Assembly (NCBI RefSeq): GCF_003601975.1
Contig: NZ_QZWZ01000002.1
Location: 186,001-250,000 of the forward strand
Source: Mesorhizobium waimense
GTDB lineage: Bacteria > Pseudomonadota > Alphaproteobacteria > Rhizobiales > Rhizobiaceae
DNA: 64,000 bases
Direction: 5' to 3'
This document shows positions 1 through 64,000 of this stretch, in pieces; the first letter of the stretch is position 1; each line of letters begins with the position of its first letter. A model generated the notes under the pieces. That model was not told where the DNA came from, did not search any database, and saw only the letters and a list, made by a program, of their open reading frames with translations. Made by a program: the position numbers and the translations under genes.

Positions 1-356
1 TTTCGGTCGCCGGCGAGGAGTTCGGGCTGATCATGTGCTTCTTCATCATGTCGATCTTCGCCTTCATCGTGTTGCGCGGCCTCAACACCGCGATGAAGGA
101 ACAGGACGATTTCACGCGCTATGCCGTCGGTGGGCTGGTCACGGTGTTCGGCCTGCAGTCGGTCATCAACATGTGCGTCAACCTGCAGCTGATGCCGGCC
201 AAGGGCATGACGCTGCCGTTCATCTCCTATGGCGGCTCCTCGCAGATCGCCATCGCCATCTCGATGGGCATGGTGCTGGCGCTGACGCGCAAGCGGCCGG
301 AAAAGCGCAAGCAGATGGGCTTTGCCTTCTCGCAGCGCGCCATGCCGGCGGAGTGA
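1..356 (+). CDS. ftsW: FtsW, septal peptidoglycan polymerase (3' part only)
   Basis: This is the C-terminal end of a SEDS-family glycosyltransferase; the start lies outside the window and the first complete codon begins at base 3. The visible 118 residues include two or three hydrophobic segments and the SEDS signature [16 protein letters not shown], followed by a short basic cytoplasmic tail. FtsW polymerises lipid II into septal glycan together with FtsI. The position directly before murG is the standard dcw order, which separates FtsW from the paralogue RodA. The stop codon is two bases before the preferred murG start, so the genes are probably translationally coupled. Confidence 0.93.
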
Positions 357-357
357 G

Positions 358-1482
358 ATGTCGAGAGGTGTGATCCTTCTGGCGGCCGGCGGCACGGGCG
401 GACATCTCTTCCCGGCCGAGGCGCTGGCGCATGAGCTCAACGAGCGCGGCTGGACGGTACATCTGGCCACCGACCACCGTGTCGAGCGTTTTTCCAGCCA
501 TTTTCCAGGCGCCGTCCATCCGATCCACTCGGCGACCCTGGGATCGAAGAATCCCGTGGCGGTCATTGGCGCCTTCTGGAAGATCTGGCGTGGGGTGCGG
601 CAGGCTTCCGGCATCATCGCCAGGTTCAAGCCGGAAGCCGTCGTCGGTTTTGGCGGCTACCCGACGCTGCCGCCGCTCTATGCGGCGACCAGGCGCAAGG
701 TGCCGACGCTGATCCACGAGCAGAATGCGGTGATGGGTCGCGCCAACCGGGCGCTGGCAGCCCGTGTCGACGCCATCGCCGGCGGCTTCCTGCCGGAGGA
801 TGAAAGTGCCGCGGGTGCCAAGACGGTGACCACGGGCAACCCGGTCAGGCCGCAAGTGCTGGAGGCGGCAAAGACGCCCTATGTGGCCTCGGCTGGCGAA
901 GAACCCTTCCGGCTGCTGGTGTTCGGCGGCAGCCAGGGCGCGCAGTTCTTCTCCGACGCGGTGCCCTCGGCCATCGGACTGCTGACCGAGCCACAGCGCA
1001 AGCGGCTGGTGATAACCCAGCAGGCGCGCGCGGAGGATGTGGCGCGGGTGAAGTCGGCCTACGCCGCCCTTGGGGTCGACGCGCAGGTCTTGCCTTTCTT
1101 CACCGACATGGCGGCGCGGATGGCGGCCGCACATCTGGTGATGTCACGCTCGGGTGCCTCCACGGTCTCGGAAATCGCCGTCATCGGCAGGCCGGCGCTG
1201 CTGGTGCCCTATCCGCATGCGCTCGACCATGACCAGGCGGCCAATGCAGCGGCCCTTGCCGCGGCGGGCGGAGCCGAGGTGCATCCGCAGTCCACGCTTT
1301 CGCCGGAGCGCATCGCTGCGCTCGTTGGCGGGCTGATGGACGACCCCGACAGGCTGACGGCCATGGCCGCGGCCGCCAGATCGGCCGGAAAACCGGACGC
1401 GGCGCGGTTGCTCGCCGATCTGACAGAGGCTATTGCGTCCAGGAAAACCGTTTCGGATTTCAGGAAGGGGACGCAAGCATGA
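358..1482 (+). CDS. murG: MurG, UDP-GlcNAc:lipid I N-acetylglucosaminyltransferase
   Basis: MurG transfers GlcNAc from UDP-GlcNAc to lipid I, making lipid II at the inner face of the membrane. The 374-residue protein has the N-terminal glycine-rich loop GGTGGH at residues 11-16, a second [12 protein letters not shown] segment, and the C-terminal donor-site region with [11 protein letters not shown], all typical of GT28 enzymes. An upstream in-frame ATG at 322 would add 12 residues but would lie inside ftsW. The ATG at 358 gives the usual N-terminus and follows the ftsW stop closely. The 3' end overlaps murC by four bases (ATGA). Confidence 0.96.
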
Positions 1483-2885
1483 AGATGCCGCAGACGATCG
1501 GCCTTGTGCATTTCATCGGCATTGGCGGCATCGGCATGAGCGGCATCGCCGAGGTGCTGCACAATCTCGGCTACAGGGTCCAGGGCTCCGACCAGGCCGA
1601 AAGCGCCAATGTGCAGCGGCTGCGCGACAAGGGTATCGAGTGCTTCGTCGGCCACAGGGAAGAAAACCTCGGCGACGCCGAAGTGGTGGTCGTCTCGACC
1701 GCGATCAAGAAATCCAACCCGGAGCTGAAGGCGGCGCGGGAGAAACTGCTGCCCATCGTGCGGCGCGCCGAGATGCTGGCCGAATTGATGCGCTTTCGCC
1801 AGGCGGTGGCGATCGGCGGCACGCATGGCAAGACGACGACGACATCGATGGTGGCAACGCTGCTCGAAGCCGGCGGGCTCGACCCGACGGTCATCAATGG
1901 CGGCATCATCAACGCCTATGGCACCAACGCTCGCATGGGCGACGGCGAATGGATGGTGGTCGAGGCCGACGAGAGCGACGGCACCTTCCTGAAACTGCCG
2001 GCCGAGATCGCGGTGGTCACCAACATCGATCCCGAGCATCTCGACCACTATGGCAGTTTCGACAAGGTGCGTGAGGCATTTCGCCAGTTCGTCGAGAACG
2101 TGCCGTTTTACGGCTTCGGCGTGATGTGCACCGACCATCCGGAAGTGCAGGCGCTGGTCGGCCGCATCGAGGACCGGCGCGTCATCACCTATGGCGAGAA
2201 TGCACAGGCCGACGTGCGCTTCACCAATCATCGCATGGCCGGCGCCATTTCGGAATTCGACGTGGTGATCCGCGACCGCAAAGGCCGCGGCCAGACGACG
2301 ATATCAGGCCTGCGCCTGCCCATGCCCGGCCGCCACAATGTTTCCAACGCGACGGCGGCGATCGCGGTCGCGCATGAGCTCGGCCTGTCGGCAGAGGCGA
2401 TCAAGAAGGGCCTGTCGTCCTTCGCCGGCGTCAAACGGCGCTTCACCTACACCGGCTCGTGGAATGGTGTCGAAATCTTCGACGACTACGGCCACCACCC
2501 GGTCGAGATCACCGCGGTGCTGAAGGCGGCGCGCAGCGCCACCGCTGGCCGCGTCATCGCCATTGCGCAGCCGCATCGCTTCACCCGACTTCACGATCTG
2601 TTCAACGAGTTCTCGGTCTGCTTCAACGATGCCGATACGGTCATGGTGGCACCCGTCTATGCGGCGGGCGAGGAGCCGATTGACGGTGTGACGTCGGATG
2701 CGCTGGTGTCGCGCATCCGCGCTGGCGGCCACCGCGACGCGCGCTACATCGAAAGTCCTGCCGCGATTGCGCCTATCATCCGCGAGCTGGCCAAGCCGGG
2801 CGACTTCGTCGTCTTCCTCGGTGCCGGCAACATCACCCAATGGGCCTATGCGCTGCCCAGGGAACTCGGCGGGACGGTCTCATGA
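1479..2885 (+). CDS. murC: MurC, UDP-N-acetylmuramate--L-alanine ligase
   Basis: MurC adds L-Ala to UDP-MurNAc with ATP, the first step of the peptide stem. The 468 residues show the Mur-ligase pattern: an N-terminal UDP-binding Rossmann domain with [12 protein letters not shown] near residue 14, the ATP P-loop GGTHGKTTT at 113-121, the ADESDGTF segment of the central domain, and [10 protein letters not shown] in the C-terminal domain. The length is usual for the family. The start overlaps the murG stop (ATGA), and the stop overlaps the murB start, so this is a tightly packed operon. Confidence 0.97.
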
Positions 2886-3847
2886 TGCGCGGCCAGGCCC
2901 TGATCGACAAGCTTGGCGACCGGCTTGCCGGCCTGCGCGGCCGCATCACGCCCAATGCCGAGATGGACAAGATCACCTGGTTCCGCGCCGGCGGGCTTGC
3001 GGAAGCCCTGTTCCAGCCGGCCGACGAGGAGGATCTCGCCGAGTTCCTGCGGGCGGTTCCCGAAGACATTCCGCTGATGGTCGTCGGCGTCGGCTCGAAC
3101 CTCCTGGTGCGCGACGGCGGCATTCCCGGCTTCGTCATCCGTCTTTCCGCGAAAGGATTCGGCGAGGCCGAGGTCGTTGGGCCAACCACCATCAAGGCGG
3201 GTGCGGCGACGCCGGACAAGCGGGTCGCCGCCGTCGCCTATGAAGCGGGCATTGGCGGCTTTCATTTCTACCACGGCATTCCCGGCGCCATCGGCGGCGC
3301 GCTCAGGATGAACGCCGGCGCCAATGGCGTCGAGACGCGCGAGCGTGTCGTCGAGGTGAGGGCGCTCGACCGCAAGGGCAATCTTCACACGCTGAGCAAT
3401 GCCGATATGGGTTATGCCTACCGCCATTCGTCGGCGCCCTCGGGGCTGATCTTTACGTCGGCGACTTTCGAAGGAACCTTGCAGGACCAGGCGACGATCA
3501 AGGCGGCGATGGATGCCGTGCAGAACCATCGCGAGACCGTGCAGCCGATCCGCGAAAAGACCGGCGGCTCAACCTTCAAGAATCCTGAAGGCACTTCGGC
3601 CTGGAAGGAGATCGACAAGGCGGGCTGCCGCGGGCTGATGATCGGCGGCGCGCAGATGTCGCCGATGCACTGCAACTTCATGATCAACACGGGAACGGCG
3701 ACCGGCTACGACCTCGAATATCTCGGCGAGACGGTGCGGGCGCGGGTGCTTGAAAACTCGGGCATCCGGCTGCAGTGGGAAATCAAGCGCCTCGGCGATT
3801 TCCGGCCGGGCCATGCCGTCCAGGAATTCCTCGGCCAGTTACTTTAG
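2882..3847 (+). CDS. murB: MurB, UDP-N-acetylenolpyruvoylglucosamine reductase
   Basis: MurB is an FAD enzyme that reduces the enolpyruvyl ether with NADPH to form UDP-MurNAc. At 321 residues, with [12 protein letters not shown] for FAD binding, [18 protein letters not shown], and the catalytic-serine region [10 protein letters not shown], it fits the shorter type IIa-like MurB common in alphaproteobacteria. Two adjacent ATGs (2882, 2885) overlap the murC stop; either may be used. A longer in-frame start at 2840 lies within murC and is not needed. A perfect 11-bp hairpin follows the stop. Confidence 0.96.
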
Positions 3848-3854
3848 CGTGAGC

Positions 3855-3881
3855 TGAAGTTCATGTGATGCATGAACTTCA
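3855..3881. terminator. Perfect 11-bp inverted repeat after murB
   Basis: TGAAGTTCATG at 3855-3865 and its exact complement at 3871-3881 enclose a five-base loop. It lies eight bases after the murB stop in the only long gap (300 bp) of the murG-ftsA block. The stem is AT-rich compared with the surrounding DNA and no T-run follows, so it is not a textbook intrinsic terminator. It could equally be a protein-binding palindrome. The rest of the gap up to the ddl start shows no gene; it probably holds the ddl promoter. Confidence 0.5.
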
Positions 3882-4147
3882 AGTTGCCTGAAATACCCCC
3901 GCGACCGTTGCTCCAAAGACTCACAACACAGTTTTCGCGGCCGTTTTCGCGGAAAGTGAATCTGTCGGAATCATAAGCGCTTGCCAGCGAATCAACTCTC
4001 TGATTCTCTGCCCTGAAGCGTTTCCTGATTTGAGTCGTTCGACGCGTCACCCGCGTTTTCCGTCTGGGGGGCAACCTGCCGGGAGACTCGGACTCAATGT
4101 TGCGGAAATATTGGTTGCCGACCCGCCGTGAGAGGGGATGACGGGAA

Positions 4148-5074
4148 ATGAAAAGTAAGCATGTGGCCGTCCTCCTGGGTGGATTCTCGTCGGAGCGGCC
4201 CGTGTCTCTGTCCTCGGGGAAGGCGTGTGCCGATGCGCTTGAGAAGGAAGGCTACCAGGTCACCCGCGTCGATGTTGCGCGCGATGTCGGCGCCGTCCTT
4301 GCCGAACTCAAGCCCGATGTCGTCTTCAATGCGCTGCACGGCCCTTTCGGCGAGGATGGTACCATCCAAGGCATCCTCGAATATCTGGCCATCCGCTACA
4401 CCCATTCCGGCGTGCTTGCCTCGGCGCTTGCCATGAACAAGGAACTGGCCAAGAAGGTCGCCAAGGCGGCGGGCGTTCCGGTCGCAGAATCGAAAGTGAC
4501 CAGCCGCTTCGCCATCCAGAACAAGCATCCGATGAAGCCGCCCTATGTGGTCAAGCCGGTGAATGAAGGATCGAGCTTCGGCGTCGTCATCGTGCATGAG
4601 GGGCAGTCGCATCCGCCACAGGTCATCGGCTCGTCGGAGTGGAAATACGGCGATACCGTCATGGTCGAGCGCTATGTGCATGGGCGCGAGTTGACCTGCG
4701 CGGTGATGGGCGATGTGGCGCTCGGCGTCTGCGAGATCATTCCGACCGGCCATTCCTTCTACGACTATGATTCAAAATACGTCGCGGGCGGATCAAAACA
4801 CGAAACCCCTGCTAAAATTTCACCGAATATTTACCAAAAAATACAGACACTGGCGCTCAAGGCTCACCAAGCTATCGGTTGCCGGGGCGTCTCCCGGTCG
4901 GACTTCCGTTACGACGACCGTCACTCCGAAAACGGCGAGGTTGTCTGGCTCGAGGTCAACACCCAGCCGGGCATGACGCCGACGTCTCTGGTGCCCGAAA
5001 TCGCCGCGCATGCGGGACATTCGTTCGGCGATTTGTTGAGTTGGATGGTGGAGGACGCTTCGTGTCTGCGTTGA
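4148..5074 (+). CDS. ddl: D-alanine--D-alanine ligase (Ddl)
   Basis: Ddl is an ATP-grasp enzyme that joins two D-alanines for the end of the peptidoglycan stem. The 308-residue protein has the N-terminal [14 protein letters not shown] loop, [11 protein letters not shown], the ATP-grasp strand [14 protein letters not shown], and the Mg-binding [18 protein letters not shown] near the C-terminus. A GAGAGGGG-like ribosome site lies upstream. The segment 4769-4850 is AT-rich with codons ending in A or T (about 35% GC over 4791-4850), very unlike the rest of the gene, although the protein sequence there is normal. The 3' end overlaps ftsQ by 13 bases. Confidence 0.96.
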
Positions 5075-6003
5075 AATGGGGCCAGGGCAAGGGGACGGGC
5101 GCGGCTGGGCCGACGCTGTTCGGCGTGCCACTGTCGTTCGACCATTTCGTGCTGCCGCGGCTGCTCCGACGGCCGGTGCGCGTGCTTGCGCGCCTGGGCG
5201 AGGGTGAGTTCACCGCGCCGCCTTTCTCCGCCGCGATCCTGTCGGCCGTGCTCATCGGATCGGGCAGCGCCTATGGCGCTTATCTCGGCGGCTACACCGA
5301 CAGCATCGTCCAGGGCATCACTGCCCGCACGGGCTTTGCCGTCGACCAGATCAAGGTGGTCGGCAATCGCGAAACCTCCGAGATCGACATACTGGACCGG
5401 CTTCAGCTCGATGGCTGGACCTCGCTGATCGGCTTCGACGCCGAAGCCGCGCGCGAGCGGATCGCGACGCTGCCTTGGGTCGAGGTCGCCGCGGTGCGCA
5501 AGGTCTATCCGCATACGCTGGAAGTGCGCATCGAGGAGCGCGAGCCTTTCGCGCTCTGGCAGCAGGGCAATACGCTTTCGGTGATCGAGCGGTCCGGCGA
5601 GGTGATCGCGCCGTTCTCGGGTGGCAAGCAGGCCTTGCTGCCGCTGATCATCGGCACCGGCGCGCCGGCCAAGGCTCCGGATTTCCTAGCCAAGATCAAG
5701 AAATATCCAGAGCTGGCGGCGCGCGTCAAAGGCTATATCCGCATTGGCGAGCGGCGCTGGGACCTGAAGCTCGAGAACGGCATTACGATCAAGCTGCCGG
5801 AGGATGGCGAGGATCAGGCGATCGCCGACCTGGTCAGGATGGACCGTGACAATGGGCTTTTGACGCGCGACATCGCCGCGGTCGACATGCGTCTCTCCGA
5901 CCGCCTCGTCGTGCAACTGACGCCGGAAGCGGCGACGCAGCGCGAAGCGGCGCTGAACGAAAAGCCGCAGAAGCTGAAGCGCAAGCCGGAGACGAAGATA
6001 TGA
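5062..6003 (+). CDS. ftsQ: FtsQ, divisome bitopic membrane protein
   Basis: FtsQ links the early and late divisome through FtsB and FtsL. I chose the GTG at 5062, inside the end of ddl, because a GGAGGA ribosome site lies seven bases upstream and the product begins with a normal cytoplasmic tail. The longer frame from 4879 would run through ddl. The 313-residue protein has a cytoplasmic region of about 50 residues, one membrane segment near residues 55-75, a POTRA domain starting around [15 protein letters not shown], and a basic C-terminal tail ([10 protein letters not shown]). The stop overlaps ftsA by four bases. Confidence 0.93.
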
Positions 6004-7307
6004 GCTGGCTTGGCGGCAACAGTGATGCCTCCTCGCGCCGCTCCGGCACATTGACGGTGCTGGATGTCGGTTCGAGCAAGGTTTGCTGCGTGGTGGCAAA
6101 GCTGAAGCCGCGCGACGACGGCAAGCTGTTGCGGGGACGCTCGCACCGCATCCAGGTGATCGGCATCGGTCACCAGAAATCGCAAGGCGTGAAGTCGGGC
6201 GTCGTCGTCGATCTCGACCGGGCCGAGCACGCTATCCGTCTCGCCGTCGACGCCGCCGAGCGTATGGCGGGGCTGACGGTGGATTCGCTCATCGTCAACA
6301 TGACGGCCGGCCGGCTGAAGAGCGAGGCCTTCTCGGCCACCATCAACCTTGGCGGCCATCAGGCCGACGAGGCCGACATCAAGCGGGTGCTGGCCGCCGG
6401 CGCCAAGCAGGCGCTCAAGGCCGAGCGCGAGGTGATCCATTCGCTTCCCGTCGGCTTCTCGCTGGATTCCGAGCGCGGCGTGCGCGATCCGCGCGGCATG
6501 GTCGGTGAATCGCTCGGCGTCGACATGCATGTGCTGACCGGCGATGCCGCGCCGCTGCGCAATCTGGAGCTCTGCATCAACCGCTCGCATTTGTCGGTCG
6601 AGCGCATGGTGGCGACGCCCTATGCCAGCGGGCTTGCCGCCCTGGTCGACGACGAGCTCGAAATGGGCGCGGCCTGCATCGACATGGGCGGCGGAACGAC
6701 GACGATCTCGGTGTTCTCCGAAGGCAAGTTCGTCCATGGCGACGCCATCGCTATCGGTGGCAACCACGTCACGCTGGATATGGCCAAGGGCCTGTCGACC
6801 TCGCTCGACGCGGCCGAGCGGCTCAAGGTGATGCATGGCTCGGCTCTGCCCGGCAGCGCCGACGACCGCGATCTGGTTTCGATCCAGCCGATCGGCGAAG
6901 AGGGCGAGATGCCGCTGCAGGTGCCGCGCTCGATGATGACGCGCATCATCCGCGCCCGCATCGACGAAACGCTCGAACTGCTGCGCGACCGGCTGAACAA
7001 ATCCGGCTACGGCAATGCCGTCGGCAAGCGCGTCGTGCTCACCGGCGGTGCCAGCCAGCTTTCCGGCCTGCCGGAGGCGGCACGCCGCATTCTCGGGCGC
7101 AATGTGCGCATCGGTCGCCCGCTCGGCGTGGCGGGCCTGCCGGAAGCGGCCAAGGGGCCGGCATTCTCGACCCCGGTCGGGCTGCTGATCTATCCGCAGA
7201 TGGCGAGCTTCGAGAGCCATCCGGCGAAAGGAATTTCCGGTCTCAGGATGACCGGAACGGGCGGAAAACTGCATCGCATGAGTCAGTGGTTGAGAGACAG
7301 TTTCTAA
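6000..7307 (+). CDS. ftsA: FtsA, actin-like divisome anchor
   Basis: FtsA is an actin-fold ATPase that tethers FtsZ to the membrane. The 435 residues begin with the phosphate-1 loop VLDVGSSKVCCVVAKL, contain the 1C (SHS2) domain, then CIDMGGGTTTISVF and the adenosine loop VVLTGGASQLSGLPE, and end with an amphipathic helix-like GKLHRMSQWLRDSF that would be the membrane-targeting motif. The ATG overlaps the ftsQ stop (ATGA). A 67-bp gap separates it from ftsZ. Confidence 0.96.
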   Translation: MSWLGGNSDASSRRSGTLTVLDVGSSKVCCVVAKLKPRDDGKLLRGRSHRIQVIGIGHQKSQGVKSGVVVDLDRAEHAIRLAVDAAERMAGLTVDSLIVNMTAGRLKSEAFSATINLGGHQADEADIKRVLAAGAKQALKAEREVIHSLPVGFSLDSERGVRDPRGMVGESLGVDMHVLTGDAAPLRNLELCINRSHLSVERMVATPYASGLAALVDDELEMGAACIDMGGGTTTISVFSEGKFVHGDAIAIGGNHVTLDMAKGLSTSLDAAERLKVMHGSALPGSADDRDLVSIQPIGEEGEMPLQVPRSMMTRIIRARIDETLELLRDRLNKSGYGNAVGKRVVLTGGASQLSGLPEAARRILGRNVRIGRPLGVAGLPEAAKGPAFSTPVGLLIYPQMASFESHPAKGISGLRMTGTGGKLHRMSQWLRDSF

Positions 7308-7374
7308 ATTGACGGGGACAGCCCCATAGGCGGCCGCAGCGGCGAAGCGGCGGGAAAGGCAAAGGACGGAGACA

Positions 7375-9033
7375 ATGACGATCAATCTGCAAAAGCCGGA
7401 CATCACCGAGCTGAAGCCACGCATCACCGTGTTCGGTGTCGGCGGCGGCGGCGGCAATGCCGTCAACAACATGATCACCGCCGGCTTGCGCGGTGTCGAG
7501 TTCGTGGTGGCCAACACCGACGCCCAGGCATTGACGATGTCGAAGGCGGAGCGGCTGATCCAGCTCGGCGCGCATGTCACCGAGGGGCTCGGTGCCGGAT
7601 CGCAGCCGGAAGTCGGGCGCGCGGCGGCCGAGGAGTGCATCGACGAGATCATCGATCATCTCTCCAACACCCATATGTGCTTCGTCACCGCCGGCATGGG
7701 CGGCGGCACCGGCACGGGTGCTGCGCCGGTGGTTGCGCGGGCCGCGCGCGAAAAGGGCATCCTTACCGTCGGCGTCGTCACCAAGCCGTTCCATTTCGAA
7801 GGCCAGCGCCGCATGAAGACGGCCGATTTGGGTATCGAGGAACTGCAGAAATGCGTCGATACGCTGATCGTCATCCCCAACCAGAACCTGTTCCGGCTGG
7901 CCAATGACAAGACCACCTTCGCCGATGCCTTCGCCATGGCCGACCAGGTGCTCTACTCCGGCGTCGCCTGCATCACCGACCTGATGGTCAAGGAAGGCCT
8001 GATCAATCTCGACTTCGCCGACGTCCGTTCGGTAATGCGCGAGATGGGCAAGGCGATGATGGGCACCGGCGAAGCTTCGGGCGAGGGCCGTGCCATGGCC
8101 GCCGCCGAGGCGGCGATCGCCAACCCGTTGCTCGACGAGACCTCGATGAAGGGTGCCAAGGGCCTGCTGATCTCGATCACCGGCGGCCGCGACCTGACGC
8201 TGTTCGAGGTCGACGAGGCCGCGACCCGCATCCGCGAAGAGGTCGACCAGGACGCCAACATCATCCTGGGCGCCACGTTCGACGAAGAGCTCGAAGGCGT
8301 GATCCGGGTCTCGGTGGTCGCCACCGGCATCGACAAGTCGGCGGCCGAAATCGCCGCTGCTCCGATCTCGATCCGCGCCGCGCCGCAAAAGCCGGTCAGC
8401 CGCCCGGCAGTCGCGATCGCGGAAAGCCGTCCGGCACCTGTCCAGCAGGCGGCATACGAACCGCGCGCGGTGGATCCGGTGGCTGAGGCCATCCAGCTTG
8501 CCGAAGCCAATGCGGCCGCCATGGCGCGTCCGGCGCCCATGGCGCATGCGGAAGATTTCCGTCCGCAGAGCAAGATCTTCCAGGCGCCGCCTGCCCAGCC
8601 GCAGCCGGTCGTTCAGCAGCAGGTCGTGCAGCCCGCACCGCTGCGGGAAATGCCGCAGCCAGTTGCCGCCGCGCCGCAGCGCATGCCGCGCGTCGAGGAC
8701 TTTCCGCCGGTGGTGAAGGCGGAAGTGGAAGCCAAGAGCCGCCCGGTCGACCACCATGAGAACGGCGGTCCGATGGGCCTGCTCAAGCGCCTGACCAACG
8801 GGCTGACGCGTCGCGAGGAAGAGCCTGCACGGTTGCAGCCGGCGCAACCGCGCGAACCCAAACTGCGCCAGGCGGCACCGGAAGTGCGCCGTCTTGCCAG
8901 CCAGGATCCGCAGCTCTACGCGCCGCGCCGCGGGCAGCTTGACGACCAGGGCCGGCTGACGCCGCAGAGCCGGGCTGTGCAGGAAGACGACCAGCTGGAG
9001 ATTCCGGCTTTCCTGCGCCGTCAGGCCAACTGA
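7375..9033 (+). CDS. ftsZ: FtsZ, tubulin-like division GTPase
   Basis: FtsZ polymerises into the Z-ring. The core (about residues 1-330) has [12 protein letters not shown] at the start of the GTP site, the tubulin signature [10 protein letters not shown], and the T7 loop region NLDFADV. At 552 residues it is much longer than the E. coli protein. The extra length is a Pro/Ala/Gln-rich linker of about 190 residues, ending in the conserved partner-binding peptide [16 protein letters not shown] long linker is normal in alphaproteobacteria. A ribosome site (GGACGGAGAC) precedes the ATG, and a hairpin follows the stop. Confidence 0.97.
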
Positions 9034-9057
9034 GCTGTTAACGGTCCGTAACAATTG

Positions 9058-9091
9058 TTAACAGGCAGACAAGCGATTGTTTGCCTGTTGA
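9058..9091 (+). terminator. Hairpin after ftsZ
   Basis: TTAACAGGCAGACA (9058-9071) pairs with TGTTTGCCTGTTGA (9078-9091) across a six-base loop, allowing G-U pairs. It starts 25 bases after the ftsZ stop and is the only strong stem in the ftsZ-lpxC gap. No strong T-run follows. Just upstream is a GTTAAC-rich stretch (9037-9060) with overlapping inverted repeats. The remaining gap up to lpxC (9092-9314) contains no supported gene and presumably the lpxC promoter. Confidence 0.6.
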
Positions 9092-9314
9092 CGCAAAAAG
9101 AAGTTGTAAAACAGAGTGTTACGAGAGGTGTCTCGCTCCATGTCGCGGTTACGGCAGGAAAGAAACCGTGATTTGGAGTCTCCCAGCCGGACCACTATCT
9201 TCGCCCGGATTACCTTCGGTTTGCCGGGATTCGGGGAGTTGGCCCTGCCTGCCGATCACTTCAAGAGCCGCGCGCCCTCAGGGCTGATGAAGCGGACGAT
9301 GGCAGTTTGGGCTT

Positions 9315-10262
9315 ATGGGGTTTGTCTTGCAAGACTATCAGACGACACTTAAATCGCGTGCGACGTTGACGGGTACCGGCGTTCACAGCGGCAAGCCCGT
9401 TACCGTTCATTTCCTGCCCGCGGACGCAGACACCGGTATCCTCTTCCAGCTTACGAATGGCGGCGAGAGCCGCGAGTTCCGCGCCCTTGTTTCCGAAGTC
9501 GGCGCGACCGATCTCTGCACCATGCTGGGGGATCCGGCGGGCGACCACATAGGCACCGTCGAGCATCTGATGGCCACGGTGTTCGGCCTTGGCCTCGACA
9601 ACCTCATCATCGAGATCGACGGTCCTGAAGTCCCGATCCTGGACGGCAGCGCGATTGCGTTCGTGGAGGCCTTCGACCAGGCCGGCGTCGAGACGCTGCC
9701 GGTCAAGCGCCGCTATATAAGGGTGGTCAAGCCGGTTCGCATCGAGAACGGCGCGTCCTGGGCGGAGTTTCGGCCCTATGACGGCACCCGCTTCGAGATC
9801 GAGATCGATTTCGAGAGCCCGGCGATCGGCCGCCAGCTCTTCGCATCCGACATCAATGCTGACATTTTCCGCCGCGACATCGCGCGGGCCCGCACGTTCG
9901 GTTTCATGAAGGATGTTGAGCGCCTGTGGGCGGCCGGCTACGCGCTTGGCTCGTCGCTGGAAAACTCGCTGGTGATCGGCGACGACAACCGCGTCATCAA
10001 CATGGGCGGCCTGCGTTATCCCAATGAGTTCGCGCGCCACAAGACGCTGGACGCGATGGGCGACCTGGCGCTGGCCGGCGCCCGCTTCATCGGCTGCTTC
10101 CGATCCTATCGCGGCGGTCACAGGATGAATGCGGCGGCTTTGCGGCGGCTTTTGTCCGACCGTTCGGCGTTCGAGATCGTCGAGACAACGCGCCGCGAAC
10201 GCGGCCGGAGTGCCGAGATGAGCGCCGTCAGCGCGCCCGTCTATGCGCCCTGGATGATCTGA
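9315..10262 (+). CDS. lpxC: LpxC, UDP-3-O-acyl-N-acetylglucosamine deacetylase
   Basis: LpxC is the zinc deacetylase that commits UDP-acyl-GlcNAc to lipid A synthesis. The 315-residue protein starts with the usual QTTLKSRATLTGTGVHSGKPV region, has a zinc ligand in TVEHLMATVFGLGLDN (His84), and the second zinc/catalytic set in FARHKTLDAMGDLALAG, where His and Asp are spaced as in the family. The loop ILDGSAIAFVEAFDQAG is also characteristic. Its place after ftsZ matches the dcw cluster of other proteobacteria. Confidence 0.97.
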   Translation: MGFVLQDYQTTLKSRATLTGTGVHSGKPVTVHFLPADADTGILFQLTNGGESREFRALVSEVGATDLCTMLGDPAGDHIGTVEHLMATVFGLGLDNLIIEIDGPEVPILDGSAIAFVEAFDQAGVETLPVKRRYIRVVKPVRIENGASWAEFRPYDGTRFEIEIDFESPAIGRQLFASDINADIFRRDIARARTFGFMKDVERLWAAGYALGSSLENSLVIGDDNRVINMGGLRYPNEFARHKTLDAMGDLALAGARFIGCFRSYRGGHRMNAAALRRLLSDRSAFEIVETTRRERGRSAEMSAVSAPVYAPWMI

Positions 10263-10479
10263 TTCTTAACGATTTTCTGGCTTGCTGGCGGCTGGCTTGT
10301 GTTGCATGGATGCATCACGGGTTGGTGAAATCATACGATCATGCGCCTACCGCCAAACCGCCACAAAAATGTGCGATTGGCCGGAGATAGCGTTGCCGGG
10401 CAAGGCGGTTATGGTTTATGGCTGCTGCCCCAGACCCGAAATGACGACTGAAATGACGCCGAAAGGGCGGAATCCAATC

Positions 10480-11349
10480 ATGTTCTTCAAGCGAGTTGGT
10501 CAATCGAAAGCGCCGCATAGGGCTGTTTTCCTGGCGCTTTCGGTGGTTGTCCCATCGCTCTTCCTGTCGGCCTGCATGTCGTCCGAAAAAGACGTCGACC
10601 TGTCGACCTATGTCGACCAGACCGAGCCGGCCGACGTTCTGTACAATCAGGGCCTGGCCAATTTGAACGCCGGCCGTCTGGACGAGGCGAGCAAGAAGTT
10701 CGACGCTGTCGACCGCCAGCACCCCTATTCGGAATTCGCCCGCAAATCGATGGTGATGGGCGCCTTTGCCGACTACCGCGCAGGCCACTATGACGAGGCG
10801 ATCGGCTCGGCCAAGCGCTATCTGACGCTCTACCCGTCGACTGACGATGCGGCCTACGCGCAGTACATCATCGGCCTGAGCTACTACCGGCAGATCAAGG
10901 ACGTCACCCAGGACCAGAAGGAAGCGCGTCAGACCGTGCAGACCATGCAGGATCTGGTGACGCGCTGGCCGACGTCGGAGTATGTCGACGACGCCAAGGA
11001 AAAGATCCGCTTCGCCAACGACCAGCTGGCTGGCAAGGAGATGCAGATCGGCCGCTATTATCTTGAGCGCCGCGAATACATCGCCGCCGTCAAGCGGTTC
11101 CGCAGTGTGGTCGAGAACTATTCCAACACCCGCCATGTCGAGGAAGCGCTGGCCCGTCTGACCGAGAGCTACTATGCGATGGGGCTGACGTCGGAAGCGC
11201 AGACCGCGGCGGCCGTGCTCGGCACCAACTATCCCGACAGCCAGTGGTACAAGGATTCCTACAAGCTCCTGCAGAGCAACGGGCTTCAGCCGCGTGAGAA
11301 TGCCGGGTCGTGGATCTCCAAGGCCGGGAAGCTGATCACCGGCGCCTGA
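10480..11349 (+). CDS. bamD: BamD (ComL), outer-membrane assembly lipoprotein
   Basis: BamD is the TPR lipoprotein of the BAM complex that inserts beta-barrel proteins into the outer membrane. The ATG at 10480 gives a 289-residue precursor with a basic start, a hydrophobic stretch and the lipobox LSAC (Cys32). The frame is open back to 10282, but those residues do not look like a signal sequence. TPR-like helical repeats follow ([32 protein letters not shown]). The stop codon overlaps recN by one base, so the two are co-transcribed. Confidence 0.92.
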
Positions 11350-13022
11350 TGCTTTCCAGGCTGTCGATCCGCGATATCGTTCTGATCGAGAAGCTGGACA
11401 TCGACTTCTTGCCCGGCCTCTCCGTGCTGACGGGCGAAACCGGCGCCGGAAAATCCATCCTGCTCGACGCGTTGTCGCTGGCGCTTGGCGCCCGCGGCGA
11501 CGCTTCCCTGGTCCGCCACGGCGCGGCACAGGGCCAGGTGATCGCGGTGTTCGACGTGCCGCGCAACCATCCTGCTCGCGCGCTGCTTGCCGAAAACGCC
11601 ATCGAGGATGACGGCGACATCCTGCTGCGCCGTGTGCAGACGGCCGATGGCCGCACGCGCGTCTTCGTCAACGACCAGCCCTCCAGCGTCACCCTGATGC
11701 GCGATATCGGCCATGCGCTGGTCGAGATCCACGGCCAGCATGACGAGCGCGCCCTGGTCGATCCCGGCGCGCATCGCGACTTGCTCGACAGTTTCGGCGG
11801 CCATCTCGGCGCTGCCCGGGCGGCGGGCGAAGCGTGGCGCTATTGGCGGGGCTGCGAGCAGGACTTTGCCAAACACCGCGCCAAGGTCGAGGCGGCGGCC
11901 CGCGAGGCAGATTATCTGCGCGCCTCGGTGGCGGAACTGGCCAAGCTCGACCCACAGCCCGGCGAAGAGACACAGCTGGCGGAGCTGCGCGCTACTATGA
12001 TGCGGGCGGAGAAGATCGCCTCCGAGATCCATGACGCGCAGGACGTGCTGTCGGGGCCGTCCTCGCCGCTGCCGCAACTGGCCAGCCTGCTCCGACGCCT
12101 GCAGCGCAAGGTGAGCGAAGCGCCGGGGCTGCTCGACGATGTGGTCAAATCGCTCGACGAGGCAATGCTGTCGCTCGATGCGGCGCAGTCGGCTGTCGAG
12201 GCAGCGCTTCGCGCCACCGAATATGATCCGCAGCGGCTGGAAAAGGCGGAAGAGCGGCTGTTTGCGCTGCGCGCCGCCTCGCGCAAGCACAGCGTGGCGG
12301 TCGACGATCTGGCGCAGCTGCGCGACACGATGTCGGCTGATCTTGCCGACCTCGATGCCGGCGAGGAGCGCCTGCATGGGCTGGAGAAGCAGGCCGCCGC
12401 GGCGCGCGAGGCCTACGACATTTCCGCCGCACAGCTGTCCTCGCTTCGCTACGTCGCGGCGACCGGGCTGACCAAGGCGGTGATGGCCGAACTGCCGGCG
12501 CTGAAGCTTGAGCGGGCCGAGTTCATCGTCGCGATGACCAGCGATGCCGAAAGCCGCATGGAAGAGGGTATCGACCAGGTCGAGTTCTGGGTGCGCACCA
12601 ATCCGGGCACCAGGCCTGGGCCGATGATGAAGGTCGCTTCGGGCGGCGAGCTTTCGCGTTTCCTTTTGGCGCTCAAGGTGGCGCTGGCCGATCGCGGCTC
12701 GGCGCCGACGCTGGTCTTCGATGAAATCGACACCGGCGTGGGTGGCGCTGTCGCCGACGCTATCGGCCAGCGGCTGGCGCGACTGTCAAAGCGCGTGCAG
12801 GTGCTTTCGGTGACGCATGCGCCGCAAGTCGCGGCGCGTGCGGCGACGCATTTCCTGATCTCAAAATCCGGCGGCACCGACAAGGTCGCCACCGGCATCG
12901 CCGAGATGGACCGGGCGGCGCGCCAGGAAGAGATCGCGCGCATGCTGGCTGGCGCCACCATCACCGACGAGGCCCGCGCCGCGGCCGAACGGCTGCTGCG
13001 CGAGAATACGGCCGCGGCTTAG
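11349..13022 (+). CDS. recN: RecN, DNA double-strand-break repair ATPase
   Basis: RecN is an SMC-like ATPase acting early in recombinational repair. The ATG at 11349 overlaps the bamD stop (TGATG). The 557-residue protein has a Walker A GETGAGKS at residues 29-36, a central coiled-coil region rich in Glu, Arg and Ala, then the ABC signature ASGGELSRFLLALK and Walker B LVFDEIDTGVGG, followed by THAPQVAARA. The length is typical. An upstream in-frame start at 11310 would lie inside bamD. Confidence 0.95.
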   Translation: MLSRLSIRDIVLIEKLDIDFLPGLSVLTGETGAGKSILLDALSLALGARGDASLVRHGAAQGQVIAVFDVPRNHPARALLAENAIEDDGDILLRRVQTADGRTRVFVNDQPSSVTLMRDIGHALVEIHGQHDERALVDPGAHRDLLDSFGGHLGAARAAGEAWRYWRGCEQDFAKHRAKVEAAAREADYLRASVAELAKLDPQPGEETQLAELRATMMRAEKIASEIHDAQDVLSGPSSPLPQLASLLRRLQRKVSEAPGLLDDVVKSLDEAMLSLDAAQSAVEAALRATEYDPQRLEKAEERLFALRAASRKHSVAVDDLAQLRDTMSADLADLDAGEERLHGLEKQAAAAREAYDISAAQLSSLRYVAATGLTKAVMAELPALKLERAEFIVAMTSDAESRMEEGIDQVEFWVRTNPGTRPGPMMKVASGGELSRFLLALKVALADRGSAPTLVFDEIDTGVGGAVADAIGQRLARLSKRVQVLSVTHAPQVAARAATHFLISKSGGTDKVATGIAEMDRAARQEEIARMLAGATITDEARAAAERLLRENTAAA

Positions 13023-13099
13023 CCACACGCGGTCCGACGCCGAAGCCCGGTCATTCGGACAGAGTCAGGATATGGCTCCATCCCGCTGTTCAGGAATGA

Positions 13100-15381
<2,282 letters not shown>

Positions 15382-15382
<1 letters not shown>

Positions 15383-16068
15383 TGGCCGGCGCGTTCAAAG
15401 GGTTCGGGCAGAAGGCCATTCCATTCCTGAAGGCGCTGGACTTCCACCAGAGCCGGGAATGGTTCCAGGAGAACCGGGCGCTTTACGAAAGCGAGCTCCA
15501 CGAGCCGTTCTGCGATCTCGTCGAAACGCTTTCCGAGCGCTTCCTGGCGGCGGGGCTCGGCCTGCGCGGCGACCGCAAGAAATCGCTGTTCCGGATCAAT
15601 CGCGATGTGCGTTTTTCCAAGGACAAGCGGCCCTACAACCAGCACCTTTCCGCAATCCTGTCGCCCGACGGCACCAAGATGGAGCAGGGCGTGTTCTTCG
15701 TCTACATCGGGCTCGACCGCTGCTTTGCCGGCGTTGCCTGGTGGCAGCCAGGCCCGGAATTGCTCCAGGCGATGCGCAAAGCCATCACGACGAAGCCGGC
15801 TGTATTCCGCGCCCTGACCACGACGCTGAAGAAAGCCGGTCTCGAACTCGACACCGAAGGCTGCTTGAAGCGCACGCCGCGTGGGTTCGAGGATGTCACG
15901 GACGCAGACCTTGCCCAGGCGATCCGCAACCGGCATTTCGCCGTCCGGCACAATTTCGATCCCGCGACGATCCATACGCCGGCCTTGGTCGACGACCTCG
16001 TCGATTTCACCATTCGGGCCAGGCCGCTGCTCGACTGGGGCAGGGCGATACAGGGCAAGGCTGGATAA
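15382..16068 (+). CDS. DUF2461 family protein
   Basis: The 228-residue product matches the DUF2461 (TIGR02453) pattern: an early FHQSREWFQENRALYESE segment, then LFRINRDVRFSKDKRPYNQH and GVFFVYIGLDRCFAGVAWW. The function is not established for this family. The gene overlaps the ligA stop (TGATG), so it is probably co-translated with ligA, which might hint at a nucleic-acid-related role, but this is only association. No signal peptide or membrane segment is visible. A 107-bp gap with a small GATCA stem follows before azlC. Confidence 0.85.
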
Positions 16069-16175
16069 CATCACCACGACCGGCGATCATTTCCGCTGAT
16101 CGTTTGGCTCAAGCGAATTGGTGTGACAAGGAAGCAGGCGCTCCCTACATACGGCCCTTCGGGAAGGAGTGGCCG

Positions 16176-16904
16176 ATGGCTGTGGAAGTGATCTCCGAGG
16201 GCAGCACGAAGAGCGATTTTTGGGACGGCGTGCGGCTGAGCATGCCGGTCGTGGTCGCGTCGGCGCCGTTTGCCCTGCTGTTCGGCGCGATTGCCGTCGA
16301 CAACGGATTTTCCGTGCTCGAAGCCTTTCTGATGAGCGCCCTGGTCTTCGGCGGCGCCAGCCAGATGGTCGGTATCGAACTGTTCGGCCAGCATGTCGCG
16401 CCGTGGCTGATCGTGCTGTCGATCTTCGCCGTGAACTTCCGCCATGTTCTCTATTCCGCCGGCCTCGGCCGTCGCATTTCGCATTGGCCTGTCATCCAGC
16501 AGGCACTCGGCTATTTCATCATGACCGATCCACAGTATGCCGTGGCCGAGGCAAGGGCGGCGTCCGGCAAGACGGTCGGCTTCGTCTGGTATCTGGGGCT
16601 CGGTCTGCCGGTCTATGTGTTTTGGGTGGTCGAAAGCGCGCTCGGCGCGGTGTTCGGCAACCTCATTCCCGACACGCATGCGCTGGGCATCGATTTCCTG
16701 CTGCCGATCTATTTCCTGGGCCTGGTCATGGGCTTTCGCAAGCGGCCGCTCTGGTTGCCTGTGGTCATGGCCAGCGCCGTCGCCTCGACAATTGCCTACA
16801 AGACGGTGGGTTCGCCCTGGCACGTTTCGATCGGCGCGATCGCCGGCGTGCTTTTGGCGGTCATCCTGCCGCCCCACCATAGCGGCGTGGGGGAGCGGCC
16901 ATGA
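16176..16904 (+). CDS. azlC: AzlC family branched-chain amino acid exporter, large subunit
   Basis: AzlC and AzlD together export branched-chain amino acids and analogues. The ATG at 16176 follows a GGAAGGAG ribosome site. The longer open frame back to 15459 runs out of frame through the DUF2461 gene and is not coding. The 242-residue product has about seven hydrophobic segments and the family pattern GVRLSMPVVVASAPFALLFG, VFGGASQMVGIELFG and NFRHVLYSAGLG. The last four bases overlap azlD. Confidence 0.9.
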   Translation: MAVEVISEGSTKSDFWDGVRLSMPVVVASAPFALLFGAIAVDNGFSVLEAFLMSALVFGGASQMVGIELFGQHVAPWLIVLSIFAVNFRHVLYSAGLGRRISHWPVIQQALGYFIMTDPQYAVAEARAASGKTVGFVWYLGLGLPVYVFWVVESALGAVFGNLIPDTHALGIDFLLPIYFLGLVMGFRKRPLWLPVVMASAVASTIAYKTVGSPWHVSIGAIAGVLLAVILPPHHSGVGERP

Positions 16905-17197
16905 GCACCACCTTGTGGATCATTATCGCCGGCGCGATCGCCACCTATCTCACCCGCGTCGGCGGGCATCTGGTCATCTCGCGCTTCGAAAACATCCATC
17001 CGCGCGTCGAGGCGGGCTTGAACGCCGTGCCGGCGGCGGTGCTGACGACGCTGGTGGCGCCAGCCGCACTTAGCGCCGGCCCGGCCGAATGGGCCGCGCT
17101 GGTCGTGACCGCGCTGGCGTCGCTGCGCGGTGGGTTGATGGCGATGTTTTTGGCGGGCACGGCGGTGCTGATCCTGGCGCGGCAGTTCGTCGGGTAG
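16901..17197 (+). CDS. azlD: AzlD family branched-chain amino acid exporter, small subunit
   Basis: This is a 98-residue protein with three predicted membrane segments and the typical ATYLTRVGGH and NAVPAAVLTTLVAP motifs of AzlD. Its ATG overlaps the azlC stop (ATGA), as expected for the small partner of the two-part exporter. Its TAG stop lies at the left edge of an inverted-repeat element (17195-17337). Confidence 0.9.
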   Translation: MSTTLWIIIAGAIATYLTRVGGHLVISRFENIHPRVEAGLNAVPAAVLTTLVAPAALSAGPAEWAALVVTALASLRGGLMAMFLAGTAVLILARQFVG

Positions 17198-17337
17198 GGT
17201 ATTGATATTCAGGTGATGCCGGCCTGCGAACGACAGTTCCTGCGCTTCCGGTACTCACGTACCCAAAAGTACGCTCCGCTTCGGCTCTCGGAAACCGCCA
17301 TTCTCGGCGCGGCCTGACCTGAAATCTCAACACACCC
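17195..17337. repeat. Inverted-repeat element, copy 1
   Basis: This intergenic element of about 140 bp lies between convergent azlD and pepP. Its ends are imperfect inverted repeats: a left end with ATATTCAGGT (17205-17214) and a right end ACCTGAAATCTCAACACACC. The interior carries smaller palindromes around GTACTCACGTAC and AGTACGCTCCGC. A second copy with the same ends and core is at 44849-44990. In both, the left end coincides with the TAG stop of the preceding gene. It resembles REP/MITE-type elements and has no coding capacity. Confidence 0.8.
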
Positions 17338-17354
17338 TTGAGCCTTGCGAGAAA

Positions 17355-19199
17355 TCAGATCTTGGCGTCGTGCGGCAGCGGTGCCGTCGCCTTCTCCAAC
17401 CAGGCCAGCGTCTCACCGTCGAGCATCGGTCCGATCTCGGCCAGCACTCGCGCGTGGTACTGGTCGAGCCAGTGCAGCTCGTCACGCGTCAAAAGGTCGG
17501 TGCGTATCAATCGCTTGTCGATAGGCGCCAGCGTCAGCGTCTCGAAATCGTGCATGGCGATGTCGCCGCCCTCTATCGGCTCGGCGGCGGTCACCAGCAC
17601 GAGATTCTCGATGCGGATGCCGTAGGAACCTTCCTTGTAGTAGCCGGGCTCGTTGGAGAGCATCATGCCGGCGAGTAGCTTTTCGGTGCCGGTGCGGGCG
17701 ATGCGCTGCGGGCCCTCATGCACAGCCAGATAGGAGCCCACGCCATGGCCGGTGCCGTGGGCAAAGTCGCAGCCATGTTTCCACAGCGCCATGCGCGCCA
17801 CTGCGTCGATCTCGGAACCGCGCGTGCCGGCGGGGAAGCGCAGCATGGAAATGCCGATCATGCCCTTCAGCACCAGCGTGAAGCGCTCGCGCATCTCCTC
17901 GGTCGGCGTGCCGATCGGCACGGTGCGGGTGATGTCGGTGGTGCCGTCCTGATATTGCCCGCCAGAATCAAGCAGGAACAGCTCGCCATCGGCTAACTTG
18001 CGGCTGGTGGCACGGGACACGCGGTAATGCATGATGGCGCCGTTCGGGCCGGCGCCCGAAATGGTGTCGAAGGAGACGTCGCGTAGCGGCATCTGCGTCT
18101 CTTCGCCGGTCTGCCGGCGTGTCTCCTCCAGCCTGGTGACGACGGCGATCTCGTCGAGGCTGCCCGGCTTCTGGCGATCGAGCCAGCAGAGCAGCTTGGC
18201 GATGGCGGCGCCGTCGCGACGATGCGCCGCGCGGCTGCCGTTGATCTCGGCCGGGTTCTTGGTGGCACGCGGAATGCGGGCGGGATCGGGCGCGGCAACG
18301 ACAGTGCCGCCATTGTCCTCGACCAGCATCTTCAGCTTCTCCGCCGCCAGCACCGGGTCGAGGGCAATCTTCGCACCACCCTTGGCAAGGGCTGTGATGG
18401 CCGCTTCGAATTCGCCGGGCTCATGCAATTCGGCAAGCTGGGTCAGGTAGGCGGCGACGGTGCGCGAGAATTTGCGCTGGTCCATGAACAGCTGATGCGA
18501 GCCGTCGGCGGCAAGCACGGCAAAGCCGAGCGCCAGCGGCGTGTGCGGCACGTCGCCACCGCGAATGTTGAAGGCCCAGGCGATCGAGGACGGGTCGGTC
18601 AGCACGGCGTGCGTGGCGCCATCCTTGCCGATCGCCGCCGCCAGCCGTACCAGCTTGTCCTTGGCCAGTTCGCCGGCAAAGCCGATCGGGTGGATCTCGA
18701 CCGGCTCGCGTGGCGGCTCGGTTTGGTCCTTCCAGATGATGTCGATCGGATTTTTTTCGAGCGGCACCAGCACCGCGCCGGATTGCTCGGCCGAGGTTTT
18801 CAGCGCCTTGATCTCGCTCAGTGTATGCAGCCAGGGGTCGAAGCCGAGCCTGGCACCCTTGCCGAGATTGTCCTTGATCCAGCTGGCCGGCGGATTGTTG
18901 ACGAGGCTCTCGATTGAAAAAATGTCGAGATCGACCTCGCTGCGCACCTGCAAGGTGTAGCGCCCGTCGACGAACATGAAGGCGCGGGCGGCAAGCACGA
19001 TGGCGGCGCCGGCCGAGCCGCTGAAGCCGGTCAGCCATTTCAGCCGCGCCGAGCGATCGGCGACGTACTCGCCCTGATGCTCGTCGGCGCGGGGCACGAT
19101 GAAACCGTCCAGACCGTTGGCTTCCAGCCATTGGCGCAGCAGCGCCACACGCGGCTTGCCGACACTAGGATCGCCGGCGGAATCGAAGGTCTGGAACAT
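17355..19199 (-). CDS. pepP: Xaa-Pro aminopeptidase, M24B family
   Basis: This cytoplasmic metallopeptidase removes an N-terminal residue before proline. The 614-residue length and three-part build (two creatinase-like N-terminal domains, then the pita-bread catalytic domain) match the eukaryotic-type APP1 family. The metal ligands are visible: Asp and Asp in LLDSGGQYQDGTTDITRT, His in FAHGTGHGVGSY, Glu in LSNEPGYY and Glu in RIENLVLV. I chose the ATG at 19199 after an AGGAGAGG ribosome site; the open frame continues to 19805 but through prmA. The gene symbol is by class only. Confidence 0.92.
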   Translation of the reverse strand: MFQTFDSAGDPSVGKPRVALLRQWLEANGLDGFIVPRADEHQGEYVADRSARLKWLTGFSGSAGAAIVLAARAFMFVDGRYTLQVRSEVDLDIFSIESLVNNPPASWIKDNLGKGARLGFDPWLHTLSEIKALKTSAEQSGAVLVPLEKNPIDIIWKDQTEPPREPVEIHPIGFAGELAKDKLVRLAAAIGKDGATHAVLTDPSSIAWAFNIRGGDVPHTPLALGFAVLAADGSHQLFMDQRKFSRTVAAYLTQLAELHEPGEFEAAITALAKGGAKIALDPVLAAEKLKMLVEDNGGTVVAAPDPARIPRATKNPAEINGSRAAHRRDGAAIAKLLCWLDRQKPGSLDEIAVVTRLEETRRQTGEETQMPLRDVSFDTISGAGPNGAIMHYRVSRATSRKLADGELFLLDSGGQYQDGTTDITRTVPIGTPTEEMRERFTLVLKGMIGISMLRFPAGTRGSEIDAVARMALWKHGCDFAHGTGHGVGSYLAVHEGPQRIARTGTEKLLAGMMLSNEPGYYKEGSYGIRIENLVLVTAAEPIEGGDIAMHDFETLTLAPIDKRLIRTDLLTRDELHWLDQYHARVLAEIGPMLDGETLAWLEKATAPLPHDAKI

Positions 19200-19342
19200 G
19201 ATGGCCTCTCCTCTTGCCGCAAGCGTAACGCATGACCCCAAGGATCGGAATCGATTTCCGGCAGGGGCGTTGCGCAGGGGCAAACTGCTACAGCGCTGCT
19301 TGCCTGACAACCGGCTGGGTTTGGTCCAGCCGCCTCTGTGTC

Positions 19343-20215
19343 TCAGCGCTTGAGGTGGATCGTCACCCAGCCCTCGCGATGCAAGGTACGGACGTGCCGG
19401 AATTGATGGCCGACATAGGCCGAGACCACCGCGTCGCGCTGGCGGTCGAGAATGCCCGAGAGCACGATCGAGCCGCCCAGCGATATATGCCTGGCCATTT
19501 CCGGTGCCAGCCGCATCAGCGGACGCGCCAATATGTTTGCGACGATAAGGTCGAACGGCGCGCGCTTGCCGAAGATCGGGTGGTGGAAGCCCGGCGCCGT
19601 CACCGTTTCGACCAGCGCCTTGACGTGGTTGAGGCGGGCATTGCCGGCGGCGACCTTGACGGCGACCGGATCGATGTCGGTCGCCAGCACCGGAATATGC
19701 GCGAGTTTTGCCAGCGCGATCGCCAGCACGGCGCTGCCGGTACCGAGGTCGAGCGCGTTGCGCGGCTGCTCGCGGCGCACGACCTGCTCCAGCATTTCCA
19801 GGCAACCCGATGTGGTGCCGTGATGACCGGTGCCGAAGGCAAGGCCGGCCTCGATCTCGATGGCGAGGTCGCCGCTGCGGCGCCTGTCGCGGTCATGCGC
19901 GCCATGGACGAAGAAACGCCCGGCGCGCACCGGCTTCAGCCCTTCCAGCGAGCGCGTCACCCAGTCGATATCGGGGAGCGCCTCGCGCTCGATCGGTTTT
20001 GTCAGCGCGAGCCCGGCAAGGATGTCTTTCAGCCTTGTCTCGACCACATCGATGTCGCCGTCGGCATAGAGCGACACTTCGTGGATATCACGATCCTCGT
20101 CGACCTCGAGCACGGCGATTGGCAGGCCCTCTTCTTCGAAGGCGGCGCCGAGCGCCGCGAAGATACGCTCGGCCTCGATCTTGCCGGTAGTGAAGTAGAG
20201 CCGCGTCTGCGTCAT
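19343..20215 (-). CDS. prmA: PrmA, ribosomal protein L11 methyltransferase
   Basis: PrmA methylates ribosomal protein L11 using S-adenosylmethionine. The 290-residue protein has an N-terminal L11-binding region and the class I SAM fold: [19 protein letters not shown] for motif [15 protein letters not shown] for motif II, and [13 protein letters not shown] for the NPPY-like motif. It starts ten bases after the stop of the Sco1 gene, so the two are probably co-transcribed. A 143-bp gap separates it from pepP, downstream on the same strand. Confidence 0.92.
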
Positions 20216-20225
20216 GAGCTGTGTC

Positions 20226-20801
20226 TCAGCCCGCCGCCAGCCGCTTCAGCTTGGCGATGGCCGTATCCGGGCTTTCGCCATAGGCGATGGTGCCGGAGAA
20301 CTCACCCCTGGCATTCAGCAGCAGCACCGAGGCGGTGTGGTCCATCGTGTAGTCGCCGTCGCCGGTGTCGACCTTCTTCCAGTAGATGCTGAAGCCCTTG
20401 GCCATGGCATGGACCTTGTCCGGATCGCCGGTGATTCCGACGATTCGGTCGGAGAAATTGCTGACATAGGTGTTCATCACTTCGGGCGTGTCGCGCTCGG
20501 GGTCGACGGTGACGAAATAGGCATTCAGGTTCTTGCCGCTGTCGCCAATCGTCTTCAGCCAGCCGGCCAGTTCGAAGAGCGTTGTCGGGCACACTTCCGG
20601 GCAATGGGTGAAGCCGAAGAAGACGACGCTGGGACGGCCCCTGAACGCGGCTTCGGTGATCGGAGCGCCCTTCTGGTCGACCAATGTGAACGGCGTGCCG
20701 AACGGCTCGCCGCCATAGTGGCCGCGATACCAGTCGAAGGTAAGCCAGCCGATGCCCGCCGCCATCAGGACGAGAATGCCGACCAGGATTGAACGCATCA
20801 T
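20226..20801 (-). CDS. SCO1/SenC family copper protein
   Basis: Sco proteins deliver copper to, or reduce, the CuA centre of cytochrome oxidase. The 191-residue product has one N-terminal membrane anchor (residues about 5-22) and a thioredoxin fold with the copper-binding CPEVC (Cys67, Cys71) and the conserved His155 in [10 protein letters not shown]. The adjacent ATGs at 20801 and 20798 are both possible. A 17-residue upstream extension in frame would spoil the anchor. It lies 10 bases upstream of prmA and is divergent from creA. Confidence 0.92.
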
Positions 20802-21007
20802 CAATGGGTGTCCGTCGTGATTGTCATGGCAGGCGCCGGATCGACGCAGCAAGCCCTTGTTCGGTGAACACTCTTAACGGTTTGGCGCGGCGCACGCAAA
20901 GATGTCGCGTTGCCGCAACCGGCAAACGGCGCAGAGACGATCTGCTTGCAAAGTTCCGCCGCCCGTCCCACCTGAGGTCGGCAAAACGCGAACCGCAGGA
21001 GGCTCAT

Positions 21008-21496
21008 TTGCGAAAACTGATCGGCGGCGCCCTGGCCGCATGCCTTGTCCTTGGCACCGGTGCGGCCACCGCGGACGAAGTGGGCAAGGTCGGCGTCGAC
21101 TGGCTCGGCAACGACATCATCGTCGAGGCGATCAAGGATCCGAAAGTGGAGGGCGTCACCTGTCATGTCTCCTATTTCGACCGCGGCGTCATCGACCGCC
21201 TGCAGAAGGGCAACTGGTTCGAGGATCCGTCGGATTCCTCGATCTCCTGCCGCCAAACCGGCCCGATTACCATCGGCGACATCGATATGAGCGAGGGCGG
21301 CGAGGAAGTCTTCAAGCAAGGCATCAGCCTGATCTGGAAGAAGCAGGTGGTGAACCGCATCTACGACAAGACCAACGAGACGCTGATCTATCTGTCGCAT
21401 TCGCGCCAGGTCCAGGACGGTTCAGCGAAGATGTCCGTCACCACCGTGCCGCTCTACGGCCAGAACGTGGTGTGGACCAAAGGCAAGCCGAAATAG
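21008..21496 (+). CDS. creA: CreA family secreted protein
   Basis: CreA-family proteins are periplasmic and of unknown function. I chose the TTG at 21008 because a perfect AGGAGG ribosome site lies six bases upstream and the product then begins with a clean signal peptide (LRKLIGGALAACLVLGTGAATA), cleaved near residue 21. The frame continues upstream to an ATG at 20789 without any signal-like sequence. The 162-residue product has the family segments GNDIIVEAIKDPKVEGVTCHV and SISCRQTGPI, with cysteines that may form a disulfide. Confidence 0.88.
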   Translation: MRKLIGGALAACLVLGTGAATADEVGKVGVDWLGNDIIVEAIKDPKVEGVTCHVSYFDRGVIDRLQKGNWFEDPSDSSISCRQTGPITIGDIDMSEGGEEVFKQGISLIWKKQVVNRIYDKTNETLIYLSHSRQVQDGSAKMSVTTVPLYGQNVVWTKGKPK

Positions 21497-21562
21497 GTTC
21501 TGGCAACAGATGGACGATTGGTCCCGCTTGCGGGACCAATCGCTCGGGCGTAAAGCCGCCGC

Positions 21563-22204
21563 ATGGACCGTGCCGAAAATCTTGTCCTGAAAGACCCGGA
21601 GCCGCGCATTCATCCGACCGCGGAGCTGAAGGCGTGCAAGCTGGGACGTTACGCCTCGATCGGCGAACGGGTCGTGCTGCGCGAAGTGACGGTCGGAGAC
21701 TTCTCTTACTTCGAGCGCCATGCGGAAGCGATCTACACGACGATCGGCAAGTTCTGCTCGATTGCCGCCAACAGCCGCATCAATGCGCTGGAGCATCCGA
21801 TCGAGCGGCTGACGCAGCACAAGATCAGCTACCGGCCGAACGAGTATTTCCGCTGGCTGGGCGTCGACGCCGGCTTCCGCGAGCGGCGCCAGGCAAAGTC
21901 GGTCAGCATCGGCCACGATGTCTGGATCGGCCACGGCGCGGTGATCATGCCGGGGGTGACGATCGGCAATGGCGCGATTGTCGGCGCCAACGCGGTGGTG
22001 ACACGCGACGTGCCGGCCTATGCGATCGTCGCCGGCGTTCCGGCCAAGCAGTTGCGTCCGCGCTTTGCCGCCGACATCGCAGCGCGGATCGAAAGCCTGG
22101 CATGGTGGGACTGGGCACCGGAGAAACTGGCCCGGGCCGTTCCCGACATGCAGGCATTGCCGATCGAGGCCTTCCTCGACCGCTGGGAAAACGACGCGCC
22201 TTGA
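21563..22204 (+). CDS. Hexapeptide-repeat acetyltransferase, phosphonate-associated type
   Basis: The 213-residue protein is a left-handed beta-helix acyltransferase. The repeats show as [19 protein letters not shown] and [19 protein letters not shown], with the usual extended loop and AGVPAKQLR end. The pattern [19 protein letters not shown] and [10 protein letters not shown] is that of the xenobiotic-acetyltransferase-like proteins often found in phosphonate (phn) clusters (TIGR03308-like). Here there are no phn genes nearby. The acceptor is unknown. A perfect GC-rich hairpin follows the stop. Confidence 0.82.
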
Positions 22205-22217
22205 TTTGGGGATAAAA

Positions 22218-22254
22218 CCCCTTCCGCCATGCGGGGGTGGCGCAGCGGAAGGGG
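22218..22254 (+). terminator. GC-rich hairpin after the acetyltransferase gene
   Basis: CCCCTTCCGC (22218-22227) and its exact complement GCGGAAGGGG (22245-22254) form a ten-pair stem around a 17-base loop. It starts 14 bases after the stop codon. A second small stem (CCGCC/GGCGG) follows. There is no T-run, so it may be a palindromic repeat acting as a terminator or mRNA stabiliser. Confidence 0.55.
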
Positions 22255-22484
22255 CAGGAGGTAAACCCGCCGTAAGGCGGAAGGAACAGGCTTTTGACCT
22301 GCACCGGCACTATGGCAACAAACCCATAAGGCGGTTTTTCCCGGAGCCACGCTTTGCGCGTGTATCCGATTGTGGCCGGCGAAATGGCGCTGGGCGGGAA
22401 CCGGAACTGCCCCCGTTAGTTTCTGATTGCGCAATGAATACCGTCTCCAGCCGAACGCATATCGCCAATCGTCGAGGTCTTTGG

Positions 22485-22913
22485 ATGATCGAGAAGCTTT
22501 TCACCCGGATCGCCAATACGGTCGCGCATCTTGCCGGGCTGCCGCTGACATTTGCCGCCTGCTGCCTGGTCATCGTCGTCTGGGCGGTGAGCGGGCCGAT
22601 CTTCGGCTTTTCCGACACCTGGCAACTGATCATCAACACCGGCACCACGATCGTCACCTTCCTGATGGTGTTCCTGATCCAGAACACCCAGAACCGCGAC
22701 GGCGCGGCGATCCAGGCCAAGCTCGATGAGTTGATCCGGGTCGGCCGGGCTCACAACACTTTCATCGGTATCGAGCATCTGACCGAAACCGAGGTCGAGG
22801 AGATCCGCGCCAGATGCGAACAGGCGGCAAAGCGGCATGACAAGAAGATCGCCGACATGGCCGCCAAGAAGGCGGTGGCCCAGAAGCGCGGCGCCAAAAG
22901 CCAGGCCGCGTGA
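22485..22913 (+). CDS. Low-affinity iron permease family protein
   Basis: The product has two membrane segments (about residues 18-40 and 48-70), a conserved TWQLIINTGTTIVTFLMVFLIQNTQNRD block, and a charged C-terminal helix rich in Lys and Ala. This is the pattern of the low-affinity iron permease/Fet4-like family of small bacterial proteins. The transport function is inferred from the family name and is weakly established. I prefer the ATG at 22485 (142 residues, GAGGT upstream). An in-frame ATG at 22434 would add 17 residues. Confidence 0.8.
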   Translation: MIEKLFTRIANTVAHLAGLPLTFAACCLVIVVWAVSGPIFGFSDTWQLIINTGTTIVTFLMVFLIQNTQNRDGAAIQAKLDELIRVGRAHNTFIGIEHLTETEVEEIRARCEQAAKRHDKKIADMAAKKAVAQKRGAKSQAA

Positions 22914-22916
22914 TTG

Positions 22917-23783
22917 TCAGTCGTTCATGAATGCCGCGAAGGCGTCCTTGTGGTCCGGGTGCCAGCGCGACAGAGCAGGGCGGTTTTCGATGATGTCGCC
23001 GATCGCCCAGGCCATGCGCTTTTCATCCGTCGGCCGGGCCACTTCGTTGTCGGGACAGAGAATGTAAAAGTCGCCGCGCTTGAGCGATGCCAGCATGAAG
23101 TCGATGACCTGCTCGCCGGTCCAGGCGCCGGCCGGTTTTTCCACCGCGCCTTCGGTCAGGCCGGTAAAGGTGAAGCCGGGGATGAGCAGATGGGCCGAGA
23201 GCTTGGCGCCCGGCTCGTTGCGCAGGGCATGCGCGAGGCCCTCGGTGAAAGTCTTCACGCCTGATTTGGAGACGTTGTAGGCGAGGTTGCCGGGCGGCGT
23301 CGTGATGCCCTGCTTGGAGCCGGTGTTGACGATCAGGCCGGGCTTGCCCGATGCCAGCATGGCCGGCGCAAAGGCCTCGACGCCATGGACGACGCCCCAG
23401 AAATTGATGTCGAGCAGCCGCTTCCAGGCATCGCGGTTTTCCCAGGGTTTTCCTGGATTGTCGCCGACACCGGCATTGTTCATCAGCAGTGACACGCCGC
23501 CGAAGACATCGAGCGCTTTTTGCGCCAGCCGGTCGATGTCGTCGGCCTTGGCGACGTCGGTGGCGACGGCAAGCACGGCATCCTCGCCGCCGATCGCCGC
23601 GACCGCCTGACGGGCCGCGTCGAGACGCGCACCGCCGATGTCGGCCAGCACGATCTTCATGCCCATGGCTGCCAGCCGCTTTGCCGCGGCAAGACCGATG
23701 CCGCTGGCGCCACCGGTGATGACGGCAACATTGCCGGAGGCGAGGGCGGGCAAAGCGGTCTGGATTTCGGCATCGCTGGTCAT
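22917..23783 (-). CDS. Short-chain dehydrogenase/reductase
   Basis: This is a classical SDR oxidoreductase of 288 residues. It has the cofactor motif TGGASGIG, the NNAG segment (MNNAGVGDN), the active-site serine in NTGSKQG and the catalytic pair YNVSK. An acidic residue in VLADIGG after the second strand suggests NAD rather than NADP preference. The substrate cannot be told. The ATG at 23783 has an AAGGA site upstream; the frame stays open to 24119 without support. It is convergent with the upstream iron permease-like gene, three bases apart. Confidence 0.9.
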   Translation of the reverse strand: MTSDAEIQTALPALASGNVAVITGGASGIGLAAAKRLAAMGMKIVLADIGGARLDAARQAVAAIGGEDAVLAVATDVAKADDIDRLAQKALDVFGGVSLLMNNAGVGDNPGKPWENRDAWKRLLDINFWGVVHGVEAFAPAMLASGKPGLIVNTGSKQGITTPPGNLAYNVSKSGVKTFTEGLAHALRNEPGAKLSAHLLIPGFTFTGLTEGAVEKPAGAWTGEQVIDFMLASLKRGDFYILCPDNEVARPTDEKRMAWAIGDIIENRPALSRWHPDHKDAFAAFMND

Positions 23784-23916
23784 GATTTTTTCCTTGTTCG
23801 GGGTTGCGCCGAACTTAGCGTCCGATGCGCTCCAGGCAAGTCCGCTTCGACGTCTTCGGGTTGACCATATTGGCATGCGCTGCGCATGTTGCGCGAACAG
23901 AGGAAGGATTTGCCGA

Positions 23917-24198
23917 TTGACCGACTGGATCGAGATCCTGAAGGAGCAGACCGCCACCGGTGACCAGATGAGCCGCGAGGTGCCGCAGATGCTTGCCAAC
24001 CCCGAGATCAGCGAGGCGCAGGTGAAGACGCTGTTTTCGGCGCTGGAAAAACAGGCCGAGTTCGTCGAGAAACTGCGCATGGCGCTGGAGAAATTCGGCC
24101 ATGATTTCCCGATCATCAAGGCGGCCGAGCGGCTGGAGGAGCGCTATGCCGACCTTGCCGCATCGGTCGCCGAAAAGCTGAAGGCGATGCGGAAGTAG
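23917..24198 (+). CDS. Small helical protein of unknown function
   Basis: This 93-residue product is predicted wholly helical, with Glu/Lys/Ala heptad-like stretches (ALEKQAEFVEKLRMALEKFG, AAERLEERYADLAASVAEKL). I do not recognise a family. The TTG start at 23917 is favoured by an AGGAAGGA ribosome site eight bases upstream. The open frame extends to 23638, but over the divergent SDR gene. It stands alone between the SDR gene and an eroded membrane-protein fragment. Confidence 0.65.
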   Translation: MTDWIEILKEQTATGDQMSREVPQMLANPEISEAQVKTLFSALEKQAEFVEKLRMALEKFGHDFPIIKAAERLEERYADLAASVAEKLKAMRK

Positions 24199-24204
24199 CG
24201 GCGG

Positions 24205-24336
24205 CTATTTTTCGATCAGCCTTTCGAAGCGCCTGTCCGGCCCGAACCAGATCACGGCCACCGTCACATAAAGGGCGACACCGATCCACTGATTGATGAA
24301 GGTGAGCAGCACGCCGGCGATGTAGGGCGCCGGCAT
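24205..24336 (-). pseudogene. C-terminal remnant of a TMEM175 (DUF1211)-like channel
   Basis: The 43 residues before the stop contain a hydrophobic stretch ending in ALYVTVAVIWFGPDRRFER, which resembles the last membrane helix and basic tail of bacterial TMEM175 potassium channels. The rest of that protein (about 150 residues with FSDG motifs) is missing. Upstream is low-complexity frame and then the MFS promoter region. I read it as a 3' fragment left after a deletion. It could also be chance similarity of a short hydrophobic frame. Confidence 0.45.
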
Positions 24337-24433
24337 CCTGGCAAGATTGTCAGGAGTGCATTCGGCAAGCGGAACGGCCGTCCCTAAATGGGCGTTAGGC
24401 GGATTTCCCCGAAAAGAAAAAGTAGAGGTCGAA

Positions 24434-25642
24434 ATGACCAGCAACGCTGAAACCATGACGAGAGACAACGAACTCGGTGGTGGCGCTGCAATCACCGCTG
24501 TCGCAGCCATGATCGCTGTGCTCTTCGCCGGCAGCACGGCGCTGACGCCGCTCTACGTCATCTACAAGCAGGCCTTCGGTTTCTCGCAGATCACGCTGAC
24601 ACTGGTTTACGCCGTCTATGTCGTCGGCAATCTCGGCGCTCTGCTGATGTTCGGGAGATTGTCCGACATCATCGGCCGCCGTCCTGCCGCGCTGGCCTCA
24701 ATGACGATTGCGGTGGTCAGCGCATTGTTGTTTCTGTTCGCCGAGAATGTCGCCTGGCTCGATGTGGCCCGGATACTGAGCGGCCTCGGCATAGGTATCG
24801 GCGCGGGAACCGGCACTGCCTGGCTTGCTGAATTGATTGCCGGCGACGATAAATCACGCGCCGCCACGATCGCCACCGGCACAAATTTCGTGGGCCTTGG
24901 CCTTGGCGCGCTGGTGTCGGGATTGCTTGCCGAATATGCGCCATGGCCGCTGAGGCTGACATTCGCCGCCTACCTGGCGGTGCTCGCCGTGGTCACTGTG
25001 CTGATCTGGCGCACGCGCGAGACCTTTGCGCGTCCCGGACGACTCGCCGATGTCTCCATGCAGCCACGCCTCTCCGTTCCCGGCGCCATCCGCGCGCGCT
25101 ACGTGGCACCCGCGGTGACCGGCTTCGGCGCCATGGCGCTGGTTGGCTTCTATGCAGCTCTGGCGCCCAGCATCCTGGCACAGCAGCTGCATGCGACCAG
25201 CCATGCCGAGGCTGGCTCGCTGTTCTTCGAATTGTCGATCGTGGCCGCGGCAACCATCTTGGCGACGACGCGGTTTTCGAGCCGCGCCACCATGCTGGCG
25301 GCGCTGGTGCTGATGATCCCGACGGTCGCCTTGGTCGTCGCCGCGCAATTCTTCGCATCCATGCCCATCATGATTGCAGCGACGGCCTGCTGCGGCGTGG
25401 CAGCGGCGCTCGGCTATCGCGGCGGCCTGCAAGTGGTGAACCAGATCGCGCCGGCTGATCGTCGCGCCGAAGTGGTGTCGGCCTTCTTCATCTGCTGCTT
25501 CTGCGGTAATGCGCTGCCGGTCATCGGCATCGGCCTTCTGTCGAGCTGGACAAGTGCCACCACGGCAAGCCTCGCCTTTGCCGGCATGATCACCATCTTT
25601 TCACTGGTGGCACTTGGGTTTGGCGCAAAATACGCGCGCTGA
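24434..25642 (+). CDS. MFS transporter
   Basis: This is a 402-residue, 12-segment major facilitator. The motif-A loop GRLSDIIGRRPA lies between segments 2 and 3, as in proton-driven exporters, and the first segments read AAITAVAAMIAVLFAGSTALTP. It is probably a drug or metabolite exporter; the substrate is unknown. The ATG at 24434 follows GAGGT. An upstream in-frame start at 24347 would add 29 non-hydrophobic residues and is less likely. It is convergent with the MATE gene, three bases apart. Confidence 0.88.
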   Translation: MTSNAETMTRDNELGGGAAITAVAAMIAVLFAGSTALTPLYVIYKQAFGFSQITLTLVYAVYVVGNLGALLMFGRLSDIIGRRPAALASMTIAVVSALLFLFAENVAWLDVARILSGLGIGIGAGTGTAWLAELIAGDDKSRAATIATGTNFVGLGLGALVSGLLAEYAPWPLRLTFAAYLAVLAVVTVLIWRTRETFARPGRLADVSMQPRLSVPGAIRARYVAPAVTGFGAMALVGFYAALAPSILAQQLHATSHAEAGSLFFELSIVAAATILATTRFSSRATMLAALVLMIPTVALVVAAQFFASMPIMIAATACCGVAAALGYRGGLQVVNQIAPADRRAEVVSAFFICCFCGNALPVIGIGLLSSWTSATTASLAFAGMITIFSLVALGFGAKYAR

Positions 25643-25645
25643 GCA

Positions 25646-27118
25646 TCAACCGTTCGGCGTCTCTGGCGCCATGTTTGCGCGCTGGCGCGGCACGCCGAGG
25701 CCGGTGTCGGGCGGTTCGCCGGCGGCCGGCCTGTTCTCGATCATGTGCATGGTTCGCCAGCCGCCGAAACGGTAGTAGACTGCTGCAAGCGCCAGCGAGG
25801 TGATCGAGCCGGCCGGAAAGCTCCACCACAGCGCTTCCTCGCCGATTACGCTCCGGAAGAAATAGGCAAAGCCGGTGCGCACGATCAGCACCGAGATGAC
25901 CAGGATGATCAGCGGCGGCATCACCGCGCCGGTGGCGCGCACGGTGGCGAACAACACGATGGTGACGCCGAACAGGATGAAGGACCAGGACGCGACATTG
26001 TTGATGTGCGCGGCGATGTCGATGGCCGCGCTGTCGGTGCTGAGGAACAGGCTGAGGATTGAACGGTCGAAGAGGAACAGCAGGTAGACCAGCGCGCCGG
26101 TCAGCACGAGGTTGAAGCCGACGCCGGAGGCGGCGATACGGCCGATGCGGTCCCAGCGCCCGGCGCCGACATTCTGTGCCGCCATCGAGGAAACGGCGGC
26201 GCCGATCGCCAGAGCCGGCATCTGGATATAGGTCCAGAGCTGCGCGGCGATGCCGTAGGCGGCGCCGACCCGCGAGCCGTAGGAATTGACGATCCCCATC
26301 ACGGTCAGCGCCGCGGCCGAGATGACGATCATCTGCAGGCCCATCGGCACGCCCTTGAAGACGACGATCCTGAGCAGTGCGGGATCCGGCCGCAGCAGGG
26401 CGAGGTTGGCGCCGGCGAGTCTCAGCGGATGCCTGCGCGCATAGAGCACGACGAGGATGGCGATCACGCTCACCGTCTGGCCGATCAGCGTCGCCGTGGC
26501 CGAACCGGCAATGCCGAGCTCGGGGAAGGGGCCGATGCCGCGGATGAGCAGCGGATTCAAGACGATGTCGAGCACGACGGCCAGCGCCATGAAAGAGAAA
26601 GGCGTGCGCGAATCGCCGGCGCCGCGCAGCACCGTCATGACGAAGGACAGAAGGTTCATCATCGGCACGGCGACGAAGATGATGCGCAGATAGGAACGGG
26701 CGAGCGGCAAGGCGTCAGCCGGTGTTCCCAGCGTATTGAGGATGGCGTCGACCCAGATCCAGCCGCAGACAGCGAGTAACACCGAGACGAGGAAGAAGAA
26801 GGTGGCGCTGGTGCCGACGATGCGCCGCGCCTCGGCAAGGTCGCGGGCGCCGACCGATTGCGCGACCAGGATGGTAGCAGCCATGCCGATGCCGAACACC
26901 GTGCCGAGGATCAGGAACAGCACCAGATTGGCATTGGAGGTTGCGGTCAGCGCCGCTTCGCCGAGGAAGCGGCCGACCCAAACGGCGTTGATCGAACCGT
27001 TAAGCGATTGCAGCACGTTGGAGCCCAGCACCGGCAGGGCGAACAACAAAAGCGTACGCGGGATCGGGCCGCTGGTGAGATCGGCAGGGCGCCGGCGCGT
27101 CGGTATTTTTTCGTCCAT
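25646..27118 (-). CDS. MATE family efflux transporter
   Basis: MATE proteins export cationic drugs and metabolites with Na+ or H+ antiport. The 490-residue protein has two homologous six-segment halves; the first starts PIPRTLLLFALPVLGSNVLQ and contains VWVGRFLGEAALTATS, the second starts RIVVFKGVPMGLQMIVISA and contains YGIAAQLWTYIQMPALAIG. The ATG at 27118 is preferred; a TTG nine bases upstream is possible. No regulator is adjacent. Confidence 0.92.
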   Translation of the reverse strand: MDEKIPTRRRPADLTSGPIPRTLLLFALPVLGSNVLQSLNGSINAVWVGRFLGEAALTATSNANLVLFLILGTVFGIGMAATILVAQSVGARDLAEARRIVGTSATFFFLVSVLLAVCGWIWVDAILNTLGTPADALPLARSYLRIIFVAVPMMNLLSFVMTVLRGAGDSRTPFSFMALAVVLDIVLNPLLIRGIGPFPELGIAGSATATLIGQTVSVIAILVVLYARRHPLRLAGANLALLRPDPALLRIVVFKGVPMGLQMIVISAAALTVMGIVNSYGSRVGAAYGIAAQLWTYIQMPALAIGAAVSSMAAQNVGAGRWDRIGRIAASGVGFNLVLTGALVYLLFLFDRSILSLFLSTDSAAIDIAAHINNVASWSFILFGVTIVLFATVRATGAVMPPLIILVISVLIVRTGFAYFFRSVIGEEALWWSFPAGSITSLALAAVYYRFGGWRTMHMIENRPAAGEPPDTGLGVPRQRANMAPETPNG

Positions 27119-27304
27119 GGCTGGCAACTCGGCGAAGGCTTATCTCTAGTCCGGTCCGCGACGATTGCCGATTCAACGGGACAGGTCGATGGGGGCGCCG
27201 GAAAAGGTGGCCTAAGGTCTTCTGGCGTGCCTCGATCTAATCATGTTCTCAAAGCTTCCGGAATGGGATACTGATCCTTGTACGTGGGGATAAGCTGGGG
27301 GTCC

Positions 27305-28093
27305 ATGTCCGATATTCCGCTGTTTTTTGAGCGCCTGAACCGGCGCTCGTTTCTCGGTGCATCCGCTCTCGGCGCGGCCTCCGTGGCTCTTGTGGCGTGC
27401 ACCACGACGGACGTTGTGACGCCGCCAGTGCCGGCGGCGCCTAGCGATCCGGCTTTCGGTGATGTCGCAAGCATGTATGCGGCGCGCGTCGACGAGGGCT
27501 ATCAATTGCCGGCAATCCCGGTGACCAAGATCGATCCGAAGTTCGTGCGCCAGATCGTATCCGACCCGACCGGTGAAAAACCCGGCACGATCGTCGTCGA
27601 TGTCTCCGAGCACTTCCTTTATCTGGTGCGCGATGGCGGCGAGGCTGTCCGCTATGGCGTCAGCCTCGGCAAGGCCGGTTTCGGATGGACCGGCAGCGCC
27701 GTGGTTCAGGCGAGGAAGAAGTGGCCGGTCTGGACGCCGCCGCCGGAAATGATCCAGCGCCGGCCGGAACTGGCGAAATACAAGGACGGCATGCCGCCCG
27801 GCCCGCAGAGCCCGCTAGGCGCGCGCGCGCTGTATCTGTTCCGCGACGGCAAGGACACGATGTACCGGCTGCACGGCACGCCGGAGTGGGATTCCATTGG
27901 GAAGAACGCTTCGTCCGGCTGTGTGCGCTTCATGAACCAGGACATCATCGACCTCTACAGCCGCGTCAACGGCGTCGCGCCGGTCTTCGTACGCGCGAAC
28001 CTGTCGGCCGCCGCGAAGATGACCGCCGTGTCGAACAGGACGGCCGAGCCGATCGATGCGGGCGTGCCAAGGGACGCTGAGATGTTGAACTAG
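27305..28093 (+). CDS. L,D-transpeptidase (YkuD domain) with Tat-type lipobox signal
   Basis: L,D-transpeptidases make 3-3 cross-links in peptidoglycan or attach proteins to it, at the periplasmic side. The 262-residue product begins with a twin-arginine pattern NRRSFLG followed by a hydrophobic stretch and lipobox LVAC, so it is probably a Tat-exported lipoprotein. The YkuD domain runs from about residue 95, with the HGTPEWDSIGK His and the catalytic cysteine in SSGCVRF. The ATG at 27305 is preferred over a TTG at 27278. The TAG stop is part of the first hairpin of a repeat mosaic. Confidence 0.88.
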   Translation: MSDIPLFFERLNRRSFLGASALGAASVALVACTTTDVVTPPVPAAPSDPAFGDVASMYAARVDEGYQLPAIPVTKIDPKFVRQIVSDPTGEKPGTIVVDVSEHFLYLVRDGGEAVRYGVSLGKAGFGWTGSAVVQARKKWPVWTPPPEMIQRRPELAKYKDGMPPGPQSPLGARALYLFRDGKDTMYRLHGTPEWDSIGKNASSGCVRFMNQDIIDLYSRVNGVAPVFVRANLSAAAKMTAVSNRTAEPIDAGVPRDAEMLN

Positions 28094-28297
28094 AGCGGTT
28101 CATCGTTTCACGGAAACGCCGAACCGCTCTATCTCTTTGTTTGACGCAATTCCGGACGGAAAACCGCTTCACACTTTTCCTGGAATTGCTCTTAAAGCGC
28201 GTCGCATCCAAACGGATTCATGCGACGCGCTTTAAGGTGTAGTTCTTATGCATGTCGTTGTCGCAAAACCGCTGCGCACTTTGCGCGACATGCATTA
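28091..28297. repeat. Mosaic of four successive inverted repeats
   Basis: Four stem-loops lie end to end: TAGAGCGGTTC/GAACCGCTCTA (28091-28131, includes the upstream stop codon); GCAATTCC/GGAATTGC (28146-28189) with inner GGAAAA/TTTTCC; a perfect 16-bp stem TTAAAGCGCGTCGCAT (28192-28207) with its complement at 28220-28235; and ATGCATGTCG/CGACATGCAT (28248-28295). Units with such sequences are common between genes of Hyphomicrobiales, from general knowledge. No ORF or tRNA is hidden here. The first stem is a plausible terminator for the L,D-transpeptidase gene. Confidence 0.8.
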
Positions 28298-28315
28298 GTG
28301 CCTTCACGATCTGAT

Positions 28316-28344
28316 CAGGCGGACGCGCTCGATGCGTCCGCCTG
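28316..28344 (-). terminator. Hairpin after the phytase-like esterase gene
   Basis: CAGGCGGACGC (28316-28326) and its exact complement at 28334-28344 form an 11-pair stem with a seven-base loop. It is 11 bases beyond the stop of the minus-strand gene at 28356. There is no T-run on the minus strand, so efficiency as an intrinsic terminator is uncertain. Confidence 0.55.
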
Positions 28345-28355
28345 CAAGGATGCGG

Positions 28356-29822
28356 CTAGTTCGTGGCGAGGCTCGGCAGCGTGACCTGATAAACCAGGAA
28401 CATGGTGTCGACATCGGCGCCGTCCTCGGCCTTGTAGGGCGCGCCGACCTGGAAGCCGTCCTGGGTCATGAAGTCGTTGTCGTTGGCGACGAACAGGAAA
28501 TAGTCGTTGGGCAGCTTCGGATCGAGAACGCTGACCAGCGACATCGCCTCCCACTTCTCCGAGAGGTTGTTCTTGTCGTTGGGCTTGCCATTGTGCAGGC
28601 CGAAGCGGCCGAGCTCGGCCTTGTCGTTCAGGTCGATGAACGGCGTCAGCTTGGCCGGCGTCACCGATGGGTCGAGCACGCCCTTGGGCGCCACTGGCTT
28701 GTCGGCGGCATCGAACGGGCCGCCGGCGATGTCGGTCGCCGCCGAGAGATCGACGACATTGATCTTGCGCAAGAGCGACTCATCGCCCTTCAGGCCCTGG
28801 CCGTTGCCGCTGTCGCGGGTCAGCATCAGGAAGGTCTTGTCCGACAGCGCGACGATCTCGCTCTGCGCCGCCACCTTGGTCTTGTCCTTGGCGTCCTTGA
28901 ATACTGGCAGCGGCACGATGTATTCATGCGCCAACTTGAGGTGGGCGAGGTCGGAGGCGTCATAGACCAGCGCCCTGGTGTTCTGGCGCGTCGAACCGGA
29001 ATCGCCGCCATCCTGGCGCGGCGCCGACTGCAGCACGGCGATCAGGAACTTGCCGTCTGGCGTCATCGCCATGCCTTCGAGGCCCTGATTGTTCTGGCGG
29101 CCGGTCTCGGGATCCTTCGGATCGGGCTCGGCGGCACCTGGGCCGGGATTGTCCGAGGCGAAGTTCGGCGTGCCGTGACGCATCGGCACGAGTGCTGCCG
29201 GCGGCTGCGTCGCCGACATCAGATGGCCGTCGGCCGAGAAGCGGTAGATGTTCGGGCCATATTCGTCGGAGATGAACATGGAGCCGTCGGACAGGCGCAC
29301 GATCGCTTCATTGTCCAGCGCCAGCTTGCCATTGTCGGCCTGCGGCAGGATCGGCATGTCGCCGGCGGCGGGACGAACGCCGTTGAGCGGGTCGAGGCCG
29401 GTGGCGTCGGCGCCCTTGTCGTCGGTCAGAAGCATAGTGTCGGCGAGCGTCGCCTTGACGCCGGACTGTTCCTGTCCGGCGGCAGGCGCCGCGCCCGGCT
29501 CTACCGGAGCAAGCTCGATCGAAATGGTGTTGAGGCGCGGCCGGTAGTCGGTGGTGCCGACGACGTTGTAGCCGCGGTCCGGCAGCAGCCAGAGCGAACC
29601 CTTGTAGCCGGTCGCGTCGTGGGTCCAGCCCTTGACGTCGATCGACATGCCCGAGCCGGAGCCGAAGGTCTCGCCGAGCTTGTCCTTCAGGTTGGCCGGG
29701 ATACGGCCGACGCCGACCAGCCCCTTGTTGACGTAGGCAACGCCATCGGCGAGCGCCGGCGTCAAGGCGGTGAACAAAGCGAGTGCGACGCCGAGCGAGA
29801 CAGTTCGGTTGAGATGTTTCAT
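28356..29822 (-). CDS. Secreted esterase-like (phytase-like beta-propeller) protein
   Basis: The 488-residue product has a Sec signal peptide (MKHLNRTVSLGVALALFTAL, cleaved near ALA-DG) and a body resembling the esterase-like activity of phytase domain (PF13449): GSLWLLPDRGYNVVGTTDYR, DNEAIVRLSDGSMFISDEYG, NNQGLEGMAMTPDGKFLIAV and KWEAMSLVSVLD. It is probably periplasmic and may hydrolyse phosphate esters, but the substrate is not shown. The start is fixed by an AAGGGGAT site before the ATG at 29822. A palindromic mosaic lies upstream. Confidence 0.85.
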   Translation of the reverse strand: MKHLNRTVSLGVALALFTALTPALADGVAYVNKGLVGVGRIPANLKDKLGETFGSGSGMSIDVKGWTHDATGYKGSLWLLPDRGYNVVGTTDYRPRLNTISIELAPVEPGAAPAAGQEQSGVKATLADTMLLTDDKGADATGLDPLNGVRPAAGDMPILPQADNGKLALDNEAIVRLSDGSMFISDEYGPNIYRFSADGHLMSATQPPAALVPMRHGTPNFASDNPGPGAAEPDPKDPETGRQNNQGLEGMAMTPDGKFLIAVLQSAPRQDGGDSGSTRQNTRALVYDASDLAHLKLAHEYIVPLPVFKDAKDKTKVAAQSEIVALSDKTFLMLTRDSGNGQGLKGDESLLRKINVVDLSAATDIAGGPFDAADKPVAPKGVLDPSVTPAKLTPFIDLNDKAELGRFGLHNGKPNDKNNLSEKWEAMSLVSVLDPKLPNDYFLFVANDNDFMTQDGFQVGAPYKAEDGADVDTMFLVYQVTLPSLATN

Positions 29823-29944
29823 GGATATCCCCTTATGACAAAGCAGCCCGGAGCCGGCGTCGCATCGAGGATGCCGCCAGCGCCTTTCCACCAAGCGGTC
29901 TAGGACCCGAACATGATACTTGCGTGACAGGCGGGGCGCACTTG

Positions 29945-30173
29945 CCTTCTCCCCCTGTGGGGTGAGCAGCCGGTTCGCGAAGCGAATTCATCGTGCCGGT
30001 GGCACGATGAAAGGCCGGCGAACGCCGGGACGCTGCGAAGCAGCGGGGACCCGGCAGGTGGATCGGCCACCCCCCCGGCCCTTCGCAGTCTCAGGGCGTT
30101 CGAAGCTCGAAAAGCCAAGCAATTGGCTTTTCGTCCGCTACGCGGACCGCTTCTCACCCCACAAGGGAGAAGG
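29945..30173. repeat. Nested palindromic repeat of about 230 bp
   Basis: Outer arms at 29945-29966 and 30153-30173 are near-perfect inverted repeats (CCTTCTCCC...GTGGGGTGAG). Inside are TTCATCGTGCC with its exact complement (29987-30011), AAAAGCCAA/TTGGCTTTT (30110-30131) and GTCCGC/GCGGAC (30133-30147). It fills most of the 364-bp gap between two minus-strand genes (29823-30186), and I see no gene in it. The element type is a rhizobial intergenic palindromic mosaic. The short ORFs that cross it are by-products. Confidence 0.75.
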
Positions 30174-30186
30174 AAGAGGCGTCCAG

Positions 30187-31212
30187 TTAGTCGCTCTCCC
30201 GCGCGATCAGCTCCAGCGGCCAGACTTCGCGCATGATGCGTGGGCCTTCCTCGCCGGCGAAGGCGGGGAGCGAGGCCAGCAGCATTTCGGCAAGTCTTTG
30301 GCCCATCGGCTCCAGCGACGGGCGGAAACCCGTCAGCGCCGGCGAAAAATAGCGGCAGAGCGGGGTGTCGACGATGACGATCACGGCGATGTCCTGGCCG
30401 GGCCGAATGCCCATTTCGGCCATCGCCTTGCAGCCGCCGAGCGCCATGGCGTCATTGTTGAAGATGATGGCGGTGGGCCGGTCCTTTGCGAGCAACACAC
30501 GCGGCGTCACCTGGTAGCCGCCGGCTTCGTTGATGAAGCCGTCGGCGATGAGCCCGGGGTCGACCTCGATGCCGTGTCGCCGAAGCGCCTTGCGGTAGCC
30601 GTCGAGGAATAGATAGCCGAAATTGAGATCAAGCGACGGGCGGATGGCGGCGATACGGCGGTGGCCGCGCGCCACCAGGCGGTCGACGGCATCGGCGCCG
30701 GCCTTTTCGAAATCGAGATCGAGCGAGGGATAGGTCGTGCCGCCGGATCGGCTGCGGCCGAGCGTGGCGAAAGGGAAGCCGGCCTCGGTCAGATAGTCGA
30801 TGCGCTCGTCCTCGCGCCGTGTCCAGGCCAGCACCACCGCGTCGGCGCGGCGCGTCTCGACGACGCGGCGCAGGCGCTCCTGCTGATAGTCGCCCGGCGC
30901 GCCCATCACCACGATGAGGTCGAGGCCGCTTTCGGCGAGCCTTGCCTGCAGGCCAGTCAGGAAGGGAATGAAGAACGGCTCGCCATATTGCTGGTCGCCC
31001 GGATGCGGCTGCAGCATGAAGGCGATCGAATAGGTCGAGCCGCGGCGCAGGCTGCGGCCGGACTGGTTCGGCGAATAGTTCAGCTTCTTCGCCGCCTCCA
31101 GCACGCGCTGGCGCGTGTCGGCATTGACGTCGGCACGGCCGTTGAGCGCGCGCGACACGGTGCCGATCGAAATGTTCAGGTGACGTGCAAGGTCGTGGAT
31201 GCTGGACGCCAA
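30187..31212 (-). CDS. LacI family transcriptional regulator
   Basis: The 341-residue repressor has an N-terminal helix-turn-helix (IHDLARHLNISIGTVSRALN), a hinge helix (NYSPNQSGRSLRRGST), and a periplasmic-binding-protein-like sugar domain (IIFNNDAMALGGCKAMAEMG). I chose the TTG at 31212 because it sits after a GGGGAG ribosome site and gives the standard start of the family; the open frame runs to 31299 without support. It is divergent from a sugar dehydrogenase/ABC operon with two LacI-type operators in between, so it probably controls that operon and perhaps itself. Confidence 0.92.
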   Translation of the reverse strand: MASSIHDLARHLNISIGTVSRALNGRADVNADTRQRVLEAAKKLNYSPNQSGRSLRRGSTYSIAFMLQPHPGDQQYGEPFFIPFLTGLQARLAESGLDLIVVMGAPGDYQQERLRRVVETRRADAVVLAWTRREDERIDYLTEAGFPFATLGRSRSGGTTYPSLDLDFEKAGADAVDRLVARGHRRIAAIRPSLDLNFGYLFLDGYRKALRRHGIEVDPGLIADGFINEAGGYQVTPRVLLAKDRPTAIIFNNDAMALGGCKAMAEMGIRPGQDIAVIVIVDTPLCRYFSPALTGFRPSLEPMGQRLAEMLLASLPAFAGEEGPRIMREVWPLELIARESD

Positions 31213-31292
31213 GAATAATTCTCCCCATGCCTTCGCTAGCACCGGCCGCCGCTCAGGCCAAGGCGACAAGAATGATTTTCGCGAGCGGCCAA

Positions 31293-31350
31293 TTGACATT
31301 CTACGCTATCGGGTGTGTTGTCGTAAACGTTTACGGAAAAACGTTTACGG
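31293..31350 (+). promoter_or_regulatory. Candidate promoter with two LacI-type operators
   Basis: A consensus -35 TTGACA is at 31293-31298. A perfect 14-bp palindrome CGTAAACGTTTACG spans 31322-31335, and a second site AAAAACGTTTACGG (core AAACGTTT, 31339-31346) lies exactly 14 bp further on. The CG-centred AAACGTTT core is the classic LacI/GalR-family operator. The first site would overlap the -10 or start region, which suits repression of the operon beginning at 31409. The -10 box itself is unclear. Confidence 0.72.
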
Positions 31351-31408
31351 TCATGCCGTGAATGCCGTGACTTCGGTCTGGAGGGACCGAACGGAGGAGG
31401 AGCTCTGG

Positions 31409-32440
31409 ATGATGAATGTCGTCCTCGTCGGCTGCGGTGCGATGAGCAAGCACTGGCTCGATGCCGTGAGGCAGATCGACGGGCTCGCCATTGTCGGCCT
31501 TGTCGATCTCGATGCCAAGCGGGCGAAGGCGAGGGCGCACGAGTACGAGCTCACCAGCGCTGTCATCGGAACCAGCCTCGACGCGGTGCTCGACCGGACC
31601 AAGCCCGACGCGGTGTTCGACGTCGTGGTGCCCGCCGCCCGGCGTGACGTCGCGCTTTCCGCCTTTGCCCACAATTGCCATCTGCTGACAGAAAAGCCGC
31701 TGGCCGATAGCCCGGAGAATGCACGCGCCATCGTCGAGGCGGCACGCCGCGCCGGGCGTGTCCACGCCGTCGTGCAGAACCGCCGCTATGTCGCCAATGT
31801 CAGGCGCATCAGGCGCTTTCTCGAGTCCGGCGCCATCGGCGCGCCAACCAGCATCCATGCCGATTTCTTCGTCGCGCCGCATTTCGGCGGCTTTCGCGAG
31901 GAGATGGCGCATGTGCTGCTGCTCGACATGGCGATCCACACGTTCGACGCCGCCCGCTACATGGTCGGCGGCGAGCCGGCCAGCGTCTTTTGCCAGGAAT
32001 GGGAGCCGGCCAATTCCTGGTACCGGCAGGGATCGTCGGCCAATGCCGTCTTCGATCTCGGCGGCGGCAAGGTCTTCACCTATGCCGGCTCCTGGTGCGC
32101 CGCCGGTTTCCGCACCAGCTGGGAGGGCAGCTGGCGCATCGTCGCCGAGCACGGCAGCCTCACCTGGGACGGCCATGACGCGCTGATGGCGGAACTTGTG
32201 CTGCCCGTCCGCGACGGACTGTTCGACAAGACCGAGCCGGTCGAAGTGCCGCCGCTCGACCCCGCCGACCGCGTCGACGGCCATCTCGGCATCATTCGGG
32301 ATTTCATGCACGCCATTGAGACCGGTACCGAGCCGGAAACGCGCGGCTCAGACAACATCAAGAGCCTGGCCATGGTCTTCGGCGCGATCGAAAGCGCCGA
32401 AACCGGGCGCCGGGTGGCGATCACACAGGAAGCACATTGA
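31409..32440 (+). CDS. Gfo/Idh/MocA family oxidoreductase
   Basis: This is a sugar or polyol dehydrogenase of 343 residues. It has the N-terminal Rossmann start NVVLVGCGAMSKHW, the LTEKPLADS loop with the conserved Lys-Pro pair (EKP), and the C-terminal mixed sheet. The start is ATG 31409 (or 31412), after a strong GGAGGAGG site. The frame open to 31199 crosses the operators and is not coding. It is the first gene of a five-gene operon with a TIM-barrel isomerase and a CUT2 transporter; it probably oxidises the imported sugar or inositol-like compound. Confidence 0.9.
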   Translation: MMNVVLVGCGAMSKHWLDAVRQIDGLAIVGLVDLDAKRAKARAHEYELTSAVIGTSLDAVLDRTKPDAVFDVVVPAARRDVALSAFAHNCHLLTEKPLADSPENARAIVEAARRAGRVHAVVQNRRYVANVRRIRRFLESGAIGAPTSIHADFFVAPHFGGFREEMAHVLLLDMAIHTFDAARYMVGGEPASVFCQEWEPANSWYRQGSSANAVFDLGGGKVFTYAGSWCAAGFRTSWEGSWRIVAEHGSLTWDGHDALMAELVLPVRDGLFDKTEPVEVPPLDPADRVDGHLGIIRDFMHAIETGTEPETRGSDNIKSLAMVFGAIESAETGRRVAITQEAH

Positions 32441-33345
32441 TGCCAAACCCGCTTCTCGACATCCGGATCGGCACCATGGTGCGGGCCAATCTCGACGACC
32501 CGGCGGCTTACATCAGGGAGATCCTGCCGCTCGGCTTCGAGAGCATCCAGCCCTTCTTCTGGCAGACGCTGGGCGGCAAGGACCTGCCGCGGCTGGCCGG
32601 CCAGATCCGCGAGGCGATCGGCGATGCCGACGTCACCGTGTCCTCGATCGGCGTGTTCGGCAATCCGCTGGAGAGCGGCGAAGTCGATCGTGGCGTGCTG
32701 AAGGCCTGGGAAACGGTCATCGACAATGCGCATTTGTTCGGCACTTCCACGGTCAGCGGCTTCACCGGGCGCATCCGCGGCAAGCCGCTGCCGGACAGCC
32801 TGCCGCGCTTCCGCGAGGTGTGGGGGCCGCTGGCCAAGCGTGCCGCCGATAAGGGCGTGCGCATCGCCTTCGAGAATTGCGCCATGGACGGCAATTGGGC
32901 TGCCGGCGACTGGAACATCGCCCACAATCCCGATGCCTGGGAGCTGATGTTCAACGAATTGCCGGACGACAATCTCGGCCTCGAATGGGAGCCCTGTCAC
33001 CAGCTCGTCTATCTTATCGATCCGATGCCGCAGATCCGCAAATGGGCGCCGCGCATCTTTCACGTGCATGGCAAGGACGCGACGGTGCGTTGGGACGTTA
33101 TCCGTGAGCATGGCGTGTTCGGCCGCCTGCCGTTCGTGCAGATGCGCACGCCGGGCTTCGGCGACAGCGACTGGACCAGGGTGATCAGCGAGTTGCGGCT
33201 GGCCGGCTACAAGGGCGGCATCGACATCGAAGGCTGGCACGACCCAGTCTATCGCGGCGATCTGGAGATCACCGGGCAGGTCCGCGCGCTGGAATACCTC
33301 CAGCAATGCAGGGGAGGTGTCAGCTACCTGCCAAATCCGATGTGA
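32440..33345 (+). CDS. Sugar phosphate isomerase/epimerase (TIM barrel)
   Basis: The 301-residue product belongs to the AP-endonuclease 2 / xylose isomerase-like TIM-barrel family. Metal-ligand patterns are visible: Glu in VRIAFENCAMDG, Asp/Glu and His in NLGLEWEPCHQLVY, His in IFHVHGKDAT, and Glu in GGIDIEGWHDP. Related enzymes act on inositol or keto-sugar intermediates (IolE/IolI-like), but the substrate here is not defined. The ATG at 32440 shares one base with the stop of the dehydrogenase, showing translational coupling. Confidence 0.88.
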   Translation: MPNPLLDIRIGTMVRANLDDPAAYIREILPLGFESIQPFFWQTLGGKDLPRLAGQIREAIGDADVTVSSIGVFGNPLESGEVDRGVLKAWETVIDNAHLFGTSTVSGFTGRIRGKPLPDSLPRFREVWGPLAKRAADKGVRIAFENCAMDGNWAAGDWNIAHNPDAWELMFNELPDDNLGLEWEPCHQLVYLIDPMPQIRKWAPRIFHVHGKDATVRWDVIREHGVFGRLPFVQMRTPGFGDSDWTRVISELRLAGYKGGIDIEGWHDPVYRGDLEITGQVRALEYLQQCRGGVSYLPNPM

Positions 33346-33350
33346 GGATT

Positions 33351-33371
33351 GGCCGGCGGGAGGAGCCGGCC
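33351..33371 (+). other. Small GC stem-loop upstream of the binding-protein gene
   Basis: GGCCGGC (33351-33357) pairs with GCCGGCC (33365-33371) across a seven-base loop, in the 103-bp gap between the isomerase and the ABC binding-protein gene. It may tune or separate their expression. Confidence 0.4.
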
Positions 33372-33448
33372 GGCCGGAACTGCGGCGCCAAACCAAAGCC
33401 ATCGTCGAAAACCCCTCGGCTTGCGAGGACAAAAAGGGAGGAACGTGC

Positions 33449-34462
33449 ATGAGCATCGCGATGAGAACGACACTTCTGCGCTCGAGCGTCGTGGCGGCGA
33501 CCACGGCACTGTGCGCCGCAATCTCCACTCTGCCGGCGCAGGCGCTTGACGCCCAATGGTGCAAGGACGTCCACATCCGCTTCTTCGTCGGCGGCGCCGA
33601 GGGCGACGCCTTCGGCACCATCGTCTATAATGGCGCCAAGCAGGCGGCGGCCGATCTCGGGCCGAAGGTCGACTACATCTTCTCCCAGTGGGACGTCGAG
33701 AAGATGGTGCAGCAATTGCGCGAAGCCGTCGCCGTGAAGCCCAACGGCATCGCCATGATGGGCCATCCGGGCGACGCCTCGATCATGCCGCTGGCCGAGC
33801 AGGCGCACAAGGACGGCATCAAGATGATGTACCAGAACGTGCCGGTGCCGAAGGTGGTGGCGGCGTTCGGCGGTGGCTATGTCGGCGCGCAGCAGGAGCA
33901 GCAGGGACGTGCGCTCGGCGCCGAGGCCTTCAAGCTGGGCGGGCTCAAGGCCGGCGACAAGGCGATCATGATCGGTCCGTTCGAGAACGAGAACCGCGGC
34001 GCGCGCGAGCGCGGCACGGTGGCGGCGCTGAAGGAAGCCGGCGTCGAGGTCATCCAGCTTTCGTCGCCGCCGAGCGGCGAGTGGGCGTCCGACCCCAATC
34101 TCGCCATCCCGGTGATCACCGCGGCACTGCTCAACCACCCCGATGTCAAGGCGGTCGGCTATCCCGGCGGGCAGATGCTCGGCAATGTTCCCACCTACAT
34201 GCAAGCGGCGGGGCGCAAGCCCGGCGACATCTTCAACTTCGGCTTCGACACCAGCCCGCAGATCGTCGAAGGCTTCAAGGGCGGCTGGGTGCAATTGACG
34301 GCCGACCAGCAGCCGTTCCTGCAAGGCTATCTGCCGATCCTAAGCCTCTGCCAGCAGGTGGTGCTGGGCCTGGCGCCGATGAATGTCGACACCGGCGCCG
34401 GCTTCGTCACGCCGCAGAATTACGAGATCGTCTCCGAGCTCGCCAAGCAGGCGCTGCGCTGA
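33449..34462 (+). CDS. CUT2-type sugar ABC transporter, periplasmic binding protein
   Basis: The 337-residue protein begins with a Sec signal peptide (about residues 1-32, ending TLPAQALDA) and has the two-lobed ribose/fructose-type binding fold (IVYNGAKQAAADLG, VKPNGIAMMGHPGD, DIFNFGFDTSPQIVEG). The start is fixed by GGGAGGAA before the ATG at 33449. It is the solute receptor of the operon. The ligand is probably a monosaccharide or polyol, judged from the enzymes beside it and the CUT2 class. An 11-bp hairpin follows and may stabilise this highly needed transcript. Confidence 0.9.
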   Translation: MSIAMRTTLLRSSVVAATTALCAAISTLPAQALDAQWCKDVHIRFFVGGAEGDAFGTIVYNGAKQAAADLGPKVDYIFSQWDVEKMVQQLREAVAVKPNGIAMMGHPGDASIMPLAEQAHKDGIKMMYQNVPVPKVVAAFGGGYVGAQQEQQGRALGAEAFKLGGLKAGDKAIMIGPFENENRGARERGTVAALKEAGVEVIQLSSPPSGEWASDPNLAIPVITAALLNHPDVKAVGYPGGQMLGNVPTYMQAAGRKPGDIFNFGFDTSPQIVEGFKGGWVQLTADQQPFLQGYLPILSLCQQVVLGLAPMNVDTGAGFVTPQNYEIVSELAKQALR

Positions 34463-34474
34463 CCATTTGAAACT

Positions 34475-34501
34475 CTGCCGGCCGGAAAACCCGGCCGGCA
34501 G
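34475..34501 (+). other. 11-bp stem-loop between binding-protein and ATPase genes
   Basis: CTGCCGGCCGG (34475-34485) and its exact complement CCGGCCGGCAG (34491-34501) enclose the loop AAAAC. No T-run follows. In many ABC operons such stems after the binding-protein gene protect the upstream mRNA or attenuate the downstream genes, giving more receptor than membrane components. That role here is inference. Confidence 0.6.
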
Positions 34502-34537
34502 CATTGTCGGCATCCGGAAAACGAAGCGAGGACCGCC

Positions 34538-35335
34538 ATGGCCGAACGCATCATCGAACTGCGCGACATCAGCAAATCCTACGGCCAGGTGTATGCGCTT
34601 GGCGGGGTCAATCTCAGCGTCGACCGCGGCGAGGTGGTCGGCCTGATCGGCGACAACGGCGCCGGGAAGTCGACGCTGATCAAGATCCTGTCGGGCGTGG
34701 TCAAGCCGACCAGCGGCGAGATCCTCGTCCGCGGCAAGCCGGTGACCGGATGGAGTGCCGCGCGCTCACGCGACGCCGGCATCGAGACGGTGTTCCAGGA
34801 CCGGGCGCTGGCCGTGCAGCAGACCATCGTGCGCAATATCTTTATGGGTCGCGAACTGACCAGCTGGCTGGGCTGGCTGAAGGTCAACAAGGAGATCGAG
34901 GAAGCAAGCCGGCTGATGCGCGAGATCGGCTTCACCTCGAAAGTGTTCACGCCGCACTCGATCGTCGGCCAGCTTTCGGGTGGCGAGCGCCAGGGCGTGG
35001 CGATCGCGCGCGCCATCTACAAGCAGGCGGAGCTGATCATCCTCGACGAGCCGACGACGGCGCTGTCGCTGACCGAGACCGCCAAGGTGTTTCATTTCGT
35101 GCGCCAGGTGCGGGCGAGCGGCCGCTCGATCCTGTTCATCGGCCACAACATCCATCATGTCTTCGACATCGCCGACCGTTTCGTCGTGCTCGATCGCGGC
35201 AAGGTGGCGCTGACCGCCGACCGCAGCGAGGTCAAGTCGGCCGAAGATCTGATCAACTTCATGGAAGACGTGGCACACCCAGGCGGGCTGGCGGGGCTGC
35301 ATGACGCCGGCGAAACGGAGCAGCGAGTGCGATGA
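34538..35335 (+). CDS. CUT2-type sugar ABC transporter, ATPase
   Basis: The 265-residue protein is a single-cassette ATPase, FrcA-like, rather than the two-cassette RbsA type. Visible motifs are Walker A GDNGAGKS at about residues 37-44, the Q-loop TVFQDRAL, the signature LSGGERQGVAIARA, Walker B LIILDEPT and the switch His in FIGHNIHH. It powers uptake together with the permease that overlaps it by four bases (ATGA at 35332). Confidence 0.93.
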   Translation: MAERIIELRDISKSYGQVYALGGVNLSVDRGEVVGLIGDNGAGKSTLIKILSGVVKPTSGEILVRGKPVTGWSAARSRDAGIETVFQDRALAVQQTIVRNIFMGRELTSWLGWLKVNKEIEEASRLMREIGFTSKVFTPHSIVGQLSGGERQGVAIARAIYKQAELIILDEPTTALSLTETAKVFHFVRQVRASGRSILFIGHNIHHVFDIADRFVVLDRGKVALTADRSEVKSAEDLINFMEDVAHPGGLAGLHDAGETEQRVR

Positions 35336-36381
35336 GCAAGACCATGGAACCCGATCTGCAGAATCCTCTCGGCCTGTCTCGCAGCGAACCGGCACGGACG
35401 GAATGGAAACACCCGTCCGATCACTGGCTACGCGGTTTCGTCCTCGACAACCGCGCCTCGCTCGGCACGCTCGGAGTGTTCATCGTCATGATGGCGGTGT
35501 TCATGATCGCCAATCCGACCGTCTTCACCACCTGGTACCTCTACAGTTCCGTGCTCACCACGCTGCCGGTGGCGCTGTTCGTGGTCGTGCCATTGGTCTT
35601 CGTCGTCACCTGCTGCGAGATCGACCTGTCGTTTCCGGCAACGATGGGATTTGCCTCCTGGGTGTTCGCGCTGGTGGTGCAGGCCGGCTACGATCCGTTC
35701 CTCGGCATTGCCGCCGCAATCGTCACCGGCACGCTGCTCGGCTTCCTGGTCGGGTCGCTGGTCGTCTATGGCGGGCTGTCGTCGCTGATCGCTACGCTCG
35801 GCATGAATTTCCTGCTGCGCGGCCTGATCCAGATCATCAACGAGGGCAAGTCGATGGCGCTGACCGGCCTAGCCGACAGCTGGGCCTATACGATCTTTTC
35901 CAGCCAAGTCTTTGGCATCCCGGTGCAGATCTTCTGGGCCATCGGCTTCGTCGTGCTGTCGGCGATGCTCTACAACCGCCACCGCTTCGGCGCGCAGGTG
36001 AGGGTGGTCGGCGACAACCCTGATAGCGCCCAGCAGATGGGCATCGACGTCAAACGCGTGCGGGTGAAAGTGTTCGTCTTCGTCGGCATTGGTGCGGCGA
36101 TCGCCGGCACCTTCTCGGTGATGATCAACTTCACCTGGTGGCCGACGGCCGGCGACGGCTATCTCTTGCCGGTGCTGGCTTCGGTGTTCGTTGGCGGGAC
36201 GCCGACCTGGGGCGGCATCGGCACGGTGGTCGGCGGTGCGATCGGCGCGGTCACCGTGTCCTTCATCCAGACCGGTGTCGTCGCGGCGGGATTGAGCGGC
36301 TTCTACGTGCAGTTCTTCAACGGGCTGATCATCATCCTGTCGCTGCTCGGCCACAAATGGAACCAGGCGCGGTATCGGTAA
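35332..36381 (+). CDS. CUT2-type sugar ABC transporter, permease
   Basis: The 349-residue inner-membrane protein has a cytoplasmic N-terminus of about 45 residues and around ten hydrophobic segments. The family stretch LIATLGMNFLLRGLIQIINEG and the loop RVVGDNPDSAQQMGIDV, which contacts the ATPase, are typical of ribose-type (BPD_transp_2) permeases. It is the last gene of the operon and is convergent with uvrD, with only 19 bases between stops and no clear terminator. Confidence 0.92.
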   Translation: MSKTMEPDLQNPLGLSRSEPARTEWKHPSDHWLRGFVLDNRASLGTLGVFIVMMAVFMIANPTVFTTWYLYSSVLTTLPVALFVVVPLVFVVTCCEIDLSFPATMGFASWVFALVVQAGYDPFLGIAAAIVTGTLLGFLVGSLVVYGGLSSLIATLGMNFLLRGLIQIINEGKSMALTGLADSWAYTIFSSQVFGIPVQIFWAIGFVVLSAMLYNRHRFGAQVRVVGDNPDSAQQMGIDVKRVRVKVFVFVGIGAAIAGTFSVMINFTWWPTAGDGYLLPVLASVFVGGTPTWGGIGTVVGGAIGAVTVSFIQTGVVAAGLSGFYVQFFNGLIIILSLLGHKWNQARYR

Positions 36382-36400
36382 AAGCACGTAATCAGGCTGC

Positions 36401-39025
36401 TCACACCGCCGCGACGAACCCGTCCAGCACGCGCTTCTGGCCGGCCTTGTCGAAGTCGATGGTCAGCTTGTTGCCTTCGATGGCGGAAATGTTGCCGTTG
36501 CCGAATTTCTGGTGGAAGACGCGGTCGCCGACGCTGAAGGCCGATGGCGTGTCGGCGACGGATTTGGCGACCAGCTCGCCGTCGATGGTGCGGCCCTTGA
36601 CCGAGGTGCGGCCGGCGCCATAGCCGGAGTCGGTCTCGCCATAGCCGATGCGCTCGACCTGGTGGCCGGAGCGCGAGCCCCAGTTGCGGTCCGTCGCCTC
36701 GGTGCGGTTGGCTTGAGCGCGCTGCCAGCCCGGCGTTGCATAGGTGTTGGAGAAACTCCCCGTCTTTTCCTCGCCGACAGTGTCGAAACGCGAGGTGCCG
36801 TAGGGGTTCTGGCGGCCACCTCGGCCCGAGGCGAACGAGCCGCCGCCGTAGGAATTGCCATAGCCACCATAGGAGTTGCCGCTTTCGGCAACGTCGACAT
36901 GGGCTTCCGGCAGTTCTTCGAGGAAACGTGAGGGGATGGTCGATTGCCAGAGACCGTGGATGCGGCGGTTGGAGACGAACCACAGATGCAGGTTCTTCTT
37001 GGCGCGGGTCAGGCCGACATAGGCCAGCCGGCGCTCTTCCTCCAGGCCGGAGCGGCCGCCTTCGTCCAGCGCACGCTGGTGCGGGAACAGGCCTTCCTCC
37101 CAGCCGGGGAGGAATACGGTCTCGAATTCGAGGCCCTTGGCCGAATGCAGCGTCATGATGTTGACGGCGTCGAGCTCCGCATTCTGCTCGGCGTCCATGA
37201 CCAGCGCGACATGTTCGAGGAAGGAGCGCAGCGATTCATACTCCTCCATGGAGCGGATCAGCTCCTTGAGGTTTTCCAGCCGGCCCGGCGCTTCCGCCGA
37301 GCGGTCGTTCTTCCACATGTCGGTGTAGCCGCTTTCCTCGAGGATGGTCTCGGCAAGCTCGGTGTGCGGCGTGGTTTCCAGCGCTTTCTGCCAGCGCTCG
37401 AAATTGGCGGCGACTTCACGCAAAGCCGCGCGCGGCTTCGGCTTCAGTTCGTCGCTTTCGGCAAGCTTGGCGGCGGCCTCCAGCATCGGAATGCGAAGCG
37501 CGCGCGCCGTGTCGTGGATTTGGCGGATGGTGGCTTCGCCGAGGCCGCGCTTCGGCACATTGACGATGCGCTCGAAGGCGAGGTCGTCGGCGCCTTGCGC
37601 GACGACGCGGAAGAAGGCCATGGCGTCGCGGATTTCCAGCCGTTCGTAGAAGCGCGGGCCGCCGATGACGCGGTAGTTGAGGCCGAGCGTGACGAAGCGG
37701 TCCTCGAATTCGCGCATCTGGAAGGAGGCGCGGACAAGGATGGCCATGTCGTTGAGATTATGCCGATTCCCTTGCTTATCGGGGCGCTGGTAGGCCTCGA
37801 TGGTCTCGCCAACGGCGCGCGCCTCCTCCTCGGAATCCCAGGCGGCATGGACATGCACCTTGTCGTCCTCGGGCTCGTCGCGGTCGGTGAACAGCGTCTT
37901 GCCGAAGCGGCCCTCATTGTGGGCGATGAGATGCGAGGCGGCACCCAGTATGTGCGCGGTCGAGCGATAGTTGCGCTCCAGCCGGATAATGGTGGCGCCC
38001 GGAAAATCCTTGTCGAAGCGCAGGATGTTGTCGACCTCGGCGCCGCGCCAGCCATAGATCGACTGGTCGTCGTCGCCGACGCAGCAAATATTGACGGTGG
38101 CGCGGGCTTCGGCCGAAGAGCGCCCAATCTCCCCCACATGGGGGGAGATCGGCCTGCCGCCGGCGTTCGCGCTTTTGCCCACACCTTCCGGCCGCTGCGC
38201 CAAGAGCCGCAGCCACATGTATTGCGCGGTGTTGGTGTCCTGGTACTCGTCGACGAGGATGTATTTGAAGCGCTTGTGATATTCCTTCAGCACGTCCGGA
38301 TAGGCGCGGAAGATGCGGATCGGGTGGCACAGCAGATCGCCGAAATCGCAGGCGTTCAGCGTCTGCAGCCGATCCTGATAGGCCTTGTAGAGTTCGCGGC
38401 CCTTGCCGTTGGCGAAGCTGCGGGCGTCGCCCTCAGGGATGTCGGCGGGGCCGAGGCCCTTGTTCTTCCAACCGTCGATCATCTGGGCGAACTGCTTGGC
38501 CGGCCAGCGCTTGTCGTCCAGCCCTTCGGCCTGGATGATCTGCTTGATCAGGCGCACGACATCGTCGGTGTCGAGGATGGTGAAATCGGATTTGAGCCCG
38601 GCGAGCTCGGCATGGCGACGCAGGAGCTTGACGCCGATCGAGTGGAAGGTGCCGAGCCACGGCATGCCTTCGACATTGCCTTCGCCGATCAGGATGCCGA
38701 TGCGCTGCTTCATCTCGCGCGCGGCCTTGTTGGTGAAGGTGACGGCGAGGATCTGAGAGGGGAAGGCCTTGCCGGTGGCGAGGATGTGGGCGATGCGGGT
38801 GGTGAGCACCCGCGTCTTGCCGGTGCCGGCGCCGGCCAGAACCAGAACCGGCCCTTCGGTGGTTTCCACCGCTAGCCGCTGCTCGGGGTTCAACCCCTTC
38901 AGATAGTCGGGCGCGTTGTTCTGACCGCTGCGGGCGGCCATGGCGCGCGCAGCGATGCCGGACGGGGCCGCGGGCCGCGCATTCGGTTCGTCAAAAAAGG
39001 GCATGTCTTCCGAAAAGCCGGACAT
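36401..39025 (-). CDS. uvrD: UvrD/PcrA-type ATP-dependent DNA helicase II
   Basis: UvrD is the 3'-5' helicase of nucleotide excision and mismatch repair. The 874-residue protein has Walker A AGAGTGKT (64-71), TFTNKAAREMKQR, Walker B LVDEYQDTN, motif III GDDDQSIYGWRGA, NYRST and motif VI VGLTRAKKNL, and a Gly/Ser-rich region before a C-terminal tudor-like domain (SVGDRVFHQKFGNGNI). I chose ATG 39025 (MSGFSEDMPFF); ATG 39004 is an alternative. Between motifs II and III an extra segment of about 28 residues (residues 279-307) is encoded by a palindromic repeat inserted in frame. Confidence 0.94.
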   Translation of the reverse strand: MSGFSEDMPFFDEPNARPAAPSGIAARAMAARSGQNNAPDYLKGLNPEQRLAVETTEGPVLVLAGAGTGKTRVLTTRIAHILATGKAFPSQILAVTFTNKAAREMKQRIGILIGEGNVEGMPWLGTFHSIGVKLLRRHAELAGLKSDFTILDTDDVVRLIKQIIQAEGLDDKRWPAKQFAQMIDGWKNKGLGPADIPEGDARSFANGKGRELYKAYQDRLQTLNACDFGDLLCHPIRIFRAYPDVLKEYHKRFKYILVDEYQDTNTAQYMWLRLLAQRPEGVGKSANAGGRPISPHVGEIGRSSAEARATVNICCVGDDDQSIYGWRGAEVDNILRFDKDFPGATIIRLERNYRSTAHILGAASHLIAHNEGRFGKTLFTDRDEPEDDKVHVHAAWDSEEEARAVGETIEAYQRPDKQGNRHNLNDMAILVRASFQMREFEDRFVTLGLNYRVIGGPRFYERLEIRDAMAFFRVVAQGADDLAFERIVNVPKRGLGEATIRQIHDTARALRIPMLEAAAKLAESDELKPKPRAALREVAANFERWQKALETTPHTELAETILEESGYTDMWKNDRSAEAPGRLENLKELIRSMEEYESLRSFLEHVALVMDAEQNAELDAVNIMTLHSAKGLEFETVFLPGWEEGLFPHQRALDEGGRSGLEEERRLAYVGLTRAKKNLHLWFVSNRRIHGLWQSTIPSRFLEELPEAHVDVAESGNSYGGYGNSYGGGSFASGRGGRQNPYGTSRFDTVGEEKTGSFSNTYATPGWQRAQANRTEATDRNWGSRSGHQVERIGYGETDSGYGAGRTSVKGRTIDGELVAKSVADTPSAFSVGDRVFHQKFGNGNISAIEGNKLTIDFDKAGQKRVLDGFVAAV
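38100..38186. repeat. Palindromic repeat inserted in frame in uvrD
   Basis: ATCTCCCCC (38127-38135) and GGGGGAGAT (38141-38149) form a perfect nine-pair stem inside the coding sequence, flanked by GCGGGCTTCGGCC and GGCCTGCCGCCGGCG. The encoded residues (GVGKSANAGGRP then ISPHVGEIGRSSAEA) break the usual short link between the helicase sequence LLAQRP and NICCVGDDDQ. The stem type resembles the C5/G5 palindromes found between rhizobial genes, such as that at 29951-29966. The exact ends of the insert are uncertain by about ten bases. Confidence 0.6.
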
Positions 39026-39166
39026 TGCCCCGAATGTAGTGATTCGGCAGCGAAAGGCCAGAAGTGTCTCCGTTTTGTTCTGGTTTGTCAGCGCTATTTT
39101 CGGTCGCCGTGCGATCATTGTCGCCCCGGCGCCCGACATTGCGTGCAAAAGCCCGTCCGCCAGCCC

Positions 39167-40450
39167 TTACCCGGCGGCAGCCCGCATCCGCTCGCCGATC
39201 TTGTCCGCCACATAGCCGGCATCGCGAGCCGCGCCATGGATCATTGTGGAGGAGGTCGAGTGCTGGAAATGCAGGCCGCAGACATAGAGGCCGGGTTCGC
39301 CCTCCACGGCGCCGCGATACTGCTTCACCCGGCCGGTGTCGTCGAAGATCGGCAGCTTGATCCAATCCAGCCCGGCCCGGAAACCGGTGCACCAGATGAC
39401 GTTCGAAACGTCGAGAAGCCGGCCATCGTCGAGCATCGGCTTGCCGTCACGGGCGCCAACAACGCGGGAGACCCGGCGGACGCCTGCAGCGTCCAGATCC
39501 TGCGTCTTGACCCGGATCAGCGGCAGGCCATGCGAAAGCTGCTGCGACTTGGCCTTGCGGCCCATCGGTGTGTCGACCGTGAGCAAGCGGTGGAAAACGA
39601 TACGGAGGACGACCGGCAGCACCAGACGCATGGCAAAATAGCCATTGTAGGCTACCGGGATGTGGCCCGGATGCCGGCCGGCCAGCCAGACCTGGTGCGT
39701 GCTCGCCAGATCCATGGCGATTTCCGCACCGGAATTGCTGGCACCAACCAGCAGCACGCTGCCCGGATTGAGCTGCCCAGGGTTCTTGTAGACGCCCGAG
39801 TGAAATTGTCGGATCGACGGATCGAGCGACGCCGCGAAATCCGGGATCTTCGGCTTCTGGTAGCTCGAGGCCGCGGCCACGACATGCCCGGCGACGTACC
39901 GGGTCTGGCCGGTAGTGACGATGTAGCGGTCGCCGGAACGGGTCACCTCGTCGACCTTTACGCCAGTGCGTACCGGTAAGGAAAACTTCTTCGCATAGTC
40001 TTCCAGATAGTCGGCCATGTCGTCTTTGGTCGGGAAGGAATAGCGGGCGGCGGGGAAGGGCATGCCGGCCAGCCCGTCAAAGCGTGCCGGCGTGAACAGG
40101 CGCAGCGAATCCCAGCGCGAACGCCAGATGTCGCCGACACGTTCGTGGGCCTCCAGGATGACGAACTTCACGCCCTTGCGGGCGAGATGGTAGCCGACGG
40201 ACAGGCCGTTCTGGCCGGCGCCGATGACGACGACGTCGACATGCACTTCCCTGAGCGCGGGATCCCTTTCGTCGTCTGACGGCGCCTGGCTGCCTGCTGC
40301 CTGCAGCGTACCGGCCTCCAACTGCATGAACGCCGCGCCTTGTTCCAGCAACGCGCCGGCGCGCACCCTGGTCTCGGTGATGCCGACGTGGCGGCCCTGC
40401 GGTTTCAGTGCGGGGCTTGAGGTCGGACGAGGTGTCGAAATCTGGTTCAT
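39167..40450 (-). CDS. Flavin-containing monooxygenase-like NAD(P)/FAD oxidoreductase
   Basis: The 427-residue product has an FAD-binding GAGQNGLSVG near residue 77, a second dinucleotide motif GASNSGAEIA for NADPH, and IWCTGFRAGLDWIKLP with the ATG-like FAD contact, in the arrangement of the CzcO/FMO-type enzymes. A long N-terminal region of about 70 residues precedes the FAD site. The substrate is unknown. It starts at ATG 40450 after GGAGCG. The LuxR gene upstream on the same strand probably regulates or co-occurs with it, but a terminator-like hairpin and tandem repeats lie between. Confidence 0.85.
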   Translation of the reverse strand: MNQISTPRPTSSPALKPQGRHVGITETRVRAGALLEQGAAFMQLEAGTLQAAGSQAPSDDERDPALREVHVDVVVIGAGQNGLSVGYHLARKGVKFVILEAHERVGDIWRSRWDSLRLFTPARFDGLAGMPFPAARYSFPTKDDMADYLEDYAKKFSLPVRTGVKVDEVTRSGDRYIVTTGQTRYVAGHVVAAASSYQKPKIPDFAASLDPSIRQFHSGVYKNPGQLNPGSVLLVGASNSGAEIAMDLASTHQVWLAGRHPGHIPVAYNGYFAMRLVLPVVLRIVFHRLLTVDTPMGRKAKSQQLSHGLPLIRVKTQDLDAAGVRRVSRVVGARDGKPMLDDGRLLDVSNVIWCTGFRAGLDWIKLPIFDDTGRVKQYRGAVEGEPGLYVCGLHFQHSTSSTMIHGAARDAGYVADKIGERMRAAAG

Positions 40451-40543
40451 GATCGCTCCATGCGGTTTTCGTCAGCCATGGAGCGAAAATAGCGATCCGG
40501 CGCGGCGGCGCTTCGGGGAGACACCCCACGACGGAAAAGAAGC

Positions 40544-40567
40544 GGCATGGGGATTTTCCCCCATGCC
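40544..40567 (-). terminator. Terminator-like hairpin after the luxR gene
   Basis: GGCATGGGG (40544-40552) and CCCCATGCC (40559-40567) form a nine-pair stem with a six-base loop. On the minus strand the stem is followed by a pyrimidine-rich GCTTCTTTTCC. It would end the LuxR transcript before the monooxygenase gene. Confidence 0.6.
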
Positions 40568-40569
40568 CC

Positions 40570-40638
40570 ACGCGATCTCTCGGATCGTCGTAAACGCGAT
40601 CTCGGATCGTCGGGCACGCGATCTTTCGGATGTCAGAG
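40570..40638. repeat. Three tandem copies of a 22-24-bp unit
   Basis: ACGCGATCTCTCGGATCGTCGTAA (shown in parts: ACGCGATCTC then GGATCGTCG) occurs at 40570-40593, 40594-40615 (two bases shorter) and, diverged, at 40616-40638. The third copy runs into the stop codon of the LuxR gene (40633-40635). The units contain CGATC/GATCG half-sites. Confidence 0.7.
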
Positions 40639-42273
40639 TAGACCGTTCTGGAAGGCATAGGCTGTCGCGGCGGCGCGTGAGTTGACCGCCAGCTTGTCGA
40701 AGATGTTGCTGAGATGCCGGTCGACAGTCTTTTCGCTGAGGCCGAGGTCTGTGGCGATCAGCCTGTTTGTCTTGCCGGTGGCGACAAGGCCGAGGACTTC
40801 GATCTCGCGCCGCGTCAGGCCATGCGAAGGTGAAGTTGTCGGCCGGATCAATTGATCGACGCGGGCGAGGTCGGGCGCGGCGCCGAGTGCTGTGAAAATC
40901 GACCTGGCGGCCTCGAATTCCAGCTCAGATCCGTCCTCATCGCCAAGCATGCGACAGGCCTGGCCGGCCAGCACGCGCAGACGCGCCTCAAGATAGGGAG
41001 CGCCGGCCCGCTGCCACGTCGTCAGCGCGGTGCGAAAGTGGCCAAGCGCGGCCGCGGCGTCACCTCCAGCAAACTCGATCTGGCCCCTCGCTTGCGAGGC
41101 CATCGCGGCCAGGATGTCGGTGGCGAAGCGGATGGCGATCGTCTCCAGCTCTTCGCAGGCTTCGCGCGCTTCATCGACAGCGCCCGCGGCCATCGTGATC
41201 TCGACCAGCGCCGGCAGCAGACGGGCACGGCCGAGCGGAGCCTTGGTCGTGGCCAGCACACGGCGAATGGTTGCCGCTGCCTGCTCGGCCCGACCCTGCA
41301 TGAGGCGCAGCAGCGCCATGCCGGGTTGCGGCTCGAGCCCGAGCCGGCTGGCGGTGCGGTAGAGGTCCTCGGCGGCGGCGAACTCGCCGCGCAGGCGATG
41401 GATTTCGGCCTCCTGGTAGGCCGCTCCAGCCGCCGCCTCGTTGCCGCTGGAATGGGCAAGCGAGCGCGTGGCACGCCGTGCCTCGACAATCGAATCCTGC
41501 CAGGCGCCGTTCAACTCCATGATCTCGGCACGGTGCAGCAGACAGACGCCGTTGAACTGAACCAGCTGCGGCTGAGCTCCGCACCAGTTCGACAGCGCTT
41601 CGGTCCATTCGCGCGAACGATCGAATGCGTAGACCTGCCGGCATGCGGCGATCAGGTTGCAGTAGACGAGGCCGGTGACAATGGGTGACAGCTTGCCGTC
41701 AGCAGCCGGCAGCATGGCTTCGTCGAGCGAGGCGATGCCTTCCTCGACCCGGCCTTGCCGCACCAGCGCGCGGCCGAGATAGCATCTGGCGAAGGCGATC
41801 AGATCCATGTCGCTGCAGCGTTCGCCGATCGCCAGCGCCTGTCTTGCCAGCGCCTCCGACGCTGGATCGTTGCCGGTCATGAGTTCCTTTTGCGCCGACA
41901 GCAACATCAAATAGCCATGCGCCGCGCACTCGCGGCCAACGCCATCCGCCAGGCGCTGCGCCTGCTGGATAATGGCAGTTGCGTGGCCTTCCTCGCCCAA
42001 CGTCAGAAGCCGGAAGCCACGGAAGAATGCCCAATACGCCGCCTGGTCGTCACGGCCGGCTTCGATATGCATGTTGAAGAGCCGCTCGCCGGCAGCGAAG
42101 ATGTCCTGATCGCGGTCCAGCATGCCGGCCGTCCAGAGCAGCCGTTCAAGGTCTTCCGCGCCGAGAGGCGTGATCGCGTCGGTTGCCCGCAGTAGCTCGA
42201 ATGCATCCGCCCATGCCCGCTGTCCATAGGCGTGGCGGGCCCGTTCGAGCAACGAGGCGGCATCGGCTTTCAT
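40633..42273 (-). CDS. LuxR family regulator with helical-repeat sensor region
   Basis: The 546-residue protein has a long N-terminal region of TPR-like alpha-helical repeats (AYWAFFRGFRLLTLGEEGHA, AYQEAEIHRLRGEFAAAEDL) and a C-terminal LuxR/NarL helix-turn-helix (LTRREIEVLGLVATGKTNRL with GLSEKTVDRHLSNIFDKL). There is no receiver domain or Walker motif, so it is neither a response regulator nor a MalT-type ATPase. The ATG at 42273 gives the likely start; the frame is open to 42366. It is divergent from the glucose dehydrogenase gene across 265 bp that show no other gene. Confidence 0.86.
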   Translation of the reverse strand: MKADAASLLERARHAYGQRAWADAFELLRATDAITPLGAEDLERLLWTAGMLDRDQDIFAAGERLFNMHIEAGRDDQAAYWAFFRGFRLLTLGEEGHATAIIQQAQRLADGVGRECAAHGYLMLLSAQKELMTGNDPASEALARQALAIGERCSDMDLIAFARCYLGRALVRQGRVEEGIASLDEAMLPAADGKLSPIVTGLVYCNLIAACRQVYAFDRSREWTEALSNWCGAQPQLVQFNGVCLLHRAEIMELNGAWQDSIVEARRATRSLAHSSGNEAAAGAAYQEAEIHRLRGEFAAAEDLYRTASRLGLEPQPGMALLRLMQGRAEQAAATIRRVLATTKAPLGRARLLPALVEITMAAGAVDEAREACEELETIAIRFATDILAAMASQARGQIEFAGGDAAAALGHFRTALTTWQRAGAPYLEARLRVLAGQACRMLGDEDGSELEFEAARSIFTALGAAPDLARVDQLIRPTTSPSHGLTRREIEVLGLVATGKTNRLIATDLGLSEKTVDRHLSNIFDKLAVNSRAAATAYAFQNGLL

Positions 42274-42538
42274 AGGCAAAGCATAGCATTGCCCGATAAC
42301 GGGCAGAAGAATGGCAACCGGCATCCCGTTCATTTCGACGTGAGCAGCAACAGGACCGAAGCACATGCCAGAACGATGCCCGCGGTATCAAAAGATGTTG
42401 TCCTGCTAATTTGACACCTCGCGCGAGCGGGCGGAAAACTGCGGCGGCGAGATGAAACAGAATGGAAAGCGGGCTGCGTTTCCATTTCGTGACGGCGGTT
42501 TTCGGCCGCTCGCCTGCTGCGCTTGAAGGAGTGTCGTT

Positions 42539-44851
42539 GTGGCAACCGTCCTAACCGCCATGGTCCTTGCTCTCATCGGTCTGGTACTTGGCGGCGGCGG
42601 CATCTGGTTGGCGTCGCTCGGCGGCAGTTGGTACTACGTCATCACCGGTCTCGGCTTCCTGATCACCGCCTGGCTGCTTTACAGGCGCAAATCCATCGCG
42701 CTTTGGCTCTACGCGGCGATCGTCATCGGCACGCTGTGCTGGGCGGTCTGGGAGATCGGCTTCGACTGGTGGGAACTCGGGCCGCGCGGCGGCATCATCG
42801 TGCTTCTGGCGATATGGCTGCTGACGCCCTGGGCGAGGCGGGGGCTCACCGGCCCCGACGGGCGGGCGCCGCTCATCCTGGCGGTGCTGGCCTCGCTTGC
42901 GGTGGCTGGCTATTCGATGACCGCCGATCCCAAGGACACCGCGGGTCAACTCAGCACCGACAAGGTGACGCCGACGGCCGACCTCGGCGGCGATGTGCCC
43001 GCAGGCGAATGGCACTTTTACGGCCGCACGCAATATGGCCAGCGGTACTCGCCGCTCGACCAGATCACTCCGGACAATGTCGCTTCGCTGCAGCCGGCCT
43101 GGACCTACCGCACCGGCGACTTGAAGGGTCCCGACGACATCGGCGAGACGACCTATCAGGTGACACCGCTGAAAATCGGCGATGCGCTCTATATCTGCAC
43201 GCCGCACAATTTCGCCATCGCCATCGATGCCGCGACCGGCAAGGAGAAATGGCGCTTCGACCCCAAGGTCAAGCTGGACAAAGACCGCCAGCACCAGACC
43301 TGCCGCGGCGTGTCCTACTATGTCGACGCCAAGATCGCCGTCGGCCAGCCCTGTGCAACCCGCGTCTACCTGCCGACTTCCGATGCGCGACTGATCGCGC
43401 TCGACGCCGCGAGTGGCCAGGTCTGCCCGTCCTTCGCCGAAGGCGGCACGCTGAACCTGCTGACCGGGATGCCCTACCCCAAATCGGGCTATTACTACTC
43501 GACCTCGGCGCCGCTGATATCGGGCAGCAAGATCATCGTCGGCGGCGCGGTCAACGACAACTATTCGACGGAGGAGCCGTCCGGCGTCATCCGCGCCTTC
43601 GACGTCGACAGCGGCGCGCTGCTGTGGAACTGGGATTCCGGCAATCCGGACCAGACGACGCCGCTGCCTGCAGGCCAGACCTACACCAACAACTCGCCCA
43701 ACATGTGGTCGACGCCGAGCGCCGATGAGAAGCTCGGCCTGCTCTATGTGCCGCTCGGCAACCAGACGCCGGACCAGCTCGGCATGGGCCGCAGCGCCAA
43801 TGTCGAGAAATTCTCCTCCTCGATCACCGCGCTCGACCTCAACACCGGGCATTTGCGCTGGGTGAGACAGACTGTGCATCACGATCTGTGGGACATGGAC
43901 GTGCCGGCGCAACCGACGCTCGTCGACATCACCACCGCTGGCGGCGTCGTGCCGGCGCTGGTCGGGCCGACCAAGCAGGGCGACCTCTATGTGCTCGACC
44001 GGCGCAGCGGCGAGCCGATCGTTCCGGTCAAGGAAGTGCCGGCGCCGGGCGGTGCCATCGAGGGCGACCATGCCTCGCCGACACAGCCGGAGTCGGATCT
44101 CTCCTTCAACCCGAAGCCGCTGACCGGTGCCGACATGTGGGGCATCACCATGTTCGACCAGCTGGCCTGCCGCATCGAATTGCAAGGCTTGCGCTATGAA
44201 GGCCGCTATACGCCGCCTTCCGTGCAGGGCTCGCTGATCTACCCCGGCAATTTCGGCACCTTCAACTGGGGCGGCATCGCAGTCGATCCGGTCAGGCAGG
44301 TTATGTTCGGCATGCCGACCTATCTGGCGTTCAAATCGCAGCTCATTCCGCGCGACCAGGTGCCGCCGCCGGACGAAGGGCGTGGCAGCGAGCAGGGGCT
44401 CAACCGCAACGAAGGCGCGCCCTATGCGGTGGTGATGGGACCGTTCCTGTCGCCGCTCGGCATTCCCTGCCAGGCGCCGCCCTGGGGTTATGTAGCGGGC
44501 GCCGATCTCAGGACCGGCAAGATCGTCTACAAGCACCGCAACGGCACCGTCTACGACATGACGCCGCTGCCGCTTCCGTTCAAGGTCGGCGTACCGGGCA
44601 TCGGCGGGCCGATGATCACCGCCGGCGGCGTCGCCTTCCTTGGAGCGGCGGTCGACGACTATCTGCGCGCCTATGATCTGACATCAGGCAGGCAACTCTG
44701 GAAAGCCAGGCTGCCGGCCGGCGGCCAGTCGACGCCGATGACCTATACGGTCGCCGACGGGCGCCAATTCGTGGTCATCGTTGCCGGCGGGCACGGCTCG
44801 GTTGGCACCAAGCCGGGCGACTATGTGATGGCCTATACACTCCCGAAATAG
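42539..44851 (+). CDS. gcd: PQQ-dependent membrane glucose dehydrogenase
   Basis: This quinoprotein oxidises glucose to gluconolactone at the periplasmic face and passes electrons to ubiquinone. The 770-residue protein has about five N-terminal membrane segments (to residue 130) and an eight-bladed propeller with W-motifs and the family stretch HHDLWDMDVPAQPTLVDI. Gluconate secretion by Gcd is a common route of phosphate solubilisation. The start is GTG 42539, eight bases after AAGGAG. No pqq synthesis genes are in the window. The TAG stop is in the left end of repeat copy 2. Confidence 0.93.
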   Translation: MATVLTAMVLALIGLVLGGGGIWLASLGGSWYYVITGLGFLITAWLLYRRKSIALWLYAAIVIGTLCWAVWEIGFDWWELGPRGGIIVLLAIWLLTPWARRGLTGPDGRAPLILAVLASLAVAGYSMTADPKDTAGQLSTDKVTPTADLGGDVPAGEWHFYGRTQYGQRYSPLDQITPDNVASLQPAWTYRTGDLKGPDDIGETTYQVTPLKIGDALYICTPHNFAIAIDAATGKEKWRFDPKVKLDKDRQHQTCRGVSYYVDAKIAVGQPCATRVYLPTSDARLIALDAASGQVCPSFAEGGTLNLLTGMPYPKSGYYYSTSAPLISGSKIIVGGAVNDNYSTEEPSGVIRAFDVDSGALLWNWDSGNPDQTTPLPAGQTYTNNSPNMWSTPSADEKLGLLYVPLGNQTPDQLGMGRSANVEKFSSSITALDLNTGHLRWVRQTVHHDLWDMDVPAQPTLVDITTAGGVVPALVGPTKQGDLYVLDRRSGEPIVPVKEVPAPGGAIEGDHASPTQPESDLSFNPKPLTGADMWGITMFDQLACRIELQGLRYEGRYTPPSVQGSLIYPGNFGTFNWGGIAVDPVRQVMFGMPTYLAFKSQLIPRDQVPPPDEGRGSEQGLNRNEGAPYAVVMGPFLSPLGIPCQAPPWGYVAGADLRTGKIVYKHRNGTVYDMTPLPLPFKVGVPGIGGPMITAGGVAFLGAAVDDYLRAYDLTSGRQLWKARLPAGGQSTPMTYTVADGRQFVVIVAGGHGSVGTKPGDYVMAYTLPK

Positions 44852-44990
44852 GTGTGCTGATGTTCAGGTGATGCCGGCCTGCGAACGGCGGGTTCCTGTG
44901 CTTACGGTGCTCACCTACTTTAGTACGCTCCGCTCCGGTTCTCGGACCCCACCATTCTCGGCACGGCCTGACCTGAATCTCAACACACCT
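44849..44990. repeat. Inverted-repeat element, copy 2
   Basis: This is the second copy of the element at 17195-17337. The left end ATAGGTGTGCTGATGTTCAGG is matched by the inverted right end ACCTGAATCTCAACACACCT (44971-44990). The core GGTGATGCCGGCCTGCGAACG and AGTACGCTCCGC...TTCTCGG is shared with copy 1. It again lies between convergent genes (gcd and a decayed minus-strand gene) and again provides the last bases of the upstream stop codon. Confidence 0.8.
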
Positions 44991-44996
44991 ATCGAA

Positions 44997-46151
44997 CTAG
45001 GCGACGGCCTGGGCAGGCAGTGCTGGCGACATCCCGATCGCCACAGCTACGTCGTCGCGTTGCGCCCGTGCATGTATCTCGGCGAAGGGCGCGGGCCCAC
45101 CGAGCAGGAAGCCCTGCGCCTCGTTGCAGCCTTCGGCGCGCAGGATCGACAGCTGGCTGTGCGTTTCGACGCCTTCGGCCAGCACCGGGATGTGAAGGCT
45201 CTGGTCAAGGGCCAGCACGGCGCGGATGATGGCCTTGGCCTGAGCTTGATCTTGTCGAACGGGAAGGCCCGCAGCGTTTCCAGCGACGAATAGCCGGTGC
45301 CGAAATCGTCGATGGCGATGGTGACGCCCAGCGCCTTGATGCGCCGCAAGATGGTCAAGGTGCGGTTCTTGTCGGCAATGATGGTGGATTCGGTGATTTC
45401 CAGTTCGAGCCGGTTCGGGCGCAGGCCGGTCTCGAGCAGGATCTCGTGGACGAGCTTCGGCAGGTCCGCATGGGCGAACTGCACCGGAGAGAGGTTGACG
45501 GCGACCTTGTAGGGATGCTCCCACGAGGCGGCCTTGGCGCAGGCGGTGCGCAGCACCCATTCGCCGAGCGGCAGGATCAGACCGTTTTCCTCGGCCAGCG
45601 GGATGAACTCGATCGGGGGGATGTTGCCGCGCGTCGGATGCTTCCAGCGCAGCAGCGCCTCATAGCCGCGGATGTCGCCGGTCGAGACCGAAGTCTGCAC
45701 CTGGTAGTGCAGTTCTCCACCGCATCGCGCAGGTCGTTGGCCAGCGCGCGGTTGGCGCGGACGGCCTCATCCATGGCCTGCTCGTAGAAACAGACGGTCT
45801 GCGTCACATTCGCCTTGGCGCGGTACATCGCCAGATCGGCGTTGTTGACGAGGGTTTCGCGGTTGTGCGCGTCGGTGGGATAGATCGCCACACCGAGGCT
45901 GGCGCCGGTGGCGGCTTCGAAATTATCGATCTGGATCGGTGCAAAAAGGGCTGCTTCCAACCGCGACACGAAATCCAGGAGGTCCGCCTGTCCTTTCATG
46001 CGCTTGATGGCGGCAAATTCGTCACCGCCGAGACGGGCGACGAATTCGCCGTCCTGCACCAGTGAGCGCGCAGGAAAAGCCTGATCGTCGCCCAGGAACC
46101 GGCGCTGCATACCAGCGCTGCGACAAGTGCCAGCCAGAGGTTGTGCTCCAT
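44997..46151 (-). pseudogene. Decayed MHYT-like/GGDEF/EAL c-di-GMP gene
   Basis: Three reading frames hold consecutive parts of one protein. From ATG 46151, about 29 residues form an N-terminal membrane helix (HNLWLALVAALVCSAGSW). A deletion then joins it out of frame to the second half of a GGDEF domain (DGEFVARLGGDEFAAI, to about 45717). A second frameshift leads to an EAL domain (EALLRWKHPTRGN, NLSPVQFA, DDFGTGYSSL). At about 45245 the expected DRSFV segment is missing and the frame shifts again to AKAIIRAVLALDQSLHIPVL. No functional enzyme can be made. Confidence 0.85.
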
Positions 46152-46270
46152 TGGCAGCCCAACTGACGTTGCGGTTTACTGCGACGACCGCCTCACTGAT
46201 CCGGGACTGGACCATGCCGGCCTCGACCCTATCTTGCGCAGCAAGGTCATCCCCAAGCGAGGCGCGCGCC

Positions 46271-47167
46271 ATGACAGAATCCGCCCCCGAAACCGCCAGG
46301 CCTGCCATCACCCAGGCGATGATCGACGCCTATGACGAATACACGCACCTGACGCTCGACCGCCGCCGCTTCATGGAACAGTTGACCAGGCTTGCCGGAT
46401 CGGGCGCCGCGGCCGCCGCGATCGTGCCGTTGCTTGCAGCAAATTCCGCCCAGGCGGCGATCGTTGGCGAGGACGATCCGCGCGTGAAGGGCGAGGACAT
46501 CACCTATCCCGGTAGCGGCGGCGAGATGAAGGGTTATCGGGTCAAGCCGGCGGACCAGACCGGCAAGCGCGGCGCCGTCATCGTGGTGCATGAGAACAGG
46601 GGGCTCAATCCGCATATCAAAGACGTGGGTCGGCGCGTGGCCCTGGAAGGGTTCGTGGCGCTGGCGCCGGATTTCTTGTCGCCGCTTGGCGGCACGCCGA
46701 GCGACGAGGACAAGGCGCGCGACATGTTCACGAAGCTCGATCCGGCGCAGACAGGAGCCAATGCCGTGGCAACGGTCGCCTTCCTCAAGGGCGACAAGGA
46801 CGGCAACGGCAAGGTCGGCGCGGTCGGCTTCTGCTGGGGCGGTGGTACGGTGAACACGCTGGCTGTCAATTCGCCGGACCTCATCGCCGGGGTCGCCTAT
46901 TACGGCATGCAGCCGAAAGCCGAGGATGTGCCGAAGATCAAGGCGGCGCTGCTGCTGCATTATGCGGGGCTGGACGAGCGCATTAATGCCGGGATCGATG
47001 CCTACAAGAAGGCGCTCGATGCGGCCCATGTCGAATACACGGTCTACGTCTATGACGGCGTCAATCATGCCTTCAACAACGACACCTCGGCGGCGCGCTA
47101 CGACAAGAAGGCGGCGGATCTGGCCTGGGGAAGGACGGTAGCTTTCCTGAAGGAGAAGCTGGCTTAG
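46271..47167 (+). CDS. Dienelactone hydrolase family protein, Tat-exported
   Basis: The 298-residue product has a long N-region followed by twin arginines (LDRRRFMEQL), a hydrophobic stretch and ANSAQA, which indicate Tat export. The body is an alpha/beta hydrolase of the dienelactone type: HENRGLNPHIKDVGRRVA, the cysteine nucleophile in GFCWGGG, and the histidine in NHAFNND. Periplasmic members of this family are common, but their substrates are mostly unknown. The frame is open to 46127, overlapping the pseudogene's first codons, but ATG 46271 is the natural start. Confidence 0.88.
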   Translation: MTESAPETARPAITQAMIDAYDEYTHLTLDRRRFMEQLTRLAGSGAAAAAIVPLLAANSAQAAIVGEDDPRVKGEDITYPGSGGEMKGYRVKPADQTGKRGAVIVVHENRGLNPHIKDVGRRVALEGFVALAPDFLSPLGGTPSDEDKARDMFTKLDPAQTGANAVATVAFLKGDKDGNGKVGAVGFCWGGGTVNTLAVNSPDLIAGVAYYGMQPKAEDVPKIKAALLLHYAGLDERINAGIDAYKKALDAAHVEYTVYVYDGVNHAFNNDTSAARYDKKAADLAWGRTVAFLKEKLA

Positions 47168-47182
47168 CCGGTCGCGGGCGGA

Positions 47183-48088
47183 TCACTCCGGCGCCGGTCT
47201 GTGCAATGCGACGCCGGCGACCACCAGCGCGATGCCGAGGCAGTCGGTGAGGCTGGGGATCTGGCGAAGCACGACGACGCCGATCAGCGTCGCAGTGACC
47301 GGCAGCAGCGACAGCATCAGCGCAAAGCTCGCGCGCGGCAGCCGCGACATGGCGAGCTGGTCGCAGATGTAGGGGATGACCGACGAGCAGATGCCGACGC
47401 CGATGGCAGCCAGCAGCAGTGGCGGCGACGAAAAGGCAGGCAGCGCGTCGGTGAAGCCGATGGGCAGCACCATCAGGAAGGCGATCGCCATGGCCGCGCC
47501 AAGCGCGGCGATGCCACCGCTGGCGCCTGAAGCGGCGATGCGGTGGCCGAGCACTATGTAGCAGACGAACAGCGCACCGTTGAGGAAGGCCCAGAACAGC
47601 CCGACCGGATCATCCGACCATTTGACGTCGATCAAAAGCAAAGTGCCGATGACGGCCACGGCAAGCGCGGCGAGGTTACGCGGGCTGCGCAGGCCGATGA
47701 GTGCTACGCCGATAGTGCCGACGAATTCGATCGCCGCCACCAGCGAAATGGGCAAACGGTCGAGCGCAAGATAGAAGCAGCAGTTCATTACCGCCAGACA
47801 GGCGCCCAAGGCCAGAAGCAGCAGCCGTGCCGGCCGGTCGGCTCGGCCGAAGACCGACCATGGCCGGGTCAGCGGCGCAAAGACGAGCGCGGCGGTGGCG
47901 ATGCGCAGCCAGGCCATGCCGAGAACGCCGACATGCGGGAAAAGCAGAACGGCAAAGGCCGGTCCCAGATAATGGAACACCGCACTGACGCCGAACCAGA
48001 CATGTGGCGGCACGGAGGCCGCCATCGTACCGAAGGCAGGGCCGGCGAGGGCAGGGTGCGTGGCTGGAGGTTGCGCTCGATCTTTCAT
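47183..48088 (-). CDS. EamA family transporter (RhtA-like exporter)
   Basis: The 301-residue protein has ten hydrophobic segments in two five-segment halves, as in drug/metabolite transporters. The stretch VMNCCFYLALDRLPISLVAAIEFVG and the second-half PYICDQLAMSRLPRASFALM resemble RhtA, an exporter of threonine and homoserine. It is divergent from an Lrp-type regulator, a pairing often seen when an amino acid exporter is induced by its substrate. The substrate is inferred only. The convergent neighbour (dienelactone hydrolase) ends 15 bases away. Confidence 0.87.
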   Translation of the reverse strand: MKDRAQPPATHPALAGPAFGTMAASVPPHVWFGVSAVFHYLGPAFAVLLFPHVGVLGMAWLRIATAALVFAPLTRPWSVFGRADRPARLLLLALGACLAVMNCCFYLALDRLPISLVAAIEFVGTIGVALIGLRSPRNLAALAVAVIGTLLLIDVKWSDDPVGLFWAFLNGALFVCYIVLGHRIAASGASGGIAALGAAMAIAFLMVLPIGFTDALPAFSSPPLLLAAIGVGICSSVIPYICDQLAMSRLPRASFALMLSLLPVTATLIGVVVLRQIPSLTDCLGIALVVAGVALHRPAPE

Positions 48089-48177
48089 GCGATCAGTATC
48101 GCAGGCGTATTTTTCGATTTATATGGGTGATGATCGACCTTCTCGATCGTCATCTTTCTGGATACAAGGAGTTTTCA

Positions 48178-48657
48178 TTGAAACGCCTTCGAAACGAAAA
48201 TCCCGAACTCGACGCGGCGGACCTGAAGATCCTGCGCCTGCTGGAAAAGGATGCACGCACCAGCACGGCGGAACTGGCGCGTGCCGTCGGCCTGTCGGCG
48301 CCGAGCGTCGCCGAGCGCATCAAGCGGCTGCAGGAGAACGGCGTCATCGAGACCTATACGGTCAGGATCAATCCAGCTGCCCTAGGCATGAAGCTGTCGG
48401 CATGGCTGCGGATCCGGCCGGTGCCGGGGCAATTGGCTGTCGTTGCCGACATCATCCGCGACCTGCCCGAGATCGCGCAATGTGACCGGGTGACCGGCGA
48501 GGACTGCTTCATTGCGCTGGCCCATCTCGGATCGGTGGCCGAACTCGAACGGGTGATCGACCGCATCATCCCCTATGCGATGACCAACACCGCGATCATC
48601 CAGTCGTCGCCTGTGGTGGCGCGTTCGCCTTTGGGAGCGCTCAAGCGCCAGCCTTGA
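48178..48657 (+). CDS. Lrp/AsnC family transcriptional regulator
   Basis: The 159-residue regulator has a helix-turn-helix (LDAADLKILRLLEKDARTST, then LARAVGLSAPSVAERIKRLQ) and a C-terminal RAM ligand domain (CDRVTGEDCFIALAHLGSV). The TTG at 48178 is preferred because AAGGAG lies seven bases upstream and homologues begin near LDAAD; an ATG at 48130 in frame is possible. It is divergent from the EamA exporter and probably senses an amino acid and controls that gene. The 89-bp shared promoter region shows no clean palindrome. Confidence 0.9.
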   Translation: MKRLRNENPELDAADLKILRLLEKDARTSTAELARAVGLSAPSVAERIKRLQENGVIETYTVRINPAALGMKLSAWLRIRPVPGQLAVVADIIRDLPEIAQCDRVTGEDCFIALAHLGSVAELERVIDRIIPYAMTNTAIIQSSPVVARSPLGALKRQP

Positions 48658-48691
48658 TGTTCAGGAAATGAAGTGCGCGCCTGCAGAAGCG

Positions 48692-48889
48692 TCAAATATG
48701 ACCGCGTTTCATGCGCGCCTGCTTCAGGATGGCGCGCCAGCGGATCATGTCGAAGGGGATCGGCTCGTTGCTGTTGGCGATATGAAAAATCTCGTTGTTG
48801 ACGTTCTTGAGCGAGCGCCAGAAATCATAGTCGGTGATGCGTGGATCGGCCGCCAGCCTGTCCACTTCGACCTTGATGTCGGTTTTCAT
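48692..48889 (-). CDS. Small conserved-looking protein, unknown function
   Basis: This 65-residue product (start ITDYDFWRSLKNVNNEIFHI in its middle) is probably real: the ATG at 48889 has GAGGAAC seven bases upstream and amino-acid composition is normal, with no repeats. I do not recognise a family. There is no signal or membrane segment. A perfect 19-bp palindrome (48961-48979) lies 72 bases upstream and could be its operator. Confidence 0.6.
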   Translation of the reverse strand: MKTDIKVEVDRLAADPRITDYDFWRSLKNVNNEIFHIANSNEPIPFDMIRWRAILKQARMKRGHI

Positions 48890-48960
48890 GCACGTTCCTC
48901 GAACCGCCTTGCCCGCCGCCGGTACCGCAACCCGATGCGTACCGTTTTCAAACGCCTCAC

Positions 48961-48979
48961 TGAGTCGTTCAACGACTCA
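48961..48979. promoter_or_regulatory. Perfect 19-bp palindrome, possible operator
   Basis: TGAGTCGTT-C-AACGACTCA has nine-base arms around a single base. Its size and exactness suit a dimeric repressor. It lies upstream of the 65-residue gene at 48889 and downstream of the thioesterase gene. No dedicated regulator is adjacent except the Lrp gene, whose sites are usually less exact. Confidence 0.45.
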
Positions 48980-48990
48980 ATTGGCTTGTT

Positions 48991-49020
48991 CACGTTAAAA
49001 CCTGGGTAAGGTTAACGTGG
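48991..49020 (-). terminator. Inverted repeat after the thioesterase gene
   Basis: CACGTTAA(AA)CC and GGTTAACGTG pair across a seven-base loop just beyond the minus-strand thioesterase stop at 49034. Two unpaired A bases interrupt the left arm. It is a plausible weak terminator. Confidence 0.4.
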
Positions 49021-49033
49021 GCGCCAGGCAGCT

Positions 49034-49519
49034 TCAAGCGCTCTTGCGGCGAATCCCGATCGAGCGGCCGGCGCGCTCCGGCATCGGCAGCGCGGCATGG
49101 GCTGATCGCATCGCTTCCACATTTGCACGCACGTCGGCCGGGAAGGGCGCCACTTTCGGCCCGGACATGTCGACATGCAGCGACAACGATTCGGAGGTGG
49201 CGGCGAGCCAGCCGTCGACATGGCGGATTTCCTGGTAGACCCGGAGCCGCTTGTCGTCATGGTCGATGAGCTGGAAGGAGACCACGACCTTGTGCTCCAG
49301 GTGCAGTTCCTGGACGTAGCAGACATGCACTTCGGCCGTGTAGATGGTCAGCCGCCGCTCCCTGGCGTAGTTCGGCCCCATCCCCATCATCTCGAAGGCG
49401 TCGTCCGAGCAACGGTCGAACAGCACGTTGTAATAGGCCATGTTGAGATGGCCGTTGTAGTCGATCCAGTCCTTCTCGATATCCATGGCCCGAGATAGGA
49501 AGGGGGCGGGGTTTGGCAT
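49034..49519 (-). CDS. Thioesterase family protein (hot-dog fold, 4HBT type)
   Basis: The 161-residue product has the hot-dog signature DWIDYNGHLNMAYYNVLFD, where the Asp/Asn-Gly-His region is the acyl-CoA thioesterase active site, and EVHVCYVQELHLEHKVVV in the second strand. The set of residues recalls betainyl/carnitine-pathway thioesterases, but no such pathway genes are nearby. The ATG at 49519 has AGGA upstream; the frame is open to 49606. It is divergent from a GlcD-type dehydrogenase with about 100 bp between starts. Confidence 0.88.
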   Translation of the reverse strand: MPNPAPFLSRAMDIEKDWIDYNGHLNMAYYNVLFDRCSDDAFEMMGMGPNYARERRLTIYTAEVHVCYVQELHLEHKVVVSFQLIDHDDKRLRVYQEIRHVDGWLAATSESLSLHVDMSGPKVAPFPADVRANVEAMRSAHAALPMPERAGRSIGIRRKSA

Positions 49520-49620
49520 CTTGTTTTCCTTCTGGATCGCTGGACAGGGCGTGGCAGGTGAGACTACGCATCCATAGCTGCACAACAAGGGTGGCCGCTG
49601 GTCCATTCGCGGAGGAATTC

Positions 49621-51039
49621 ATGGCTCTGAGCGACCTCAATCCGGTCGAGCGCAACGAGGAGGGCATCGCCGCCGTGCTCGGCATCCTCAAGCAGACGCT
49701 CGGCGAGCGGTTCCAGACCGGCGAGGCGATCCGCGGCCAGCATGCCCACACCACCACCTATATCCCGACGCAGGCACCTGATGGCGTCGCCTTTGTCGAG
49801 ACAACGGCAGAAGTGCAGGAGATAGTGCGCGCTTGTGCCACGCACCGCGTGCCGGTGATCGCCTTCGGTGTCGGCTCATCGCTCGAGGGCCACACCAACG
49901 CGCCGGGTGGCGGCATTTCCATCGACACGTCGCGGATGAACCGCATCCTTTCGGTCAATCCCCAGGATCTCGATTGCACCGTCGAGCCCGGGGTGACGCG
50001 CGAGGACCTCAACCGGCATCTGCGCGACACCGGCCTGTTCTTCCCGATCGACCCCGGCGCCAATGCCTCGCTCGGCGGCATGGCGGCGACGCGCGCGTCC
50101 GGAACCAATGCCGTGCGCTATGGCACGATGCGCGAGAACGTGTTGTCGCTGACGGCGGTCATGGCCGATGGCGAGGCGGTGACGACAGGCAAGCGCGCCA
50201 AGAAAAGTTCGGCCGGCTACGACCTGACGCGGCTGCTGGTCGGCTCGGAAGGCACGCTTGGCATCATCACCGCGTTGACCCTCAAACTGCAGGGCATTCC
50301 GCAGGCGATCTCCGGCGGCGTCTGCCCGTTTCCCAGCCTGGAAGCGGCCTGCAATGCGGTGATCGCGACCATCCAGATGGGCATTCCGGTGGCGCGCATC
50401 GAACTGGTCAACGCGTTGCAGATGCGGGCGATGAAGAACTATTCCAAGCTCGACTATCCGGAGAGCCCGTGCCTGTTCGTCGAATTCCACGGCAGCGACG
50501 CGGGCGTCGCCGAGCAGGCGGAGACCTTCGGCATGATCGCGGAGGAGAATGGCGGCGGGCCGTTCCTGTGGACCAGCATCGCCGAAGAGCGGACAAAGCT
50601 TTGGAAAGCCAGGCACGATGCCTATTGGTCGTCGCTGACGCTGCGGCCCGGCGCCAAAGGGCTGTCAACCGATGTCTGCGTGCCGATCTCGCGTTTTGCC
50701 GAATGCGTCACCGAGACTGAGGCCGACATCGCCGAGATGGGACTGATCGCGCCGATCGTCGGCCATGCCGGCGATGGCAATTTCCATGTGCTGGTGCTGA
50801 TGGATGTCGACGACCCACAGGAGATCGCGCTGGCGGAGAGATTCGTGGCCAGGCTCAACATGCGGGCGATCGCCATGGAAGGCACCTGCACCGGCGAGCA
50901 CGGCATCGGCCAAGGCAAGATCGGCTTCCTGCGCCACGAACTCGGCCATGGTGTCGACATCATGCGCACGATCAAGCAGGCGCTCGATCCGCTCAACATC
51001 ATGAACCCGGGCAAGATATTGCCTGGCACCGACCACTAG
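49621..51039 (+). CDS. FAD-linked D-lactate/glycolate-type dehydrogenase (GlcD/Dld family)
   Basis: The 472-residue enzyme has a PCMH-type FAD domain (VIAFGVGSSLEGHTNAPGGG, DPGANASLGGMAATRASGTN, LLVGSEGTLGIIT) and a C-terminal oxidase domain with GHAGDGNFHV and GTCTGEHGIGQGKIGFL, the pattern of cytochrome-linked D-lactate dehydrogenase (D-LDH). It probably oxidises a 2-hydroxy acid and passes electrons to the respiratory chain. ATG 49621 follows GCGGAGGA. The next gene starts at the base after its stop, so they are one transcript. Confidence 0.92.
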   Translation: MALSDLNPVERNEEGIAAVLGILKQTLGERFQTGEAIRGQHAHTTTYIPTQAPDGVAFVETTAEVQEIVRACATHRVPVIAFGVGSSLEGHTNAPGGGISIDTSRMNRILSVNPQDLDCTVEPGVTREDLNRHLRDTGLFFPIDPGANASLGGMAATRASGTNAVRYGTMRENVLSLTAVMADGEAVTTGKRAKKSSAGYDLTRLLVGSEGTLGIITALTLKLQGIPQAISGGVCPFPSLEAACNAVIATIQMGIPVARIELVNALQMRAMKNYSKLDYPESPCLFVEFHGSDAGVAEQAETFGMIAEENGGGPFLWTSIAEERTKLWKARHDAYWSSLTLRPGAKGLSTDVCVPISRFAECVTETEADIAEMGLIAPIVGHAGDGNFHVLVLMDVDDPQEIALAERFVARLNMRAIAMEGTCTGEHGIGQGKIGFLRHELGHGVDIMRTIKQALDPLNIMNPGKILPGTDH

Positions 51040-51540
51040 ATGTCGGCGTTCGAGACACTTCTGCCGATCGAGGTGCCGCCATCGTCCGCCGGCGCGCCAT
51101 CGCCTCACATCTTCGCGGATGAAGGCAGTCTGCTCATTGCCCATCTCGCCAATGTTCCGGATCGGTCATTCGATGGCACGAATCCGCGCTCGGTTTCGGC
51201 TACGACGCGCAACCAGACTGTCGCGATACTGACAGTCGATCCCTATCTGGCATTGCAATTCGGTCCGCCGAACGACGAAGCCATCAGCGGGCACCGCCTG
51301 TACGTTCTGGGCTTGCGGCCTTATTCCGTATTCGAGGTTCTCAACTCGTCGTGGATCAGCTCCCTGGAAAAGGCAAATCGCGTTCACTCGTCGCATACGC
51401 CGGACCTGTTTTCGGACTATCGGCATTTCATCCTGACGTTCCATGACTCGACGCTGGAATTCATCGCCGAGAGCTTTTCGACCAGCCTTCATGAGGGAGC
51501 GGTTTTGGCCGTGCTGATGGAGACTGTCGGACGCAGCTGA
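51040..51540 (+). CDS. Unknown protein co-transcribed with the D-LDH-like gene
   Basis: The 166-residue product begins at the base after the upstream stop codon. It contains VAILTVDPYLALQFGPPNDE and FSDYRHFILTFHDSTLEFIA, with no signal peptide, membrane segment or motif I recognise. It is less GC-rich in codon third positions than its neighbours (several TCG, ATT and TTC mixes). Function is unknown; coupling suggests a role linked to the dehydrogenase or its hydroxy-acid substrate, but this is guesswork. Confidence 0.7.
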   Translation: MSAFETLLPIEVPPSSAGAPSPHIFADEGSLLIAHLANVPDRSFDGTNPRSVSATTRNQTVAILTVDPYLALQFGPPNDEAISGHRLYVLGLRPYSVFEVLNSSWISSLEKANRVHSSHTPDLFSDYRHFILTFHDSTLEFIAESFSTSLHEGAVLAVLMETVGRS

Positions 51541-51609
51541 ATTGCCTCTTTATAGACACGCGGATGCGGGTAGAGTGCGGCTGATTTTCAATCAACCCAA
51601 TCGGAGCAG

Positions 51610-54600
51610 ATGCTCGCACGCCTGTTCGTGATCTTCGGTGGCCTTTTTGTGCTGGTGCTGTGCGCGGCGCTGGTGGTGCCGCATTTCGTCGACTGGACAG
51701 GCTACCGTGCCGATTTCGAGCGCGAGGCGAGCGCCATTCTCGGCCGCAAGGTCACCGTGCAAGGTGACGCCACGGCGAGGCTGCTGCCGTTTCCTTCGGT
51801 GACCTTTTCCAATGTCGCGGTTGCCGGCGGCCCCGGCGGCCAGCCGGCGATGACCGTCGAGACATTTTCGATGGATGCGGAGCTGGCGCCGTTCCTGAGC
51901 GGTGAGGTGCTAATCGTCGACATGCGGCTGGTGCGGCCGAAGGCGACGATCGATATCGCCGCCGACGGCACGGTCGACTGGGCGATGCGGCCGACCTCGC
52001 CCTTCGACATCAACCAGATTTCGATCGAGAAGCTGACGGTGACCGAAGGAGAGGTCGCGTTGCACCATGCCGCCGGCGGGCGCGATCATCTGATTTCCGA
52101 GATCAACTCGACCATCTCGGCCAAGTCGCTCGCCGGGCCATGGCGGATGGACGGTTCGCTGCGCTTCGACGGGCTGCGCACGGAGGTCATCGCGTCGACC
52201 GGCAAGGCTGAAGGCAATGGGCAGATGCGGCTGCGGCTCAAGGCCGATCCGGACGCCTATCCGCTGGTCATCGAGACCGACGGCAATGCCGGCATCGTCA
52301 AGGGCGCCGCGGTGTATTCGGGTCAGTTCAAGATCTCGGCCTCCGACAAGAATGGCTCCGGCAGGAATGACGCCGACAAGAACTCGGCCGAGCTGCGCGG
52401 CACCGATGGCGAGACGGTGAAGATCTCCACCGGCAAGCCTGATCCCGGCTTCCGGCTCAACGGCAAGTTCTCGCTCGACCACCACAAACTTTCCTTCGAT
52501 GAGTTTCGCTTCGAGACCGGGCCGCTCGACAATCCCTATTCGGCCGACGGCAAGGCTTCGGTCGATCTCGGTGTCGATCCGCGCTTCTCGATTGAAGCGA
52601 ATGGTGCGCAGGTGCAGTTCGACGAGGCCGTGGGTGCGGCTGGTGCCGGGCTGACGCTGTCGCAGCGGGTCGACGCGCTGGAGCGGGCGCTGCTGCAAAT
52701 GCCCAAGCCGACCATACCAGGCACCGTCGAGGTCAAGCTGCCGGCGGTGGTGGCCGGCGATACGACAGTGCGCGACGTGCATGTGTCGGCCGAGCCGACC
52801 GATGGCGGCTGGTCGGTGAAGTCGCTGGCCGCGACTCTGCCCGGCCGCGCCACGCTGGAAGCCAACGGCATGCTCAGCGTCCAGGATCACTTTGGCTTCA
52901 CCGGCTCGCTGCTGCTCGCCGTGGCGCAGCCTTCCGGCTTTGCCGCCTGGCTGTCGAAGGATGTCGACGAAGCGATCCGCCGGCTGCCCGCCGCCGGCTT
53001 CAAGGCCAAGGTCGATCTCAGCGAGAAGCGCCAGGCGTTCAGCGATCTCGAACTGATCCTCGGCAAAGCGAGGTTTTCCGGCCGCATCGATTCCAGCCAG
53101 CCCGACGACGCCAGGCCGTCGGTGCTGATGCGGCTGGAGGGTGGCGAGCTCGACGTCGACGGGCTGACCGCCTTCGCCTCGATCTTCGTCAGTGACAAGG
53201 GTGCCAACCGCTTTTCAGACCGCGATCTCGATTTCCAGATCAAGGCCGGGCCGGTCAGCGCCGGCGGCCTGACCGCCGACACGGTCGATACGGCGCTGAG
53301 GTTGCGCCAAGGCCTGCTTGAAATCGATAGACTTTCGGTTGGCGACCTGGCCGGCGCCTCGATCAGCGCGACCGGCCGGATCAAGGATTTTCCCGAGAGC
53401 CCGACCGGCAAGCTCGACGCCTCGGTGGTCGCCGTCGATCTGAAGCCGCTGGTCGATGTCGCCACGCAGCACTATCCTGGCAATGAGGTGCTGAAGGGCC
53501 TGGCGGCCCGCGCGGCCGCCTATCCCGAACTGTTCCAGGACGCCCGCATCGATCTGGTGACGAGTGCGGCCGACAATGGCGACGGCACGACAGGGCTGGC
53601 GGTGAGCGCGCAGGGCAAGGCCGGCGGCTCGGCCTTTTCGGCATCGCTTTCCGGCAAGGGGGCGGCCGACAGGCTTCTCGAGGCGCCGGTGATGCTGACA
53701 TTCAATGCCAGGAGCGGCGACGCCACGGCGCTGCTCGCGCTTTATGGCTTGCCGGCGCTGCCGCTTGGCATGCTTGGCCAGGCAACCACCGATATCTCGG
53801 CGAAAGGCACGTTTGGCGGTGGCCTTGCGACGAGCTTCAACCTTACGGGCGATGATTTCAGGGCGGGGTTCGAGGGAACGGTTGCCGAGACGCCGCAGGG
53901 GCCGACCGCAAAGGGCAAGATCAGCCTCGACGCCGCCGACATCGAACCGTGGCTGATGACGACCGGAGTCGGATTGCCAGGCATGGGCACCGGCATGTCG
54001 GCGTCGCTGACGTCACAGGCCGACTATGGCAATGGTCTGCTGGTGCTGAACGAGCTCAGCGGTGCCCTCAACGAAGCGGCGGTTTCAGGCGACGTCAATG
54101 TCGACGTGAAGGACGGGGTGCCGCATCTGGCCGGGGCGCTGGTGCTCGACGAACTTGACCTCGACCCGATGGCGGTGGCGCTGTTCGGCGACCCGTCCTT
54201 CCTCGCCGGCAAAGGTGCTTGGCCGACGGCGCCGTTCAGCCAGAAGCCTAACCTGCCGTTCACCGCCGATCTCGATCTCACCACAGCGGCACTTGCCGCC
54301 GGCCCGTTCGCCACCGCCTATGACGCGGCGCTGTCGCTGAAGCTCGACCTGGAGGGCATGCGCGTTTCCGACCTGAAGGCCAAGCTCTTCGGCGGCGCGC
54401 TGACCGGCCTGTTCGAACTGAAGAACAATGACGGCACCGGGCTTTTCTCCGGCCAGATGAGACTTGCCGGCGGCGATCTCTCGGCCGTGCTGCCGGGGGC
54501 CGGCTTGAGCGGCAGCGGCGATGTCTCGACAACGCTGTCGACTAGCGGCAAATCGGTCGATGCCATGGTGGCGGCGCTGTCCGGCTCCGGCACGGCAGCG

Positions 54601-55602
54601 CTGAAGGGCCTCGCCATCGCCGGCGTCAATCCCGGTGCCTTTGCACCTTTAATCGCCAAGGCCGATGCGATGGGGCGCGATATCGATGCGGCCAAGACCG
54701 CCGGCTTCGCGCCTGAGATCGCCGCCGCCGGCAGTTTTGCGGCGGGTGATACCGACATTGCCTTCACACTTGCCGGCGGCATTCTGCGGGCGCCGCCGAT
54801 CCGTCTCGAAAATCCGGCGGCAACGCTGTCTGCCGACATCTCTGCGGATCTCAACGCGAGCACCGTCGACGCAAGCGGGTCGATCACCTACCGGCCCGGC
54901 GACGAGGCGCTGGTCGGCTCCGACCCGGCGGTGAACTTCAGCGTCGAGGGTCCGCTCGGCGCCGCCAACCGTGAATTCGACAGCGAACCGCTGGCGCAGT
55001 TCTTGACGCAGCGCGCGCTGGAGAAGGAGCAGCAGCGGGTCGAGGCGATGCAGGCGGCACTGCTGGAGAAGCAGCGGCTGCGGCGCGAGGTGCGCTACTA
55101 CGCCGCCCTGCAGACCGAACGCGACAGGGCAGCCGAGGAATTGCGGCGGCAAGAGGAAGAGGCGCGGCTGCAGGCCGAGGCAAAGGCAAAAGCCGACGCC
55201 GAGGCAAAAGCCCAGGCCGAAGCCGAGGCACAAGCCAAGGCGGAGGCTGATGCCAAAGCGCAAGCCGAAGCGGATGCCAAAGCCAAGGCCGATGCGGAAG
55301 CACAAGCCGAGGCGGACGCGAAAGCCAAGGCTGACGCCGATGCAAAGGCCAAGGCGGAGCAACAGGCGGCCGATGATGCAGCCAAGGCCGCGGAGCAGGA
55401 GCGCCGGAAGGCGGAGGAGGCGATGCGGATCGCGTCGGAAGAAAGGGCCAGGCTCGAAGCCAAACGCAAGGCCGCCGAGCAGGCGCAAAAGGTCGACCGC
55501 TCACTTCCCGGCGTCAATGACAATTCGGCCCCGGCGCCGCAGAAGCCCAAGGCCAATCCGTTCACGATCGACAATTTGCTGAAGTCGCTGGACGGCGGAT
55601 GA
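51610..55602 (+). CDS. AsmA family protein with long C-terminal helical tail
   Basis: AsmA-like proteins are inner-membrane anchored, periplasmic, repeating beta-groove proteins linked to phospholipid transport and outer-membrane homeostasis. The 1330-residue protein has an N-terminal membrane helix (residues about 3-24), the AsmA start FVDWTGYRADFEREASAILG, many repeats, and an AsmA-C-like part around residues 900-1110. From about 1130 to 1296 there is a continuous charged helix of Ala, Lys, Glu, Asp and Gln with AKADAEAKAQ repeats, as in TolA. The extreme C-terminus is NPFTIDNLLKSLDGG. No partner gene is adjacent. Confidence 0.88.
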   Translation: MLARLFVIFGGLFVLVLCAALVVPHFVDWTGYRADFEREASAILGRKVTVQGDATARLLPFPSVTFSNVAVAGGPGGQPAMTVETFSMDAELAPFLSGEVLIVDMRLVRPKATIDIAADGTVDWAMRPTSPFDINQISIEKLTVTEGEVALHHAAGGRDHLISEINSTISAKSLAGPWRMDGSLRFDGLRTEVIASTGKAEGNGQMRLRLKADPDAYPLVIETDGNAGIVKGAAVYSGQFKISASDKNGSGRNDADKNSAELRGTDGETVKISTGKPDPGFRLNGKFSLDHHKLSFDEFRFETGPLDNPYSADGKASVDLGVDPRFSIEANGAQVQFDEAVGAAGAGLTLSQRVDALERALLQMPKPTIPGTVEVKLPAVVAGDTTVRDVHVSAEPTDGGWSVKSLAATLPGRATLEANGMLSVQDHFGFTGSLLLAVAQPSGFAAWLSKDVDEAIRRLPAAGFKAKVDLSEKRQAFSDLELILGKARFSGRIDSSQPDDARPSVLMRLEGGELDVDGLTAFASIFVSDKGANRFSDRDLDFQIKAGPVSAGGLTADTVDTALRLRQGLLEIDRLSVGDLAGASISATGRIKDFPESPTGKLDASVVAVDLKPLVDVATQHYPGNEVLKGLAARAAAYPELFQDARIDLVTSAADNGDGTTGLAVSAQGKAGGSAFSASLSGKGAADRLLEAPVMLTFNARSGDATALLALYGLPALPLGMLGQATTDISAKGTFGGGLATSFNLTGDDFRAGFEGTVAETPQGPTAKGKISLDAADIEPWLMTTGVGLPGMGTGMSASLTSQADYGNGLLVLNELSGALNEAAVSGDVNVDVKDGVPHLAGALVLDELDLDPMAVALFGDPSFLAGKGAWPTAPFSQKPNLPFTADLDLTTAALAAGPFATAYDAALSLKLDLEGMRVSDLKAKLFGGALTGLFELKNNDGTGLFSGQMRLAGGDLSAVLPGAGLSGSGDVSTTLSTSGKSVDAMVAALSGSGTAALKGLAIAGVNPGAFAPLIAKADAMGRDIDAAKTAGFAPEIAAAGSFAAGDTDIAFTLAGGILRAPPIRLENPAATLSADISADLNASTVDASGSITYRPGDEALVGSDPAVNFSVEGPLGAANREFDSEPLAQFLTQRALEKEQQRVEAMQAALLEKQRLRREVRYYAALQTERDRAAEELRRQEEEARLQAEAKAKADAEAKAQAEAEAQAKAEADAKAQAEADAKAKADAEAQAEADAKAKADADAKAKAEQQAADDAAKAAEQERRKAEEAMRIASEERARLEAKRKAAEQAQKVDRSLPGVNDNSAPAPQKPKANPFTIDNLLKSLDGG

Positions 55603-55645
55603 TCGTGGTGCGCTGAAGGCACGGCGAACCGCCGACAGCGGCTGC

Positions 55646-56071
55646 CTACTCCTGGCGAACGAGCAGGCGCCTCAGCATCGGCTCTATTCGCGAGAGCTCG
55701 TCGAGATGCGCGGCCGAGAGATCGGCGAGGCAGTCGTCGGCACGCTCGGTCAGCCGCAGCAGCACGCGGCGGTGATCCTCCTTGTCCTGATCCCTTGCAA
55801 CAAGTCCGGCTTCGCAGAGACGGTCGACCAGTTCCACCGCACTGTGGTGGCGGATGCGCAGGCGCTCCGCCAGATCGCCGACCGTCACCGGCCCGCCATC
55901 CGGAAAGCCTTTGATCGCCAACAGCGCCTGATGCTGGCGCGGGGTCAGGCCGGCATCGTGCGCCTGGACCTGGCTGAATTCGAGAAAGCGGCGGATCAGA
56001 TAGCGAAACTCGGACAGCCGCTGGTAGTCGGCGAGGCTGATATCGGGGTGTGATTTCTGCGAAGCGGTCAT
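55646..56071 (-). CDS. MarR family transcriptional regulator
   Basis: The 141-residue regulator has the winged helix core of MarR proteins (LTPRQHQALLAIKGFPDGG, DLAERLRIRHHSAVELVDRL, the wing RDQDKEDHRRVLLRLT). The ATG at 56071 is preferred; a TTG at 56095 would add eight residues but has no ribosome site. It is divergent from the CLC channel gene. A perfect palindrome between them (56164-56180) is a likely target, so it probably represses both. Confidence 0.9.
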   Translation of the reverse strand: MTASQKSHPDISLADYQRLSEFRYLIRRFLEFSQVQAHDAGLTPRQHQALLAIKGFPDGGPVTVGDLAERLRIRHHSAVELVDRLCEAGLVARDQDKEDHRRVLLRLTERADDCLADLSAAHLDELSRIEPMLRRLLVRQE

Positions 56072-56163
56072 TCCCGACTTATGGTCCTTTCCCAAAAAAG
56101 CTCAACGGCGTGGCGCCGTCCAAAATGACGCGGAGCAGTGGCCGAAAACGGCCTTGAATATTT

Positions 56164-56180
56164 ATATCGTATTACGATAT
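56164..56180. promoter_or_regulatory. Perfect 17-bp palindrome between marR-type and clc-type genes
   Basis: ATATCGTA-T-TACGATAT has eight-base arms around a central T. It lies 93 bases upstream of the MarR gene start and 54 bases upstream of the channel gene start. The size, the AT-rich ends and the divergent layout match MarR-family operators. Neighbouring AT-rich bases may include the -10 boxes. Confidence 0.7.
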
Positions 56181-56233
56181 GAGTTCGCCTGACAACCGAC
56201 GGTGCATGCGCCGCCAGAAAGCTGGGCTCTCCA

Positions 56234-58036
56234 ATGAAATCCCCTAACGCCGCAAACGGCCACCTCCGTGACTTCACCACCGATGCGCGGGTGCTGTTCA
56301 TCGCGGCCATCGCCGTTGTGGTGGCGACGGCGGGGCTGTTTGCCGGCATCGCGCTGCTGAAGCTGATCCGGCTTGCCACCAACATCGCCTATTTCGGCCA
56401 GTTCACGCTCGCCGAGCTCAGGCTCGAGAATACGCCGCTCGGCTATGCCGCAGTGATTGTGCCGGTGATCGGCGCGCTGATCATCGGTGTGATGGCCCGC
56501 TTCGGCAGCGAAAAAATCCGCGGCCACGGCATTCCCGAAGCCATCGAGGCAATCCTGCTCGGGCGCTCGCGTCTCGATGCCAAGGTGGCGATCTTGAAGC
56601 CACTGTCATCGGCAATCTCGATCGGCACTGGCGGCCCGTTCGGCGCCGAAGGCCCGATCATCATGACCGGCGGCGCCATCGGCTCGCTGATCGCGCAGAT
56701 GCTGCCGGTCAGCGACAATGAACGCAAGACGCTGCTGGTGGCGGGTGCGGCGGCGGGCATGACCACCGTCTTCGGAACGCCGATCGCCGCCATCATGCTG
56801 GCGGTGGAACTGCTTTTGTTCGAATGGACACCGCGCAGCTTCATCCCCGTTGCGGCCGCGGCCATAGTGGCCGAAGTCGAACGCACGATGCTGCATCTGC
56901 CGGGACCGATCTTTCCCTTCCACGGCAGCATGGAGGCATCATTCCTCGGGCTTGGCGGCTGGGTGTCGATCGGCATTGCCGCCGGCCTGCTGTCGGGACT
57001 GCTGACGCAGATGGTCTATGCCTGCGAGGACGCTTTCCAGAAGCTTCCCATCCACTGGATGTGGTGGCCGATGCTCGGCGGCCTGGTGGTCGGCATAGGT
57101 GGGCTGATCGAACCGCAGGCGCTGGGCGTCGGCTACGACAACATCGCCAACATGCTGGACGGCCGTACCCTGGCGGCCGCGGCGCTAACACTTCTGGTGG
57201 TCAAGGCGATCATCTGGTCGGTGGCGCTCGGTTCGGGAACATCGGGCGGCGTGCTGGCGCCACTGCTGATCATGGGCGGAGCCATGGGTGCGGTGCTCGC
57301 CGGCATCCTGCCCGAGGCAACGCCTGGCTTCTGGCCGCTGCTGGCGATGGCGGCGACCATGGGCGGCACCATGCGCGCGCCGCTGACCGCCACCTTCTTT
57401 GCCGTCGAGCTGACCGGCAACACGCATATGCTGGTGCCGCTGATCGCCGCCTGCGCCACCGCGCATGCGGTCACCGTGCTGTTGATGAAACGCTCGATCC
57501 TGACCGAGAAAGTCGCAAGGCGAGGGCATCACCTCGTTCGCGAATACCGCGTCGATCCGTTCGCCTTGACCAGGGTGCGCGAGGTGATGACCATCAAGGT
57601 CGAGAGCGTGCCCGAAACGATGACCTTGCATGGCGCGGCCGCCTTCCTGACGGCGCCGGAAACACGGCATCCGAGCTTCCCTGTGGTGAATGAAAAGGGC
57701 CATGTGCTTGGCGTCATCGATCCACCGGCGATCCTGCGCTGGCGCCGCGCCGGCAAGCACCGCACGACGACACTCGGCGAGCTGCTGGCCGGCAGCAAAG
57801 TGACGCTCGCCTATCCCGACGAATATCTGGAAGGCCTGTCAGACAAGTTGCTGACGGCCAACATCTCGCATCTGCCGGTGGTGGCGCGCGAGGATGCGAG
57901 GTTGGTCGGCTATATCGGCTGGAAGGATCTGATGCGGGTCAGGGCCAAGAAGCAGGCCGAGGAACGCGACCGCTCAGCTATGCTGGGCTTCGGAGTTCGG
58001 CGGCGGAAGCAGGACAGCGCGGCCGATCTGGTCTAA
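56234..58036 (+). CDS. CLC family chloride channel or transporter with CBS domains
   Basis: CLC proteins move chloride (or fluoride) through the inner membrane. The 600-residue protein has about 12 membrane segments, the RGHGIPEAIEAIL and GTGGPFGAEGPIIMTGG motifs (the glutamate in AEGP is at the gating position) and GTSGGVLAPLL, then two CBS domains from about residue 450 (REVMTIKVESVPETMTLHGA and ISHLPVVAREDARLVGYIG). The arginine of the usual GREGP motif is alanine here. It is probably regulated by the divergent MarR protein. It converges with the next gene; the last four bases overlap. Confidence 0.9.
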   Translation: MKSPNAANGHLRDFTTDARVLFIAAIAVVVATAGLFAGIALLKLIRLATNIAYFGQFTLAELRLENTPLGYAAVIVPVIGALIIGVMARFGSEKIRGHGIPEAIEAILLGRSRLDAKVAILKPLSSAISIGTGGPFGAEGPIIMTGGAIGSLIAQMLPVSDNERKTLLVAGAAAGMTTVFGTPIAAIMLAVELLLFEWTPRSFIPVAAAAIVAEVERTMLHLPGPIFPFHGSMEASFLGLGGWVSIGIAAGLLSGLLTQMVYACEDAFQKLPIHWMWWPMLGGLVVGIGGLIEPQALGVGYDNIANMLDGRTLAAAALTLLVVKAIIWSVALGSGTSGGVLAPLLIMGGAMGAVLAGILPEATPGFWPLLAMAATMGGTMRAPLTATFFAVELTGNTHMLVPLIAACATAHAVTVLLMKRSILTEKVARRGHHLVREYRVDPFALTRVREVMTIKVESVPETMTLHGAAAFLTAPETRHPSFPVVNEKGHVLGVIDPPAILRWRRAGKHRTTTLGELLAGSKVTLAYPDEYLEGLSDKLLTANISHLPVVAREDARLVGYIGWKDLMRVRAKKQAEERDRSAMLGFGVRRRKQDSAADLV

Positions 58037-58263
58037 GCCCTGCCACCTGCGTTGTTCTTGGCCCAGTCCAGCACAAAAAGCCTTAGTGCGGAGGAGAGGT
58101 TGGCGTCGCGGGGGCGGGTTTCGTCGATCTCCGCGACCAAAGCGGCAAGCGTGAGGTTGCGCGCCGCGGCGATGGCGACGAGATCGTCATAGAAAGGCTT
58201 TTCGAGCGAATAGCTGGTGCGGTGGCCGCGGATTGTCACGGAGCGTTTTTCGACCGGGCTCAC
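58033..58263 (-). CDS. Ribbon-helix-helix domain protein (RHH_4 type)
   Basis: The 76-residue product contains VTIRGHRTSYSLEKPFYDDL and IAAARNLTLAALVAEIDETR, typical of the small RHH_4 proteins that follow sspB and a DUF4169 gene in Hyphomicrobiales. Ribbon-helix-helix proteins bind DNA, but the target is unknown. The start is GTG 58263, five bases after the DUF4169 stop. The 3' end overlaps the convergent CLC gene by four bases. Confidence 0.86.
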   Translation of the reverse strand: MSPVEKRSVTIRGHRTSYSLEKPFYDDLVAIAAARNLTLAALVAEIDETRPRDANLSSALRLFVLDWAKNNAGGRA

Positions 58264-58268
58264 TTGCG

Positions 58269-58463
58269 CTAGGCGTCCGGGTCGCCGGGTTTTTCGCGGC
58301 GATGGCCGGCGATGAATTTCTCGGCCTTGTCGGATGTCAGCCGCTCACTGTCTCGATCGATCTTGGAACGGCCGTGCAGCGCCCGGTTCTGTTCGGCGAG
58401 CCGTTCCTTCTCGCTCCGCAGCTTCTGCTTGCGGGCCTGGCGGAGATTGACGACGTCGCCCAT
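58269..58463 (-). CDS. DUF4169 family protein
   Basis: The 64-residue, highly charged product (VVNLRQARKQKLRSEKERLA then a basic C-terminal half) matches the small DUF4169 family, always near sspB in these bacteria. Function is unknown. It lies between the RHH protein gene and sspB on the same strand with gaps of 5 and 18 bases, so the three are one operon. Confidence 0.85.
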   Translation of the reverse strand: MGDVVNLRQARKQKLRSEKERLAEQNRALHGRSKIDRDSERLTSDKAEKFIAGHRREKPGDPDA

Positions 58464-58481
58464 GTCGCGCCGCCTTTCGGA

Positions 58482-59018
58482 TCACTTCTTGCGGAAGGCG
58501 TCGAGGGATACGACGTCGGCGCCCTTGCCGGCGGCGTCGGTCGCGGCAGGCTTCTTCTCGGCCTCGGCTGCAGCCTTCTTCTTCGTCTCCGGCTTCTTCT
58601 CGGTAACGACGGCGAGTGGTTCAGGAGCCGGCGCGGCTTGCTCATCTTCTGCCGCGCTGTCCGTCTTGACGTCGAATTCGAGTTCGAAATTGACGGACGG
58701 GTCATAGAAACCGCGCACGGCGGAGAAGGGGATCTCGAGTTTTTCCGGCACATCGGAGAAGGACAGTCCGACCTCGAAGCCGGTGTCGGTCACTTTCAGG
58801 TCCCAGTACTGGAACTGGATGACGATGGTCATCTGCTCGGGATAGCGCTCGCGCAGCCGCGAAGACACGCGCACGCCCGGCGCGCCGGTGAGGAACGTGA
58901 TGAAGAAATGATGGTTGCCGGGAAGGCCGGTGCGCGCGACTTCGGCCAGAACCTTGCGCATGACGCCGCGCAACGCCTCCTGGGCCAGAATGTCGTAGCG
59001 GATGTGGTCGTCGGCCAT
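58482..59018 (-). CDS. sspB: SspB, ClpXP adaptor (alphaproteobacterial type)
   Basis: SspB delivers SsrA-tagged proteins to the ClpXP protease. The 178-residue protein has the substrate-binding fold (residues 1-120: RYDILAQEALRGVMRKVLAE, NHHFFITFLTGAPGVRVS, FSAVRGFYDPSVNFELEFD) and then a low-complexity Lys/Ala/Glu linker ending in the ClpX-binding tail GADVVSLDAFRKK. The tmRNA gene that makes the tags is 2.3 kb away. The first gene of a three-gene operon. Confidence 0.93.
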   Translation of the reverse strand: MADDHIRYDILAQEALRGVMRKVLAEVARTGLPGNHHFFITFLTGAPGVRVSSRLRERYPEQMTIVIQFQYWDLKVTDTGFEVGLSFSDVPEKLEIPFSAVRGFYDPSVNFELEFDVKTDSAAEDEQAAPAPEPLAVVTEKKPETKKKAAAEAEKKPAATDAAGKGADVVSLDAFRKK

Positions 59019-59136
59019 GTGGCGGTCGGGTTCCGTTGAATCGTGCGCCTAGCTGTAATCAAGCTTGAGCGCGGCGTAAACCGGATATAGATCGCAGGCG
59101 CCTCGAAGCGAAGGCCATTGGCGACGATTTGACCGT

Positions 59137-59826
59137 TCAGGCGCCGACCAGAGCGCTTTTTCTGGCCGCGTGGCTTGCGCTCTTTTGCCTGCCGAAGGCG
59201 CTGAGGAAGGTGCGCACGCCGTTGGTGGCGGACTGAAGCACCTCTTCGTCATCAGGCATACCGCCAAGCATGAAGCTTATCTGCAACTCGGCGTTGATCA
59301 GCGCGAGAAACTGGCGTGCCGCCACGTCAGGATCCTTGATCGCGAGGTGACCGGCATAGGCAAGCCGGGCGAAGCGGGCGGCAAGCGCCGACCAGGTTCG
59401 GCCTGGCCCCTGTTCGCGCCATTCGGCAAAGAGTTCGGGGTAGCGCTCGCCCTCTGTCTGGATCAGCTTGCGCAGGAATCTGCCGTCGCGGTTGCAGATG
59501 CAGTTGCGGTTCATGCGCATGGCGAAGCCGATCAGATCGGCTTCGAGGTTGCCGGGCTGGTCGGGGAAGGTGGCGATGGTGGCGAAGATGCCGGCGTTGC
59601 AGCGCTCGGTGAGATCGCGGACCACGGCGACGAAGAGTTTTTCCTTGTCGCCATGGTGGTTATAGACCGTCTGGCGCGACACGCCGGCCTCGGCCGCAAT
59701 CAGGTCGATATTGGCGCCGGCAAAGCCTTCGCGGCAAAAGACCGAGGCAGCAGCCCCGACAACCGAAATGCGTTTTGCCTCGTGGCTGCGTGGCGGGAAA
59801 GTGTCAGGAGAAACGCCGAGCTTCAT
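59137..59826 (-). CDS. TetR/AcrR family transcriptional regulator
   Basis: The 229-residue repressor has the N-terminal helix-turn-helix (FAGANIDLIAAEAGVSRQTV, YNHHGDKEKLFVAVVRDL) and a ligand-binding helical body (TetR_C7-like). It is divergent from a Bcr/CflA-type exporter, 187 bp apart. An imperfect 22-bp palindrome near its own start (59853-59874) is a likely operator. It probably induces efflux on drug binding. Confidence 0.92.
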   Translation of the reverse strand: MKLGVSPDTFPPRSHEAKRISVVGAAASVFCREGFAGANIDLIAAEAGVSRQTVYNHHGDKEKLFVAVVRDLTERCNAGIFATIATFPDQPGNLEADLIGFAMRMNRNCICNRDGRFLRKLIQTEGERYPELFAEWREQGPGRTWSALAARFARLAYAGHLAIKDPDVAARQFLALINAELQISFMLGGMPDDEEVLQSATNGVRTFLSAFGRQKSASHAARKSALVGA

Positions 59827-59852
59827 AAAAATCTATATAGCGGTGATTGACG

Positions 59853-59874
59853 AATTGGACAAGAGTGTCTAATT
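59853..59874. promoter_or_regulatory. Candidate TetR operator
   Basis: AATTGGACA-AGAG-TGTCTAATT is a 22-bp inverted repeat with one mismatch between the arms. It lies 27 bases upstream of the TetR gene start and 140 bases upstream of the exporter start. TGGACA/TGTC half-sites of this kind are common in AcrR/TetR operators of rhizobia. Confidence 0.6.
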
Positions 59875-60013
59875 TTGTGGACATAACATAAGGACATTCG
59901 CGCCGGAGAGACGAATGAATTCGCTCTGAGGTGTCGCAATGTCACAGGATGCAACGTCCTGGGGTTAGACGTCGGGTTAGCGGCGGCAACCAGATTCGAA
60001 AGAAGCCTTTATC

Positions 60014-61219
60014 ATGAGTCCCAAATTCCTCCGCATCGCGGTCGTGCTCGGTCTGTTGTCCGCGATAGGCCCGTTCGCAATCGACATGTATCTTCCGGCG
60101 CTGCCTTCGATCGGCGAGGATCTGAAGGCCGGCACGTCGGCCGTGCAGATGAGCCTGCTGATCTTCTTCCTGTCGATGGGCTTCGGCCAGATCATCGTCG
60201 GGCCGATCTCCGACATGGTCGGGCGCAAGCTGCCGCTCTATGGCGGTCTTGTGCTGTTCATGGTTGGCGGTGTCGGCTCGGCACTGGCGCCTTCGATCGA
60301 GTGGCTGATCGCCTTCCGCTTCCTGCAAGGGCTCGGCGCCAGTGCCGGCATGGCGGTGCCGCGTGCCATCGTGCGCGACCTGCACACCGGCAATGAAGCC
60401 GCCAAGCTGATGTCCTTGCTGATGCTGGTGTTTTCGGTGTCGCCGATCCTGGCGCCGCTGACCGGCAGCCAGATCATCGAGATGTTCGGCTGGCGCGCCG
60501 TGTTCTGGACGGTGACGGGTGCCGCAGCGCTCGCCACCATCCTGCTCGCGACCTCGCTCAAGGAGACACGTCCGGTCGAGGAACGCGCCGGCTCCTCTTT
60601 CGGCACAGCGCTTTCCGGCTATCGCTTCCTGATGGGCGACCGCAATTTCCTCGGTCTGGTGGCGATCGCGGGCTTCGGCATTGCCAGCTTCTTCGTCTAT
60701 CTGTCGAGCTCGTCCTTCATCCTGATCGACCATTATGGGCTGTCGCCGTCGGTCTACAGCGTGTTCTTCTCGATCAACGCGGTTGCCTTCATCGGCATGT
60801 CGCAGCTGACCGGAATGCTGGCCGAGCGGTTCGGGCTGAGGCGCCTGGTGCGCGTCGCGGTGACGGGCTACGCAACCACGATGGTGGTGCTGTTGGCCAT
60901 CATGGCGACGGGTGTCGACCGGCTCGACATGATGGCGGCGCTGCTGTTCGTCGGCTATGGCTTCCTCGGCTTGGTCATCCCGACGACGTCGGTGCTGGCG
61001 ATGGAAGAGCATGGCGAGATCGCGGGAACGGCCTCGGCCCTGATGGGCACGCTGCACTTCGCCATCGGCGCTTTAGCCATGGGTGTCGCTGGCCTGTTCT
61101 TCGACGGCACGCCGCTGCCGATGGTTGCCGGCATCACGCTCTGCGCGGTGATTTCGTTCAGCCTGGCCAAGGTAACGCTCTGCCGGTCGCGCGATGCTGT
61201 GGAAGCGCCGGCGGAATAA
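60014..61219 (+). CDS. Bcr/CflA family multidrug efflux MFS transporter
   Basis: The 401-residue protein has 12 hydrophobic segments and the DHA1 features AIGPFAIDMYLPALPSIG in the first segment (with the acidic residue) and GPISDMVGRKLPL as motif A. This family exports drugs such as bicyclomycin or chloramphenicol and small peptides. The divergent TetR gene is its probable regulator. A strong intrinsic terminator follows the stop. Confidence 0.92.
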   Translation: MSPKFLRIAVVLGLLSAIGPFAIDMYLPALPSIGEDLKAGTSAVQMSLLIFFLSMGFGQIIVGPISDMVGRKLPLYGGLVLFMVGGVGSALAPSIEWLIAFRFLQGLGASAGMAVPRAIVRDLHTGNEAAKLMSLLMLVFSVSPILAPLTGSQIIEMFGWRAVFWTVTGAAALATILLATSLKETRPVEERAGSSFGTALSGYRFLMGDRNFLGLVAIAGFGIASFFVYLSSSSFILIDHYGLSPSVYSVFFSINAVAFIGMSQLTGMLAERFGLRRLVRVAVTGYATTMVVLLAIMATGVDRLDMMAALLFVGYGFLGLVIPTTSVLAMEEHGEIAGTASALMGTLHFAIGALAMGVAGLFFDGTPLPMVAGITLCAVISFSLAKVTLCRSRDAVEAPAE

Positions 61220-61241
61220 CAGACATCGATAGAAACCAAAG

Positions 61242-61266
61242 AGGCCGGGTCAGTCCCGGCCTTTTT
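61242..61266 (+). terminator. Intrinsic terminator of the efflux gene
   Basis: GGCCGGG (61243-61249), loop TCAGT, CCCGGCC (61255-61261) and a run of five T form a classic Rho-independent terminator 23 bases after the stop codon. It is the clearest one in the window. Confidence 0.93.
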
Positions 61267-61339
61267 GCGCCTGTCGTAGCAGTGTCTCAGGTGCGAAAGC
61301 CAAGCCAGGAAGGCCTTTGGCATGCATGTACAGAGGAGG

Positions 61340-61690
61340 AGAAAGTGGAGGTTTCTGTTGCCAGGTACCTCCGAACCCCGCCTAGAAGTGCGAACCTCTA
61401 GGGCTTGATTTGAAGCGTTCGCACTGCATTAAGCAGCGAGACGAGCTTCCGCATAGTTGTCGTTGGCAACTATAAGTTTAGCCCGATGACGGTGGTACAA
61501 TGCCGGGCAAAAGTACGATCTTTACACCTTCGTCGATCCTATTTCGCCCCCAGCAAAAGCCGCTCTTTTGAAAGAGCGGTTTTTGGTGGAGGCGCCGGGT
61601 ACCGCCCCCGGGTCCGAACGGCTTATTTCATCGCCCATTTATCGCCATAGTCGGTCAAGCCGACAAAACGAATATAGGGGCCGATCGTGG
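61340..61690 (-). ncRNA. ssrA: tmRNA (SsrA), circularly permuted two-piece type
   Basis: tmRNA rescues stalled ribosomes and adds a degradation tag. On the minus strand the acceptor piece comes first, ending GGCGCCTCCACCA at 61584. A spacer with a perfect hairpin CCGCTCTTT/AAAGAGCGG follows (processed out), then the coding piece, whose GGGGGCG (61551-61545) pairs with CGCCTCC of the acceptor end. The GGGGGCGAAATAGGATCGACG start matches tmRNA 5' ends. The tag reads ANDNYAEARLAA and stop (61467-61429). The 5' limit of the acceptor piece and the 3' limit of the coding piece are approximate. Confidence 0.93.
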
Positions 61691-61871
61691 AAAATGAAAG
61701 GCCGCAATGTCCTTTCGTGCATGTGTCAAATTGGATCGTTGAGGGTTGACTTGCTCGCGCGCTCAACCGAAGCTTCCGGGCGGTGAGGAGTTTCAGCCTA
61801 GCGCACAAGTTGCGTCAGCGCGCCACAATCCTCATCGACCGGATCCGTGGCGCCGACGAGGGGAATTTTTC

Positions 61872-62183
61872 ATGGCCGACTATCTCGCAGACGTGAAGAA
61901 GTACGACGCCGGCGCCAGCGCCGATGCGGTCGACAAGATCGTGAAGCATCTGGGCATTGCGCTGCGCAACCGGGATTCTTCGCTGGTGTCCTGCACCGAT
62001 CCCAAGGAACTGGAGCGCGTCAGGGACAACTGGGCCGCGAAGAAGCTCGGCGTCGCCGACGCCAGCAAAGCCGACGCGTCGATCGAAAAGACCTGCAAGG
62101 CGATGGCCGCCGACAACACCAAGAGCCGCGTGACCTTCTACTATCTGGTCGCGAAAGATCTGGGCAAGCTCGGCGCCCTTTAA
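61872..62183 (+). CDS. DUF2853 family protein
   Basis: The 103-residue product contains YDAGASADAVDKIVKHLGIA, LVSCTDPKELERVRDNW and KAMAADNTKSRVTFYYLVAK, the pattern of the small helical DUF2853 proteins. Function is unknown; it has no signal or membrane segment. ATG 61872 follows GAGGGGAA. The frame is open to 61746 through the tmRNA flank, which is not coding. A perfect stem CCGGCGCGA/TCGCGCCGG (62212-62232) follows. Confidence 0.86.
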   Translation: MADYLADVKKYDAGASADAVDKIVKHLGIALRNRDSSLVSCTDPKELERVRDNWAAKKLGVADASKADASIEKTCKAMAADNTKSRVTFYYLVAKDLGKLGAL

Positions 62184-62211
62184 TCGGTCACGGCGCCGCC
62201 GCAGATGGATA

Positions 62212-62232
62212 CCGGCGCGATTTTCGCGCCGG
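62212..62232 (+). terminator. Hairpin after the DUF2853 gene
   Basis: CCGGCGCGA (62212-62220), loop TTT and TCGCGCCGG (62224-62232) form a perfect nine-pair stem 29 bases after the stop codon. No T-run follows. Confidence 0.55.
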
Positions 62233-62327
62233 CTGCGGGGTGATATCCAGAGCCATTTTCGCTTTGCTGTGTTCAGCCGACTGTCTGGCAGCTATAATGC
62301 CTGCAATCCCGAATCGAGGCCAAGCCG

Positions 62328-63122
62328 ATGCGCCAGTATCTCGACCTGTTGAAGCATGTGCTAGAAAACGGCGTCGATCGCGGCGACCGCACCGGCACCG
62401 GTACGCGTGGGGTGTTCGGCCACCAGATGCGCTTCGACCTGTCGCGCGGCTTTCCGGTCACCACCACCAAGAAGCTGCATCTGAAGTCGATCATCCATGA
62501 GCTTCTGTGGTTCCTGGCCGGCGACACCAACATCAAATACCTCAACGATAACGGCGTCTCCATCTGGGACGAATGGGCCGACGAGAATGGCGATCTCGGC
62601 CCTGTCTACGGCAAGCAATGGCGATCGTGGCCGGACGGCCATGGCGGTGAGATCGACCAGATTACGAATCTTCTGAAGGAGATACGCAAGAATCCTAATT
62701 CGCGCCGGCTGATCGTTTCGGCGTGGAACCCGGCCGAGGTGGAGGCTATGGCGCTGCCGCCCTGCCACTGCCTGTTCCAGTTCTACGTTTCGGAGGGCAG
62801 GCTCTCCTGCCAGCTCTACCAGCGCTCGGCCGATATTTTTCTCGGCGTTCCCTTCAACATCGCTTCCTATGCGCTGCTGACCCTGATGGTGGCGCAGGTG
62901 ACCGGGCTAAAGCCCGGTGATTTCGTCCATACGCTCGGCGATGCGCATCTTTATTCGAACCATTTCGAGCAGGCGCGCGAACAGTTGCAGCGCACGCCCA
63001 AGGCGCTGCCGACGATGTGGATCAATCCGGAGGTCAAAGACCTCTTCGCCTTCCGTTTCGAAGACTTCCGGCTAGAGAACTACTTTGCCGACGCGACCAT
63101 CAAGGCGCCGATCGCCGTCTGA
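62328..63122 (+). CDS. thyA: ThyA, thymidylate synthase
   Basis: ThyA makes dTMP from dUMP with methylene-tetrahydrofolate. The protein has exactly 264 residues, as in E. coli, with RTGTGT at 21-26 (phosphate binding), the nucleophile Cys146 in [29 protein letters not shown] and DAHLYSNH. The ATG is at 62328. In many relatives a dihydrofolate reductase gene follows; here a molbindin-like gene on the other strand follows instead. Confidence 0.97.
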
Positions 63123-63162
63123 TCGGAAGCCAGGCCTTGCCTGGTGCTTTGCGTACAATCCG

Positions 63163-63366
63163 TCAGTCGATGCCGACCATGACGTCGGACGCCTTGATCA
63201 CGGCATAGGCCGGGTTGCCCTTTTCGAGCTTGAGGTCGTCCACCGCCTCGTTGGTGATCGACGCGGTGACGATGGCGCCGCCGATGTCGATGCGGACATG
63301 CGAGGTGGCTCCCTTGACGATCTCGACGATAGTTCCCTTGAGCGTGTTGCGGGCGCTAATCTTCAT
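63163..63366 (-). CDS. Molbindin-like protein (TOBE/Mop domain)
   Basis: The 67-residue product is a single Mop/TOBE domain (ISARNTLKGTIVEIVKGATS, then AIVTASITNEAVDDLKLEKG and AYAVIKASDVMVGI), the fold that binds molybdate or tungstate in oligomeric molbindins. It is divergent from modA, which encodes the molybdate receptor, supporting a molybdate storage or homeostasis role. The start ATG 63366 has GGAGAC upstream. Confidence 0.9.
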   Translation of the reverse strand: MKISARNTLKGTIVEIVKGATSHVRIDIGGAIVTASITNEAVDDLKLEKGNPAYAVIKASDVMVGID

Positions 63367-63455
63367 GGGAGTCTCCGTCGCTGTATTTAATGAAGGTCAT
63401 CGTAGGCCGAGAAAACCTCGACACACAACGCTGTAGCTCGCGAAAGGCCTTTCCT

Positions 63456-63479
63456 TGTTATATTCATACGGATATATCG
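63456..63479. promoter_or_regulatory. Possible molybdate-responsive (ModE-like) site
   Basis: TGTTATAT (63456-63463) and ATATATCG (63472-63479) face each other across eight bases. TATAT inverted half-sites upstream of modA are typical of ModE binding. The arms match imperfectly and no modE gene is visible in the window. Confidence 0.4.
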
Positions 63480-63528
63480 ATTGCAGGCTTTGAGCCGAAC
63501 GGATTTTTCAAACCCTGGGAGGGTTTTC

Positions 63529-64000
63529 ATGCTTGATTTCGGGTTGAAGGCAATCGCGATCGGCGGGCTGACGGCAATTTTGATGGCCACAGCGCCGGCC
63601 GCCCGTGCCGAAGACAAGGTGGTCGTGTTCGCGGCGGCCAGCCTCAAGGACGGCCTCGACGCCGTCAACGAGGTCTGCGAGGCCGATGTCGGCGAAGCGG
63701 CGACCATCTCCTATGCGGCAAGCTCGGCGCTGGCCAAGCAGATCGAGGGCGGTGCGCCGGCCGATGTGTTCATCTCGGCCGACCTCGACTGGATGAATTA
63801 CCTCTCCAACAAGAAATTGACCAAGCCGGACACCGAAGTGAAGCTGCTCGGCAACCAGATCGTGCTGGTGGTGCCGAAAGATTCCAAGGCCGAAACCAAG
63901 ATCGAAAAGGGCTTTGACCTTGCCAGGCTGATCGGCGACGGCAGGCTCGCCATGGGCGATTTCAAGGCGGTGCCGGCCGGCAAATACGGCAAGGCCGCAC
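63529..64000 (+). CDS. modA: ModA, molybdate ABC transporter binding protein (5' part)
   Basis: ModA captures molybdate in the periplasm for the ModBC transporter. The visible 157 residues start with a signal peptide (MLDFGLKAIAIGGLTAILMA, cleaved after ARA) and show VVVFAAASLKDGLDAVNEVC, TISYAASSALAKQIEGGAPA and DVFISADLDWMNYL, the oxyanion-binding pattern of ModA. ATG 63529 follows GGGAGGG. The gene runs off the window; modB and modC are expected next. Confidence 0.94.
   Translation, partial: MLDFGLKAIAIGGLTAILMATAPAARAEDKVVVFAAASLKDGLDAVNEVCEADVGEAATISYAASSALAKQIEGGAPADVFISADLDWMNYLSNKKLTKPDTEVKLLGNQIVLVVPKDSKAETKIEKGFDLARLIGDGRLAMGDFKAVPAGKYGKAA

Follow-up and report, generated by a model that had tools for sequence, protein, structure and literature searches.

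The UvrD helicase encoded in the analysed window, a 64,000-nucleotide stretch of Mesorhizobium waimense DNA, carries between its motifs II and III a palindromic repeat that belongs to a family dispersed through the genome and is read in frame as part of the protein. The best explanation, to which a probability of roughly 0.77 is assigned, is that a selfish-type palindromic repeat was inserted in frame in this loop and has since been shortened between its hairpins, and that the loop is a tolerant hotspot for several repeat families.

Results

The uvrD gene and its insert

A minus-strand open frame extends from 36401 to 39148, within which the 874-residue UvrD was read from 39025 (Table 1). Both Pfam domains scored above the cut-off (UvrD-helicase, PF00580, 291.6 bits; UvrD_C, PF13361, 219.5 bits), and with its N- and C-terminal UvrD-helicase domains present the protein belongs to the UvrD/PcrA helicase family. 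The NCBIfam equivalog models gave 761.6 bits for pcrA (911.2 needed) and 631.1 bits for uvrD (1144.45 needed). In VIA-align the protein matched PcrA (3pjr) with a Z of 33.4 (591 aligned, rmsd 16.5) and UvrD (2is4) with a Z of 32.7. The domain arrangement in the AlphaFold model is not trusted, because the mean pLDDT was 73.7 and the pTM 0.50.

Table 1. Features of the uvrD gene and its motif II-III loop, in window coordinates.
Feature	Position	Strand	Basis
uvrD (SF1A helicase, UvrD/PcrA type)	36401..39025	-	874 residues and stop; open frame, Pfam
Motif II DEYQDTN, residues 259-265	38231..38251	-	invariant columns, 40-sequence alignment
Motif III region GDDDQSIYG, residues 317-325	38051..38077	-	invariant or nearly invariant columns, 40-sequence alignment
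Repeat-derived insert, residues 278-309, from helix after motif II to strand before motif III	38099..38194	-	unaligned to E. coli UvrD; pLDDT
Repeat hairpin, arms 38124-38135 and 38141-38152	38124..38152	-	inverted repeat; 26 exact sites in genome
Second small inverted repeat adjoining the hairpin	38102..38123	-	82% complementary

In a phmmer comparison with solved structures, residues 42-277 and 310-711 of the window protein aligned to residues 7-238 and 240-642 of the E. coli UvrD chain, so that the 32 residues in between (278-309) stand opposite a single residue of E. coli UvrD. The hairpin has 12-nt arms with 11 of 12 positions paired (92% complementary) and 5 nt between them, and the uvrD reading frame is open across it, which confirms the central claim of an earlier, sequence-only reading of the window, a palindrome in frame inside uvrD between motifs II and III. 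That reading had described a stem with C5/G5 arms; the stem is real, but its arms are longer. It had also placed the repeat at 38100-38186, with about 28 residues (about 279-307), which is close to the extent given by the alignment. The extra residues are predicted to be mostly without structure, with an AlphaFold pLDDT below 50 at residues 282-307, between a helix (266-276) and a strand (312-318). On the RecA-like domain, the motif II-III loop presumably sits on the side facing away from the ATP and DNA sites. The RNA of positions 38100-38190 (minus strand) folded at -49.8 kcal/mol (z -3.06), with none of 200 shuffles as good, and an Rfam search of positions 37900-38400 gave no match at E up to 1. 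A GGCCGAAG stretch within the second inverted repeat also stands at the start of loops of the F4 type described below, the link to F4 being drawn by eye.

A dispersed repeat, probably shortened in the window allele

A search of the 8.15-Mb genome for exact hairpins of the form TCTCCCCC-N2..9-GGGGGAGA yielded 26 sites and the reversed control none, and therefore the window hairpin is not a product of chance. The genome search suggested by the sequence-only reading thus reveals a dispersed family. A BLAST-type search of the same genome with the window repeat gave at least 46 matches, the strands of the palindrome being counted separately. When TG was added to its second arm, the hairpin turned up in 137 of the 144 genus genomes, with 0 to 234 matches per genome (median 76.5) and no match of the reversed control throughout. 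The copies outside uvrD share a common consensus of about 50 bp, and many of the places listed are inverted pairs. None of the 16 fetched genomes with at most 8 repeat copies has a window-family loop in uvrD, and genomes with such a loop have more copies (median 100 vs 64, p 0.0017, uncorrected for relatedness).

Relatives such as the one at locus L081 have a full two-hairpin element in a 228-nt loop, with flanks similar to those of the window allele. In the window loop, of 105 nt, the start of the first hairpin region is fused to the end of the second, and the loop is 123 nt shorter, a number divisible by three. The comparison of these alleles suggests that the window form arose by an in-frame deletion in a two-hairpin element and not by a separate insertion. 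At locus L005 most of the hairpin has been lost as well.

The motif II-III span across relatives

The span was counted in residues from motif II to DDDQSIY. For the class sample 72 genomes were drawn, of which 64 matched, and 28 of the 29 newly fetched loci were parsed. The span is 35 residues in all 27 parsed loci from other orders and 40 residues in the sole locus from the same order. The 80 best-matching named Hyphomicrobiales loci, which are no even sample, yielded 79 parsed ones; the span is 35-47 in 48 of these (Rhizobium, Agrobacterium, Bartonella, Stappia, Methylobacterium and others) and at least 54 in 31 (Mesorhizobium, Aminobacter, Aurantimonas, Ensifer BR816, Bradyrhizobium, Rhodopseudomonas and others). 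Among these best 80, the closest loci are those of Mesorhizobium and other Hyphomicrobiales. The uvrD query matched all 146 Mesorhizobium genomes; the gene was fetched from 130 of them (16 left out) and parsed in 127. Within the genus the span ranges from 40 to 127 residues, apart from one probable artefact, and the loop is longer than 25 residues in 122 of the 127 parsed loci. Near-empty alleles, with 9-residue (27-nt) loops, occur in three genomes (L123, L128 and L129). Locus L080 (G003:C80:229501-235091) contains several hundred C, then G, in frame inside the uvrD loop, which is probably an assembly artefact.

Judging from this distribution, the short span is the ancestral state. The short span elsewhere and the DNA match to a dispersed family support the proposal that the segment is inserted repeat DNA rather than an old loop. 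An identical extra segment in most relatives had been named as the observation that would speak against insertion; most relatives do have an extra segment, but their sequences differ. Aligned with other Hyphomicrobiales over motifs II-III, the window segment appears as an insertion relative to the short span, but it is neither fresh nor unique. The idea of an unusual single event is not supported, given the long loops in most of the genus, their several families and the probable status of the window copy as a deletion derivative.

One site, several repeat families

The length profile comprised 256 UvrD sequences, with the core defined as 663 residues of the window protein and the C-terminal linker left out. 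The interval after motif II varied from 3 to 95 residues (SD 23.2) and was more than 15 residues above its minimum in 180 of the 256 sequences; the SD of the next most variable core interval was 1.4. In this set, no core site other than the interval after motif II varies greatly in length. Altogether 5 of 268 loci were unparsed, 4 of the 263 parsed rows (L096, L222, L228 and L232) stand off the 259-row tree, and 3 of the 259 rows, L080 among them, were left out of the length profile; some genomes are present twice in the 259-row set, as unnamed and named loci. The long state (more than 25 loop residues) was found in 178 of the 259 rows and corresponds on the core tree to 9 gains and 8 losses at equal costs, and to 4 or 12 gains under two other costs.

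Thirteen loop types were named by the authors' own peptide patterns, the label F4 pooling several subtypes; types F5-F8, F10, F12 and F13 were left out of the copy-number tests. Five loop types are dispersed repeats, namely the window type, the SSPLEGEV and SPSMGEV types of Mesorhizobium, and the VIPGR and SPRxRGE types of Bradyrhizobium. A joined query for the SSPLEGEV and SPSMGEV types gave at least 63 matches in genome G137, at least 51 in G120 and at least 60 in G016, and among the matches listed the near-full-length further copies were 79-86% identical for the former type and 83% for the latter. For the Bradyrhizobium VIPGR and SPRxRGE types, at least 19 and at least 43 matches were obtained in two genomes and at least 67 in one, the query behind the last figure also holding a second repeat and these counts, like those of the joined query, including both palindrome strands. 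In the Bradyrhizobium locus L298 (G390:C58:388473-389676), the tail of the uvrD loop is of a second repeat type, with 88-98% matches of about 30-50 bp elsewhere in the genome.

The commonest type, F4 (86 of 259 rows), is weakly repetitive: among the matches listed, one long match besides uvrD (75-78%) was present in four of five genomes, plus short weak ones. It had been expected to be highly repetitive, which these few and weak matches outside uvrD ruled out. At locus L291 (G117:C1:1038909-1041009), F4-like sequence occupies positions 1001-1101, in the gap directly after a frame that is taken here to be asd (aspartate-semialdehyde dehydrogenase).

Turnover of the loop relative to the gene core

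Across 122 genus genomes, loop family follows the uvrD core tree hardly at all. On this DNA tree 41 changes of loop family were counted, compared with a mean of 49.2 and a minimum of 43 in 100 label shuffles, and the nearest core-DNA neighbour has the same loop family in 64 of 122 cases (chance about 0.38). The alignment of loci L122 and L108 covers 6.3 kb in two pieces, one 95.8% and the other 97.7% identical, and their loops are unrelated. In seven further pairs with different loops the pieces align at 92.6-98.3%, relatedness being judged here from these alignments.

Within families, the loop was more alike than the gene core in 21 of 21 pairs for F3, 40 of 92 for F2, 15 of 75 for F1 and 58 of 956 for F4, and over all families in 134 of 1144. 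Mutual identity among the F3 loops averages 94.5%; among the matches listed in one genome, the best near-full-length copies of the F3 repeat outside uvrD reach 83%, and a 55-bp piece 91%. Since their mutual identity is higher than that to other copies, the F3 loops probably share descent at uvrD. Polymorphism predating speciation was considered for F3 and set aside, as the loops exceed the cores in identity in all pairs. This holds for F3 alone; ancestral polymorphism is possible for F4, because its mean loop identity (0.747) is below that of the core (0.880). A recombination tract was sought in the 60 bp beside the loop; same-family pairs showed no raised identity in the tested windows, so recombination tracts are not visible there. 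The turnover may be read as replacement together with exchange over very short tracts.

Reading frame, peptide composition and selection

No frameshift or stop allele was found, also not among the three unparsed loci of the 130 in the genus. In these three the assembly breaks inside the uvrD loop: L111 (G101) is joined to unrelated sequence at the hairpin, L085 (G050) reaches a contig end, and L103 (G139) has an N gap. A, P, S, G, R and E are abundant in the loops, where disorder-promoting residues make up 78.8% (177 loops without L080) vs 51.5% in the core. Outside uvrD, the half-element has a stop in 0 to 3 of 15 copies per frame; being open in most frames, the insert is readily coding.

The dN/dS of the loop was 0.37 (0.31-0.43) vs 0.065 for the core in 56 disjoint pairs, three of which are one sequence present twice. 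In the uvrD frame, pN/pS was 0.76 (0.47-1.22, n=15) for half-element copies outside uvrD and 0.66 (n=28) for those in uvrD. Because the copies outside uvrD give a similar pN/pS with a wide interval, constraint at the protein level is not claimed from the loop dN/dS, and this interpretation was set aside. The loop dS (0.18) was lower than the core dS (0.305), a difference that is not leaned on, being restricted to pairs with loops differing by at most 25% and at most 9 nt in length. The term domesticated, applied to the repeat by the sequence-only reading, lacks support here, as the pN/pS is indistinguishable from that of the copies outside uvrD and three genus genomes have a loop of just 9 residues.

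The same repeat in cobN and cobG

A repeat was regarded as in frame when there were no stops, third-position G+C exceeded second-position G+C by more than 0.2, and one frame continued on both sides. Of 23 hairpin places in the own genome (L274, at a contig end, was not assessable), those in uvrD, cobG and cobN are in frame on both sides. CobG scored 439.3 bits with TIGR02435 (cut-off 234.8) and CobN, a partial protein, 824.9 bits with TIGR02257 (cut-off 822.05). The in-frame repeat of cobG (precorrin-3B synthase; L280, G000:C213:321049-323177) lies about 3 kb from the cobN insert. In cobN (L281, G000:C213:323853-325963) the two-hairpin repeat is in frame.

The CobN query matched 139 of 144 genus genomes; in 69 of them the match spans the entire query, insert included, and in one other a shorter stretch of it. 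All 25 parsed loci of the best 30 contain the two-hairpin insert. Of 16 further loci, chosen mostly as apparently insert-free, 12 were parsed; at this same position they show near-empty sites and remnants as well as two other inserts and a further long one. With these loci (L281, L300-L345), cobN is a second hotspot with a pattern similar to that of uvrD.

Discussion

According to the best explanation, a selfish-type palindrome would have entered the UvrD loop in frame, and an in-frame deletion between its two hairpins would have followed. If the loop tolerates long disordered peptides, unrelated palindromes landing there in an open frame could survive, and the loop repeats would then decay by deletion, be replaced or be exchanged between species. 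Insertion would proceed by a mobile-element mechanism, with selection demanding no more than an intact frame and a harmless peptide at a presumed surface position, and loops may be exchanged through homologous recombination that uses the conserved flanks as anchors. Neither a target-site duplication nor a transposase was identified for the uvrD insert in what was no systematic search. This negative result, the weak repetitiveness of the commonest loop type, the flanks of same-family pairs with no raised identity and the small share of pairs whose loops are more alike than the core (134 of 1144) count against this explanation, and the loop dN/dS below 1 could mean that the peptide matters.

The same dN/dS would fit an adaptive diversifying cassette, in which new loops are favoured, for example for partner binding or inhibitor escape, and the repeats are raw material kept for function. 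Such a cassette also agrees with loop families scattered over the core tree almost at random, with unrelated loops in closely related genomes and with F3 loops that exceed their cores in identity, as expected if loops move between species. However, no partner is known, near-empty alleles persist, pN/pS does not distinguish the uvrD repeats from other copies, and the unrelated enzyme CobN has similar turnover, which suggests supply and tolerance; adaptive diversification is accordingly regarded as doubtful. A little more room may be left, tentatively, for the wider idea that the motif II-III loop serves as a site for exchangeable cassettes, where repeats supply new peptides and loops, uncoupled from the remainder of the gene, travel between species by very short recombination, possibly with selection favouring diversity in this DNA-repair helicase, whose own substrates are DNA structures.

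It is unlikely that the loop is simply an old hypervariable protein loop, selected for length or charge, which picked up repeat-like sequence incidentally. Loops longer than 25 residues in 122 of 127 genus loci, the dN/dS below 1 and the weak repetitiveness of F4 would be consistent with such a history, but the uniform span of 35 residues in other orders, the DNA match to dispersed repeats in the five families tested and the near-empty alleles within the genus argue against it, leaving it room at most in F4 and the types outside the copy-number tests. Nor is there much to recommend recurrent site-specific insertion, by which an enzyme would recognise conserved DNA around motifs II-III and each family would insert afresh at one codon. 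The use of one site by several families in separate clades is what it predicts; the F3 loops, however, are 94.5% alike compared with 83% for the best near-full-length other copies (among the matches listed in one genome), and unrelated families would each require an identical target. An element acting at the RNA level, with the hairpin affecting pausing or stability of the uvrD mRNA and the peptide as a by-product, would explain the strong fold of the window allele (z -3.06) but is highly improbable, given that F4 loops are of another sequence type, that the 27-nt short alleles are too small for such a hairpin and that Rfam gave no match.

The preferred reading of an inserted selfish-type repeat has precedents. 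Rickettsia palindromic elements are described in two reports as dispersed palindromes of about 105-150 bp that are tolerated in frame in conserved protein genes (PMC2229807, PMC10969869). The comparison with them drawn by the sequence-only reading appears apt, as the window repeat is likewise a dispersed palindrome (26 exact sites, control 0) in frame in several protein genes (uvrD, cobG and cobN), a likeness judged by description. Unlike them, the present families belong to Hyphomicrobiales and not to Rickettsia, several unrelated ones share one protein site, and turnover occurs within the genus. The Rhizobium intergenic mosaic elements (RIME) and the AB/C palindromes of Sinorhizobium, with dozens of repeats per rhizobial genome, are described as intergenic (PMC2573895), which by description sets them apart from the copies read inside genes here.

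REPs of the CGTC and GTAG superfamilies are palindromes of 20-40 bp marked at one end by the tetranucleotide CGTC or GTAG. In the half-element, the window hairpin and the window insert, neither tag is present on either strand; the Bradyrhizobium VIPGR-type loop has, by eye, a CGTC beside its stem. In a 2013 report, such REPs occur inside open frames, with UvrD/REP helicase listed among the repair genes; recB of two Xanthomonas species has a REP at about one site, and in other genes of the same category REPs are at different sites (PMC3733652). In-frame palindrome insertions, also in a UvrD/REP helicase, are already in print; the word Mesorhizobium does not occur in the main text of that report. 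In the open-access literature no report was found of the Mesorhizobium families as protein-coding palindromes, of unrelated families converging on one UvrD site with rapid turnover, or of a decoupling of the UvrD loop from the rest of the gene.

On the practical side, three genomes have an assembly that is interrupted inside the uvrD loop. Summing up, the observations described here represent protein evolution by repeat insertion that recurs at a single site in a conserved repair enzyme, and more than 100 related genomes with different alleles, near-empty sites included, allow the conversion of selfish palindromes into protein sequence, and any function that they may acquire, to be studied as a natural experiment.
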